A stretch of DNA of 64,000 bases, from assembly GCA_903813345.2 (NCBI GenBank), contig CAIIXF020000010.1, positions 1,355,169 to 1,419,168 on the forward strand. The letters are read 5' to 3'. A model generated the notes under the pieces. It saw nothing but the letters and a program-made list of their open reading frames with translations, was not told the DNA's origin and made no database searches. The first letter of the stretch is position 1. Every line of letters begins with the position of its first letter. Below are positions 1-64,000 of this stretch, piece after piece. The position numbers were made by a program, and so were the translations under genes. Source of the DNA: Owenia fusiformis (lineage: Eukaryota; Annelida; Polychaeta; Sabellida; Oweniidae).

Positions 1-1080
1 CAATGCATTTTCTGAACACAGGACTCCAAACATCATCCACTATGTTCCTTCATTCTTCATTATGTGTCAAGTCGTCTACTCCTATAATGTGGAGATGTAG
101 AACATGGAGCTAAATCTGAACTTTTACCATTTGTACATGATGTGTACTTAAAATCACTCTGTCTGGAATGAATGAAACAAACTTATGTTTCTGCCTATGA
201 AATATGAGTGTGTCTATGTGTCTATGTGCAAGGTAACATGTTCAGTTGCATTACCTATACCAACTTAAGCATACACATATCTACCCTTATAGAGCTTGAT
301 ATCTAAATGAGCGATCCATGCTAGAATTTCACTGCTAGCCCTAAGACTCACCTCTTGTTTAGATAATTACAAGTTCATATTTTTCATTTTCAACAGTTAC
401 TTCATGTATTAAATTGACAATTGGTATGTTATGCTTTATAAGAGATCTAAATATGTATGAAGAGACTAGGTTCTTTACTGCAACCCATCTAATTTACATT
501 TTCTGTTAACCTCATTACTAAGCTCTTGGAGTTGTCATTCACTGGTATAATAGATATAGGGTTTATCCTTGGAAACTTCCCATTGGTCACCATGTTACCC
601 AGCTGATATCTAACAATTCCTTGGGATATACCCTATATCTAATCCCTACTGGTTTATCACACTTCTAATTTAACAATTGGAAAAGTTGGAAAATTAAGCA
701 TCTTCTAAATAATTTTGTTTTTCAAGTCACTTTAAGGAACTGATAAAAATATAAAATATATGTTCTTACCTTTGGTTTATCAGAGTCAGTGTTGGAATGA
801 CGTTCAATGTGATCCTTTTATCCAAATAAGCACCCAGTTCAAATATTTTCTTGATTGTCAATGGTTTATATGATTATCTCAACTGTCTTAGTTGACAATG
901 TTTGAAAAAAATAAATAAATAATACAAAAATTTCCAAAGTCTTTAAATCAGCTGCCTTGTAGGTAAAATATAGTTTGTATATAAATATATAAAATAAATT
1001 TGTATCCCAAAATAAAAAATCTCCTAATTTATCTAATGATTATCTATAAAGGTAGTCAGATAATGGTGTTTGAGTACTCC
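1..1080. other. non-coding stretch, no gene seen
   Basis: AT-rich intergenic or intronic DNA. I find no open frame with splice signals on either strand. The only structure is a short inverted repeat at 541-652, listed separately. Confidence 0.5.
541..652. repeat. short inverted repeat (hairpin element)
   Basis: The two arms share TAGATATAGGG in opposite orientation and are enclosed by ACTGG/CCAGT-type ends, so about 110 bp can fold back on itself. It could be a small MITE. I could not identify a target-site duplication. Confidence 0.45.
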
Positions 1081-1335
1081 CCAATAGTTTTCAACAATCT
1101 AATGAATTTTTCCAAATCTTGAAAGCTTTCGTCGTCTATGGTCAGTGATGCTTGCTTTATCATTGTATTGTATCTCATGCGATGTTTACTACGTAGAATT
1201 GTGTCTATATTTCCCACTGGTTCCTATTTGAGGTTAAGTTTTCCAGCTGCTTTGATTTCTTCATCAAGGTCAGAGGCTTCTCTTTCTATGGCTTGCAGCT
1301 TCTGATTGGTTTTAATCTGGATAGCACTATCTGCA
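1081..1335 (-). pseudogene. exon-like segment, paralogue of 50759-50945
   Basis: On the minus strand an acceptor-like TTGCAG precedes a coding-like stretch with a charged, helix-prone sequence (key part KLQAIEREASDLDEEIKAAG). After an in-frame TAG it continues into a part containing HRMRYNTMIKQASLTIDDE. That second part is nearly identical in DNA to 50759-50945, including about 70 identical bases. The in-frame stop may mean decay, or an intron boundary where the TAG is an acceptor. I do not recognise the family. It could be the last exon of a gene whose other exons lie outside, a decayed duplicate, or part of a repeat. Confidence 0.4.
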
Positions 1336-1475
1336 ACAAATACAGTAAAATTCAGTTTATCAGTAAATATTATCAGATGCACTGCAAGGAGTCTTTATAA
1401 GCAAGCTTAAATGCTAGTGGCTGAGCATTGCACACCTTCAAAGCTGCCATTGCTGAGCAACTTGAGAATATAGTA

Positions 1476-1647
1476 CAGTAAAACATGTATATCTGAACAA
1501 TTCTTTAATAGGAACACCTCTCAATGTGAACACTTTTTCTTAGTTCCAAATTTATTTTGTTTCATTAATTCACATATTAGGAAACCTGGTAGTCCCAATA
1601 TTTTGGCAGCCTGTCTCAGTAGTGCTCAGATTAGACAGGTTTTACTG
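1476..1647. mobile_element. 172-bp MITE with CAGTAAAAC ends
   Basis: The left end CAGTAAAACATGT is preceded by TA. The right end, reverse-complemented, reads CAGTAAAACCTGT. A second copy of nearly the same length is at 34551-34724. The TA target and these ends are typical of Tc1/mariner/pogo-type non-autonomous elements. The right TA has become TT. It has no coding capacity. Confidence 0.6.
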
Positions 1648-3681
1648 TTACAGCATATTTGTTAATGCATACTCTTATTCTCAGTCTCTGAGCCTTTCGT
1701 CCAGTGCCATCCTTACCTCCTGTGCCTCACCTCATGCAGATCTTTAAATTCCCGCGAAATTTACCCTTCTAAATATTTTGACCTGCTTCAAAAAATATAT
1801 TTGTTTGCGTTTGCTACTGATTTTATTCGTTATATTTTATAAAATGTTTATTTCTAATGTAGTAAAAATTCATTCATAAGAAAAATATTAAGTAATTCGT
1901 AACAAACTGTTAGAAATGAATACTTAGGAATTTGCAAGGTCAGAAATTGTTTATTAACACCGTTGCTATGCAGTTCGTTTTGAAGTGACGTCATCCCCAT
2001 ATTCTTAATTTTAATCGTCTAATAAACGAATACCACATGTCGATGTGATGTTCTTATTGATAAAATTGAATTTCTTAGATATTTCTTTATCTTGTTGTTA
2101 GATAACACGTTATGATATTGGTGAACTTGCCAGAAATTAACATAATATTATTTGAAGCGTTTTTGGAAAATTTTGACACCGCCATCTTGAAATCGTGTAG
2201 TAATGTTGAACCCAGTGATTATCGATCTTGACATTTTACAACTTGTTGCTCCGCGGAGATTTTTACCTAAAAACACATCAAATACAACATTGATTACCAA
2301 TTTCAATGGTAAAATCATTTGTAAACGTTATGATTAATGGAATGTTAAAGTTTTGGCATTGTTGATTTCGTAATAAAGAAAGTACTAATTTCTGAAGCTT
2401 TCTAAGATCCTGCCCCGGGAATTTTAGAACTATTTCAACAACGTCAGAGAGGTAGTGAAGGTACGCAACGAACGAAATGAATTTTGAGAATGTCTTATTC
2501 TGGAAGCTGTTAGATACAAGTTAGATAGATGAAACTTTCTATCACAAATCCTGAAGTTCGAGAATAAATCATATTAGAAATGAGCTAATGCAAATTGCAA
2601 ACCTTAAAATATTTACTGGAGCAAGAAAGGGAGAAATCAGTTAGTCGTAACAGGCGCATTTTAAAATTGAATGAATCTTGACAATGTTTTAAAGTCAGAG
2701 GGTGAACAACCCCAGGATTCAAAGAAGACATGTCTATAATTTAAATCTATATTGAGATTACATCATCTCTGATTGGTCAAATCAACAATTTGTATTTTGT
2801 ACCAGTGTATGTAAATATGGAAGTTGTGACATCAAAGCAATATCCAAGACCCAGTGTCCACCTTAAATAGCAGCCAATATAATATGCCAAAATGGCAAAA
2901 TCAGCAAATTAAATAGTGCCAAATTAACCCATTCTTCAGTATACAAATAAGACCTTCAAAAATTGACAGTTTTAAACCCATCCTGTAAAATCTAAAAATA
3001 TTTTGTAAGATCTGTGGCAAACCACCATCACCTACATGAATCACAGAGAACTATTTACGTCATAATATTGTTTTTAGTGATTTTTTCTGAATATTCTCTT
3101 TGACATGAATAATTACACTACAGTTGCAGTTGTTGACCGTCTGAGTTAAGTTACTCTTCCGATTTTTAAATTATGTTGTGTAAGTGTCTACTAACATATA
3201 CATAAATTAGCATGCCATGATTTTTGGTGTATTCATGCAGATAAATGTAAATAAAAGACAAAACATTCCATATTCAAATTCAAGTAAAATCATCATTTTA
3301 ATTGATGTTTCAGTACAAATCATAGTACCCCTATAGGCATAATGATGAAATCTTGAAATAGTAATACATTTTTTAGAACAGGGATGATGCAACTTTTACT
3401 GTAGTATGTGCCTTAAAGGTGACTATGACCTTAGACGGCATTTGCAATGTCAAAATGCCATGGAAGTGCTAAGCAGCATAAAAATCCACTATGAGAAAAA
3501 TTGGAAGAGTGAAGATCAACATCAATGTATACTTAAAATAAACAGATTGAGCAATGACAAATATGATAAATCAAGACAGTACATGAATAAATAAATATAC
3601 CGGTTTGTTGTTTTACTTCAAATAGTTCAATTTTGTTTCTTAAAAAGAGTACATGTAATTACTGGGGATGATAATCTGAGC
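1648..3681. other. non-coding stretch, no gene seen
   Basis: AT-rich DNA with short random frames only. A 62-codon plus-strand frame at 3406-3594 has no supporting splice or family evidence. I cannot assign a function to any part. Confidence 0.45.
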
Positions 3682-3856
3682 CAGGGACGGATCCAGGATT
3701 TAGTGTTAGGGGGGGGGGGGGGGGGGGGGGGCGTGTGATAATAACTGTGAGCGAAGAGTCAAATTTTGTAAAAAGTGATGAGGCAAAACACAAATTTTCC
3801 GACCTTTTAGGGGGGGGGGGGTGCGCCCTCCACGCCCCCGTCTAGATCCGCTAGTG
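3682..3856. mobile_element. 175-bp hAT-like MITE (CAGTGGCGGATC family), poly-G rich
   Basis: Left end CAGGGACGGATCCAGG and right end (reverse complement) CACTAGCGGATCTAG form imperfect TIRs. The element is flanked on both sides by the 5-bp direct repeat TGAGC. It contains two long G runs, at about 3710-3731 and 3809-3821. Same family as 20761-21066 and 37000-37049. The superfamily call (hAT-like with a 5-bp duplication) is inference from TIR and duplication length. Confidence 0.7.
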
Positions 3857-4089
3857 TGAGCCAGGTGGTTTCACTATATGCATCAGAGTTCACTTCATTG
3901 ATCATACCTTTTTTTTCAATGTTTTTTATTTCTGGGGTACTTGAATTTTTTAAGAAACAGAATGGATTATAAATATTATTCAGTATTTCCTAAATGATGG
4001 TACTCTCGCATACAGTGGTGTAACCAGGAAGGCAAAAAATATTTTCAAGCCTGTTAAAGAATCGATGCCTCACCCTGTCTGTCTATGCT

Positions 4090-4500
4090 ACATTGTCACG
4101 GTCATATTGTGCTTTAACATTACCACAGTCATGCCAGGCCTTGCAACCATTGTCGTGGTCATATCAGGCTTTAACATTACCACGGTCATGACAGGCCTTG
4201 CAACCATTGTCACGACGGTCATATCAGGCTTTAACATTACCATGGTCATGTCAGGCCTTGGAATATAGAATAGCATTGTCACGGTCATATCAGGCTTTAA
4301 CATTACCACAGTCATGACAGGCCTTGCAACCATTGTCACGATGGTTACCACGGTCATGTCAGGCCTTGCAATAAAGTATAGCATTGTCTTGGTCATATCA
4401 GGCTTTAACATTACCACGGTCACGACAGGCCATGCAATATAATATAGCATTGTCACGGATATATCAGGTTATCACGATAACACTACCACGGTCATGGCAG
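4090..4500. repeat. degenerate minisatellite, about 57-60 bp dimeric period
   Basis: GCTTTAACATTAC recurs at 4111, 4168, 4228, 4294 and 4402. Each period is built from two related ~29-bp halves, one carrying GGTCATATCAGGCTTT and the other GGTCATGACAGGCC. Both strands stay open for over 60 codons only because of the repeat, so those frames are not genes. Confidence 0.8.
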
Positions 4501-4610
4501 GATCCTTGCGAAACTTAAAAACACTTAATAACATGGTGACGGTCGTGCCAGGCATAAGTCTTGCAACAGATAGGGTCTTGATACAGTGGCCTTCCATGTG
4601 GTTAGAAGAA

Positions 4611-5113
4611 CACTGCCCCCAGGATTCCGTGTTTGCAGAGCGCGGACAGAATTTGCCTCTGCCCGCGGAATTGCAGAATCAACTATTTTGGTCAATTTCC
4701 TAAATCCGCAGAATCCATATATTTTCCAAAAGTTTAAAAAGTCAGTCTTACCTGTAACAATTTGACACGTTTTCAGTCAAATCCCTTGCAGAAATAACCC
4801 AAATTATGCGAAGTGAAAATTCTAAACGCCATCGTTTGATTTCTGCCGTTAAATGGCAGCATGTATGTAGTGACTGACTACCTGACTATCACGATATTTT
4901 CCCGTTTACTGGTTCGAAAACCATTAGTTTTTCTTTCGGTTCTCGTCAGAAAGTTAAACAAAGACATAAATTAATAACAGTTATTTATATTATATAAAAA
5001 AATGCCGCGAATATCCGCGGAATTTCTGCAGAATTAGCCATTTCTTCTTGCAGAATTCACTAATTTCACTTGCAGAATTGAGCATTTTAACTTGCAGAAA
5101 ACTGGGGGGAGTG
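4611..5113. mobile_element. putative 503-bp MITE with CACTG/CCCCCAG ends
   Basis: The ends CACTGCCCCCAG and (reverse complement) CACTCCCCCCAG match at 11 of 12 positions. Inside, CTTGCAGAATT and CCGCGGAAT motifs recur near both ends, which is typical of sub-terminal transposase sites. No target-site duplication is clear, so the boundaries are tentative. Confidence 0.4.
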
Positions 5114-5342
5114 AGGTAATAATAACATGTCTCTGGCTGACACCCTGTTTCATATCATCTCAAGTGTGATAAGAAATAGTGTCATGGTTTATCATGATGA
5201 TGTAGATCGTAGACAGTACTTAGATATCTATTTTACCATCGAAAATCGAGTAAACACAAGATTAGTACTGATACCAAAATATTACACGGGAGATTACATC
5301 ATAAAAATGGCCAGAATTTAGGCAAAAACGTGTAGGCCCCTA

Positions 5343-6020
5343 CAGTTGGGGACAAAAATAAATGACAGGTCGATTTTCGATCACCATTTCCGAACTCCTA
5401 TGCAGTGTCTCGGTATAGACACTGCGGCGGGCAGATTATGGAATCCCCAAAATTTGGGGAAGATAGTCCCCCTTTTTGTCACAGATGTACTTGTTTTTCA
5501 CACAACTTATAAAATATATGTTCTTTTATGTTCAACAATAATTATTTTGTCAAAATATTCCAAAATCAATGAAATATAAGAGGAAATCCCCGCGGAAGGA
5601 ATTCTGAGTAAAAGTTGTGTTGATAAAATTTACCGCACGTGTTGTTTATATTTGTTTATTAGTTAATACGCGCAATTCAACCAATGAAATTGTCTAAATT
5701 TTACAATCACGCGACCTGAGCATGGGACTAGAACCAATCACGTCAGTTGTTTATTACGATGTTACCATGCTTACGGTGAGACACCTGCCCGCCGCAGTGA
5801 TATATCACTGCACGGGAGTTCGCACCATTTCCTAATTATGGTGGTCTGAAAGCCCATAATTTCAAATATTGTCTAGATACATATCCCTTAAAATTTGTAT
5901 ATCTTACATTTTGTATAATCTCATCCACTGATTTATGGCCTCTTGTAAATTCTCTTATTTTTAACATGGGAAATCCTCACTTCAGCAAATCCACCTGTCA
6001 TTTATTTATGTCCCCAACTG
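5343..6020. mobile_element. 678-bp TA-flanked DNA transposon (non-autonomous)
   Basis: Both ends read CAGTTGGGGACA followed by AAATAAATGACAGGT (one mismatch between them), forming TIRs of about 30 bp flanked by TA on each side. A second inner inverted pair (GCGGCGGGCAG near 5427 and CTGCCCGCCGC near 5785) makes it a nested foldback. It has no transposase frame. The TA duplication fits Tc1/mariner-type mobilisation. Confidence 0.75.
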
Positions 6021-6223
6021 TACATGTTGTAGATCTATTGGAAATAAACTCAGTGTAGTGTATGTACTCCCTTTTGATTGTAACACTCACCTGAGTTGAG
6101 GACAAGATTGTCAGCTATTATGTATTCAAATCAGCATTGATCCGGATCCCGCAATTCATTCCACTTTCCAACTTTCTTCTTTGGCTATTTTCTTTGGCGC
6201 TGAAGTCACGTTGACCCGTCACT

Positions 6224-6528
6224 CAAGGAGGATTGGCTCCCAGGATCGAAACTCGATATTTTCCAACAATGAAAACGTCGAAATGTCGTTATTTTCTGAA
6301 ATTAAAACCGACTATAAATTCAAAATAAACAGTTCAAAAGATTCGTACCAATATCTCGATCGTTTCTTGTGAGTTTTGGAATTTTTCGTTTGGAAATAAG
6401 ACCAAAATTCACGATTTAAATGTTGAAGTGAACAAAATGGCGGCTGTTTGAATTCGAATTTTGTATTACGACATACCCATATATGGGACAGAATATCGGT
6501 GGTGCACTCTGGGAGCCAATCCTCCTTG
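6224..6528. mobile_element. 305-bp MITE, 20-bp perfect TIR, 9-bp duplication
   Basis: The element starts CAAGGAGGATTGGCTCCCAG and ends with its exact reverse complement. The 9-bp direct repeat CCCGTCACT flanks it at 6215-6223 and 6529-6537. A 9-bp duplication is typical of Mutator-like elements (MULEs), so I infer a MULE-type MITE. It lies just upstream of the first exon of the gene at 6846 and could affect its promoter region. Confidence 0.8.
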
Positions 6529-6538
6529 CCCGTCACTA

Positions 6539-6640
6539 CCACTAAGGGCAATCTACAACTGATTCGGTTTTCTGATTCGGTTCTTTGCGCATATGTTATG
6601 CGCATTTTAAATTTGATTGGTTCATTTTAGTTTTGTACAT
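6539..6640. mobile_element. partial copy of the AAGGGCAATCTACAACTG-end element
   Basis: AAGGGCAATCTACAACTG, GATTCGGTT and GCGCAT motifs and the sequence TTTGATTGGTT match the left part of the element at 15575-15957. No right end is present here. It directly abuts the 9-bp duplication of the preceding MITE. Confidence 0.55.
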
Positions 6641-6845
6641 GCGCAATGTATATTAAAATTATCTTCTTTATTTGTTTATAGATGTCATTGTCATTGGAAA
6701 AAACACGAGAGAATTTTACCCAGCATACATTTGTAATCGTATTGAAGAAGAAACAACGTCATTTCCTTAATTTGAAATAGATGTCGCCACAACATTTCTC
6801 AAGTTTGTTTTGCCGGGAATTTGAAGTTTTGGGCAGCATGGGAAG

Positions 6846-9800
6846 ATGGACGTGGAAATGGAGGGAGCAGACGAGGATCAAACGCAAGACCAGTAAGTAA
6901 GCCTAGATGTTTATCAACATCCAAATTTATAAATACACTGATTAGAAGCTAATGAATAGAGTCTATTGTATTGTCGGACCTCATTCACTGTTTTCATGGG
7001 CTTTCAAATTGAAAGCCCATGCTGTTTTTTAAGATTTCTTTATTGAAACGTCAAATTAGCTTAAAACTTTTCTTATAGTATGTCTAGTCTAAAAGACACA
7101 TCTTGATATGGTGATAGCCTATATTCAATTATAAAGAACAACATGACAATGCTCCAGATTTTGGCAATGCTATATTATATTGCATGGCCTGTACCGGATT
7201 TTCTCGCATATAAGCCCTGGGCGTATAACTGAAAGAAGGGGTAATTTTGTTTGTTATTTTACCTCTTATTTTTCGCCCATGGGCGTATAAGTGTACTACT
7301 TTCGAATTTTGGACAAGTGGGCGTAAAGCCCGGGGGTGGGGGGGTTCACTGTGTACAAAATTTTGGCAGGGGTCCTAGGCTGAAACCTCAGATATCAATA
7401 TATTCCCATACCAAAATGTCAAATTTGAATGTGTTCCCATCAAATCAAGAAATGGTATACCGCTACCAGTATAGCTATACTGTATGTTAACTCCCTATCT
7501 AGGCCCATTAAGCTGTCAACGCAAACATTAATGTGGTTTCATATTCCAGCAAACTGTAGAAGTTGCTTCTCAAAGCAGAATTAGGGTTTTGCTAAAATGT
7601 TACTGTACACAGAGAAATATACTTCATTTCCCATCATTTTTGTTTTTGAGATAATAATGTTATTTATCTTATTTGACTTAGTTTTTTGACAAAATATAAA
7701 TAAATAGAATGCGTACTGTTAAAAAATTATTGTTAGATTATTTAAAAGGATGAGATTTCGTTGATTTATTTCTGAAAGATTACTATACGCTAATATAAAG
7801 AGTTTACAGTAATAGAAGAAACCAAACTGCTTTTAAGAGAATACATTACCCTTTACATTCTAAATGTAGCAAACTTTATCATTAATATTATTTATCGAAT
7901 CCATCTAGTCTTGGATCTATCAATGATTTCCAATGTAGTGTACTGTGAAAGAATGCTGCTATCTCAAATATTTTCAACGTTTTTTAATCTTTTCTGAGTG
8001 AAAAATATTTCAGTAGATTGATTTCAGAAGAGGTTGATGAGATGATACAAGATAGTAAACTTTACAAACTCTTGTGAATTAATATCCTTTACCTTTCGGT
8101 TGCAATTTTTGTATTTTTTTGATATTTTACAAATACTGCACATAGTGTGAGTGCACAGTAGGGTCAGCATTATAGTACCCCACACAAGTTTTTGATCATA
8201 ACTTTAACCCGTGATTGTTGAACATTCTACCAAAGTTGCTATATTGTTTCAATGAATATGATGTTAAAACTGTAGTGCATTTATGATTCAACCATGACAA
8301 CACCTGGACAACTAGATATCAAGCGCAAGTATATTTCCAAAATAAAGCTTTGTCGATGAACCTGTCTTATAGACAGTCTACCGATAGACTATTCAAAAAT
8401 ACCATAAAGATCTACTTTAAACAGAGTGTTATTGTTCAAATAAGTGATAAGTAAATAAAATTGTCTAAATCTATTCTAAATTTTGATTTTATGACGTCAA
8501 ATTGGTTAAAGCATTACGTAATGACACCATTGGTTCAGTTGCGTGTGTTTCTATTGTTATTGATATTGAAGTAAAATGAAAACAAAAATTTTCTATGTTG
8601 GAAATTGCCTCTAGTTTATCTGTGTGCTAAATTTAATAACACATAGTTAAGGGTAGAATGTTAATTGCCATACCAAATGTCCAAAAAGGTACCCATGTGC
8701 GCCAAGGATCCCCGTCAAGGTTTATAAGTGAACCTCCTAGGGCGTAAAGGTGAGAAGAGCTGATGAATACAAAGACTACCGTGCCTACTGTTGTAGTCCT
8801 ACCGCATGTTTTGTAAGAATTATAAAGGAAATGTCACCTACAACCTTGGATTTAATGTTGAAACAAAGTAACAACAGAACGATCCACCACTGCCACTTGA
8901 ACTTAATGTTGAAACAAAGACAAAGTAATGACAGAACTATCTGCCAGTGAGAAAATATTCTTGAATTTATTGAAAAATCAATAAATAGTCATTTTTTATA
9001 GGCCCATGGGCGTATAAGCGTACTACATTCGATTTTTGGCCCATGGGCCTACATTTAGGGGGGCGTATATGCGAGAAAATCCGGTAATGCTTATAAACAT
9101 AAACATTTTGTAATCCCATTTCACCTTATTTTAAAATCATTTTTACACATTTAAGGGCCCCGCTTAACCATCCACAAATTAATGTACAGTGACAAAATAT
9201 TCCGTCGTACACTTTAGATGTATGGTGTCACTATTCTAACTGATATGAAGCAAAAATGATGATGTGGGTGTGGTGTAGGTTTTAAAAATTAATCTTATCC
9301 GAGGAATACTTAAGGGATTGTATGTTTAATTTCGTGTGTATTCGATTTGGAAGACATTTACCTTTCTAACTCTGTGAAAAGTTTTTCGGGCAGTGCTCGA
9401 GTTTTTTCGTAGTTAATATACCCACCATCATCACCATCATGGTCATTTTTTCCCCGTCGCCTAAGAATGTCTATTATTTTTATGGGAATATATTTCCCAA
9501 AATTACATAATAATAAGGTCGGTTGAAGATTTAATAAAAATTCATGTTTTTGCTAAAATAATAAAAATAAGAAAATCATAAGTGTACGTTGTCTTGTCAA
9601 TGTACGTTATCCCATTGAACTTACATATCTAATTTCACAGTTAACCCTTATGTAGACAATGTATTTTTCATAACACTATGAAACCTTCAACCGTCTTAGA
9701 TTGTGTAGTTTAGAGAAACACATAAAAATATTGGGCACTCTTACACGACAGGGGAGAAAATGATCAAAGAAAATGTGTAAAAAAACACATTTTTCCAATT

Positions 9801-12756
9801 GACAAATTGCATGGGTAGATTAACAACGAAAAAAATCGAACACTGCTCGAAAATCTTTTAACGTAATTAGAAAGGTAAATGTCTTCCTAATCGAATACAC
9901 ACAAAATCAAACATGAAATCCTTTATGTACTCCTCAAATAAATTTTTGAAAACCACAATGAAACCTACAAATCAGTTAATAGTGACACCGTACACCTGAA
10001 GTGTATGACGGTATACCTTGTCACTGTACGTTGTCGACGGTGAGGCGTGTTTTAGACCCTCTGATGATTCAATTGATTTGTTATTGGCTCATAGAAAATT
10101 CACGGTTTGAATCTATTATCTTAATTATAAATCTTATGTCAATCAATCCATTGTACTGTATTTGGATTTCAGAATATCCAATGAAGGCATTACATACCAT
10201 CCTTCAATCCTCTCAGAAAGCGCCAGATTGGAAGGAGAATTGTTGCAAGGCAGAATCACGGCTTTGTATAAAAAACCTCCAACCTCATACCCACCTACCC
10301 ACATACGTTGGACATGATACAGTGTTTGAAGGGTTCAATTTTAAAGATCTTAGTTTATTAAATCTTAGTCTATGAGGAATTATAGATGCATTTGTAATGG
10401 CACTTGGTAGCAAGATGCTACTACAGCCCAGGAAATAAAATACTTTCTCATTCTTCTAATTCAGATTGACCCTGCCACATTTGAGTACCAATTTGATGAG
10501 AGCATTTGTGTCCAGTAAAAAGAAGGATATAGAGGTACAGTGAATGTATATGATAACCAATCAACCAATTTACCTACCTATATACGTATATACCTACCTA
10601 GCTTCCCACCTTCTTAACCTTTGATATAAATAAAGATGAGGTCAGTATTGTGATTGATTCAACTGTTCTATATGGAGTCTTCAATAATATTTCTTATAAT
10701 GCAATAACACCAAAAACCATATCATCAGATGTGTCCCCCATTTAAGGAAGAATGAAATACATATATCAATAGAAACCGAAATCTCATTGATAAAAATGAA
10801 CTAAATATGACATAAAGATTAATTGCTGTCAGAATAATATGTCAGAATAATTCTTTGATATTATGTATTGCAATTAATATCTATCACAACTAATTGAACT
10901 ACTGTACAAGATATAAGCATGGTTAATCATTATGTTTTGCAGACAATTACCAAAGAACTTTTGCTTGGGAATAGAGCTTCCTGGAGGTATGCAATGATGG
11001 AGAGAATTGCTGAAGAGCATGGCCGAAAACCAGTCAGGAATGTGAATCTACGAAATGCCACACGATTCCAGCTTGGGAGCATTGCAGGAATAATGTTCTT
11101 ACCAGACAGATCAGTATGTATACCATATTAACATCTCAACTCTTGTTCTTGCTCACAAAGATAAACACTACACACACATGCCATGCTTTAAACATACTGA
11201 AATATACATCAACTTCTTATTAATAGTCATTTTTTCCAAAAATACAAGTTTTCCCAGGGAAATATGAGGGTATGAAAATCATGTTGAATTATGTAATAAA
11301 TGAAAAAAATTATTCGGCTCGGAAAAAACTGTTTTTTGCTCCGTATCTCTGATACGGGAAATAAAGATACAATAATCAACAATAAACAATATTGAACAAA
11401 TATTTCACTCTATTGAGGTGAATACCTGTACATCTTTCACAAGTGATATTCCACGAAGCCCGAAGGGCAAGTGGAATATCACCTTGTGAAAGTGCTACAG
11501 GTATTCACCGAAAATAGAGTGAAATATTTGTTTTATTATATCACTGTCTAGCTAAACATCCCTAATATTATTAAGTCATTAAGTCTTCAGATATTTTTAC
11601 GAATCTACTCGGTTCGTCTGCCATTTTGACTTAAACTGAACTAAATTATTTACACTGAACGAAAACAAATTCTTTGAAAATTCCCGGGAGCGTGGGATAT
11701 CGCTAGATATCTCACGGTTGTCTTATCTGATTAGCATTGCCATTGAATATCGCCAGATATCCCACGACATGTGACCCGGTTTTGACCAATCATACTGTCG
11801 CTAGCTAGATAGTGATATAATAATGGTGCATATTGATTGGAACATATAAACTAGTTTTGGTTTCCAAGTTATTTTGAATCTTATACTTTAACCTTATAGA
11901 CAGTATCGTAATTGTATGGTACATTGACTGAAGTATATGTCAATAAAATTTTGTTCTAGTATGTTCAAATACTGTACATGTAATATGGATTTATTTATAT
12001 AAAATAATTATAGCCCAAATTAACATTTTACAGATTATTCATAAATACTGTACAGCCGATGGGATCTAAAGTGAAAGCTCTTTCGGAATGATGCCTCTGA
12101 GCACTAAATTGGGTTGGTTGGGGTCCCAAAGGAATGCAAATACTAGGTGCAAAGACTTAGTGATATGAAAAATAATATACCATGTATTATATTTTATTTA
12201 TTTAGATAGAGATAATCAATGCCTTCATGAAACCAGTCGCAGATGCATATCCAAGGACATCTTTTGACTTTAGTCATTATGTAATCTATCCAGAAGTAAG
12301 ATACAGTATTTTTAATCCAGCTTCATAATCTTAGTTAATTGGCACTAAAAGACATCTTAACTTTAACAAGAAGATGGTAAAATGGAGACTAAATTGTGTA
12401 CTTTTTAGTATGGAATTCTGACCTTTATAGTTTTATCACTGTTTATGCCTGTGTTCAGTATTCGGTGACTAAATAAACGTTCTATATTCTCGAAGAAAAA
12501 AATATGTTACATTAAACATTTAAAGCACAATGTTTTATTGAAACACCATTGAAAAATAATTAAAATTGGTACATTTTTTAAATGCATGAATTACTCAATG
12601 CGGACTACATGTAATAGTAGTGTTCATTCAGATGTGAATATTATTTATTTATAGATTGTTGTACATCTACTACAACAGAAGGACGGGTTTACAAAACTAC
12701 AGGCAGAAATGCTATATGAACTTTTTAGACACCCATCGCATTACACAGGGATTTAA
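6846..12756 (+). CDS. five-exon gene, unrecognised 159-residue protein
   Basis: Exons: 6846-6892, 10465-10534, 10943-11113, 12206-12295 and 12655-12756 (stop TAA). All introns are GT-AG, and phases match at each join (intron 1 in phase 2, the rest in phase 0), giving 159 residues. The start is chosen because an ATG 8 bp upstream leads to a stop when spliced. The product has a short acidic N-terminus (MDVEMEGADEDQ), then mixed alpha/beta-looking sequence with RYAMMERIAEEHGRKPV, FQLGSIAGIMFLPDRS and FDFSHYVIYPE. There is no signal peptide or membrane segment, so it is probably cytosolic or nuclear. I do not recognise the family and assign no function. Intron 1 holds two DNA transposons and intron 3 two hairpin elements. 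AATAAA near 12982 could be the poly(A) signal. Confidence 0.75.
7194..9084. mobile_element. 1.9-kb TA-flanked DNA element, CCGGATTTTCTCGCATATA ends
   Basis: The left end CCGGATTTTCTCGCATATA and the right end (reverse complement) agree at about 23 of 24 positions and are flanked by TA. Sub-terminal copies of CCCATGGGCGTATAAG occur near both ends (about 7277 and 9003), probable transposase-binding sites. The interior is AT-rich without a recognisable transposase, so it is non-autonomous or decayed. It sits in intron 1 of the 6846-12756 gene. Confidence 0.7.
9187..10026. mobile_element. 840-bp TA-flanked element with ~250-bp TIRs
   Basis: Both ends begin CAGTGACAA and are flanked by TA. Homology between the arms continues for about 250 bp in inverted orientation; for example the motif near 9230 (GGTGTCACTATT) matches its reverse complement near 9985, and a TCGAATACAC segment pairs with its partner near 9345. 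No intact transposase. Inferred Tc1/mariner-type non-autonomous foldback element. Confidence 0.7.
11396..11531. repeat. near-perfect hairpin, ~60-bp arms
   Basis: The left arm, starting AAATATTTCACTCTAT, and the right arm, ending ATAGAGTGAAATATTT, are reverse complements with few mismatches. The loop lies around GAAGCCCGAAGGGC. It directly abuts the TIR element at 11532-11823, so both may be parts of one composite element. Confidence 0.7.
11532..11823. mobile_element. ~290-bp MITE with TATCACTGTCTAGCTA ends
   Basis: Left end TTTATTATATCACTGTCTA and right end TAGATAGTGATATAATAA are inverted repeats of about 20 bp. Inner palindromic pieces (ATATCGCTAGATATC, ATATCGCCAGATATC) recur. No coding capacity. 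It lies in intron 3 of the 159-residue protein gene. Confidence 0.55.
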
Positions 12757-13779
12757 AGGATGTATATCAAGTGCTACATCAACTATCAAGTGCTTTGAAA
12801 ACATTAGAGGCCCATTAGAAATAAGTTTTTTGTGGAATATCATCAATAAGATTCATTTTCAATTCAAAATGCATGTGGTGCGTGGTATTACCATCGTCCA
12901 TTTCAACATGCGGTCTCACTCTGTCAATATTTTATTTTTATGACATGTCAATATTTTATCAATTTCTGTTTTCTTTACATGGAATAAAAAATGAATATTT
13001 GCTCTAAAGGTTGAAGTAAGGAGCATTATGATATGTACACAGCAATGTGCTGTATTAATGATTAAGGCTTTGAAAACACTGAAAACATTTCTTTGGAAAG
13101 ATTTGGAAACTGCTAGTAGGCCTTTATTACTGAAGGTGTTCCAAAAGTAATAGTAGAGGTTATAACTGTATAAAGGCATAACAATCTAGTATCTGGATTA
13201 TAAAGTTCACAGTATTCAAACAATTACCAAGAAGCGAGAAGGTAGTTACTGTAGATTGGGATAATTTGGCGATTTTGCCATATTTGGCATATTGGCGGAT
13301 ATGCAAAAAAAAAAAAATTAAATGCAATGTTAAACGTGCGAATTACTATGTAAATGGGCATGTTTGGCTATGTTAATTTTTTCTTTTGAAGACCACTGGC
13401 GATATTCACCACATTTGTACATTTGTGTGAGATCATCCTTTACATTTTGCACCTCAATTGATACTAGTAATAGTTTTCCCTGAGTATTAATAAGTGACTG
13501 ACCAATTCTGAGCCAATTTATGAGAGACATTTTTTTAATATTTTTGGAAAAAAACTAAACCAGAAGTGAAACACTGGACGAAATACCCTAGATAATACCC
13601 GGGGATTCATTCTAAATTTTGGCAAAAATTTATATTGGTGAAATTGTATGTCATCAATTTAAACATGGGGTTTTCCTTTCTCTTGTGAGTATAAGATATG
13701 ATAAGATATGTTACATTTTAGTATTACTATATAATGGAAGTTATGTGTAATATATGATAAGTAAATTCAACAAATCTGG
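12757..13779. other. 3' flank of the 159-residue protein gene; no other gene
   Basis: Presumed 3' UTR and intergenic DNA. A short run repeating TTTGGCGATTTTGCCATAT-like motifs lies at 13265-13310. No open frame here has splice or family support. Confidence 0.4.
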
Positions 13780-14287
13780 CCCAAGTGAAAAAAAAACAGC
13801 TTGCCAAACCACTCTAATAAACCACTAATAGACTACTAATACTCAACTAGTAGAACATGATCTATTAGTGATTTGTTAGTGGTGATTTTCGTTAACAGAT
13901 CACTTTCTGCCATTGACTAAACAGGTGGTTTATTAGTTGAAAAAATTACCATGCAAATGAGATAACAATTATTGACCAATCAGAGAGCATGTAATACACT
14001 ACTAATAGATCACTCCTGAAGTCTCAAATATTACTAATAGACCACTAATACATCACTTCCTGAGCTTTTATACACCACTACCATGACTAGTCTAATAGAC
14101 TACTTCAGAACAAATCACTCCTGAGATCTCAGAATTTTATACATCCATAAGGTACAAAATCTCTATAGATTTTAATACAGTTTTAATACATAACTTATAA
14201 ACCACTTGACTTAATCACTTTTCATGGTGTATTGGTGATCTATTGGTGATCTGTTAGTGTTATATTAGATTTCTTTTTTACTTGGGG
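13780..14287. mobile_element. ~510-bp MITE with CCCAAGTG ends and CTAATAGACCAC repeats
   Basis: The ends CCCAAGTGAAAAAAA and (reverse complement) CCCCAAGTAAAAAA are inverted. The interior carries many irregular copies of a CACTAATAGA / GATCTATTAGTG motif in both orientations. No transposase. No duplication was found, so the boundaries come from the TIRs alone. Confidence 0.5.
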
Positions 14288-15217
14288 AAGATTTATTTTT
14301 CAAAAAATAAAAAATAAAATGATCATTTGTTAAAATGTTTAAGATAAAAATATGTATGTATTATCTCACAGTTATTTTTGGCTTGTCATGGTCATGATTT
14401 TTCTATAACATATATTTGTGACAATTACCAAAAGTGATGCATGTGTTCAAGTCATCGCATCATACAACCCCCACTTACAAACAAAAGTGGGGGGGGGGGG
14501 GATTATGCGATAAGTGTTCAAGATGTCTGACAAGTCTGCATAGACTATTGTATATACCTGTAAGGAAACTGCGTACAATAAACATAACTTACACTGTAGT
14601 CATCATAACTTTATTTTGTCTGTTAGTTATTGGATAGGCCATGGGCTTTCAACTTGAAGGGTATAGGCAACTTCTCATATTTCATACATAAGATTTGCCT
14701 TGGTTTTCAAAATTGGAGAATGTACATATTCCAAGAAGATTTTATTTTGATGATTTAAAGAAATAACTCAAAAATAAAAACATGATTATCTTACATACAT
14801 GTTGATAATTTAATAACAAATGGAATTCATCATAATTATGGCAATAAAGAAAGTCTAATTCAAATGTCTTCTTGAAAATATTCAAAATAATACCTAAACA
14901 TATACATTTATGTAATACTTTTACCATATAAGGGAAGCATGGGATTGCTCATTTTGAAGGTCTCATGTTATTACACAGAGTTGCAAACCCTTCTACTTGA
15001 AAGCCCATAAGCCTAATATCATCATGTTGTGTTTCTTGGCCCAACCACTGGAATGTGAGCTCAGAATGGTGACTCATAAAATGCATGATTTAACTTTTGA
15101 AAGGTTTTGGCCAAATGAGAGGGGATCAGACATCCCTTAGCTGCATGTATGGACATGGATCTCCATCCCCAATAATATGGGAGAGCATGTGGGCGTTCAA
15201 TAGAGGGGAAATAGGAG

Positions 15218-15352
15218 GCCCATTTTCTTCAACATTTGGCCTAAAATTAAAATATAAGGCCTTGAAAGGCCCAGTTATGACCAAAAAGGCCCACTTTTTG
15301 AGGCTTTTTGGACTAATTTTTTCTGGGCCCACCCAACTGCCCAAGCCCCCCC
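15218..15352. mobile_element. decayed copy of the G/C-run MITE family
   Basis: GGCCCATTTTCTTCAA, TTTGGCCTAAAATTAAAA, TGACCAAAAAGGCCCACTTT and a closing C run match the interior of 20761-21066 in the same order. The terminal GATCCGCCAGTG has degraded to GAACCGCCA. Confidence 0.65.
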
Positions 15353-15574
15353 CCCACACTCCAAGAACCGCCAAAGGATTGTACGACACCTTGACAGGAT
15401 AATGTGCAACACAAATTGAAAACATGATCAGTACTTTAGTGGTTTAGAGTGTCTAAAATAATAAAGTAACTGTCCGGTATTTGCCAATACCCGGTCAATA
15501 CCATAGGTTTCATACGCATGATGAACCGAACCAGACACAGAATGCCGCCTATCAGAAAGGTATCATGGGAAATA

Positions 15575-15957
15575 AGTAAGGGCAATCTGCATCTGATTCG
15601 GTTCGGTTCTATAGCAATCTGTAACTGATTCGGTTCTATGCGCATATTTCCTGCGCATCTAAAATTTGATTGGTTAAATCGTTATATTGCACTGGAGCAA
15701 TTTATATTTATATGATCCATTATTTTTGTATATATTGATTTCATTGTGAAAGGAAAACTATGTAAGTGGGGATGGAACACGAACAAACGATGTTAAAATG
15801 ATATCGACATTCTTAATACTTTCGTTCACAGCATTGATGACCGAATTAGATACAGAATGACTTGACCGGAAGGTATTATGGGAAATGCCTTGCATTTTGC
15901 GCATGCGCACTTACACGAACTAGAACCGAACCGAATCAGTTGTAGATTGCCCTTACT
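15575..15957. mobile_element. 383-bp MITE with AGTAAGGGCAATCT ends
   Basis: Left end AGTAAGGGCAATCTGCATCT and right end (reverse complement) AGTAAGGGCAATCTACAACT, followed by GATTCGGTTCGGTTCTA, form ~35-bp TIRs. The interior includes GCGCAT palindromes and a block (about 15838-15890) that also occurs just outside the left end at 15518-15574, so the region is internally duplicated. A partial copy is at 6539-6640. Confidence 0.65.
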
Positions 15958-16059
15958 CGTCACTACACATGTACGACTAGGTGAGTAAAGTCAAGACTAC
16001 CCGATCAATTGGCTTGTCGACCACAGGACCATAGGCCAATGGAAAAGTAATAGAAAAAT

Positions 16060-16126
16060 GGGCCTCAAATTTTTTCTCAGACCTCAAATTTGGGCCCCCC
16101 CCCTGTGGTTCCTGGATCCGCCACTG
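16060..16126. mobile_element. one-ended relic of the GATCCGCCACTG family
   Basis: A C run followed by CCTGGATCCGCCACTG gives a clear right end. GGGCCTCAAATTTT matches the family interior. No left end was found. Confidence 0.5.
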
Positions 16127-17907
16127 GGTTTTCAGAAATTCTCTCTTTTAGACAGCATTATTCTATCATCTGACTGAGTTTCAATCTTAGGTAAGAGCAA
16201 GATAAGAGCATTCCCAAAAATTCATTTCGTTCGTTGTTGCACAGGAGTACGGATGGCACTGGACGAAAGGCTCGGAGACTGAGGTGGTATGACTCCACCA
16301 TTGTTTTGCCGTTTTACTACATGCCACAATCAACCTCACTGCCAGCATATCAAACCATGCCCATTTTCCATCAAACTTGGCCCAACTACTATCAGGTGGA
16401 TGTCCTTCAAAAATCAAGTTGGCATGGTTACCAAAGCCTTATAGTTGCCATGGCAACCGTAGAAATGGGGTAAAAAATGAGAGCAAAAAAACACGCAAAC
16501 CCACCATATTGGCACTAATTTATAAAATATTTCTAGACATACAAATTTTCTTAAACTTTGATATCATCTAGGACACTTCTAGACAACGAAAATATCAAAA
16601 ATTGGGGGTAGGTTTACCACTTCGATTTTTTTCTAGGCTTGGTCAAAGTAAAACTACGAAAAAAGCACTCATTTTCACTTTTGAATCACCTATTATCGCC
16701 CAAATGGCTATATTTTTTCAAGGTCAAGGTCGCCATGTTAAAAATAGAATTACGGAGATAAATCTGCTCTTCAGACAATGTTTGATGGCTTTTCTTCACC
16801 ACGGAACAAAGATCTTTGCGCTGGTATGCCCATTTCCATGAGATGATATACGTGAAAGAGGAACTATGTCTTTAAATGTCATCAAAACTTTATGCCAACA
16901 CGTGAAAAGGCCATTTCGCACTACTTTTGGCGTAATAATTCCAGGTAAGAGCTCTATCAATTTTCTATCAACTCCCCATGGCTTTTAGAAAATAATACAC
17001 TAAATATTGTTGAAATCTCCAACTTAACAAGTGCACAGTGAAGTGGTCTAAGTCAGAGTTGTTCACATGTCTCTTCTATATACAGCTTACTATTACCATG
17101 GACGTATATCTTCAAAATTTGGCCTAAAATTAAAAAAATAAGGCCACTTTTTGGGCCTTAAGCACGGACGTGAAGTAAGTTTCTGGCGAAAGCCGGAGCA
17201 TAGATTATTTAGAGGACTGGAAACCAGAATGACCTACATGTACCTTTTTATTTCCCGAATCTCGCCTGAAATTAGCTCATCTTGGTGACTGTAACCTGTA
17301 TATCTGTATTAATAGAGTCTTTTTGTATCGCATCTGCCTCAATTTTAAAGTTTAATTGGTATCTCTAATATGATTTCACTGTTTCTGTGGACTGGTACGA
17401 TTAAGCCAAGCAAATGGCAGCTGATCTGTTCAAAGTACTTTTAGTACTAATTATCGCAAATGACAATAATTTTGGAAACAAAATTATACTAAATAGACCT
17501 TTCCTACCTCCTACTTTTAGTTATTTTTCAGTCACATTTTCAGAGGGCTGAAAAGGTTATTTCATAATGTTTAGGGTCATTCTGACCATGCACATTGTGA
17601 TCCTGGACCTGTAAATGGTATTTGGAACTAGTTGAATTGACTGGAGGTCAAAACAGAACTCTGTTATTTTTATTCAAAAATGTCTAAAAATGCCAAAAAA
17701 TTTGTCACTTCCTGTTTTGTCATTTCCTGTTAAGTTCCATAGCACCTTAAGTAAAAACATCTTGTCCCCCAAGTCTAAACCCTCATCGTCTGAAATCCAT
17801 ATTGCAGTTTGCATGCGAGTATGACGCAAAGAATGTTTCAGTCAGGGCAGTTGGAATTTTACTTTATTTACATGTACAGTGTAATATTTATTGACTGCAT
17901 TGTTCAC
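16127..17907. other. no gene recognised; scattered repeat relics
   Basis: 16190-16920 has several short open frames on both strands but no splice-supported gene. A relic of the G/C-run MITE interior (TTTGGCCTAAAATTAAAA) is at 17118-17160. A perfect 14-bp palindrome GTTGCCATGGCAAC lies at 16444-16457. Confidence 0.4.
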
Positions 17908-17909
17908 TA

Positions 17910-18889
17910 CAGTGTGTCTCAAAAAAATGTTACACTTACAAAAGGTTCAGTATCTTTCATGATTTTGACTTTTCCCCTGAAATATACTTAGATATCAAAA
18001 GACCAGTCTTTCTCGAATAAATCCACACCATCAGATTGAAAATCCGCCCATGATTGGCTTTACAGGACAGATTTTATAGACGCATGTGAAATTGATTTGC
18101 GCCAATTTCTCAGTGGTTGGACATGTGGTGATCAATTATTTTTTGGTGTGAGTGCTGTGGACAGTGATATCTTGTTATGATCAATGATCCAGTTGTTTCT
18201 TTCCTGGATAGAGGTACAAGATTTCACTGTCGGAGTGTTCAATTTTGTTACGTATGATGGCAACAGAATGGTGCAAAGGCCTGTGGCAGATCGTTTGGTA
18301 GAACTCTTTGGAAATCTGAAGATAGCATTGAATTACCCGATGGATTGGCCCCCAGGGTCATCCCAATTTACACCCTTGATTTTTTGAAGGGCCTCTGAAA
18401 GCACTTTACAGCATCAAAAATTGAGCTAAATGACCTTCTGCAAAAATACTTGATGGAATCAGTGTGATATTACAATGCATGTGCGCATGGGCAAGGGTAC
18501 CTCAGATTTGCTTTGAAGAACATGTTGAGGGGACCGCATGTTTATGTGGATAGACCCAATGATCATATGTAAGACAAATAGGAAAATTACAGAATGACTC
18601 AGTTAAAGGTCAAGTTTCTACTCAGAAGAAAGTTAAATGTTAAAGAAACTGTTCGTCTTTTGTCATTTGGTCCATCCAATCACTTAGAAGTTGGCGCAAG
18701 TCAGATTTTACCATGGGACACTAAAAGCTGTCCTGTGGAGCCAATCAAGGACAGATTTTGAATCTGATGGTGTCAAATTATTCGAGAAAGATTTGTCTTT
18801 TGGTATCTAAAGTATATTTTAGGGGAAAAGTCAAAATTATGAAAGATATTGAACTTTTTGTAAGTGTAACATTTTTTTGAGACATACTG
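17910..18889 (+). mobile_element. 980-bp Tc1/mariner relic, TIRs ~180 bp
   Basis: The ends begin CAGTGTGTCTC / CAGTATGTCTC, and the arms stay inverted repeats for roughly 180 bp (shared parts AAAAAAATGTTACACTTAC and CTTTTCCCCT). TA flanks at 17908-17909 and 18890-18891. The interior retains a transposase fragment at 18184-18387 ending MDWPPGSSQFTPLIF, which corresponds to the conserved WPPxSPDLxPLDF region around the last catalytic acid of mariner-type DDE transposases. Frameshifts and stops interrupt it, so it is dead. Confidence 0.85.
18184..18387 (+). pseudogene. mariner-type transposase fragment
   Basis: A short open frame whose C-terminus (DWPPGSSQFTPLIF) resembles the C-terminal catalytic block of Tc1/mariner transposases. 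The usual Asp in SPD is replaced (SSQ), and the frame stops before the LWG motif. It sits between the matching TIRs of the 17910-18889 element. Confidence 0.65.
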
Positions 18890-18955
18890 TAGTGTACTTT
18901 TATCTAGAAAATCAGCGATGCATAAAACCGCAATTCCGTGAAACCTGAGCATTAC

Positions 18956-19420
18956 CCTTAGGCTAGGCAAATGGAAGTTTAACATCCCCAAAATTGCAAC
19001 AGTTTTTAAATTAGGCTTATATTGTATATTGATACCAGTTGAAAAACATATCAAAAATGTAGAAAAATATATGCAGTGGACAAATATGAAATGTCACATT
19101 CTAGGTACCCCCCTCCAAATTTGAGTATCGGATTGTAAATATTTTTTTATTTCAAAATGGGATGCTTTTCTCAACTAAACGAGTAATATTATGATAGTTT
19201 ACTGACATAAGAGCAACTAAAAATTGTTAACCAACTATTTGAGTGCAAAAATTGGCATTTCTAGCCCCAAATATCTGAAAATAGGCCATCAAATAGCCCG
19301 AATTTAATATAACAATGTATTTTTTCTGTATCTATTCATCAGAATTGCATGAAAAAAATCAAGGGGGTTATTATACACCTGACCATTGTATTGAATAAAT
19401 ATCAGGGTCATTAAGTGGAT
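18956..19420 (+). repeat. repeat copy, inverted partner of 22900-23392
   Basis: Shares ACATCCCCAAAATTGCAACA, GTTGAAAAACATATCAAAAA and CATGAAAAAAATCA in the same order as the reverse complement of 22900-23392, with moderate divergence. The pair may be long TIRs of one ~4.4-kb element later invaded by the MITEs between them, or two dispersed copies of a family. Confidence 0.65.
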
Positions 19421-19847
19421 ATTGAGGGTGAAAATAATATTTGAAATTTCAATATTTTACCACACACACTTTTGGGGTGACCTTACTTTTGTTTAATTAC
19501 TTCCAAGATATGTCATATTTGAACTCAATAGCACAACTAAATTATTTGTAAAGACTTATTTTGTCCTGAAAACAGTTTTTTGATGTTTTCAGGAAAGGAT
19601 TATGTAAAAAAAAGTAGAAAAACAGCAAATGCCAGGTGAAATATAGGGGAAGCCCTACTTTTAGTTGATAACTGCTAAATTATCAAATGTTTTTTCCTTT
19701 TAAATTCAATTTGATATATAATATACCTTTTCTGGTAAAAGAGAGAACGATTTGTTAGAAATTAAGTACAATCGGTGGTCTAAAAATATCCTTGAAAAGG
19801 CAACAAAATGTTAAATATCCCTGTCCCTGACATCAGTTTATTAATAT

Positions 19848-20404
19848 GAGCCAAAAAAGGTAACCCAACCAAATGTTTGTTAATAACCCAGTCATTCAGC
19901 ATGGGTGTGACATCATATTTGGTACAATTACCTTGTTCAATGTTCTTTCATTCTACTAAGTGTCATTGATCTATCCTTAATAGTCACGATTTTATGGCCA
20001 TTTACAAAATGTGCTCAAAATATCGAAATGTGCCTAACTGACTGGACATCAATACCACCATTTTTTATTATCTGTGGACCTTTTTCTATACTAACAACAC
20101 TTGAAACATTAAAACAAGAGATAAGAACGAAGATGGGAGCCATGACACAAGATTTTTATGCTCCTGATTTGAACAACTACGCACGATACGTTCAAGTTGG
20201 CCTCCAGGCATGACACTCATATTTCATGGCATGGTATATATAAAATGGCCATAAAAATCGTGACTACTGGAGATAGACCACTGAGACTGGGTAGATTGAT
20301 AATACATTGACCAAGGCTCAATTCTGCCAAATATGACACTAAATCCATGCAGGATGACTGGACTGGGTTATTAAGATTTGTTTGGGTTACGTTTTTTGCT
20401 CGCC
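19848..20404. mobile_element. ~555-bp foldback element, TIRs ~170 bp
   Basis: Left end GAGCCAAAAAAGGTAACCC and right end (reverse complement) GAGCAAAAAACGTAACCC start arms that remain inverted to TAGTCACGATTTTATGGCCA at about 19982 and its partner near 20250. A ~60-codon open frame occupies the loop (20028-20213) but has no recognisable domain. Confidence 0.65.
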
Positions 20405-20760
20405 CTGCATTAAGGAAAAAGTGTTACTTTTGTCTAAGGTGTTCTTAACCACACAGTGATATTGAGAAATGAAATGAAGAAATTCAACTGAAGAATGTTG
20501 GATTTCAAGATGAAATTTAATAAAAAACGAGGAAAAGGTTTCTACGTTAATAAATACTACTGAGTTAACTAGTGTAAATCCCTGGTCTTTATACAGGGCA
20601 TGGCTCGATTATGTTATGTTCATTATCAAAAATTCTGCCTGCATTTTGTAATCTTAACCTTCATATATGTGTCTTACTTATAGAGAGCAAAAAAATAATG
20701 CTGGCTTATATTATGTTGTAACAACAATCAGTTACAGCCTTGTCTATCACCAGTCTTCAT

Positions 20761-21066
20761 CAGGGGTGGATCTGGGAACCAACAAGGGGGGGGGGGCAAA
20801 TTTCAGGTCTGAGAAAAAGATTTCGCTTGCGCGAAAAAAGATTTTGGGCCCCTAAACCCCTAAAGTGGGCCCAAATTTTGAAATATTGAGGCCCATTTTC
20901 TTCAAAATTTGGCCTGAAATTAAAAATATGGCCTTAAAAGGCCCTCATTTGACCAAAAAGGCCCACTTTTTAGGGCTTTACGGCCTTTTTTTGGTCCCAA
21001 TTTTTATTCTGGGCCCATCCAAGGGGGCCCGGGCCCCAAGCCCCCCCCCCCCCAGATCCGCCAGTG
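20761..21066. mobile_element. 306-bp hAT-like MITE, fullest copy of its family
   Basis: Ends CAGGGGTGGATCTGGG and (reverse complement) CACTGGCGGATCTGGG. A 5-bp duplication TTCAT flanks it at 20756-20760 and 21067-21071. G runs follow the left TIR and C runs precede the right one. The interior GGCC-rich segment is shared with relics at 15218, 16060, 17101 and 55440. Confidence 0.75.
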
Positions 21067-21492
21067 TTCATTATTTAGTCATCATTATTTTCATGATCAG
21101 TTATGGAGGTATTTGCACAAATGCCTTTGCATACCTACTTCATAGAAGTACAATATGCCTTACACACACAATGGATGATCTCTGAGAGAGGGGAGCTGCA
21201 TTTAGGCAATGGGAACAAACGTTTCGTTGCTTATTTCCCAGCAGTTTATTTCCCTCCCACGGACTGGATCTGATGGTACACTCTATATTTGTTGTTTTCC
21301 GCAGCATCAGTTGGAGGAAGAACACGGGGCTGCAATAATAATTCAGATCTTGCTGCTCTCTTTTAATAGAATTTTTGAAGCCTAAGTTCATTTAGGGTTT
21401 CACCATTTTTCCACCATAAATTGACAAAAGAGCATGTTCCTCTACAATGACAGAGTTACTTGCATTTCATTGGTTTTCCAGTTGATTACGTT

Positions 21493-21884
21493 GTAACAAA
21501 ATGTCGGAACATCGAAGATATGATTTTTCTTTTTTCCTTATTTCACACGTTGTAGGCAGAATTATCACAAACATGTATCAGTATTATATGTTTAAAAAAT
21601 GTACATATTTGCGAACAAATAGTTCAGAAGACAACAGAATCGTCGATTTACTTCCTCACTTAAGTTATGATAAACAGTTAAGATCTGCACTTTGAACTGC
21701 CACCGTTTATGTAACTTAAGTAAGGAATTAAATCAACAATTCTGTTGTCTTCTGAGCTATTTTTGCGCAAACATGTACATTTTCTAAAACATGATACTGA
21801 TACACGATTGTGAGAAAAAAAAACAACGCGTGAAAAAAAGGAAAAAAGAAATATCGTGCCTTCGACGTTTAGACATTTTGTTAC
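21493..21884. repeat. ~390-bp foldback, two ~185-bp arms
   Basis: Arms start GTAACAAAATGTC and continue in inverted orientation through CAGAAGACAACAGAAT to a loop of about 20 bp near 21695. Each arm is open in the corresponding frame and both encode SSEDNRIVDL, so the palindrome may have captured a coding fragment. No duplication seen. Confidence 0.7.
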
Positions 21885-22037
21885 CGAAACGACCCGTTTC
21901 GGTAACAAGCGTAATTGATCGGATCACCAGTGCTTTGATAATTTAAAAACAACCGCTTGTTTTCTCAAGAACTCACTCTTTTCTATCTGCCTCAATGATA
22001 GCTTCTTGTCTATGCCATATATAACCTGAATGCGTTG

Positions 22038-22343
22038 TTACACCCCAGAAAAGATAAACAAAATATTGTCACAGACCACTTTTCCCGAAGACAATCTTAT
22101 TTCATTTATATTCCAACATTTTGATTCTTGGGTTGCTGCTTTTGGTTCAGGTTTGAAGAAAATGTTGAAGTTTGTGTTTTGTGCATGATAAATGAGAAGC
22201 ACAAGGAGATCTGTATGAGAACTGTATTTGAGGTTTGGACACTTTGTATTGCAGTTTTCACAATCACAATATCTGCATCCGATTCTGAATGTAGCACATG
22301 TACACTCAATGTTTTCCAACCTGACAGACAGATTTACCATCAT
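22038..22343 (-). CDS. hypothetical frame with dense cysteine cluster
   Basis: A 101-codon frame containing CTCATFRIGCRYCDCENC followed by NTKC, that is seven cysteines in 22 residues. The spacing suggests metal binding or a disulfide knot. No signal peptide or splice support, and it lies between transposon copies, so it may be a transposon relic or chance. I do not recognise a family. Confidence 0.2.
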   Translation of the reverse strand: MMVNLSVRLENIECTCATFRIGCRYCDCENCNTKCPNLKYSSHTDLLVLLIYHAQNTNFNIFFKPEPKAATQESKCWNINEIRLSSGKVVCDNILFIFSGV

Positions 22344-22899
22344 TCCTACGCACTGAAATTATATTAATGAAAGATATCTGAGATTTTAATGTGGTCTATC
22401 AGTTTAAATTCCGTTCAATAACCATAAATTCGTTTCTACAACATTATACATCCAATTGATAGTTCCAAAGTAATGTACTCTTATGTAATGATTTATTTAT
22501 CTGATGAATTTAAATTTTGTAATTGCGGATTGTAAATAATAATTTAAACAATATTAAATTCCACAGAAACTACAACTTACATTATTTAGATAAGCCTAGT
22601 ATAGAGCAGTTACCAAATATCCTAATATCAGTGGTGAGTGGTGATATGTAATTATTCATCAAATACAAGTGAGGTCACCTAAACATTTCACCTGGTGCAA
22701 CTAATAATTCCTATTTTTCATACTAATAAGGTATAAACCGTCACAAAACTTGTATTTTAGATGATGACAATCCTATATAAATGATTTAGATGTCAACTCT
22801 AATACAAATGTGATGCATTGTGGGAGTTAGTCATCAAAACTATAGTCTCCCCTATAGTAGACGGGGCAAAACTATGAAAATGAAATAATTTTTTTCTTC

Positions 22900-23392
22900 C
22901 TAAGTATACACGTTAGAATTCTGACACTCACCAAATATGAAGTTCATATAAATATGTAACACCATGATTTTTTTCATGCTTTTCTGACAAACTGATCCTA
23001 AAATATCTAAATAGATATGTGATAACATGCCTGTTTTGTGGCCTATTTTGTTATACTTTGGGGTCAAATGACCAATTACTGGTCTCAAAAATGATTAAAA
23101 TAATATTTTAATTATTTGTGAATATGTGATCTATCATAATAAAGCTTGAATACTTGACTAAAGTATTCCATTTGGGAAGGAAAAATTGTTTCCTACCAAT
23201 ACTCAATTTTGGGGTAGGGTTGTAGGGGGTACCTAGGAAGTGAAATTTCATATTTGTCCACTGCATACATTTTTCTACATTTTTGATATGTTTTTCAACT
23301 GATATCAATACATAATATAAGACTAATTTAAAAACTGTTGCAATTTTGGGGATGTTTGGGCCTTTTATGAGCCCATTTGCTTGGCCTACCTA
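22900..23392 (-). repeat. repeat copy, inverted partner of 18956-19420
   Basis: The reverse complement aligns with 18956-19420 over most of its length. Its outer end (AGGCCAAGCAAATGG on the minus strand) touches the end of the nested element starting at 23394. Confidence 0.65.
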
Positions 23393-23703
23393 CTATTACA
23401 CCAAACTAGTTTTCACTACGTTCTCAAAAACGGGCTCCAACTGTGTGCGTACGGACTGGACGTACCTAGAACCGTTTGGGGTCTATTTACAAACTCCATC
23501 GAACGTACTCGAACGGGTAGGTCCCCTAGAACTTAGAACATGCTCAAAATGTTCTCGTGGTCGATACGTTCTACAAATAGAACGAGCGACAACGTACTAA
23601 CGACGAGCTGGACGTACTACGAACGGAACCGTCGTGCTTCAATCCTACTAGGGACGTTTTAACAACGAGTTGAACTGTCTGAGGACGTATTGAGAACGAG
23701 GTA

Positions 23704-24684
23704 CAGGGTGGTAAAAAAAACGGCAATCCTAGTTTTTCCTAATATCTTTGTCATTCTAAGGAATATCTCCCTGATATTTTACACATGTGTATATCATTCA
23801 ATTTCCTACCAACCTACCATATTTCATGACCATCAGACTGATAGTAACAATATTACTGCATTTTAAGCAACATACAGGTACCCCAGATGGCCACTTTCGG
23901 ACTGTCTGAGCTGGTCTATTATCCAAATGAACTCCATTTCCAACTTGATGCACTGGTAAACTGTACCAATTATGTATTCTTGGGGAGCCAAGCACTTTAT
24001 GAAGTAGTGGAGAGGCACCTTCACACAGACAGATGCACAGTTTAGTGTGTTCTCAGAAGATAGGGTCCTTTACCTTTGATAATGCTAACAGATGTGCAAT
24101 AATTGTCAACATCAAGCTCTATTTTGTGATTCCCATGGAGTTCTTGGGGATTTTAGGTGAACCCAGGGGGGTTGAAAGGCAGCAAAAGTGGTTCCAACAA
24201 GACAGAATTATACCCCATACATCAAATGATGCACAAGATTGGCTTTGGGACCACTTCAATGACCACCTTATCAGCAGTTCAACAAACAATGAATGGGCAC
24301 CCCATAGCCCAGATATGGCCCCATTTAATCTTTACCAGTGGGGATACCCCAAAGATACAATGTAGGGTAGAAACACCAGAAAGACATTTGACCTCAAAAT
24401 AAAGATCACATGTGTCATTCAGGCCATACTTGCTGAGGAATGCTGTTATGTCATTGACAGGTTTGGAAAACATGTGCAGGTTTGCCTACAGCACGATATT
24501 GGAAAACTGGGGCACCTTGTTTAAAGTGCTGTAACATTGCAACTATCAGTCCAATGATCATGAAATAATACAGTCTAGTATGAAATTGAATGATGTACAT
24601 GAGTGCCAAATATCAGGGCAAAATTTCAAAAAATGACAAAGATATGAGGAAAAATTAGGGTTGTCATTTTTTTTGACCACCCTG
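23704..24684 (+). mobile_element. 981-bp Tc1/mariner relic, TIRs ~110 bp
   Basis: Ends CAGGGTGGTAAAAAAAAC and (reverse complement) CAGGGTGGTCAAAAAAAAT. The arms remain inverted repeats for about 110 bp and are flanked by TA at 23702-23703 and 24685-24686. It holds a broken transposase (next entry) and is itself inserted in the TATYACACC element, so it is the younger of the two. Confidence 0.85.
24033..24365 (+). pseudogene. mariner-type DDE transposase fragment
   Basis: The frame contains WFQQD (second catalytic acid block), DWLWDHFNDHLISS, and then WAPHSPDMAPFNLYQWGY, the counterpart of the WPPxSPDLxPLDFxLWG block carrying the third acid. The N-terminal DNA-binding domain and first acid region are not in one frame. 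Length is about a third of a functional ~340-residue transposase. Confidence 0.8.
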
Positions 24685-24763
24685 TAGAACTAATTGCAAA
24701 CGGGTTTAAACTGATTAAGAACGTATTTAAGACTGCTTATGAACGAGTTAGCAAAAATATAGC

Positions 24764-25163
24764 TATCACACCAAACAAGTTGCCACTGCGTTCTTCGAAA
24801 ATGGTTTAAACTGTGTGCAAACGGAATGAACGTAGCTGCAACTTTCTAAGGTCTATTTAAGAACTTCATGAACGTTCTCAGACGGGAAGGTGATTTTAGA
24901 ATTTTGAATCGATTCATACCGACCATACCGTTCTGTAATCAGGTCATGCTGACCTTCTAGACTAAGGGACGCGTTATACGACGTTGCACACCGACCTGGT
25001 GCGACCTGAACGAACTGCGAATGAGATGGACGTATTGAAGACTGTTTATGAACGAAGTAGCTAATTAATTTACACATATTTCCCGACCACAGCCAGATTG
25101 AGCCCGTTTTACGACTTTTTCGTAGGACTGGCAAGAACGGGTAAAAACTAGTTTGGTGTGATA
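24764..25163. mobile_element. TATCACACCAAAC-end element, copy B (400 bp)
   Basis: Left end TATCACACCAAACAAGTTG and right end (reverse complement) TATCACACCAAACTAGTTTT. The interior shares ACGTATTGAAGACTG and GAACGAAGTAGC with copy A, which it follows without spacer. No clear target duplication, so the superfamily is unassigned. Confidence 0.6.
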
Positions 25164-25357
25164 GGGGGGTTAGGAGCGTACGGCTCATATAAGCGCTACG
25201 GATTTTAAACGCCATGACAAAACGTTTCCAAGGAATGATTTTAAAAAGAATTTATTTCAGGTGCATTCAACAACGTCTCAGGAACCACGTTCTTGTGACA
25301 TTACTTCAAGGTTACTCATTTCATATGAATCAAATTTTACAAGTTGAGAACTATTAT

Positions 25358-25498
25358 GCCTTGGTCACATATGCTCCGATCTATCGGCCGGCGCCCGGCC
25401 GATTGAGTGTTTTGATCAATAGTGTATTCAATTTTGAACAAAAAACTCAATCGGCCATCAGGTGCCGTAGAGAAAATTGGAGCAAATGTGACCAAGGC
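25358..25498. mobile_element. 141-bp MITE with GCCTTGGTCACATATGCTCC ends
   Basis: The ends GCCTTGGTCACATATGCTCC and (reverse complement) GCCTTGGTCACATTTGCTCC are ~20-bp TIRs. Inner GGCCGATTGAGT also occurs in both orientations. A one-armed relative (CGGTCGGCGCACGGCCGATT) lies at about 25575-25620, and a GAGCAAATGTG arm at about 25735. Confidence 0.65.
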
Positions 25499-25816
25499 AT
25501 TACTCTAATTGCTCCTTTATGACATGGGCTTAGCTTTCAACTGGATTTGAAAGCTCATGCTTATGCCTACCTCACATAGAGCATCCGATTCTTCGGTCGG
25601 CGCACGGCCGATTGAGTATTTTGTTCAGAATTGGATTTATTTATATCGTGATGTCATTTTTTGGTTTGTGTGCCCGACAGTGAGCTATTTAGGCATTTTC
25701 GGGAATACTACAACGGTAGTTCCATTTAAGCCCCAGACACATTTGCTCTACGTTGGACGTATGGCGGCCGTCGCTTCAAAAACTCGATACAGAAAATCCA
25801 CATCGTAATTGCTTAA

Positions 25817-27422
25817 AAATTTTTTTGAAAAAAAAGTTGTGAGCATTTCATTTCTCAAATATTCAAATTTCCCACCATTTTTCTAAAAAAGTTGAAATTT
25901 CTTAATCATCAAATATTTCTTAATGCATTTCAAAAAAGATTATCTTTTTAACACCAATGCAAAGATTGAACAAAGGACACACTATTTCAATAATAAAATG
26001 CCATATTTAATGGGCCACTTCAATGTTTTAGCATATCAAAAATATTTTGAAACATTAGTGATGTCACTAAGGTAACAAAAACTTTTTGAAAAAATTTTTT
26101 TTTCGATGTCAATCTTTTCTAAATATGCTAGACTTTCATAAAAAACCAATGTTGATTGTCTAACCAGGTTTAAAGGAAGAATAAATTATGTTTTAGATAT
26201 CACTGTACCATTGGTTTCTATGAGAACTATAATTTTGAAATGCATTTTTCTCAGAACCATTTTCATGCACTGATAAGTTCATTTCTCGCTTGTTTATCAA
26301 CCGATTTTCATGGGAGGATGAATGCTATGCATTGGTATGAATTGTGGCTAATTAGAAGATATGAGTGACCTCTAAAAGTTGGTTTTAAATAAATTCACAA
26401 ATTTTGGAACAAAAAGTCTATCAAAAACCACTTTTTGAAATTTAAAAAAAAAGTTTCACATATCACACTTTGATAACATTGGGTAAGACTACAATATAAG
26501 CCAAAGTGGTTTAAACTTTACATGGGGCCTTTAAATGGAGGATGGGATGATGAATTATTTCATCCTAGATTCCCCACTATTACCACATTGCAGGGCCTGT
26601 TCTAGGGATTTTAGTGCTAGTTGAGAAGGCATTTAAATTGCAATATTGACGTGAGCAATATTGTGTCGGGCGTTAAAGGCCCCATATAAAGTTTAAACCA
26701 CTTTGGCTTATATTGTAGTCTCACCCAATGTTATCAAAGTGTGATATGTGAAACTTTTTTTTTAAATTTCAAAAAGTGGTTTTTGATAGACTTTTTGTTC
26801 CAAAATTTGTGAATTTATTTAAAACCAACTTTTAGAGGTCACTCATATCTTCTAATTAGCCACAATTCATACCAATGCATAGCATTCATCCTCCCGTGTT
26901 TTTTGCCGAAAAAATTAAGAAAATCAGTTCATAAATAAGCGAGAAATGAACTTATCAGTGCATGAAAATGGTTCTGAGAAAAATGCATTTCAAAATTTTA
27001 GTTCTCATAGAAACCAATGGTACAATGATATCTAAAACATAATTTATTCTTCCTTTTAACCTGGTTAGACAATCAACATTGGTTTTTTATGAAAGTCTAA
27101 CATATTTAGAAAAGATTGACATTGAAAAAAAAATTTCAATTTTTTCAAAAAGTTTTTGGTACCTTAGTGACATCACTAATGTTTCAAAATATTTTTGATA
27201 TGCTAAAACATTGAAGTGGCCCATTAAATATGGCATTTTATTATTGAAATAGTGTGTCCTTTGTTCAACCTTTGCATTGGTGTTAAAAAGATAATCTTTT
27301 TTGAAATGCATTAAGAAATATTTGATGATTAAGAAATTTCAACTTTTTTTGAAAAATGGCGGGAAATTTGAATATTTGAGAAATGAAATGCTCACAACTT
27401 TTTTTTCAAAAAAAATTTTTTG
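25817..27422. repeat. 1.6-kb giant palindrome, ~720-750-bp arms, 135-bp loop
   Basis: Left arm 25817-26536 and right arm 26672-27422 are reverse complements at high identity (e.g. GCAAAGATTGAACAAAGGAC at about 25960 against its partner near 27270). The right arm has ~20 extra bases near 26900. The loop at 26537-26671 is unique. No transposase. It could be a long-TIR foldback transposon or an inverted duplication; outer duplications are not clear. Confidence 0.85.
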
Positions 27423-27528
27423 TTCAAAAATCTCTAAAATCACTTTTTAAGTCCTGACAAATAGTAAATGAATGATAAAAATATATTTTCAAACTTTAGA
27501 CGGGGACTTAAATGACTTTAGTCGGGCA

Positions 27529-27753
27529 ATAATGACATTATCCGCCCGGCTATGTTTCCCGGGAAAAGTGATATCGTTCAGTGCGTAAGATTTTCTATTT
27601 CAAATTTGCTATTTCAGCCCTGGGCATTAACGGTGGTAATAATAGTATTCATTTCTGCGGGCAAAAAAGTGAAATATTGGACCTTGGGCCTGCGGCCCTT
27701 GGTCCAATATTTCACTATATATCCCTTTGAAATGACGTTATTGTACTATTGAT
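27529..27753. mobile_element. small foldback element around a perfect-stem hairpin
   Basis: Outer parts (CAATAATGACATTAT and its imperfect partner near 27735) enclose a hairpin at 27668-27716 whose arms are GTGAAATATTGGACC and GGTCCAATATTTCAC, with a GGGCC/GGCCC inner stem. The style resembles the hairpin at 11396-11531. Outer limits are tentative. Confidence 0.45.
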
Positions 27754-28329
27754 AAGAAGTATAAATTCTCGAAACTGAGAATAAACCTATTTTATTCTGA
27801 TTCTAACAGTTTGCCATCAGGGAGCCTTATTAGTACAATTAAATGATAATTTAATTAGCCCAATTAAAGGGATATGTTTCATAACTTACTTAGAAACATC
27901 CCTTAATTAGCTTAATAAGGCTAATCATCTATTGATTCTTATTAAATCAAGGTGGGACATACGTCCTAAAGATACTTTATTGTTTGGATTACCTTAATAT
28001 GTTAAATTGTTATCTATTTTACCCTAAATTTCTTGGTTCAAGGGTGGGTTGTGGGTTGTTTTCAGTAGTCATACTTCTTTGAAGTTCAGTGGAATAATGA
28101 AGTCCCAGTTACCTCATGACCTTGACATCAGTCATGTGATCTTTGTCCAGGGGATGGATCATTCTTGCTTCATTTTTATATACTTGCATATGTACTACTC
28201 CCCTCAACAAACTGTTTATAATTTCATAAATCTAATTATTGCATAATTATTATTAATGTAAGAAGAAAATGCAAACGAGTCAACCATTTATTTTGAGTGC
28301 GTCGAGTGTATATGGAACGTGCCATTTGT

Positions 28330-28495
28330 AAATTCAACTGCCGGCTGCCGGCTGACGACTTGACCTACTGTTTTATGACCAACTCATACAAATAAGAATA
28401 GTACTTGCTACTATTCATATTTAAATACAAATATGTTGACTATATAATAGCGGTCAAATCGTTAGCCGACAGCCGGTCGTTAAAATTAGCGAACG
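28330..28495. repeat. inverted repeat of GCCGGCTG-type arms
   Basis: CTGCCGGCTGACGACTTGACC on the left pairs imperfectly with GGTCAAATCGTTAGCCGACA on the right, leaving an AT-rich loop. Possible MITE; boundaries uncertain. Confidence 0.4.
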
Positions 28496-28499
28496 CTAT

Positions 28500-30051
28500 C
28501 AAAATCTATTCAAAAGTAATCGTCTCATGTAGGAATCCAAGGCATAAAATGGTCAGGATTGGTGAACTTTACCTGTTCGTGAATTAAACTTGCTAAAAAA
28601 CTTGTCTATTATGTTATGATAAACTAAATAAATCTGATAACTATATTTGTGAAAATCTTTTTGATATATTTATATACTTGGTATTAATCTGGAATGATTC
28701 ATGATGAAGTAGTCAGTTTATGCTCAAAAACAAATTTTGAAAATATAAAATCTTAGAATCGATTTAGAATAACCAAGTCGGTGTTGGGACTCGGTTGTCG
28801 AAGTAGGTGAATTTGCAACAACCCTTAAATCCTTAAACGGAGCTCCATGACAACACATTCTGTTGTTCTAGCTTTTCTTGCCTAAAGACAATCAGCAATC
28901 ATTCTTGGCCTAGGATTGGAGTCATTGTGTGTTAGAGGCTTATGGCCTCATAAAATCATGAAAACAACTTAAGTAATTAATTTTGTGTATAATATATTCC
29001 TCAATTTATTACATCATCACACAACAAATGCATGCATTTTTCTTGCTATACATAAAATAATTACATCGTTTGAAACAATTTGACAAGTTGATGTATAATA
29101 CTTTCAGTGTTTTTCTCCCACTTGTTTTGGAATTCATAAATAAGGCTACATGTAAATTTGTATCTACCAAAATATTTTAATTTACATCATCTTAGGTACA
29201 TATATATTTAGCTACCTTTGTAAGTGTAAGCTTCAATCTAGATTATATACATAATTTCACTTTGTAGTTAGTATTACATTTAATACATTGGCACACTGGG
29301 CTGTATGAGGAAATTGTAGTGATGTTATAACACCCTGTTTTATTTACTATTTTAATACATACACTTTCTGAAGACTGAACTACAGAATTAGACATTTTTC
29401 ACAATGGGTTCAATGAAGGGTATTTTGCATTCTCCTCTCTTACATATACATGTATTTAAGAAGACCCCGTAATATATTTTTATCTGAGAAAATACTACAA
29501 CATCTTGCATTTCTGACCCACCATTTGGGATCCTATATACATCACGCCATCATTTCTGCTATTTTTACTTGTGTCACTGTTACATACTGATGATGCAGGT
29601 GTTCAATCATTTTAAAGATTATGTTGACGACAACCACATGCACAATTATGATGAAAAGCTGCCATGACATTTTACATAGAAACGATACAATAACTATGTA
29701 CTTCCATCAAAGAATTTGAGCACTTTTCAAAATGAAATTATTAATTCTATAGAACATAGTATAACAATTACACATTGAGCAAACTCAACCTAAATGAATC
29801 AGCAACCACAAACATGTAAGTACTGACTACTAGTATTCACACACTGTTACTTAAACATCTCCAGGTAACTCAGTCTAGTATATGTTCCATACAGTGCAAC
29901 ACGAAGTCCCAAAACGCGTGACCCATGTGTGAATTGCCATCTATACGAGTCAGTGAGACAACTCCAACGACGAAGCATTAATGATGGTGATCAAGCATTG
30001 TGTTTTTATAACATCTAGAAAGTGTGGTCATTTGTGACACTATCCTAATTG
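28500..30051. other. 3' flank of the SLC7 gene; probable 3' UTR
   Basis: No open frame with support. On the minus strand an AATAAA (TTTATT on plus, about 29338) lies ~710 bp past the SLC7 stop and is a possible poly(A) signal. The remainder looks intergenic. Confidence 0.35.
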
Positions 30052-33000
30052 CTAGTCAAGTTTATATTCTTCGCCGGGTACACCCATAATGGCTCGTTGT
30101 ACAAGGATCGTAAATTTTTCTGGAATGCAAATTAAAATCATTTTATCATTCTTGATATGATCACTTTTTCCATTTCAATCAGTGTTTGAGTAATCATAAT
30201 TCATATTGATAATGCTCTAAAAATGAAACCACAAACATTTGTCTGAAAAATATTATACCCAAATTCATCTATTTCGCAACTTAATTCCAAAGTGCGTTCA
30301 AAATAAACAAGAGCTCTTCCCTGTTTGTTTTGAAAAATACATGTGATTTTGTAAGCCTGGATCATGAGATAAAACAGAACAGGAAAGGCAAACACTGTAT
30401 TAGTAAGTGGAGAAATATTCTTACGATTAAGCCGTCTAATAACTTTGGGTTTTTTCTTCCAGAGAATAAATATCCAATACACTGGTATACCTGAAAAATA
30501 AGATACAACTATGAAAATAGCTATTTGAACAATTTAAATGACAAGCAAAAATACTTGATTGGTTATTGATTTGTTGAATCATAATTCTAAGGCTGATATA
30601 AAGATGGCGCATCGAAAGTAGATTGCAAGATTGTGCTGCCAGCTTTATTACAAAATTATTTCTATTTAGGCATTTTAGTCCCATTTAATTATTTTTCTCA
30701 ATAACAAAGAAAACCTACCAGTTATAATAACAATGACAGCGTACAATGTGTCTTGTGGCGTCAAGACTATTGGGATCACCACTAGGAATACAGAGATTAT
30801 CAAAAATATAGTCGGCGCCGCAAGGTTAACCTGAAAATACAGATCGCTCGTAATATCATCTATATATACCAGTAAATACTATGTTTTGTGAATTCACAAA
30901 CTATTATAATGACCGTTTATGATTTTTTGCATTATACAAAAAAGAAGATACCCTGCGTGCAGAGTCTAGTTAAACTACGAAGCTCTCTTTTAAGAAGTGA
31001 AGTCAAACGAATGCAAAGGGTAAAAAGAAGATAGCGTTGTCCCTGGTGTAGGTATTCTCATACTAATCACATATATCCATCTCTATATAAACGCGATGTG
31101 CTCTTATTTAATCAATCGGTCAAAGCTGGATTGAACACGAAAATATTAATACTCGTAAACTTCTGCACAAATTGTAGTAATTGGCAGTCTCAATTATGGG
31201 ATCCACAGCCTGTACCATAGACTTGATATATGCCCTCTCAAGTATTAGATAAAGAGGGATAGTCTCCTAAAACATCAGTCCGAAAATTAGAAGATACTGA
31301 CCTTAATGGGCCTCTTGAGATTTGGTTTACTATAGCGCAAGTAAAGCAATGCGGCTACTGAAACACCTGCTACTAATGCTTCCACAAAGCTGCAGATGTT
31401 GATCAACATGAAGATATCCTGAACACCAAGGTAAAATAGAGACATCGTACACTGAAATGGAATAATGAAAATATTATGTCATATGATAGGGGAAGGTATT
31501 GCATAGCCAAACCCCGGGAGCCAAACATTGTCTCTAGATATTGACTTTAGACCTCCATGTATATTCATAAAATATGGCTTTCTAGATCAGAATAAACCCT
31601 AGCCTGACTTATTGCACAAAAATGTTAATTTATGATAGGCATTATAATGAAAGGTATATTAGTACATGTCCAGTCTAGAAAATCTCTTTACATAGACTTT
31701 TTGTACATGTTATTGTAGTTAAAGAGACTTTATGGGCACCCTGAATATGTGTAATCTTGGTACGTTTTGAGGAAGTTACGAGTGATGTGAGTTTCTGTTT
31801 TTGAAGACACATACCTCAAACATGAGAGATGGTATCGGAGTGTAAGTGTTGAGACTGATCAGAGCAAGGGCTTCTGGGAGTTGACCCTCTCTTGCCCCGA
31901 CAAAGAAGAGGCGAGATACGGACATGATGCAGCCATTCAAGCTGCCAAATGTGGAACAGGCCACAAACACAGGCATCACCCAAGCCATCATTCCAAACAT
32001 CTTCATCGCAAAGCTCTGCAAGAAAAATAATGGTTACTTTCTTCAGTCAACTTAGGCAATATGCAATGTTTGAATTGAATTTGATTTTCCTGCAGTTAAT
32101 ATTCTGTAAATATACATAATGAAAAGCAGGTTTGTGATATATATTGAAATGATTATAGGGATGACATTTACCATCTATATGTAATGCATTAAATGTTTGG
32201 TAATAAATGCTTGGGATAACATAACTAATATAATGCCATACGTGCCACCATGACCAGGAATTTATCAATGAGGTATCTAATGTATGTATGTATGTATTCT
32301 TTATTTGCGTCTATTCATTTAGACAGTTACATGGTATACATTGATATAAGGTAAAAGAAAAGAGTAATATAAAAGCTACAGGTACAAAAAGTTAAAATGC
32401 CTTAACATTGTCTCCCTGGCTCTATGCATAGAGTGAATGTTAATCGAAACAGAACAGAGAGAATCAAGGCTCTCCTGGTCCAAACTCAAATGATTTATAC
32501 CAAAAATGAAGCTCAACTTTTCATCAATTGTATGGCACTCTCCACTTTCTAAAAGCATGGTAAGTGTATGTCGCTCATGAGAAAGTGCGTCACAACGCAA
32601 TAAGAAATGTTCCATGGTGTCATTTTCTTTGCTGCACAGAGGGCATAAAGCACAAATATCAAATGGGTAGCAACGTGTTTGCAGTTTGAACATTAGGATA
32701 CATTGTTTGTTGAGAATAGGACTTTTCTTACTAATATTCCACCATAAAATTGGCTGCATAAATGACCTTACAGTAGGTACAAACATAGTTAAAGAATCAT
32801 ACAATGAGCACATCATGATAACACTATGGGCTTCGTTGCACCTTATTATACCACTCACAAGACGTTTAAAGGCTGATTTGGAGAGAAATTCCCCAGACTC
32901 TATCATCTTGAACACCATATTATTCAAATTGTAGCGTTCTAAGGTTTCCCACATGATTGAAAGTGGGGAATTGTGCCGCCCATTCCCCCCAATAAGCCAC

Positions 33001-36000
33001 AACAGTCGATGAATCAGAACAGTTTTGTATATATTGTTCATCGGTAATATTACAATGCTCCAGAAGAACATCAGCCTGGTAAAATCAATCTGTCTTTTTA
33101 TAGAGAGCCAGCCAAGACCTGCGATAGCAATGGGGTTCGGAGAACTTTTTGGGAGTGCCTGTATCCTCCGTCCGATTTCTCTATGTGAAATTTCCATTTG
33201 CTCCGTTTCCCAATGGGTGTAGTCTATCACTTGGCATCCATATAGCAGTTTGCTCATAGAAAAAATCCAATACAGCTTACTTGCCATTAATGGGCATAGA
33301 CCCCCAGTAAGAGAGCCTAGTCCTAGTAGTGAGAAAAATTTCCGTTTGGATTTGCACACAGTTTGTTTCACAAAATCATTGTGCCTTCCGAGGGGTATTC
33401 CTACATGCATCTCCCCTGCTTTTTGTTGGATCACATTGGGCCCTAGTTTAGCAACGTTATTTCCATTTTGATGTCTGCCAAAAACAAGTAACGAACATTT
33501 CCCTGGGTGAAAAGTAAGTCTCCAATATGTACTATAGTCCCACACTATACTTAGCAACCTGTTCATATTATGCATACTGAGAGATATGAGCGATAAGTCA
33601 TCAGCGTAGGCGACTACTGAGACATCAGTATTTCCTATCCGTACCCCACATTGTTCGCCCACAATATCCTTCAACAGATCAGCCAGATAGAATTGGTAGA
33701 CCAGCATCGACAACACGCCCCCCTGATGGACCCCCTGTTCGACCTTAAAGCTATCCGAGCATTCGCCATCGAACAAAATCGAGCAGTTATACGTTTTGTA
33801 CGAAGCATACATTATTCTCCAGAACTTGCCGTTCATTCCACATTTGTAAAGTTTGTACAACAAGCCATCAATCCACATAGAATTGAAGGCCTTACGCACG
33901 TCCAATAGCGAACAGTATACGGTACCCCCCTTGTCCATACTATGTGATATAGCTTCCTGTAGTAAGAAGGAGGTATGAAGAGATGAGCACGAATCAATCG
34001 CGGCACCCTGTAGTTGTGGAATGTGTGCCAGGAAGCGATGTTTGCTACGGGCAAGCAGTACATTGTCGAATAATTTTCTCAGTGAGGACATGAGTGTGAT
34101 ATCACGGTAATGGTCACGGTCCAGTGGGTCCTTATCACCACCCTTGAACAGGGGGATCAGCAGTCCGATACACAGACCATGAGGGATATGTTCATACTTG
34201 CGGATAATATTGAAGAAAATACAGAGTACAGATACCAGATTTGGACCTCCAAATTTCAAATGTTCCGCGGAAATGTTATCCAATCCACACGCGCGGTTTG
34301 TGTTAAGGGCTCCAAGAGCATCTGTCGTTTCCGTCACAGTTATCGGCAGATCCAGGATTCCATCAACATTCGCCATCGATTCCACTTGCAATGATTTAAC
34401 ACGTCGGTTTATATGAGCGTGGAAATCTTCATTGAAATACGGAGAAGTACTAGGGGTAGCTAGCTTTGAGAAGTGCTTCATCCATGCATCACGAATTTCA
34501 GACGGGTCTGATAAAATTGAGCATGGAATGGAATTCAATCAAGTTCAGAACAGTAAAACCTGTTCATTTTTTACCGCATGTAAGTCAATGGGAGATAATA
34601 ACGTGAGACCGAACAAAACAATTTCACATTGAGAGACGTTCACATATGATAGGTGTTCGAATAAAAGAGGTGTTCGGATAAAAGAGGTGTTCAGATAAGA
34701 GAGGTGTTCAGGTGAATTTTACTGTATTTACTTACCACAGCTACAGCGTCCGAGCCAAGTATTTCTGCAGGCGTCAGTATTGTAAAATATGCAACGTTGG
34801 CCAGTACGTATATGACTGTCACCAACGGTAATGAGATCCATATTGCCCATGGCAAGTTACGATAGGGATTCTTTAACTCCTCCGTGAGAAAGTTTAACGA
34901 ATACCTGGAAATGGTAATTATGAATTATTAGATGCTTGAAAAACTGTAATTAATGAAAAAGATGTCAATTAGACCTAAGATTCGAAAACATAACATCGGG
35001 CTAGGAAAACTCATTCAATAAAGAAAAACACGGTCTCCGCGCCAGAACATAATGTTGACGTAACAACGGACAGATGGACGGGTGGTTATCCTACAGGCTC
35101 ATGCATTTGAATTCCCATTGCAAGATAAAAAAAAGATGGCACTTTTCATTCATGTACCATCAGGGTATCTCATAAATGATTGAAATGAGGGAAACGACCA
35201 TTAAGTCACACTGATTAGTGTAAGACATGACATTCGCATGGGAAACGGTAACTCAAATTACTTCTTATTTGATAATTTCCTGGTATTTTTGGATCATCTT
35301 CATTAATCATATTTTTGCAAGGTGATGTCGGGAACTTATTAGTATTTCTGTTACCTAGTCAGCAAGTATCCATCAGTTATAATGATCTGGTTTTAATGAT
35401 AATTTAATGATAAATTGTGTTTAATGAAAATGTATTCTTCCTTGAACTCAATTGTTACGTTGATTGATTGATATGATAGCCCTGCCCTACATATAGATCC
35501 TAGATACAGTTTAGGTCATGCAAAAAACCTTCAGTAAACGATACAAACAAAAATCTTACGTTTGAGATGAGTGACCTTATGTAACTTGAAAATAACTCAT
35601 GGGAGAAAACATGTTGAACATCTTTAAAGCTAGAATCAGAGGTATTTATAGTGGACCTATAATTGTAATCAACACCCTGCAGTTTGAACTAATGTGAACC
35701 GTAACATAACAAATACAAGACCCCAAATGTGAAATTCATGAAGCTTATTGCACAATATTATTCATGTTATCATGTCAATGAACCTTAAATTCGAAACATA
35801 TCTTTGATATATAATATCTGGCATGAATGGTTTTAGTAAGGTATGCTACTCCACGATCTGTTCATGATTCCAATTGGCCACAAAATGAGCATTCCATGCC
35901 ATGGTCCAACCAACGTAAATGTAGTTTTTTGAGGATTGAATTATGTCACAATCTCCGACACTGATTTTTTGGTATTTAATGATGCAAATATGGTTTTCAG

Positions 36001-39000
36001 ATATGCTCATACCGAAGAGGGTATGAATTTAACATTTTTCTTTGAGGGGAATGAAAAACAGACCCCCACCCCTCAGCTTGTGGCTGTCGACGCTTTCGGT
36101 GGGCGTGTAACCCCCTCCCCTTTGGGAAATCCTCCGGACGAGCATATAAAAAGATATTGCTCCCTGTGTCCGATTCTACCTTTAAGTTGCATTAAATAAT
36201 CACTATCAAGAGATCAAGAAACGATTCCATTTGGTTCAGATTAACATAGTCTATTAACATAGTTAAGTTAACCTTGGAATTTGATCACCTCAATGAAAAT
36301 CGCACCTTGGAATCCTGAGAGAAAGGTGTACGTAACCCGGATCTATTACGCCACTTGAAAGCGGCAGATGGTATACTTTAACGGAGGGGTTTCTAAATAA
36401 AGTTGTGATATGCTAATAATAGTTCATGGGAAGCAAACGCATAATACGTCATACCAAGCTCGGGGTTTCCTTTAAAGCAGATGTAGATAGGCCCTCGTTG
36501 CCATGGATACTATAACTCTATCTGATGTTACATTAGTTACAGAACATTGTACGTAGCATTTAGTCAGTTCGTTCGTTCTAGTCAGAGCAACCAATGTTAA
36601 AAATTCTCAACACTATCCTAAAGTTAAGATTGATTTCAAACACAAGATTTCAATGTTGATTCCATTTTTTATGATAACATTATTCGTCTCATGGTATTCC
36701 GATTTTTCTGTGTCAAAAATCAACATATCAACAAGTACTTGACGTTAACCCATTCAAGGTCAACAACTAACAATAACAAATAGTTATTATCATAATTTAC
36801 CTTTCCTCAAGAGAGACTCATAAATGATCTGTTTTACGGCAATGAATATGTTTGCTGTAATCCATTCTATTGCAGAAGGACAACATTATTGATTTCCATG
36901 GAACGTTAAATACAATTTATATGCTTGGATTGGCTCGTTTGAAATGTTGCTCTATTGGTTGCTAGATAGGGCGAAATGGAGAATTGTATCTAGAGGAGGC
37001 AGGTGCTGATCTGGAAACTAACAAGCCCCCTCCCCCTGATCCGCCAGTGGGAGGGGGTGCACTGTATATGCGCTATATGTACACAAGAATTCATATGAAC
37101 TTCTAGAGATTCATCTTCACATAGAGTTCATCTATGAATGCTGGGTATTTCCTCCTCTTGCCGTATGAAGAGAAGTAATTTCTTCTGGGTCCTTGACGTA
37201 ATATAAGTATAAGTAAACAGGCTAAGTGAGTGGCTGTTAACATTTCAAGAAACATATCCAATAAATGAAATTATTATGATATCCCGGGTGTCATACAGAT
37301 TGAAGGTCTACGTCATTGTAACGTCAATCACGTAAACGTAGACACGAAACAACTGATCAAGACACTCAGATGACCAACCATACAAATATATCGAAAAAAC
37401 ACAAACGGAATCATTTAATAAAAACACATTTTAAAACATCATTATAAAATGATATCAAAACCATATCATTCGGTTTTAAGGATTAGTTCTATTTGGGTAA
37501 TGGTTTACAAGGATTGCAATGTCATTTATAGTTAGTTAGTCAGTTAAAATAGTTTATGAAAGTCACACACGTATAACAATTAAAATATGTCATTTATATA
37601 TTTCCCTATTCTCGCTCTTTGTATTTTTCTTATTGGTATTCAAAACAGAGCCTATCGCCATTTTGTCTTTGATAACCATTACGTTCTGATTATCTTCATC
37701 CATATTATTTTAATTCTCCAATAACATTCTGTAAATTGATCGGTAATTGAAACGATATGAAATATGATTGTCTGCTACTCCATTCCTCCTTTAAAGGATA
37801 CCAGATTCTGGTTAATGATCGTATATTTATATTTAGGATTTTTACCAATGAAAACTACAAGGTCAATATTTGTTGTACTGAGAAATGTCACGTACACGTT
37901 GGAAGGCGTAACGTGAAGAACATAAATTACCCTGAACACCCATAAGCACAGCACACGACCCTCTTATTATGACGATGATGATTCGTCGGTTCTGTTAAGG
38001 ACGCGATCTTATCAAGCTCAAATGTAAATCTGAAGAGTTTGATTATGAAACGAATTTCGGTTATAATAGTACTAATATGCAAAAATATATAGATTTGTCC
38101 AAAGAACCATATGTTGTTTAAGAGGATAAGATAAGTCGAGCTCTTGGCAAGGGGAAGATAAATGGGCAATAAATAGTATTCAGTATTGATTTTAGGAGCA
38201 GAGTATCCAAAGTACAGCTAGCTGCAAGGATTGCGAAATATACCCTCTACATGCGAATGAGCGCGTAGCAAAGGTAGATCAAACAATATAACGATGTCAT
38301 ATTTCTATGAACATTTGTAGTTTGAATGTACATGGTATGTAATGACACTTTCATTCTTTGGGGTGGTTGAATTAATGCAAACAAATGGTATTGATACTAA
38401 AATGCTGCCATTTAACACCTTATTATCGACAGTAGTGAATACTATAGCAAGGTACATGTAAACGAAACTACCTTTTATAAATTGATTCCCCATATCCCGA
38501 CTAGACTAGTCTAGATCCGGATTCTTTAACTCATAGGTAGTTGGATAAAAGGACGGGACGACCTAAAACGGTTAGCGTCTTTCATTTTGTTCAACATTCG
38601 GGTAAGAATCTAGTAGATTGATCCAAGAAAATGTAATTCTCTCCGACCCAGAGGTTGTGTAACTCATACGTTTGGCAACATTTTCAAATTCGTGACATTT
38701 TAACATAATCTACAAAAGGCTATTGTTCTCCGACGTTTAATTAACCCATTTTGACTCGTATTTAAGACCGATATGATAGCTCTGCTGAGATCAATTACTT
38801 CTTCAGACAGAAAGATATATTTAAATAAGACTGTCGATTCCTGGGCTTTGTTGAGTATCAATTTCCTATTTAGATGTACTACTCTGAACGCAGGGTTTAC
38901 TTATTCTGCCAGTTTTAACAAATCGTCCACTACCTTGGACTTCATTTGCGAAGAAACTTATCGAGGCCAACAGCGAGGCCAAGGTCTAAGGTCAAAATCT

Positions 39001-42000
39001 AGGTCAAACAAAGTTTTGTTTCTTAGATTCGAGGAACGATTTAACAATATATTATGTGTCTACCCATAATTGATGAAAATAATGCAGCTTTGTAGTTCTG
39101 AACCCGAGCTCTAAAGAAGCTCGATGACCCTATTAAGTTTTAAAGATATTACTTATGATACCAATTCTAATGTTTCTAAGATGGAATATTGTTTATGCGG
39201 CACTTTGCCTCATATTAACCCAGAACCAATAGCAACATCCCATTGCTATTTTTGTTACCTGAGAATTTGTTTTTCAGATAACATCGTCTTGTCAGATTCT
39301 AGTGATTCTAGTATCAGTTAGTGTAGTGCACGGTCGCAAGAAAGCATGGATAACCTGTTTAATATGGAGGCTAGCTACACGTTTTAAGAGAACTTGTAAG
39401 TGAATGTAGTATTTTAACTCAAGGGGAGTATTGTTCCCCTCTCAATTTTGAATTCTTCTATTTCCCTCCCTCATACTTTACACTCAATCGGGCAAGTAAA
39501 TACGAAGGGGAGAACTTCACCAATCCAAGGTCTTTTCTGCATGTTCACGACCAAGTACGACCAAGTACCAACAAAAACCAACATAAGATACACAAAAAGA
39601 TTGTAAACTGGGACTGGTCGCCAGACTGATGCTGACTGCCTTGTTAACACAACTACCTGCTGCTTATCATTTCATGCTCTTTAAACGTTTTACATTAAGC
39701 TGAAATAAACCCGTTGATCTTGAAACTGTTTTTAACAAGTGGTTGCGGAGTTATTCAAGATGATGTCAATAAAATTGTCAAATATTCAAAGGGCAACAAT
39801 AAAGAATAGAGTGTGATGGGTTAGAAATTAATGTTTGAATTAAAATGTCAATGTGTTCCTTGCGATTCAAAAATATTTAAGATATCTGATTTGAAAAATA
39901 TTGAGATTCAGAAATGTGCAGATTCATTCAAAATCTATTTAGAGAGAAGTTCTATTAATATATCAAATATATTGGACATAATCCTAGAAATGAAAGCATT
40001 CAGAACAATAGAATTTTCTACAAAAAGACATGATAAGAAATGCTTTGAAGATGATATCGCCTAAATGCGAAAAATAGCCAAACTGAGACCCCATGTTACT
40101 GTAATGACAACTTTGGAATATTTTACTAGACTAGATAGGTTCCCATTTCGAAATTTGTTCCTATGATACCATTACTCGTTTCTGAAAGTGAACAGGACAC
40201 TTGTCTAAGTCAAGAAAAGGTCTGCGTTCCAGGCGAACTGCCATTATGTGCTGACTGTGATACAAGGGCAAGGAATCCAAAATCGATGTTTAGCGCTCTA
40301 CTCGAAAACTACTGATCATTGTGGTTATTGAACTTGAGTGAAATCAATAAATCAATTTTGTAACACGATCCTTAATCAATACGAACACACAATTGCAATA
40401 AATACTTACCATCCTGAATAGCTGAACAGGCCTGAGTAGAATGCAAGAGCGATAGATCCAGGATTCAATACAAACGCACAATTGCAATAAATACTTACCA
40501 TCCTGAATAGCTGAACAGGCCTGAGTAGAATGCAAGAGCGATAGATCCAGGATTCAATACAAACACACAATTGCAATAAATACTTACCATCCTGAATAGC
40601 TGAACAGGCCTGAGTAGAACGCAAGAGCGATAGATCCAGGATTCAATACAAACGCACAATTGCAATAAATACTTACCATCCTGAATAGCTGAACAGGCCT
40701 GAGTAGAACGCAAGAGCGATAGATCCAGGATTCAATACGAACACACAATTGCAATAAATACTTACCATCCTGAATAGCTGAACAGGCCTGAGTAGAACGC
40801 AAGAGCGATAGATCCAGGATTCAATACGAACACACAATTGCAATAAACACTTACCATCCTGAATAGCTGAACAGGCCTGAGTAGAATGCAAGAGCGATAG
40901 ATCCAGGATTCAATACAAACGCACAATTGCAATAAACACTTACCATCCTGAATAGCTGAACAGGCCTGAGTAGAACGCTAGAGCGATAGATCCAGGATTC
41001 AATACAAACGCACAATTGCAATAAATACTTACCATCCTGAATAGCTGAACAGGCCTGAGTAGAACGCAAGAGCGATAGATCCAGGATTCAATACGAACAC
41101 ACAATTGCAATAAATACTTATCATCCTGAATAGCTGAACAGGCCTGAGTAGAACGCAAGAGCGATAGATCCAGGATTCAATACGAACACACAATTGCAAT
41201 AAACACTTACCATCCTGAATAGCTGAACAGGCCTGAGTAGAATGCAAGAGCGATAGATCCAGGATTCAATACAAACACACAATTGCAATAAATACTTACC
41301 ATCCTGAATAGCTGAACAGGCCTGAGTAGAACGCAAGAGCGATAGATCCAGGATTCAATACAAACGCACAATTGCAATAAATACTTACCATCCTGAATAG
41401 CTGAACAGGCCTGAGTAGAACGCAAGAGCGATAGATCCAGGATTCAATACAAATGCACAATTGCAATAAATACTTACCATCCTGAATAGCTGAACAGGCC
41501 TGAGTAGAACGCAAGAGCTATCGATCCAGGATTCAATACAAACACACAATTGCAATAAATACTTACCATCCTGAATAGCTGAACAGGCCTGAGTAGAACG
41601 CAAGAGCTATCGATCCAGGATTCAATACAAACACACAATTGCAATAAATACTTACCATCCTGAATAGCTGAACAGGCCTGAGTAGAACGCTAGAGCGATA
41701 GATCCAGGATTCAATACAAACGCACAATTGCAATAAACACTTACCATCCTGAATAGCTGAACAGGCCTGAGTAGAATGCAAGAGCGATAGATCCAGGATT
41801 CAATACAAACGCACAATTGCAATAAATACTTACCATCCTGAATAGCTGAACAGGCCTGAGTAGAATGCAAGAGCGATAGATCCAGGATTCAATACAAACA
41901 CACAATTGCAATAAATACTTACCATCCTGAATAGCTGAACAGGCCTGAGTAGAACGCAAGAGCGATAGATCCAGGATTCAATACAAACGCACAATTGCAA

Positions 42001-45000
42001 TAAATACTTACCATCCTGAATAGCTGAACAGGCCTGAGTAGAATGCAAGAGCGATGGATCCAGGATTCAATACAAACACACAATTGCAATAAACACTTAC
42101 CATCCTGAATAGCTGAACAGGCCTGAGTAGAATGCAAGAGCGATAGATCCAGGATTCAATACAAACGCACAATTGCAATAAATACTTACCATCCTGAATA
42201 GCTGAACAGGCCTGAGTAGAATGCAAGAGCGATAGATCCAGGATTCAATACAAACACACAATTGCAATAAACACTTACCATCCTGAATAGCTGAACAGGC
42301 CTGAGTAGAATGCAAGAGCGATAGATCCAGGATTCAATACAAACACACAATTGCAATAAATACTTACCATCCTGAATAGCTGAACAGGCCTGAGTAGAAC
42401 GCTAGAGCGATAGATCCAGGATTCAATACAAACGCACAATTGCAATAAACACTTACCATCCTGAATAGCTGAACAGGCCTGAGTAGAATGCAAGAGCGAT
42501 AGATCCAGGATTCAATACAAACACACAATTGCAATAAACACTTACCATCCTGAATAGCTGAACAGGCCTGAGTAGAATGCAAGAGCGATAGATCCAGGAT
42601 TCAATACAAACACACAATTGCAATAAACACTTACCATCCTGAATAGCTGAACAGGCCTGAGTAGAATGCAAGAGCGATAGATCCAGGATTCAATACAAAC
42701 ACACAATTGCAATAAACACTTACCATCCTGAATAGCTGAACAGGCCTGAGTAGAATGCAAGAGCGATGGATCCAGGATTCAATACAAACACACAATTGCA
42801 ATAAATACTTACCATCCTGAATAGCTGAACAGGCCTGAGTAGAACGCTAGAGCGATAGATCCAGGATTCAATACAAACACACAATTGCAATAAATACTTA
42901 CCATCCTGAATAGCTGAACAGGCCTGAGTAGAATGCAAGAGCGATAGATCCAGGATTCAATACAAACACACAATTGCAATAAACACTTACCATCCTGAAT
43001 AGCTGAACAGGCCTGAGTAGAATGCAAGAGCGATAGATCCAGGATTCAATACAAACACACAATTGCAATAAACACTTACCATCCTGAATAGCTGAACAGG
43101 CCTGAGTAGAATGCAAGAGCGATAGATCCAGGATTCAATACAAACACACAATTGCAATAAATACTTACCATCCTGAATAGCTGAACAGGCCTGAGTAGAA
43201 TGCTAGAGCGATAGATCCAGGATTCAATACAAACACACAATTGCAATAAATACTTACCATCCTGAATAGCTGAACAGGCCTGAGTAGAATGCTAGAGCGA
43301 TAGATCCAGGATTCAATACAAACACACAATTGCAATAAATACTTACCATCCTGAATAGCTGAACAGGCCTGAGTAGAATGCAAGAGCTATAGATCCAGGA
43401 TTCAATACAAACACACAATTGCAATAAATACTTACCATCCTGAATAGCTGAACAGGCCTGAGTAGAATGCAAGAGCGATAGATCCAGGATTCAATACAAA
43501 CACACAATTGCAATAAATACTTACCATCCTGAATAGCTGAACAGGCCTGAGTAGAATGCAAGAGCTATAGATCCAGGATTCAATACAAACACACAATTGC
43601 AATAAATACTTACCATCCTGAATAGCTGAACAGGCCTGAGTAGAATGCAAGAGCGATAGATCCAGGATTCAATACGAACACACAATTGCAATAAATACTT
43701 ACCATCCTGAATAGCTGAACAGGCCTGAGTAGAATGCAAGAGCGATAGAACCAGGATTCAATACAAACACACAATTGCAATAAACACTTACCATCCTGAA
43801 TAGCTGAACAGGCCTGAGTAGAACGCTAGAGCGATAGATCCAGGATTCAATACAAACACACAATTGCAATAAATACTTACCATCCTGAATAGCTGAACAG
43901 GCCTGAGTAGAATGCAAGAGCGATAGATCCAGGATTAGTGTTGGAGCCTTCAAATGCATTGTCGAAGTGCTTCGTCTCACCTAGAATGGTGTGGATAAGT
44001 TATTAAACATGGTCGGAATATGTACGCGCAAATGCAAACTGGAAAGTATAAAATATTACAGTACACAACAAGAAAAAGAAAATCAGTGATAAGGAAAACA
44101 AACCCCAAATATCCCAAATGATAATCCAATCTAGCTAATTTTGGGGCAGGCGAAGCAATTGGCCGACCAAAACAGAAACGGTGAAAGTCGTACCCCACAG
44201 TAGCAACATCTTTTATTTTTTCATGGTGTGCCTCTCCTATTTCTGGATACAAACCTAATAGTGATGATATATCCATAATCCCATAATATTCTTGCCAACA
44301 TAATTCGAAATGTTCAAGATTGTTTTTGCTATATGTAACCCCCACCCTGACAATAACTGACAACTTAAACATATCAGTAATATGATTGGTGTCCCATAGC
44401 ACGTACCAACCAACCAGATAACAAATAAATGTTTTGTTAAATCTAATCAAATAATATTATGAGTAAAGAGTTGCTTAATGTTGTATCTAATCTAAACCCC
44501 ACTAGTGCAATATCTTAGTTATAGCGATATATAAGATATTGCATTATATAGATGAACATAACTAATATTAACTATACGCCATTACATCATAGAAGCTTAA
44601 CTGACCCAAATATTATAAATATTTACACCTATTTTCAAAACAATAACAGGTGCACCTTTCCCCATCAAAATGTAAGTGTAGTTAACACCTAGAAAAGTAC
44701 ATATACCATGCTTAAAATATGTAAATATTCAAAGTTTCTTCTCAATGCGAATTTTAAATCATATATGATTTGTTTCTAGAATGATCTTTTCTGTTCTAGA
44801 ATGATCATGGTGGGAGACCACGCCCTTCATTTGAAAAAAGATGGGATGATCGAGTACAAGAAGGGAAAAACGAGTATTCCTTTCAATCGCGATTTTGACA
44901 TATACTATATATATATGCAACATACAAACACACAAATAAATACAAAAGCCATTCATCATAGGATATTGTACAACAAATATATTACCGGAACAGCTGAGTT

Positions 45001-46322
45001 GCATGACCTGGTATCAGGAGAAATTCATGGAGAAAACAACTCTAAAGGAGTGAATCGGAAAGAGTTTGTTGTTCTTTTTTAAAGTGCGAAAATGGCTGAA
45101 GAACCATAGATTATTGATCATTTAAAGCGCTTTACTAAAATTTAGTATGAGGAAGACATGAATAAAATAAAATATTTAAATTCTTTCTATTTGGACTAGT
45201 GGTATCAAAAATAAATGGTGGTTATTAATATTTATATTGTATTGTCTGAAGTGTTGGGAGCCGTTGGATTTTGTTTCATTGTGTAGTTGTCCGAAAAGCA
45301 AAGGGTCGTGGGTTCGATCCCCAGAAGGGGATTTTTTCACCTAAGTTAGCTCAGGTTTCCTTCAATGTGTTCAATGACGAATAGGTGGGATAGTGGGGAT
45401 TTGTTTTCCTTGCTATGACTTCGTATGTTTTATTTTCTTTGATTGTTGTAATTCGCTTTGTTTAGGCAACCATTGTTACTTATTATAATAAAATCATGTA
45501 TACATGGAACATTAGCAAAAGGTATTTTAAAGTGCAAATACCTCTAATCAACTGCACGAGTCCAGTAAAGATCACAGTACAAAGTGCCAATATCTTGATG
45601 ACTGTGAAGACGTTCTGAACCTTGGTAGCAACATTCACACTGGCGCAGTTCACAAATGTCAGAAGGGCTAAAAAGGAAGAAATATTCAATTTAAAGGTAT
45701 GCGTATTATATGAACTCAGAGTTATTTTCCAAATTTATGTAGTGTAGAAGATATATGGCATGGTATTTTGACTCGTTACTCGGTTTAACTTGAACTTACC
45801 AATTGCTCCCGCAGCCAATAACCGAATGGCAACTTCGGGGGATTGGCAATCCGGAAAAAATGGGTAGACAATGTACTCTGCAAAAGTCAACGCAATTATA
45901 GCGTTCGCAGTTGGGGCTGTGATCAGTAAGAATATCCACATGTACAGGAACGCACTGAGGGGGCCAAATGCTTCCTGTAGGTATGCGTACTGTGCCCCTG
46001 ACTTCGTGATACATGTTCCTAGCTCTGCAAAGCAATGTGCCCCTAAGAGGCACAAGAATCCAGAGAGGGTCCAGACGACCAAGGCCAATCCGATGGACCC
46101 GGTCTCAAGAAGGACACCTTTAGGGCTGACGAAGATACCACTGCCAATTATAATACCAGATATAATTGCTACCCCATTGAACAGTCCTAATGACCGTTTT
46201 AGATGTATCCCAGAATGCCCAGTTGTGTCCTGTACTTCCGGTGATTCATTGGGTTTCATGGGTAACATCTCTGCTGCGTCCATGGTTACCATTCCGTTCT
46301 TTTTATGTGCCCCTGTACCCAT
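30052..46322 (-). CDS. SLC7-type amino-acid transporter light chain (LAT/y+LAT-like)
   Basis: Nine exons in gene order: 46322-45800, 45667-45542, 43980-43881, 34904-34736, 32015-31815, 31451-31302, 30830-30719, 30490-30425, 30119-30052 (stop TAG). All joins are GT-AG with matching phase, giving 504 residues, the usual length for heteromeric transporter light chains. Signatures: TM1 unwound GSGIF at 60-64; extracellular PDC with Cys158 where the family forms the disulfide to its SLC3 heavy chain; [17 protein letters not shown] (TM6) followed across the next join by [38 protein letters not shown]. The family exchanges large neutral or cationic amino acids at the plasma membrane. Residues look closest to y+LAT/LAT members, but the exact subtype is inference. 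An acceptor at 46339-46340 implies an upstream 5' UTR exon. Intron 3 carries the 40-copy exon-fragment array and intron 4 a retrotransposon. Confidence 0.93.
30949..31022. mobile_element. 74-bp mini-element, 9-bp duplication (copy 1)
   Basis: Starts TACCCTGCGTGC and ends GCAAAGGGTA (short TACCCT inverted ends). Flanked by the 9-bp repeat AAAAGAAGA at 30940-30948 and 31023-31031. Identical to 54155-54228 over all 74 bp. It lies in intron 6 of the SLC7 gene. The 9-bp duplication suggests Mutator-like mobilisation (inference). Confidence 0.85.
32281..34545 (-). mobile_element. 5'-truncated non-LTR retrotransposon (LINE)
   Basis: Minus-strand insertion in SLC7 intron 4, in gene sense. It ends in an (ATAC)n simple tail at 32281-32297 and starts within ORF2 near 34525-34545, lacking the endonuclease. 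It abuts the MITE starting at 34551. Contains the open frame described next. Confidence 0.85.
32376..34538 (-). CDS. reverse transcriptase, ORF2 3' part, 720 codons open
   Basis: Uninterrupted frame covering the reverse transcriptase and C-terminal region of a non-LTR element. RT motifs in order: the YRPITLLSS-type block, here [16 protein letters not shown] (144-159); [10 protein letters not shown] with catalytic Asp213; [18 protein letters not shown] (272-289); and the active-site YADD at 311-314. The C-terminal region has a zinc-knuckle-like [17 protein letters not shown] followed by LLRC. The first 50 residues correspond to the usual pre-RT linker; the endonuclease is absent. The Pro-to-Asp change in the first motif is unusual. 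Intactness suggests recent insertion. The true initiator is upstream and lost; the listed start is only the first codon after a stop. Clade not assigned. Confidence 0.9.
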   Translation of the reverse strand: MNSIPCSILSDPSEIRDAWMKHFSKLATPSTSPYFNEDFHAHINRRVKSLQVESMANVDGILDLPITVTETTDALGALNTNRACGLDNISAEHLKFGGPNLVSVLCIFFNIIRKYEHIPHGLCIGLLIPLFKGGDKDPLDRDHYRDITLMSSLRKLFDNVLLARSKHRFLAHIPQLQGAAIDSCSSLHTSFLLQEAISHSMDKGGTVYCSLLDVRKAFNSMWIDGLLYKLYKCGMNGKFWRIMYASYKTYNCSILFDGECSDSFKVEQGVHQGGVLSMLVYQFYLADLLKDIVGEQCGVRIGNTDVSVVAYADDLSLISLSMHNMNRLLSIVWDYSTYWRLTFHPGKCSLLVFGRHQNGNNVAKLGPNVIQQKAGEMHVGIPLGRHNDFVKQTVCKSKRKFFSLLGLGSLTGGLCPLMASKLYWIFSMSKLLYGCQVIDYTHWETEQMEISHREIGRRIQALPKSSPNPIAIAGLGWLSIKRQIDFTRLMFFWSIVILPMNNIYKTVLIHRLLWLIGGNGRHNSPLSIMWETLERYNLNNMVFKMIESGEFLSKSAFKRLVSGIIRCNEAHSVIMMCSLYDSLTMFVPTVRSFMQPILWWNISKKSPILNKQCILMFKLQTRCYPFDICALCPLCSKENDTMEHFLLRCDALSHERHTLTMLLESGECHTIDEKLSFIFGINHLSLDQESLDSLCSVSINIHSMHRARETMLRHFNFLYL
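34551..34724. mobile_element. 174-bp MITE with CAGTAAAAC ends (copy 2)
   Basis: Left end CAGTAAAACCTGTTCA; right end (reverse complement) CAGTAAAATTCACCTGAAC, followed by TA. Same family and nearly the same length as 1476-1647. It contains about four tandem copies of a ~17-bp unit GAGGTGTTCGGATAAAA at 34649-34712. The left TA is missing, which fits disruption by the adjacent LINE. Confidence 0.65.
34905..40375. other. SLC7 intron 3, part outside the array
   Basis: Intronic DNA between the 89-bp array and exon 4. Several 60-100-codon frames on both strands have no domain or splice support. Contains the 50-bp element at 37000-37049 and, at 39369-39395, a relic of the GCTACACGTTTT element found at 60831-61030. 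Confidence 0.5.
37000..37049. mobile_element. 50-bp minimal member of the GATCCGCCAGTG family
   Basis: Left end CAGGTGCTGATCTGG and right end (reverse complement) CACTGGCGGATCAGG, with only a C-rich core between them. Flanked by GGAGG at 36995-36999 and 37050-37054, the third 5-bp duplication of this family in the window. Confidence 0.7.
40376..43936 (-). repeat. 40-copy, 89-bp tandem array of SLC7 exon 3 end plus donor
   Basis: The 5' splice site (CTTACC on plus) recurs from 40405 to 43876, a span of exactly 39 x 89 bp, so there are 40 units with no net indel. In gene sense each unit is 56 bp of exon 3 (encoding [19 protein letters not shown]) plus GTAAGT and 33 bp of intron in all. The copy at 43881-43936 is the genuine exon end; the other 39 follow it in intron 3. 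The unit lacks the 5' part of the exon and its acceptor. Exon-part variants seen are GCA/GCG, CTT/CTA, TCT/TCG/TCC, ATC/ATA and GGA/GGT, all synonymous in the SLC7 frame. One unit (near 41119) has lost the GT donor. Read-through meets TAA directly after the Trp codon. Confidence 0.95.
43977..44450 (-). other. 157-codon open frame in SLC7 intron 2
   Basis: Open frame immediately upstream of exon 3 on the same strand. The middle part ([20 protein letters not shown]) looks protein-like and the C-terminal part is hydrophobic, but it overlaps the exon 3 acceptor region and I recognise no domain. Probably chance or a repeat relic. Confidence 0.2.
45265..45335 (+). other. tRNA-like B-box fragment (possible SINE relic)
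   Basis: GTGGGTTCGATCCCCAG contains an RNA polymerase III B box (GGTTCGATCCC) and an imperfect T-arm. The 5' half does not fold as a tRNA, so this is a tRNA-derived relic at most. Confidence 0.25.
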
Positions 46323-46339
46323 CTTGACTGCTTGGTACC

Positions 46340-47694
46340 TAAAAAATATGTATGCCTCTCAAATATGGACATGTTATTTCAAGTATAACTTGAATTGATA
46401 ACTGCATGTTTTAATAAAAATTAGAACTAATCAAGAGAAATTATTCAGCCCGCAGATGCTTTTCCAGCAAAGGTTCGTTTAAGGAGGTTGATAAAATTAA
46501 TTAATTTATCCATTACACACACCAAACTGGCCTATCTTTTCATTGTATATACGGTTAACACGTCAAGTTTAGTTTTCAAAAATGTTATCACCGTGGTACA
46601 TTATATATTATGTGTATTCTGCATGTTATATTTTTGCTGTTCACTGATCTTTATGTATTTATCTGTAACGGTGATAATGAGACGTCTTTCGATAATGACG
46701 CCATCATTAAGCTTCATGAATACTAGAAGTTGTCAAATTCAAAAGCAAAGCTCATCCTTCGTTCAAAGCTTTTCCTTTATTCCTCAATATGGAAAGAAGT
46801 GAAATACCCTTGGACCAAGGATGAAAAAGCTTTTCAAGTGAGGTTATGAGTGAAACTTGCATCCCTTACATAAAACATGGACATCATGGTAGATCTCATC
46901 TAACTAAAGCTAGCGCGAGATCAAAACACAAGTTCCCATAGCTGTCATAACTTTCGCTCAATCAGAGAACAGTCATACGTTTTGTGTTTCAATACATTGT
47001 GTTAATTGAAAGTCTCGAGAAACATTGGAAATTAGAAAATTAAAGTATGTTTTATGAACTTATTGAACGACCTCGTATGTAAGTATAATGCTAAGCACGG
47101 AATTGTATATGTCATATTCAAGCATATTCCTTGAGCTTTACCATATGTACTCGTATATGTATCATTTTGGAAATCTTGAATCTAATAAAAATAGTTATAA
47201 AATGAAAACGTACTTACGATCATTGTGAATTTAATTGTTTTTATTAATTCATTCAAACATTTTAATGATTAATTTGTTGTGAACTTTCTTTAAGTTACCT
47301 TCTGAACCAAGCACTTACTATAATTTGAAAGTACTAATAAAATACAGAGCTATTTTGATTAAAGTTGTTATCAATTAAATATTAAATATATATGTTTTAG
47401 TTGTTCAACATCCGGGGAGAATAGTACAGTGTTGTACATATAGATGGGTCTGCGTCATGATCCACGAAAATTAATAATTAATCACACATTTATAATATTT
47501 CCTGGGTATTCTGTATGCCAAAAATATAAGTATCAGCGAAATCATTTTTGGTGTACTTGTATTCATTACAATAAATCAATCAATATAACACTAAATCGTT
47601 TAAAAGTACATGTATTGTTGCTTACAATTTGACATTTAAAGGAATTGTTAATGAACAATGAATATGCTGTAAAATTCAATAATAAAACTTGTCA
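46340..47694. other. region upstream of SLC7 first coding exon; no gene seen
   Basis: AT-rich DNA, presumably the first (5' UTR) intron of SLC7, since an acceptor lies at 46339-46340. The 104-codon frame at 46488-46802 is hydrophobic but has no family or splice support. Confidence 0.4.
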
Positions 47695-47832
47695 AGAATT
47701 CAGTAAAATTTAACAATGAAACTTATCGTGAATTTGGATGAATTAAAAGTGAACTTGACACAGTTCCTTACCTTTGTAAATCCAGCACTTAATTGAACCA
47801 TATTAATTCGAGGTAAAAGTTAAAGTTAATTA
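47695..47832. repeat. dispersed direct repeat, partner at 51587-51722
   Basis: AATTCAGTAAAATTTAACAA and TTAATTCGAGGTAAAAGTTA belong to a ~137-bp segment repeated in the same orientation 3.9 kb to the right with few differences. No coding content. Confidence 0.75.
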
Positions 47833-50032
47833 AAACTATAATAATTGTGAGACTCTGACAATCAATTGCTAATTTCAAAATATTAAAGAACTTTAGAGGT
47901 TCTTTTCTCCACGTGATAGAGGTCTAGGTTTGTGGTATTAGTATTGCGCAGTGCTACTGAGTTCCCAAATCACCTTTAATCCAATTGTTGGGGTGAAGTA
48001 TTAAATGTTATATCCCCATTCATGTTTTTAGTACTTCATATTTGTATGGATTATGTTATAACTTTGCGCCAAAATGTGAACATAATACATTTAACGAGAG
48101 TCTACCTCACATATAATTGATCTTGTGAGAATTTTAAATGTGTTAAAAATGGATGCATGGTACATGGTGCAGATGCGGGTACGTCTGGAAAGAGTGCTTA
48201 TAATTGGTGGAGACGGAATGACATTTTGTTTAGGACATAAGAATACAATGAAACGTCAACCGCATAGTGCTTTCAACTAATTTCCTTTAAAAAGTTTGGT
48301 TCCTGTCATACATCTATGTTTTTGACGGATCAGATAAACAAGGTACATGTACTGAAGTACCATCTTCACAACTATCGAGAGCAATAAATCAAGAAATCAG
48401 ATTTCATAAATGTAGATTTAAAAAGTATTTGTATTGTAATCTGTCAATTTTCCTTTTGATGTAATGACCAAACCATCGATGTATTATTATGTAATATAAA
48501 ATGTTTCTATGGTTATTTGGTTGATCAATTATTATTTCACGTTATGGGAAAATACCGATTTCCAGGCTTGCACTTCATGTAAGAAACATTGTTTTAAGGT
48601 GTTCTAAGTGCATATGATTTACGAGCACGATGACCCAGCTTTATGTTTTAATGTACACATCATGTCAAATCATTGACAGCAACAGGATGCGTCATGCATT
48701 TTCATAGAAAACAAAGGAGGAAATATGTAATTACAACATGTGATATATACGTGTAGACCAAAAAGAAGGTATTTGAACCATCCAGGATCCAAAACCATAA
48801 AAGCAAAATTGGATTTTTATATCAGAGTTATATTACATGATCATATCGTTCCCAAAAAGCTGATTCCGACAACATTATCATTTCTGTTTCGATTTTTTTC
48901 TGTTTCGATTCGTATTTTTGTTGTTACTAAAAAGGTTATCCCCAATGTTGCATTGGAAAAATATTGCAATTATAGATTAACTTATATATATGTCTTTTAT
49001 TGACTCTTTAGATGTCATATCATGACATATTAGTCACTAAGGTAAAGCAGTTCTTCCCATTGTCGAGTTGAAGAACTGGTACCTTTATCCTGGCTTTTGA
49101 TAATGGACAGTTCTAAATTGTTATTCAGATATATGATCGATCTGCCTTGTAGATAGTTGATTCATTAACCGGGGAGCTAATGTCAGGAAAAATCGTGAAT
49201 CGAACTGGAGAAATTGATTGAGTGGAACAAAATATCACATACACGTACTGCAGATAATTGATAGTGAAATGGATACGTGTTTCTACGTGCAATATAGCAC
49301 ACATTGAACTGGAAGCAGATGTGGAATTTCGAAATAGTTTAAGTGGTCATTTTTAGACTTTTTTGAGTGAGTCATATATTAAACATAATAGTTAAACGTT
49401 CATAAGTTTAATTGTTTTGGATAGGGTTTTGTCAATGTATATCGTTTTAGCCAACACTAATACCTTTTAACTGCAATGCATACTGCTTTGGTATATATAT
49501 ACATTAACATATCATTTGTCTTTATCTAGAATTATTAAAAAATGAACATATCACTTGTGATCATATTTTATGGCTCACTCATAATGGTGTAACAAAGAGC
49601 AATGCAATCGAAGTATTTCGCAATTTCGCATATGCTTCCAGTCCAATGTATGCTTTCTCGCACGTATGATATAGCGTTTTAAATTATGCATATAAGCTTA
49701 CGTGGACGCTGATTTCATTTGTTAGATCAACTAAAGTTTTGTTTACTGCGGCTAACTACAATGTACAAAATGTTAAACAAAATTAGATAGCTTCCGAATG
49801 TTCAAGTAAGTTATGGTTGATTTAATTCAAAATAGCATTTAATATTGTATAGTTCTGAAATTGAATTTTATGAATTGACTGACTCTCATACAAGCAACCT
49901 CAAATCCAGACGACTCATTTCAATCAAAGATGTGTTCACTTGGCTTGCGTAGATTATGACAGTGTGTTCCAATGTAATTTAACTCGTTGTTAAGGAACGT
50001 ACGAACCAGGTGTGAAAATATAAGTGGTATAC
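47833..50032. other. non-coding stretch, no gene seen
   Basis: AT-rich DNA with only short frames (longest 87 codons at 48740-49003, unsupported). Nothing else recognised. Confidence 0.4.
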
Positions 50033-50041
50033 CACAAACTC

Positions 50042-50111
50042 TAGCCTTGCCCAAGTCGTTATTTTTTTACTTATCTGAAATAAGTAAAAGAGACCGACTT
50101 GGGCAAGGCTA
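50042..50111. mobile_element. 70-bp hairpin element with 9-bp duplication
   Basis: TAGCCTTGCCCAAGTCG at the left and its perfect reverse complement at the right form a 17-bp stem, which continues imperfectly through TTTTACTTAT/ATAAGTAAAA to a ~5-base loop. Flanked by CACAAACTC at 50033-50041 and 50112-50120. The whole element is one hairpin. Confidence 0.85.
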
Positions 50112-50758
50112 CACAAACTCTTGTATTACGTTAACATGTAAATAACGTTAAAATGCTGCAGGGCTGTGGGCAATTGACTCATTAATCAAATGCCATTACA
50201 GTTGTTGCAATTACAGAGAATATAGCATTATTATATGATGGAGAGTATTATATATCGAAATATCACCTCGAGGATAAAAAATATCACACAGCCATAGCCG
50301 AGTCATCTGACGTGATCTGATCATTATAGTTTGAGATGTTTGTATCATACTTGCCTTTAATTTGGTGATCCTAGTCAATATTCCATCGAGTGGTGGACAT
50401 GGGGAACATGTATATACGACATGTAACATTAGGCCTGTGGGCTACAGACTCATCAGTCAAATATTATTACAACCATGGGACTGGTAATATGAAATGCTTA
50501 CCTTTAATATTGGGTGATCCAAGCCAATGTCTGTGTGGTGAGCGTAGCGGTCCTTGTGTCCAATCAAATCAGTTTGACAATGTTTTGGGGAGTTTTCACT
50601 GATTTTTATAATATCAATATGGTGATGTTTTTAAGAACACACAATAAAAAAGTTTTCAAAACAAGAACAAAGTTCCTATTTTCAGCTGCCTTTAAAGTTT
50701 TTAAATAAATAGGAAATAAGTCTTTCCTCCAAAATAATTTCGATCTTCTCTGAGGAGG

Positions 50759-50945
50759 AATTCAGAACGTGGGAATTGAAGACTCTCCAATCGTTTTCAG
50801 CAGTCTGATGAACTTCTCCAGATCTTGAAAGCTTTCGTCGTCTATGGTCAGTGATGCTTGCTTTATCATTGTATTGTATCTCATGCGATGTTTATTAGGT
50901 AGAATGGTGTTGATATCTCCCGTCGGTCCGAATTCACGGACAGGT
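50759..50945 (-). pseudogene. terminal-exon-like segment, paralogue of 1081-1335
   Basis: On the minus strand an acceptor-like AG precedes a frame with PVREFGPTGDINTILP, HRMRYNTMIKQASLTIDDE and FQDLEKFIRLLKTIGE, ending at a TGA. The frame is open to its stop and matches the other copy almost exactly over ~70 bp. A second coding-like stretch lies upstream at 51131-51242 (minus; contains SLEGVLRLSSLIDHLD) after a TTCTAG acceptor. They may be exons of one small gene, a young gene duplicate, or relics. Family unknown. Confidence 0.4.
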
Positions 50946-51391
50946 ACCTTCAATGTTAATTACTTCATCAAATTGAACGCTGTTCCTTCAAATATCCTTG
51001 TCTAAATAGTAATCAGATATACTCTGTCTCAAAGTCACTTTTTTAAACAATTCAATTATCAATTATGCGGTGCGCTGCAGAGGTTGTAGACCCACAGCAG
51101 GCATCCTGCATTTAGAGTGATCTTCAGTTAATTCGATACTCGTTTTGTTAGAAGCTGCAAACGTTTATTGGATTTGCTGTGATCTAAGTGGTCGATCAGC
51201 GAAGACAGGCGGAGCACACCTTCCAACGATTTGCGTATCTAGAATACATACAACATATCAATCATTATTCGCACTTTACATGTAAAACATCGAAACTAAA
51301 ATAGTTCGTCTGTGTGAGAGGAAGTTGTAGTGATATATTTGCAGAGAGGGAAGATAAATAGACTTGCTATGTTGTTATATATGTCGTTAAC

Positions 51392-51917
51392 AACGTTTAA
51401 AGCTTTCTAATCTATTTAAATATTACATAATGGGCTACTTAATGTGAAATTCATTGTTACATTTTATTAAAAATGTTGTTTTGTAAATAATTGAAAAGTA
51501 TTAAAAGAATTAGGAACTTTTCTGTACAAAATGCCCAATATTTACAAGAATGGGACCTGTACTTAATTCCAAATTGGAATCATTCAGAATTCAGTAAAAT
51601 TTAACAATGAGACTAATCGTGAATTTGGATGAATTAAAAGTTAACTTGACACAGACGTTCCTTACCTTTGCAAATCCAACACTTATTTGAACCATTTTAG
51701 TTCGAGGTAAAAGTTAAAGTTTAAACGTTTAAAGCTTTCTAATCTATTGAAATATTACAGAATGGGCTTCTATCATTTATTGCAACAATATACGTATTAA
51801 TTTATAAAGGATGTCGTTTTGTAAATAATTGAAAAGTATTAAAAGAATTAGGAACTTTTCTGTACAAAAGGCCCATTATTTACAAGAATGGGACCTGTAC
51901 TTAATTCCAAATTGGAA
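51392..51917. repeat. ~330-bp imperfect tandem duplication
   Basis: The block beginning GTTTAAAGCTTTCTAATCTA at 51392 recurs at 51724. Both contain ATTGAAAAGTATTAAAAGAA and end with ACCTGTACTTAATTCCAAAT. The 47695 repeat's partner (51587-51722) lies between them. Confidence 0.75.
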
Positions 51918-52944
51918 TTTTATTGATACGTGATGAAAGATGAAATAAAAATTAAAAGTAGCAATTAAGGTTCAGTCAGTCATACCCACCGGCGACCTAG
52001 TTTTGAAAATGTGCCAAGACCTACAGACCTATATAGAAGTAGAATTCAAGTTATATGTAACAACAAATGTAGAACAACAACAACGAGGTAATGAGGCTAC
52101 ACCAACCGTGAGACATGATTTATTGACCGACGAATCATGGAGGTACACGTAGAGCTAGAATTGAGAATGATATTGATATGTGACCGGCAGAGTGACCTTG
52201 ACCTTGAACAAAAAGAAATTCAAAATACCAAAGTTAGCGAACTTGAATCATTCTTTGGAAAATCGAACGGGTGTATTGTTACTAATATCTGTTTTATATG
52301 TCTCTGCTAATATAGTATTAATTTATGCAACACTTCTATTCCAAATGTAACAGGTCATTATGCATTGACATTTAAAATGCTAAGTCATATAAAAATGTTA
52401 CATGTCCTTAAGTTCCTTTATTCATTGCCATGGAAACACATATTGCCAAATATCTGTTGTAACTAATATTATGTGTTCACAATTAAAAGCCATTTCAAAA
52501 AGTAAATGTGTAACACTTCTTACAGGCGTCGGTGGCGCTGAATGCAATATCAACGCAAAATGAAAAAGTTTGCAAGATGAATAAACCTTCGACTCTTCCT
52601 AAAAGATTGTGGAGTTCTAACTTGCAATTCAAGGAAAATATAAGTGATTTTAGATCATAATCAGCATATGAATGTTCTATGCGAATTACGTAAAGTATCT
52701 TGTTTAATGTAATTTGGTAATAAACAAGAATACGAATGTACAACTTCAACAGAATCTCATAAAATCATAGAATTAAGGCCAATATAATGATGACAGGAGT
52801 GGTCCATTTTTAGTGAATTCTATCGCCATAGTTACATGTTCCTGAAATCATTAATCAATGCCTAATGTAATGTGATGCTGATGAATCTATGGCATTTCAT
52901 GATGATTACAGTCTACTGTATTAAATTGACAGTTATACATAAAT

Positions 52945-53530
52945 GTCATGATTTGTTATGATTGTAGTACGTATTTTGTTATGAATGCATACATGTCACA
53001 ATTTGTTTTAAATAAACGCATGTCACATTTTTATGGATGTTCCAATGTAACATTTTGCTATGGATGTACCGATGTCACATTTTGCTATGGATGTACCCAC
53101 GTCACATTTTGTTTTGAATGTACGCATGTTGCATTTTTATGGATGTACCAATGCAACATTTTGTTATTGATGTACCCAAGTCACATTTTTATGTATGTAC
53201 CGATGTCACATTTTGTTATGAATGTACCTAAGTCACATTTCTTATGGATGTACCAATGCCACATTTTGTTTTGGATGTACCCCTGTCACATTTTGTTATG
53301 GATGTACCAATGTCACCTTTTGTTTTAAATGTACGCATTCACATTTTTATGGCTGTACCAATGTCACATTTTGTTATGGATGTAACTATGTCATATTTTG
53401 ATTTAAATGTACGTATTCACATTTTTATGGATGTACCGATGGCACAGTTTGTTTTGGATGTACGTAGGAATTTACCCGTATCACATTGTTATGAATGTGT
53501 ATCCATGCCACTTTCTGCATATCATTAATA
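52945..53530. repeat. minisatellite, ~35-36-bp monomers
   Basis: Irregular tandem copies of a unit with GATGTACC, ATGTCACATTTTG and TTATG. A 126-codon frame on plus (52948-53328) exists only because of the repeat and reads as alternating MDVPMSHF-type motifs, so it is not called a gene. Confidence 0.8.
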
Positions 53531-53542
53531 TAGCCATGTCAC

Positions 53543-53960
53543 ATCTGTTCTGAATGTACCCATGTCACATTTTGTTCGGCATTTACCTATGCAATATTTC
53601 GTAATGAATGTACATATGTCACAATTTGTAATGAAAGTACACATGTCACATTTGTTCTGAATGTACCCATGTCACATTTTGTTCGGCATGTACCTATGTA
53701 ATATTTCGTAATGAATGTACCTATGTCAAAATTTGTAATGAAAGTACACATGTCTCATTTGTTCTGAATGTACCCATGTCACATTTTGTTCGGCATGTAC
53801 CTATGTAATATTTCGTTATGAATGTACATATGTCACAATTTGTAATGAAAGTACAAATGTCACATTTGTTCTGAATGTACCCATGTCACATTTTGTTCGG
53901 CATGTTCCTATGTAATATTTCGTAATGAATGTACCTATGTCACATTTCGTCAGTTCCCCA
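53543..53960. repeat. 107-bp higher-order repeat, four copies
   Basis: TGAATGTACCCATGTCACAT starts at 53551, 53658, 53765 and 53872, exactly 107 bp apart. Each unit is three diverged ~36-bp monomers of the neighbouring minisatellite (one with TTCGGCATGTACCTATG, one with TTCGTAATGAATG, one with TTTGTAATGAAAG). Confidence 0.88.
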
Positions 53961-54154
53961 TTTGGCATCCCATTCCTCAGTCCAATATGTCATGTAGCGA
54001 AGCATCATGGATGTTTAACAACTGAATACCAATGTCACATTAAGTCACAATTTGTAGTGAATGTATCCATGCCACATTTTCTTTAACGTATCCAGGGATA
54101 TTTAAGAAAATGACTATGTCCATTAACCACAGTTGAATAATGTTGAATCATAAA

Positions 54155-54228
54155 TACCCTGCGTGCAGAGTCTAGTTAAACTACGAAGCTCTCTTTTAAG
54201 AAGTGAAGTCAAACGAATGCAAAGGGTA
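54155..54228. mobile_element. 74-bp mini-element, 9-bp duplication (copy 2)
   Basis: Identical to 30949-31022. Flanked by AATCATAAA at 54146-54154 and 54229-54237. Confidence 0.87.
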
Positions 54229-54237
54229 AATCATAAA

Positions 54238-55439
54238 TGAAATTATCTCTTAAAATGAGTTAACATACAGTACTAATGACAAACCGATCTACAGTATGAT
54301 GGTACTTTAATTACCTCTCTCGCTTGTTGTACGTGTACAGTCACAATTCCTCGGTCTTCAGAGCGTTGCCCTAAACAACGATATAGTTAACAATCCTGTT
54401 AAAGTCCTCTTTTAGTCGGTCTATTCCTTCCTTATTTTCGCACTTGATAATGGTGTCTGGTAAGATAGACGTAATAAAGTAAATGCTGTGATATTACAAT
54501 ATCCACAACAGTAATAGCACTCGAGGCGAATAGCAGCGTATTCAACATTCAAGTATAGACTACCCGATCAATAAAATTAGCTGGCCTCGTGAGTTCTCTC
54601 AGCCAGTATGTGAAACAGAGAATTAGGCGCTTGTGGAAACGTACCGAATATTTCTATAATAAGCCAGTTCAAGGTAAACAACAGAACAGACTACAAATAA
54701 TGAGGCAATGGTTCAACAGGTTTGTTCAGTTTCAACCAATTCAATCGAATGAAAAGTCCAATCCAAAATTGCTTCAATGTCAGAGCCCGCCAAATCCAGA
54801 AATCTCCGGTCACTTTCTTTATCAGGGGAGCTGTCAACACATCTGATAAGAAGTGTTCTTAGCAGCTCTAGTGAAACTTGATGCTATGTTGGTCTAATAC
54901 AAGATGCAGCCTACTTGTAAATAAAATACGTTATCCATGTAGGTAATATATGGTTCAACAAAAAACAGCAACTAAAAAACAACAACTAAATATGAGAAAC
55001 TTATGTGGTATATGCCATATTTATGTGTCTGATCATATAATCTTCAAATTATCCATCAATTTCTTAAGAAATTGGCGAAATTAAGGAAACCAGAAAACAC
55101 ATTTAATGAAAGGGCGGTGTTTATAGGCTGTATGAAATGCCCCTGCATTAACGCTCACATATATGAGTTTTAAACAATAATTTAGTAGACTAAAGTGTTG
55201 ATACGAAATCTCAGTAATAGTACCAGTTAGGAGATAAGGTGATGTCCGATTTAACATTACGATTGCTGGATATGCGGACGAGCTTGGTGTGATTATGGAG
55301 CAATGGAATGTTGAACTGAAATCTTTCCCAAATCCATGACAAAATCTGGGAACATCTACGATATACAGCTTACCCTTTTTTCTTTGTTTGATTTTTCTTC
55401 AAAAGAGAGCTCTGTCTATTTACAATAACGGGTAATTTG
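54238..55439. other. non-coding stretch; possible SLC7 5' region
   Basis: No supported gene. On the minus strand at 54316-54450 a sequence ending AGCGAGAG followed by GTAATT could be a 5' UTR exon, but nothing ties it to a transcript. The 85-codon frame at 54589-54846 has no domain. Confidence 0.3.
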
Positions 55440-55531
55440 GCCTATATAAGGCCCAAAAGCCCAATTTATGCCCCAAAAGACCCATTTTTAAAGTCCCCAC
55501 GGGGGGGGGGACATGCATGGATCCGCCAGTG
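55440..55531. mobile_element. one-ended relic of the GATCCGCCAGTG family
   Basis: TTTGGCCTATATAAGGCCC resembles the family interior. A G run precedes ATGGATCCGCCAGTG, the right TIR. The left TIR was not found. Confidence 0.55.
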
Positions 55532-58225
55532 ACATAATTTACGAGGTTCTAACACTAGGGTACAATAAAGGAATAATCAATTTCCAGACTTATCAAACAT
55601 GAAGTTTTGTATGTTTTGGTATTATTGTTATTAGCAATTATAAAAAATATCACATTCACCCCTCCCAGTAAATAACCTCTAGAGATTGCCGTAACGAGCT
55701 ATACATGTTACATGTCATAATAGGGCAGTTACCTGTAACGTACATACTTATTTGTTTCTTTGGCATTTGTTTTCCTCAACTGTTTTCCGTTCACGCCGTA
55801 TAATAAGCTTAAGTGAGGGGGGACTTAAGTGTATCCACAATGCACGACATATTTTGACAGGTGGTTATCTGCAAATCAAAATCAATTTGAAACAACAAAC
55901 AATTGAATGGGTAAAATTGTTACATGAAAAAAGTAAAGATTAACGCTGTTGCCGCAACAATAGGGAGTTTAATCTTGCATATAAAATCGAAACGCCAACC
56001 TATACGTATTACCTATTGCCCATAAAAATGTATCGCTTAAATATTTTTCGTTCACGTTTAGGTTGTGAAAAACATTGCAAGCTGAACTCTAATAAGGCGT
56101 GAGTTCGAGACGCAAGAACTTCTTGAGCAACCTGCCTTGAGTTTTTCATTTGAATAATATATAGTTGGGTTCAATAAAATGTGGTAAAAAGTATAAATAC
56201 ATATGCTCATAATTCTACCCTTCGCCTAATAAAACCAGATGAAAACTTTACAAGTCTGATATTTCAATCCAAAACAAAACATGTTCTGATCAAAAGTATA
56301 CACCATCTTGATCCATCAAAGTATTCTATACAGTATGAATAAACTGGCATACCTACATTCATTTGATAACCTTTGTGAAACTTTCATCTCAAATACGTGA
56401 TAATCCCCAAGGTATGTCATCTCTTCTTAAATCAGAACATACTCGCGTTGCATAACTTATCAGATTAAAGAAGCCTTGGTCCTAAAGTAAAACAAGATTT
56501 AAAAATCAGAATAACCTTTAAGTTCACCATCGATAGATTTTATTTTAGATTTCCTTTTCTAAAAATATTGGAACCCGAATTGAAGAATCGGTCAAATACT
56601 CAGAAAGTAAATTGACTGCCTTAACTTTTAAGAGGTGCTTACACTGCATAAAATATCATTTACAATTTGAGCAATTTGTTTCAAGGCTTGGTAGTCTCAG
56701 GTGGATAGATCGAAGCATTAATAGTATCAAAACAAATTAAAGGCTGTTACAAAGTTCAATAATTTGCTGGGGTGCAGGGCCCTTTTATAAGACCTCTCCT
56801 TAATGCATATTTTATATTATGGAAAGCAAGAAAAGCAAGAAGATGGAAAGCAAGAAGTATTTCTGCGATGAAAGATTCGAATTTGATACTTTACCAGACA
56901 TAGCTGCCATCTATCGAACTATTATAATACCATTTTCATGAATGGCACCATAATCAAAATAACACTGTCAAGTTAAAGGTGCAACATAACTTACTATATA
57001 GAGATGAGTTGAAAGTTACTCCCTCAACAATTATTACAATATCCAAAACTTTCATATTTGATCAGATACTTCTATTTCGGATAATACAATGAATATTGAA
57101 ATGGAAATGCCTCAGAAGATATTGGTTCCGAAGACAGTTCACCCTGTTTTTGTTGCCGCTTTAAGACGGTGTATTGACCTTTCCTTTAAAGGGGACCACA
57201 AACTTTGTTTATTTTGTTTTGAAAATTATTGATAAAAGGACCTCATTGAAAAAGAAGAGTTAGTGAACAACCTTAATACACGACTTACATTCGGAGTGAA
57301 ATAATGTTCGTAGTAACGCACATAGCAACCAAAGAAAGTTACTGGAACTGTATACACCTGAATATATTTAAATCGAGAAAATATTGACAAAGCTATTGGG
57401 TTAGTGACTAAGGAACTGCACAAATAACTTTGGGATTTGGGATTAGAAGCGATTTAGGATTACCGCCACAAGGAGTACTTGTTGAGGAGTATTTCGTCAG
57501 ACCTGCATATAATTAGATCAGATTTTATATTAGTAATGAATGACTATGATCATTCGTGAATGGTATGAACCATTGTAATGAAGTTCGAGGATTTAAACCT
57601 TGAAAGAAAACCCTACCAGTAGGTTATCTAAAATTACGAAATCTTATACAAATGAATACTTCTGTGTTTAATATTACAAAAAACAATAACTTGGAATGCA
57701 ATTAAGTCCAATATCACAACAGTTGATTGTGTTGTACGGCGAGTCGGTCTGACCTCATAAGATAACTTAATTATACAAGAATGCTGATTTACAATGACAA
57801 TAACTCTGTGAATGTCGGAATGCAGAAAGCCAAGAGAGTAACTTAGGCTATAAGGGGATCAATTAAAGAAGTATATAGCATTGCCATAATGGAAATGACA
57901 TACGAGCCAAAATGTACTTAATTAACTGAATACATACTCAATCATCAATTAATTACTTCAAGAGAATTTGAGAAACTAACGATTTCTGATATGCAAATAC
58001 TCAGTAGTTTTAGCCGATGGCCCTCGTGTTTCACGACGCTACTAGGAGACCATTAGCACTGCTAGAAACCTACATCAAGAGTCCATGACAATTTTATCAA
58101 AATTAATTTAATAACTTTTACTGATATATGAACTGTAAAAAAATATTGGAGAGTATCCACTAGAAAATCTGAAGATCCGTCATCAAACGCTTATCAAATA
58201 ACGTTAATATCTAATCTGAAGAAAT
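55532..58225. other. intergenic DNA upstream of the CARD gene
   Basis: Only short unsupported frames. The promoter and any 5' UTR exon of the CARD gene should lie here, but I see no distinctive element. Confidence 0.4.
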
Positions 58226-60118
58226 ATGGATCCTAGACACAGGCAGATTCTTCAAACAAACCTTCCGTATCTTCTTGCAAACATCAAACTGACATCGACC
58301 TTCTATGCAGAAGCAAGGAACCTTGAGCTCCTTTCCTACGACATGATAGATGCGATAGAGGTATTTATGTTGATGTATTTTTATTAAAGTATGGCTAATT
58401 GGAATTACTATCTTGCATTATTACAATTTGTTATTGTGTATGATAATTGACCTAAAAATGACGATGAATAGATGACCAAAAACAATCAAATCCTCTTCTT
58501 TATTTTTTATTATCATCAATTCATTGCAACTCGTATATTTCAGACGAGCCGAGACCCAAGTGCCCGCGCAACTGCACTGTTAGATATGCTTCAACGCCCT
58601 AATACGTTCTACGCCTTACTAAAAGCCCTTGAGCGTTCTGGGCAGAAGCACCTCGTGAGGCGCCTGAAGAATGATGACGATGATTTCATGAAAGGTAAAT
58701 TCATCATTTGAGCATATAGCAGTAAAACTTTACTATACTGAACTGCATTCACTTATATGGTTGTATATTATAAGGTTGTGATGTTATGTCCTATGGTGAC
58801 GAGAAACATAAATGTACACGTATGCCAATGACATATTATGCCACGCATCGATGGACGTGTCACGCATGATTACGTAGTTTAGTACTGCATTTTCATTCAA
58901 ATGTATGTATAGGTGAAAATGAACGAATCCTGCTCAGACACATGATGTCTGCCAGACTTAATGTTATGAATTCTCCTTCCAGACAAGGCCATTCAGGTTC
59001 CTGAGAATCCACCGTCCAATGTAGTAAAAACATTGAAGAAACACAAACTCCTCAGAAAATACCACGAGAGGGATATTTTTGAACTGGCGAGATCCTTAGA
59101 TCCAGTAATAAACGCCGCCAAGGCAACCCTAAGTGCGACCATAGCTGATTTGGAAGACGAAATCCGTGAATTAAAACGTGTTATCCCCGCAGAAAAAGCA
59201 GACGACACAACCGCTAAAATGTCTCTGAGAAGGAGAATATATGGAAAGATCGGAGATAATTATAAAAATGATACTTGGATGTTGGCCGCAACTAATATTC
59301 AAATTGATATGCTGAATAAGAGACTAGGAGATGAAATAATAAATGACAACGACCCAACATACAAAGAAATAGAGAAAACGATAGACTTGTACATGTACCA
59401 AGAACTTGATCACCACTCAAAGCGTCTGGAATCACTGACATTAAACATTAACTATCTTTTGAATAAAATGGAACAATCAAATCAAACGAAGATGGTTATT
59501 CAAACAAATAACAAAGTATTAGCCCAAGAGCAGTCAAAAATAGGGAAACTACTTGAAAGCTATACCGGAGAGAATTTCATTAAGAGTAAAGATCTTGGTG
59601 AGATTCTTCAAAAAGTTATCCATGATGCTGAAAAGTATAAACAAGAAAATAAAACACTGCGAAGAAGGACTATAGATGCAGAATACGAAACTAGGGTCAA
59701 TCGCGAGGCATACAGTAGTCTCTCTGCAACACTTCAAAAAGTGCAACAGAATTATGATACGCTGAGGCAAGAAATGCTGTCTCTGAGTAAGCCCCCGCCG
59801 GAAGACCGCTCTGGTCGTGTATCACCAAACTCAAGGATGCGCATGGCAAGATCACCATTTCCGGCAATACCAGAAGATAATGACGTTCAATCCGATACGA
59901 ACGAAGATAATGACAATGAAAGGACGAATTCACCCGAACGCTTAAATACTCCATTGTCAGCAAAAAGTGAACCGATTTATTCACCCTTACAAAAGCAGGA
60001 ATACCGGAGAAAACCAAAAGAAAGAATGTGCCATACATCTCCTTACAATACACCAAGGAATACGCCATCACCCGTGGAAAACCCACACAGGCATACACTT
60101 TTCTTGCCTCCGATTTAA
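58226..60118 (+). CDS. CARD plus coiled-coil signalling adaptor, 473 residues
   Basis: Exons 58226-58360, 58544-58694 and 58983-60118; GT-AG introns in phases 0 and 1; 473 residues. Residues ~3-92, split by intron 1, look like a CARD: RQILQTNLPYLLANIK opens helix 1, followed by ARNLELLSYDMIDAIE, ALLDMLQRPNTFYALLKAL and the end GQKHLVRRL. Residues ~145-362 are charged heptad-like coiled coil (IADLEDEIRELKRV; VNREAYSSLSATLQKVQQNY). The last ~110 residues are disordered, with acidic patches and at least nine Ser/Thr-Pro sites. No membrane segment or signal peptide, so cytosolic. CARD-coiled-coil layout is that of CARD9/CARMA-type adaptors, which assemble innate-immune or apoptotic filaments; orthology is not established and the function is inferred from architecture. 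Start chosen as the first ATG of exon 1, which gives a complete CARD helix 1. Confidence 0.85.
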
Positions 60119-60238
60119 GTCAGGCAAAATGAGACCATAAACTATAATATATTCATGCATAGACTGCAATATGCAAATCTGCATGTACATTGTACTCAAT
60201 CTACGCTGTATACCTTAAATGGGCATTCTCACTATGTA

Positions 60239-60499
60239 CAGGATGGGCCAAAAGTCCATATTTTTTTCCAATATAACATTTTTGAAAATGAATCCAATTG
60301 TTCCTGAAATGGGATAAATACTTTTTAGGGGTTTCTGAATAATAATTATAAAAGTTAACAGGCACTAGCGGTTCATTTGAAAATAAACAGATTTTAGCTT
60401 GATATTCGAAAAAAAATAATATAGCATTTTCATGCAAATTCATGCATTTTTGAAAAAGTTACATTGAAAAAGAATATGGACAATTTTTGGCCAACCCTG
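60239..60499. mobile_element. 261-bp TA-flanked MITE in the CARD gene 3' flank
   Basis: Left end CAGGATGGGCCAAAAGT and right end (reverse complement) CAGGGTTGGCCAAAAAT; TA flanks at 60237-60238 and 60500-60501. The arms stay similar for ~50 bp (AACATTTTTGAAAATG on the left). Tc1/mariner-type. It lies 121 bp past the CARD stop, so it is probably in the 3' UTR, and it carries an AATAAA near 60381. Confidence 0.75.
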
Positions 60500-60830
60500 T
60501 ATGTTCATTAATTATCCTAGAATATTCTTTATTCAGTTATCTTGATGAGGGATTTAGACGTAAAACCGAATTGTTCTGTCAAGCCTAAATTCATGGACAA
60601 TCTTTAAAACAATATTTTCACGTTACACTTCTTAACCCGCCCAAAAATGACAAAATAATAAAATGATTAAATAACGTTTTTGTACTTAGTGACAACAATT
60701 AAGGATAGAGATGAAATAATACGGTTTAACAATATTTTCTGACAGATCATAAACGTAAACATTAGGTTTTGTAAAAGTCTGAATCCCTAGTTAACATAGA
60801 CATATGTAATAAGGAGGGTAGGCTAACTGT

Positions 60831-61030
60831 TTTAAAGAGAACTAGTACTGAAAGTGTTTTATGACCCTAGCCTTGATTACTGTCCCCATATCAATTGTTT
60901 TTCCAGTGACGTAATTGCAAGTTTTCTCATTTTACCTTCATAATCAATCGAGCAAGTAAATATTACCAAGGACAAAAGCAATCGCTTATTCTACGTTCAT
61001 ACACAAGTCCTCTTAAAAACGTGTAGCTCG
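60831..61030. mobile_element. ~200-bp element with GTTTTAAAGAGAACT-type ends
   Basis: Left end GGCTAACTGTTTTAAAGAGA and right end (reverse complement) GAGCTACACGTTTTTAAGAG are imperfect TIRs. A related left end with partial body is at 39369 in SLC7 intron 3. No duplication identified. Confidence 0.5.
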
Positions 61031-61890
61031 ACGTCTCTAATAAATTCAACCTTACCTTCTCCACTCCTGGTTGACAATCAGAAAATGAACATAGATATCA
61101 AGGACCATCCTTGCTCAAAATTAATTTCACTTCTTTCCATGAATTGATAGAGCAATCAAGCATTTTGTTGAAGGATGAAGAATCAAAGATAAGCATCTAA
61201 TAAATATCACTTTTTGTATCAAAAAATTCAAAATGGCCACCAAGAAAATGATAAAAAGTTGAAAATCAATGAATTTGGCCAAAATATCATCATTACAATT
61301 TTATACATGGTAAAATGTCTTATGTTGGGCATCTAATAAAATAATAATTAATATCATTTGATCAATGTATAAAATCTATTTATTTACAATTATAGGGCAC
61401 TCATGTCTTACCAGTGATATATTAATTACATAACAACTCACATATAAATACGATGACAATAGCCCACTTGATAAATTATGATATTTTGATTGCACATTTA
61501 CATTGTTATATATCAATGCAAAATTATTTACTATCAATGGGAAAGTACTTCAAATGTAGAAAATGTAAAATAATGCAGGAAAATAGAAACAACTTGGCAT
61601 CATTGTTCTATACTGCATGCAAAGTATATATGTCATACCTTTTTCATTGGATACTCACTTAAACTTTATCTTGAGAATATAATTCCAAAATTGACTCAAG
61701 CCAAATTAGGTCAAAGGCGAATTCTCGTTTAACTGAAATTAAATTCCTGATGAAAGATGTGTACATAATTTGGCATATAAAAACCTGTCCATGATCGATA
61801 TTTGTAGAAAAGTTTATGCATCGTCTTCTAGGCTCATACTTTTGGAATGGCGTCAGGATTTTAACTAATACTGTACTGCATTTTGATTGG
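61031..61890. other. 3' flank of the SCP2-domain gene; no other gene
   Basis: AT-rich; likely 3' UTR (minus strand) and the intergenic space between two convergent genes. No supported frame. Confidence 0.4.
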
Positions 61891-64000
61891 TTATAGTTTG
61901 GCTTTGGCATCTGCAAATATTCCTTCTAGTTTCTGAGCTAGCATGATGTTACCAGACATCTTCAACTTGCCAGTCATGAATGCCTGAAAGTCAAAAACAT
62001 AAAATGTGTTATCAATGATTTTCTTGTAATTTTGGATATAAATTGCGTTTTATTAACAATCCATAATCTTCCTTAAATATACCTTAAGTTCACTAATTCA
62101 GCGTTTAAGAAAAAGATTTTATGTTTCAGGTCATGAATTCAAAACTAATGAGGTAAAACATGTAACTATGGTGTTATCTTGAACCATATTTTGTTTTCTC
62201 ATTACCATGGTAACAACTAATTTGCTACATACCTTTTGAGCATTAAGCTTTCCCATTACCATGTCAACAAAGTCATCATCGCTGAGGGTAAGAGTACAAC
62301 CAGCTTTAGCGCCCCCTTGTGGTGTCCCCTTATAGGCAGCACCATTGCCATTCTTTAGGTCTACCGCTGCAAGATGAAATAAGAGTCATATGTGAAATAT
62401 TTCCAAAGCACAATTGGACTATAACCCGCTATAACAACAAGGTACACAATCAAACAAAATCATACATAAAACCACCTTAAAATTTACGATACATGCCTAC
62501 AGTCTAGGCAATTCTGGAAAGGTTTGTCAGGAAATGTGCAAATAAGAAAAGTAAAAATTTCAGTGAAAAATGTGCAGTCATTCAAAAGTCAAATTCATTA
62601 CAGACTTACTCCAAGTTTGGGTTTTGCCATCCTTTGTAATATTCCACTGGAAGATTGCTTTAACATTCTTGACCAAATTTGGGTTTGACTCGATACGTTT
62701 AGCCATCTCTGCAAAGATTGGCTCACTTAACAAGCTATCTGCCTATAATATCAATTAGAAGCAATTTACTATTCAATATTTAAGTCTTGAATAATTCTTA
62801 TACATTTTCATCTGTGGGTTCTGATTTCGCATCATATCAGTGAAGCTGATATGCACTTGATCATTTTAAAAACTAAAACTTGTACTCCCAATTGACCAAA
62901 ATTATGTTTGGCAGTTTTTAAAATTTATTAGAACTGGTCATTTTCCAACCTAGTGTAATTGAGCTTAGACGGAAACGTTAAATAGACTATCCCATGGGGT
63001 AATTGGCATGCTTTTAAAGGGGAGTGCACATCTACATTTCATGCAATGTAAAAATCAACAAATAAACCCTTTTCTTATTTACCATAGCCTCTTTTCTTGT
63101 GGCCTCAAATATGGTGGATAGCTTTGCTGCCAGCATAATGTTGCCCTTGACCTTCAACTTGCCAGACATAAAGGCCTGAAACATCAATAAGCATAACATT
63201 AAAGTATGGGACACCTGTGTAAATGGAATACCCCTCGTACTCCTAAAAGGTGTTCCACTCTGGAGAGATTCCACATTCACAGGTTCATTTAACATTGTGG
63301 CAATGGGCCTTTTGTTCCATGTGTTCCACTTACAGAGGTGTTTCACTGGACAATTTCTATAGTATGTCTAATATATTTTAGTCGGTCTATTTATCAAGTA
63401 AATGCCATACTGAATAAATGGTCATGAACTTCAAGAATATTGAATGAATAAAAGTTGCTAAAAAAGACAGCATATTGTTGCCATATATAGCTATGGCATC
63501 TCAAAATAGAATGTCCTGCCGTCTCTTCCTCAATGATTTTTTCAAACAGTTATGATTTGATCTAATCAAATGAAAGCATGCACCTACCTTTTGGCCATTA
63601 AGTTTACCAGTCACAAGATCAACATAATCAGAGTCATCAACTGTAATTGTTACATCTGCTTTGCCCTTCTTAGGATCACCTTCATACAGTTCATTGTTCC
63701 CTTTCAGATCAAGCGCTGAAATATACAGATGAAAGTATTGATTACTGGTTGAAACACTCTTTTTCAGGCTCTACTTTGCTATTTCTAGCTAGCCCGTCTG
63801 CTGTTCTTTGTTATTCTGCTGATGTGTTCAAAAAGCTAGAACAATCTAATATGCATCACATTTTTTAATTTATTCAAGAATGAAAATTTAATTTTGAGTC
63901 ATTACATAAATAAGAATTTGATGTTAAGTTATTCAAAATGTTTTTTGATTTCTAGTAATTCAAGTAACTTACTCCATCTTCTCATTGGCTTCTTGTCCTT
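61891..64000 (-). CDS. tandem SCP2-domain lipid carrier (partial, 5' end off window)
   Basis: Exons in gene order: >64000-63973, 63715-63588, 63175-63083, 62742-62610, 62366-62233, 61983-61891 (stop TAA). Phases agree, giving 203 visible residues. Two SCP2 units are seen, each as a three-exon module with identical splice positions: an exon ending at a Trp, an exon with (T)VDLKNGNG or (T)LDLKGNNELYEG running to GKLNGQK or GKLNAQK, and an exon with AFMSGKLKVKGNIMLAAKL or AFMTGKLKMSGNIMLAQKL. The module was therefore duplicated whole. SCP2 domains bind sterols and fatty acyl-CoAs. The last three residues AKL are a peroxisomal PTS1 signal, so a peroxisomal matrix location is expected. More units or an enzymatic domain (as in HSDL2 or multifunctional enzyme 2) could lie upstream, outside the window. 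Confidence 0.92.

Follow-up and report, generated by a model that had tools for sequence, protein, structure and literature searches.

A forty-copy tandem array covering the exon 3 end and 5' splice site in an SLC7-type transporter gene is most likely a tolerated minisatellite

When the end of a coding exon and its 5' splice site are repeated dozens of times at the start of the following intron, do the copies take part in splicing or are they merely carried by the gene? This question is raised by a tandem repeat located on the minus strand of the window (the whole stretch of 64,000 nucleotides that was analysed). The gene concerned and the parts of it that matter here are the following:

30201-46322, minus strand: gene for an SLC7-type light-chain transporter of 556 amino acids, with 8 coding exons and no internal stop (gene model)
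43881-43980, minus strand: exon 3, the final 56 nt of which (43881-43936) form the exonic portion of copy 1 (gene model)
34905-43880, minus strand: intron 3, 8976 bp, in which the intronic 33 nt of copy 1 come first and copies 2-40 follow (gene model)
34736-34904, minus strand: exon 4 (gene model)
40376-43936, minus strand: array of 40 units of 89 bp (TRF and unit table)
43875-43880, minus strand: donor of copy 1, GTAAGT, contiguous with exon 3 (unit table and gene model)
41121, minus strand: first intron base of copy 32, changed from G to A, the sole broken GT among the 40 (unit table)

TRF run on the window identified a single array at the locus, with a period of 89, 40.0 copies, 97% matches and 0% indels. 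Each unit joins the 56 nt of the exon 3 end, which code for 18 residues plus TG, to the first 33 nt of the intron, GTAAGT being counted within those 33. The motif GGTAAGT is intact in 39 of the 40 units and, with both strands considered, is found only 3 times elsewhere in the window, so that a chance origin is not at issue. A sequence-only reading had proposed 40 copies with an exact 89-bp spacing and no indels, 39 intact donors, and a unit made of the last 56 bp of the exon and 33 bp of intron, all placed at exon 3 of an SLC7 gene; TRF, the unit table, the 8-exon gene model and the Pfam and PDB matches bore this out. It had also let the 40 copies follow exon 3. Forty units are indeed present, but copy 1 is the authentic end of exon 3, which leaves 39 extra copies.

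In the gene model, all 8 exons join in frame through GT-AG introns; exon 3 ends in phase 2 and exon 4 supplies the rest of a split W codon. The exon 1 peptide matched Pfam family PF13520 (AA_permease_2, 1.1e-16) and SLC7 chains of the PDB (1.1e-45), and the best PDB matches of the exons 3-4 peptide were b(0,+)AT and y+LAT (5.2e-34). The match to PF13520 combined with the open frame places the gene among the SLC7 light chains. The repeated peptide aligns with the GL(W)AYxGW motif region of SLC7 proteins (b(0,+)AT, PDB alignment), which we take to be TM6, the substrate gate of the transporter.

Tandem repeats over exon-intron boundaries are known as 'mirages' in amphioxus (PMC3087553). The SLC7 array likewise spans an exon-intron boundary and adjoins the authentic exon, and its units evolve in concert, with 97% unit identity and unit types common to this array and to a second one described below. 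The probable explanation, judged from sequence, is thus a tolerated minisatellite of the mirage kind, with the exon's own donor in use. It would have started with a tandem duplication across the exon 3-intron 3 boundary, grown via slippage or unequal exchange and, at a later step, exchanged units with the array in the paralog nearby. The donor that adjoins exon 3 would be the one used because each later donor brings an immediate in-frame TAA: with copy 2, 3 or 4 as donor the stop comes right after W, and later copies read through the same stop, no later unit keeping the frame open as in IFI6-type arrays. Copies 2-40 would then be removed with the intron and the protein would be unchanged, whereas splicing at a later donor would keep a unit in the transcript and yield a truncated product that NMD would probably degrade. 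Use of copy 1 would be maintained by selection, and the other copies would be passengers that burden expression only slightly, if at all.

The same donors could be read as a functional array in which the 39 extra copies attract U1 in competition with copy 1, a portion of the transcripts is spliced from a later copy and, carrying the TAA, is degraded, and copy number sets transporter output in the manner of a splicing rheostat. The intactness of all donors but one is in line with this, as is the stop after W that is built into the unit. Pairing of the array donor with U1 is predicted at -11.0 kcal/mol, compared to -5.8 to -10.7 for the six other donors of the gene and -14.0 for a full consensus. 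In predicted strength all 40 donors but one equal the first, which counts against taking the sole use of copy 1 for granted.

Whether the array is confined to this gene was assessed with a 31-base pattern covering the unit junction. With up to 2 mismatches allowed, the 498-Mb assembly contained it at 57 places, which all belong to two clusters of contig C10: 39 in the window array (array A) and 18 at C10:1348107-1349650 (array B). Array B lies outside the window, about 46 kb from array A, and adjoins exon 3 of a paralog laid out in the same way, of which exons 1-7 were modelled with open frames. It contains 19 copies, the last one truncated and excluded from unit comparisons. The two proteins share 83% of 460 aligned residues; when the repeated piece is set aside, the genes differ by a dS of 1.03 and a dN of 0.10, and both paralogs look to be under constraint. 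Within copy 1, a single nucleotide out of 56 differs between A and B, compared to 8 in the adjoining 44 nt upstream. Units differ on average at 2.4 of 89 positions in array A and at 2.7 in array B, and at 3.0 when A units are compared with B units; 5 of the 18 full B units have an exact match among the A units. Such identity of units, despite a dS of about 1.0 elsewhere, indicates that the two arrays exchanged sequence well after the genes had duplicated. That each paralog expanded its array on its own was rejected, as the 33 intronic bp are common to both while the rest of the genes has diverged to the dS given above. Array A ends in a complete unit, beyond which A's intron continues; the last unit of array B breaks off after GTAAGTATTT, and B's own intron comes next. 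This configuration favours, by inference from the array ends, an origin of the array in A followed by transfer to B.

The presence of the array in both paralogs, with different copy numbers, would also suit a role in setting expression; the values of 40 and 19 come from one assembly and compare paralogs, not haplotypes. Against such a role, no array was found at any of ten further SLC7 exons, homologous to exon 3, that were read elsewhere in the assembly. Nine of these ten have a GT at the equivalent point, two bases into the W-aligned codon, and in the remaining one (L016) the reading frame continues past that point.

Near-identical units could also result from misassembly, the true alleles carrying few of them. 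We consider this very unlikely: the 40 copies comprise 20 unit types, runs of at least three units never recur in the same order (5 pairs do), and the array of the paralog is separate and has private variants. Furthermore, an array of 3.6 kb fits within ordinary long reads.

The variation among units bears both on their origin and on the intactness of the donors. In the exon part of the 58 full units, 8 distinct variants were found, 6 of them synonymous in the gene frame, while 25-27% of random single changes are expected to be synonymous (P 0.004-0.007 for 6 out of 8, in a rough test that treats variants as independent). All six variants present in more than one unit are synonymous. Purely neutral non-coding copies would not give mostly synonymous variants unless they were of coding-copy descent, and this pattern suggests that coding copies under selection gave rise to the units or overwrote them. 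Variants restricted to one unit are five in number, at unit positions 23, 56, 57, 76 and 80. Two of these five strike the donor, namely the last base of the exon and the G of GT; donor intactness is therefore no evidence for a splicing role, and selection on the donors was discarded as its cause. On the sequences compared, this intactness is explained by recent homogenisation, without the need for selection. Together with the occurrence of similar arrays in unrelated genes (see below) and with amphioxus mirages, which reportedly leave splicing undisturbed, RT-PCR showing regular splicing (PMC3087553), these observations make a dose-setting function of the donor array unlikely.

Another possibility is that the units are nascent exons, spliced as 22-nt microexons between 67-nt introns in a step towards intron gain, mirages having been proposed as a source of new introns (PMC3087553). 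Each unit does contain an acceptor-like site 22 nt upstream of its donor: CTCTTGCATTCTACTCAG has a pyrimidine fraction of 0.80 over the scored 15-nt stretch, within the range of the gene's real acceptors (0.60-0.87). The frame would be kept by exon 2 plus one 22-nt piece, or by exon 3 plus three pieces. However, exon 3 followed by one or two pieces runs into stops, and the acceptor-like site is by origin unconserved coding sequence, so that we hold microexon splicing to be extremely improbable. The reading of units as complete exons, with an acceptor located where the 56 and 33 nt meet, was rejected, as there is no AG at that point and the best acceptor-like site is internal.

The assembly was also searched for similar arrays. 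Three successive GGTAAGT were found at 1564 places with a spacing of 67-97 bp and at 1428 places with a spacing of 36-66 bp, these places not being independent arrays; about 0.2 triples are expected by chance. A letter-reversed control motif gave 1313 and 1270 triples, respectively. As single occurrences number 56,088 for GGTAAGT and 96,958 for the control, triples per occurrence are 2.1 times (67-97 bp) and 1.9 times (36-66 bp) those of the control. For an acceptor motif, triples were found at 1370 places compared to 275 for its reversed control, in raw counts not corrected per occurrence. Two acceptor-motif arrays were read, and these run into exons resembling, by eye, ankyrin and myosin.

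The 100 listed places of each spacing search, all on C1, formed 20 clusters. One (C1:9549621) contained no repeat and was excluded; the other 19 were kept and read at their upstream edge. Exon peptides were cut by hand and submitted to Pfam for 16 of the 19 arrays (L020, L029 and L031 were left out) and to the PDB for 3. Of the 19 arrays, 8 start in the end of a coding exon recognised at E <1e-3, six by Pfam (Muted (BLOC1S5), MBT, NIF phosphatase, Ssl1, UPRTase and TTI1) and two by PDB matches (WDR35 and ORP1). Four others had weak matches: tetraspanin (0.058), TSP_1 (0.028), DCAF17 (0.01) and neurolysin (0.48). The remaining seven comprise four without a family match and the three left out of the submission. 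A tetraspanin exon (2.3e-7) lies about 1.3 kb upstream of the tetraspanin-like array, and the start of the DCAF17-like array may be a donor rather than an exon. In the neurolysin-like array, 50 GGTAAGT were counted in the 2 kb read and the coordinates correspond to about 95 unit lengths; the SLC7 array may therefore not be the longest in the genome. With a second array in the paralog and other donor-motif arrays in the genome, the view of the SLC7 array as a unique locus was abandoned.

As a baseline, the first 20 non-array GGTAAGT places, all within 0.46 Mb of the start of C1, were treated in the same way, with peptides cut by hand. A non-retroelement Pfam family was recognised at <1e-3 in 6 of the 19 arrays and in 1 of the 20 isolated sites (one-sided P 0.039), peptides having been submitted for 16 of the arrays and for 10 of the isolated sites. 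Two isolated sites gave matches <1e-3, a retroelement reverse transcriptase, which was not counted, and a tetraspanin, which was; one isolated-site peptide compared with the PDB gave an E of 0.43. Isolated site L057 carries a unit of the array at 443 kb of C1. The comparison hints that exon boundaries may be more than random targets for arrays. A stronger proposition would be that splice sites seed arrays, minisatellites forming preferentially over true exon boundaries, being replenished from coding copies and even passing between paralogs; we judge this rather unlikely. If true, duplicated donors and acceptors would form a genome-wide stock that could give rise to new introns, to microexons or to splice decoys that set dose.

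How introns originate has long been debated, and among the routes put forward is the tandem duplication of splice sites with their surroundings (PMC3087553). The SLC7 array, its paralog counterpart and the other exon-boundary arrays are homogeneous and apparently young, and offer cases in which this route could be watched. They raise the questions of whether duplicated donors and acceptors are used, when a copy becomes an exon and how the spliceosome chooses among 40 near-equal donors. Regarding the host, the GC content is 35%, and the annelid haemoglobin linker family was matched at 3 places in the assembly (best 5.0e-7), with a haemoglobin linker as best PDB match (0.0022); as weak marker evidence this points to an annelid, for instance one with a genome of 500 Mb such as Owenia, and speaks against the lancelet host first considered. 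The GFP and molluscan haemocyanin families gave no match in the assembly, in searches where no positive control responded, and COX1 was not matched either. If the host is an annelid, mirages are not peculiar to lancelets; a literature search of partial coverage recognised no exon-boundary tandem repeats in annelids.

Combined, these observations indicate that the SLC7 array is real and belongs to a class already described; it is most probably a minisatellite tolerated by the gene and not a new splicing device. That no such locus had been described, as the sequence-only reading held, is contradicted by reports on amphioxus mirages (PMC3087553, PMC3902484) and on human IFI6 (PMC4526556); a satellite produced by unequal crossover and tolerated by an intron was among the options that it offered and agrees with our best reading. 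What is new is the size of the array, the exchange between paralogs, the mostly synonymous variation and the existence of further exon-boundary arrays in a genome that does not look like that of a lancelet.

In amphioxus, mirage units measure 10-72 bp in Adh3, those of globins being 150-160 bp long; the repeats affect either exon boundary and show concerted evolution (PMC3087553), while PGBD5 carries repeats of 60 and 108 bp, with Adh and TnC cited as further cases (PMC3902484). The SLC7 array resembles those of Adh3, BflGb6, BflGb9, PGBD5 and TnC in lying over a boundary of working genes next to the authentic exon, and in its homogenised units and repeated splice signals (PMC3087553, PMC3902484). 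It differs in numbers, with 40 and 19 units here compared to the few of the amphioxus cases, such as 6 and 3 in BflGb6 haplotypes (PMC3087553). It also differs in that units were exchanged between two paralogs and in its host, which looks like an annelid and not a cephalochordate.

The donor minisatellite of human IFI6 (6-16) consists of 26 copies of a 12 bp unit. Its repeat units act as splice donors, so that several donors are offered at an exon end as in the SLC7 array; unlike the latter, in which a retained unit adds a stop, downstream units of IFI6 are used and give three mRNA species (PMC4526556). In human segmental duplications, variable internal tandem repeats have been described at exon-intron boundaries, some of them forming new introns (PMC2812944). 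Both systems thus involve minisatellites at exon-intron boundaries of duplicated genes; however, the human repeats average 4 repeats of 30-bp units (PMC2812944), whereas the SLC7 array reaches 40 units of 89 bp and is common to paralogs that have diverged to a dS of about 1.

In the window, an open frame within intron 4 of the transporter gene resembles by eye a retroelement reverse transcriptase, and two further minisatellite clusters were detected by TRF, neither coinciding with a known exon boundary.

Window 32376-34538 (minus strand): open frame of 720 aa
Window 4091-4468: minisatellite cluster, 57/108-bp units
Window 52973-53947: minisatellite cluster, 27/107-bp units

Elsewhere in the assembly (G000), the following features were found on contigs C1 and C6.

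G000:C6:27033687-27048438: exons with matches to the linker chains of annelid haemoglobin
G000:C1:58792816-58796062: donor array L033, 34-bp unit
G000:C1:61142782-61144715: tandem array L039 over acceptor sites
C1:57373885-57374119: tandem array L040 over acceptor sites
G000:C1:51116462-51116988: tandem array L031, 58-bp units

The linker-chain exons give the chief hint that the source organism is an annelid; one piece of them was also compared with PDB. The exon whose end carries the L033 array is neurolysin-like with an E value of only 0.48; the array spans about 95 unit lengths, as judged from its coordinates, and the donor 7-mer GGTAAGT occurs 50 times in the 2 kb of sequence retrieved. 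The acceptor-site arrays L039 and L040, with units of 47 and 61 bp, continue into exons that by eye resemble ankyrin and myosin. No recognised exon was found at the L031 array (C1:51116462-51116988), where each unit has TCTCTCTCATAGTCCTAG at its end and GTAAGT immediately after. In these tandem units an acceptor-like site abuts a donor, an arrangement like that of recursive splice sites.
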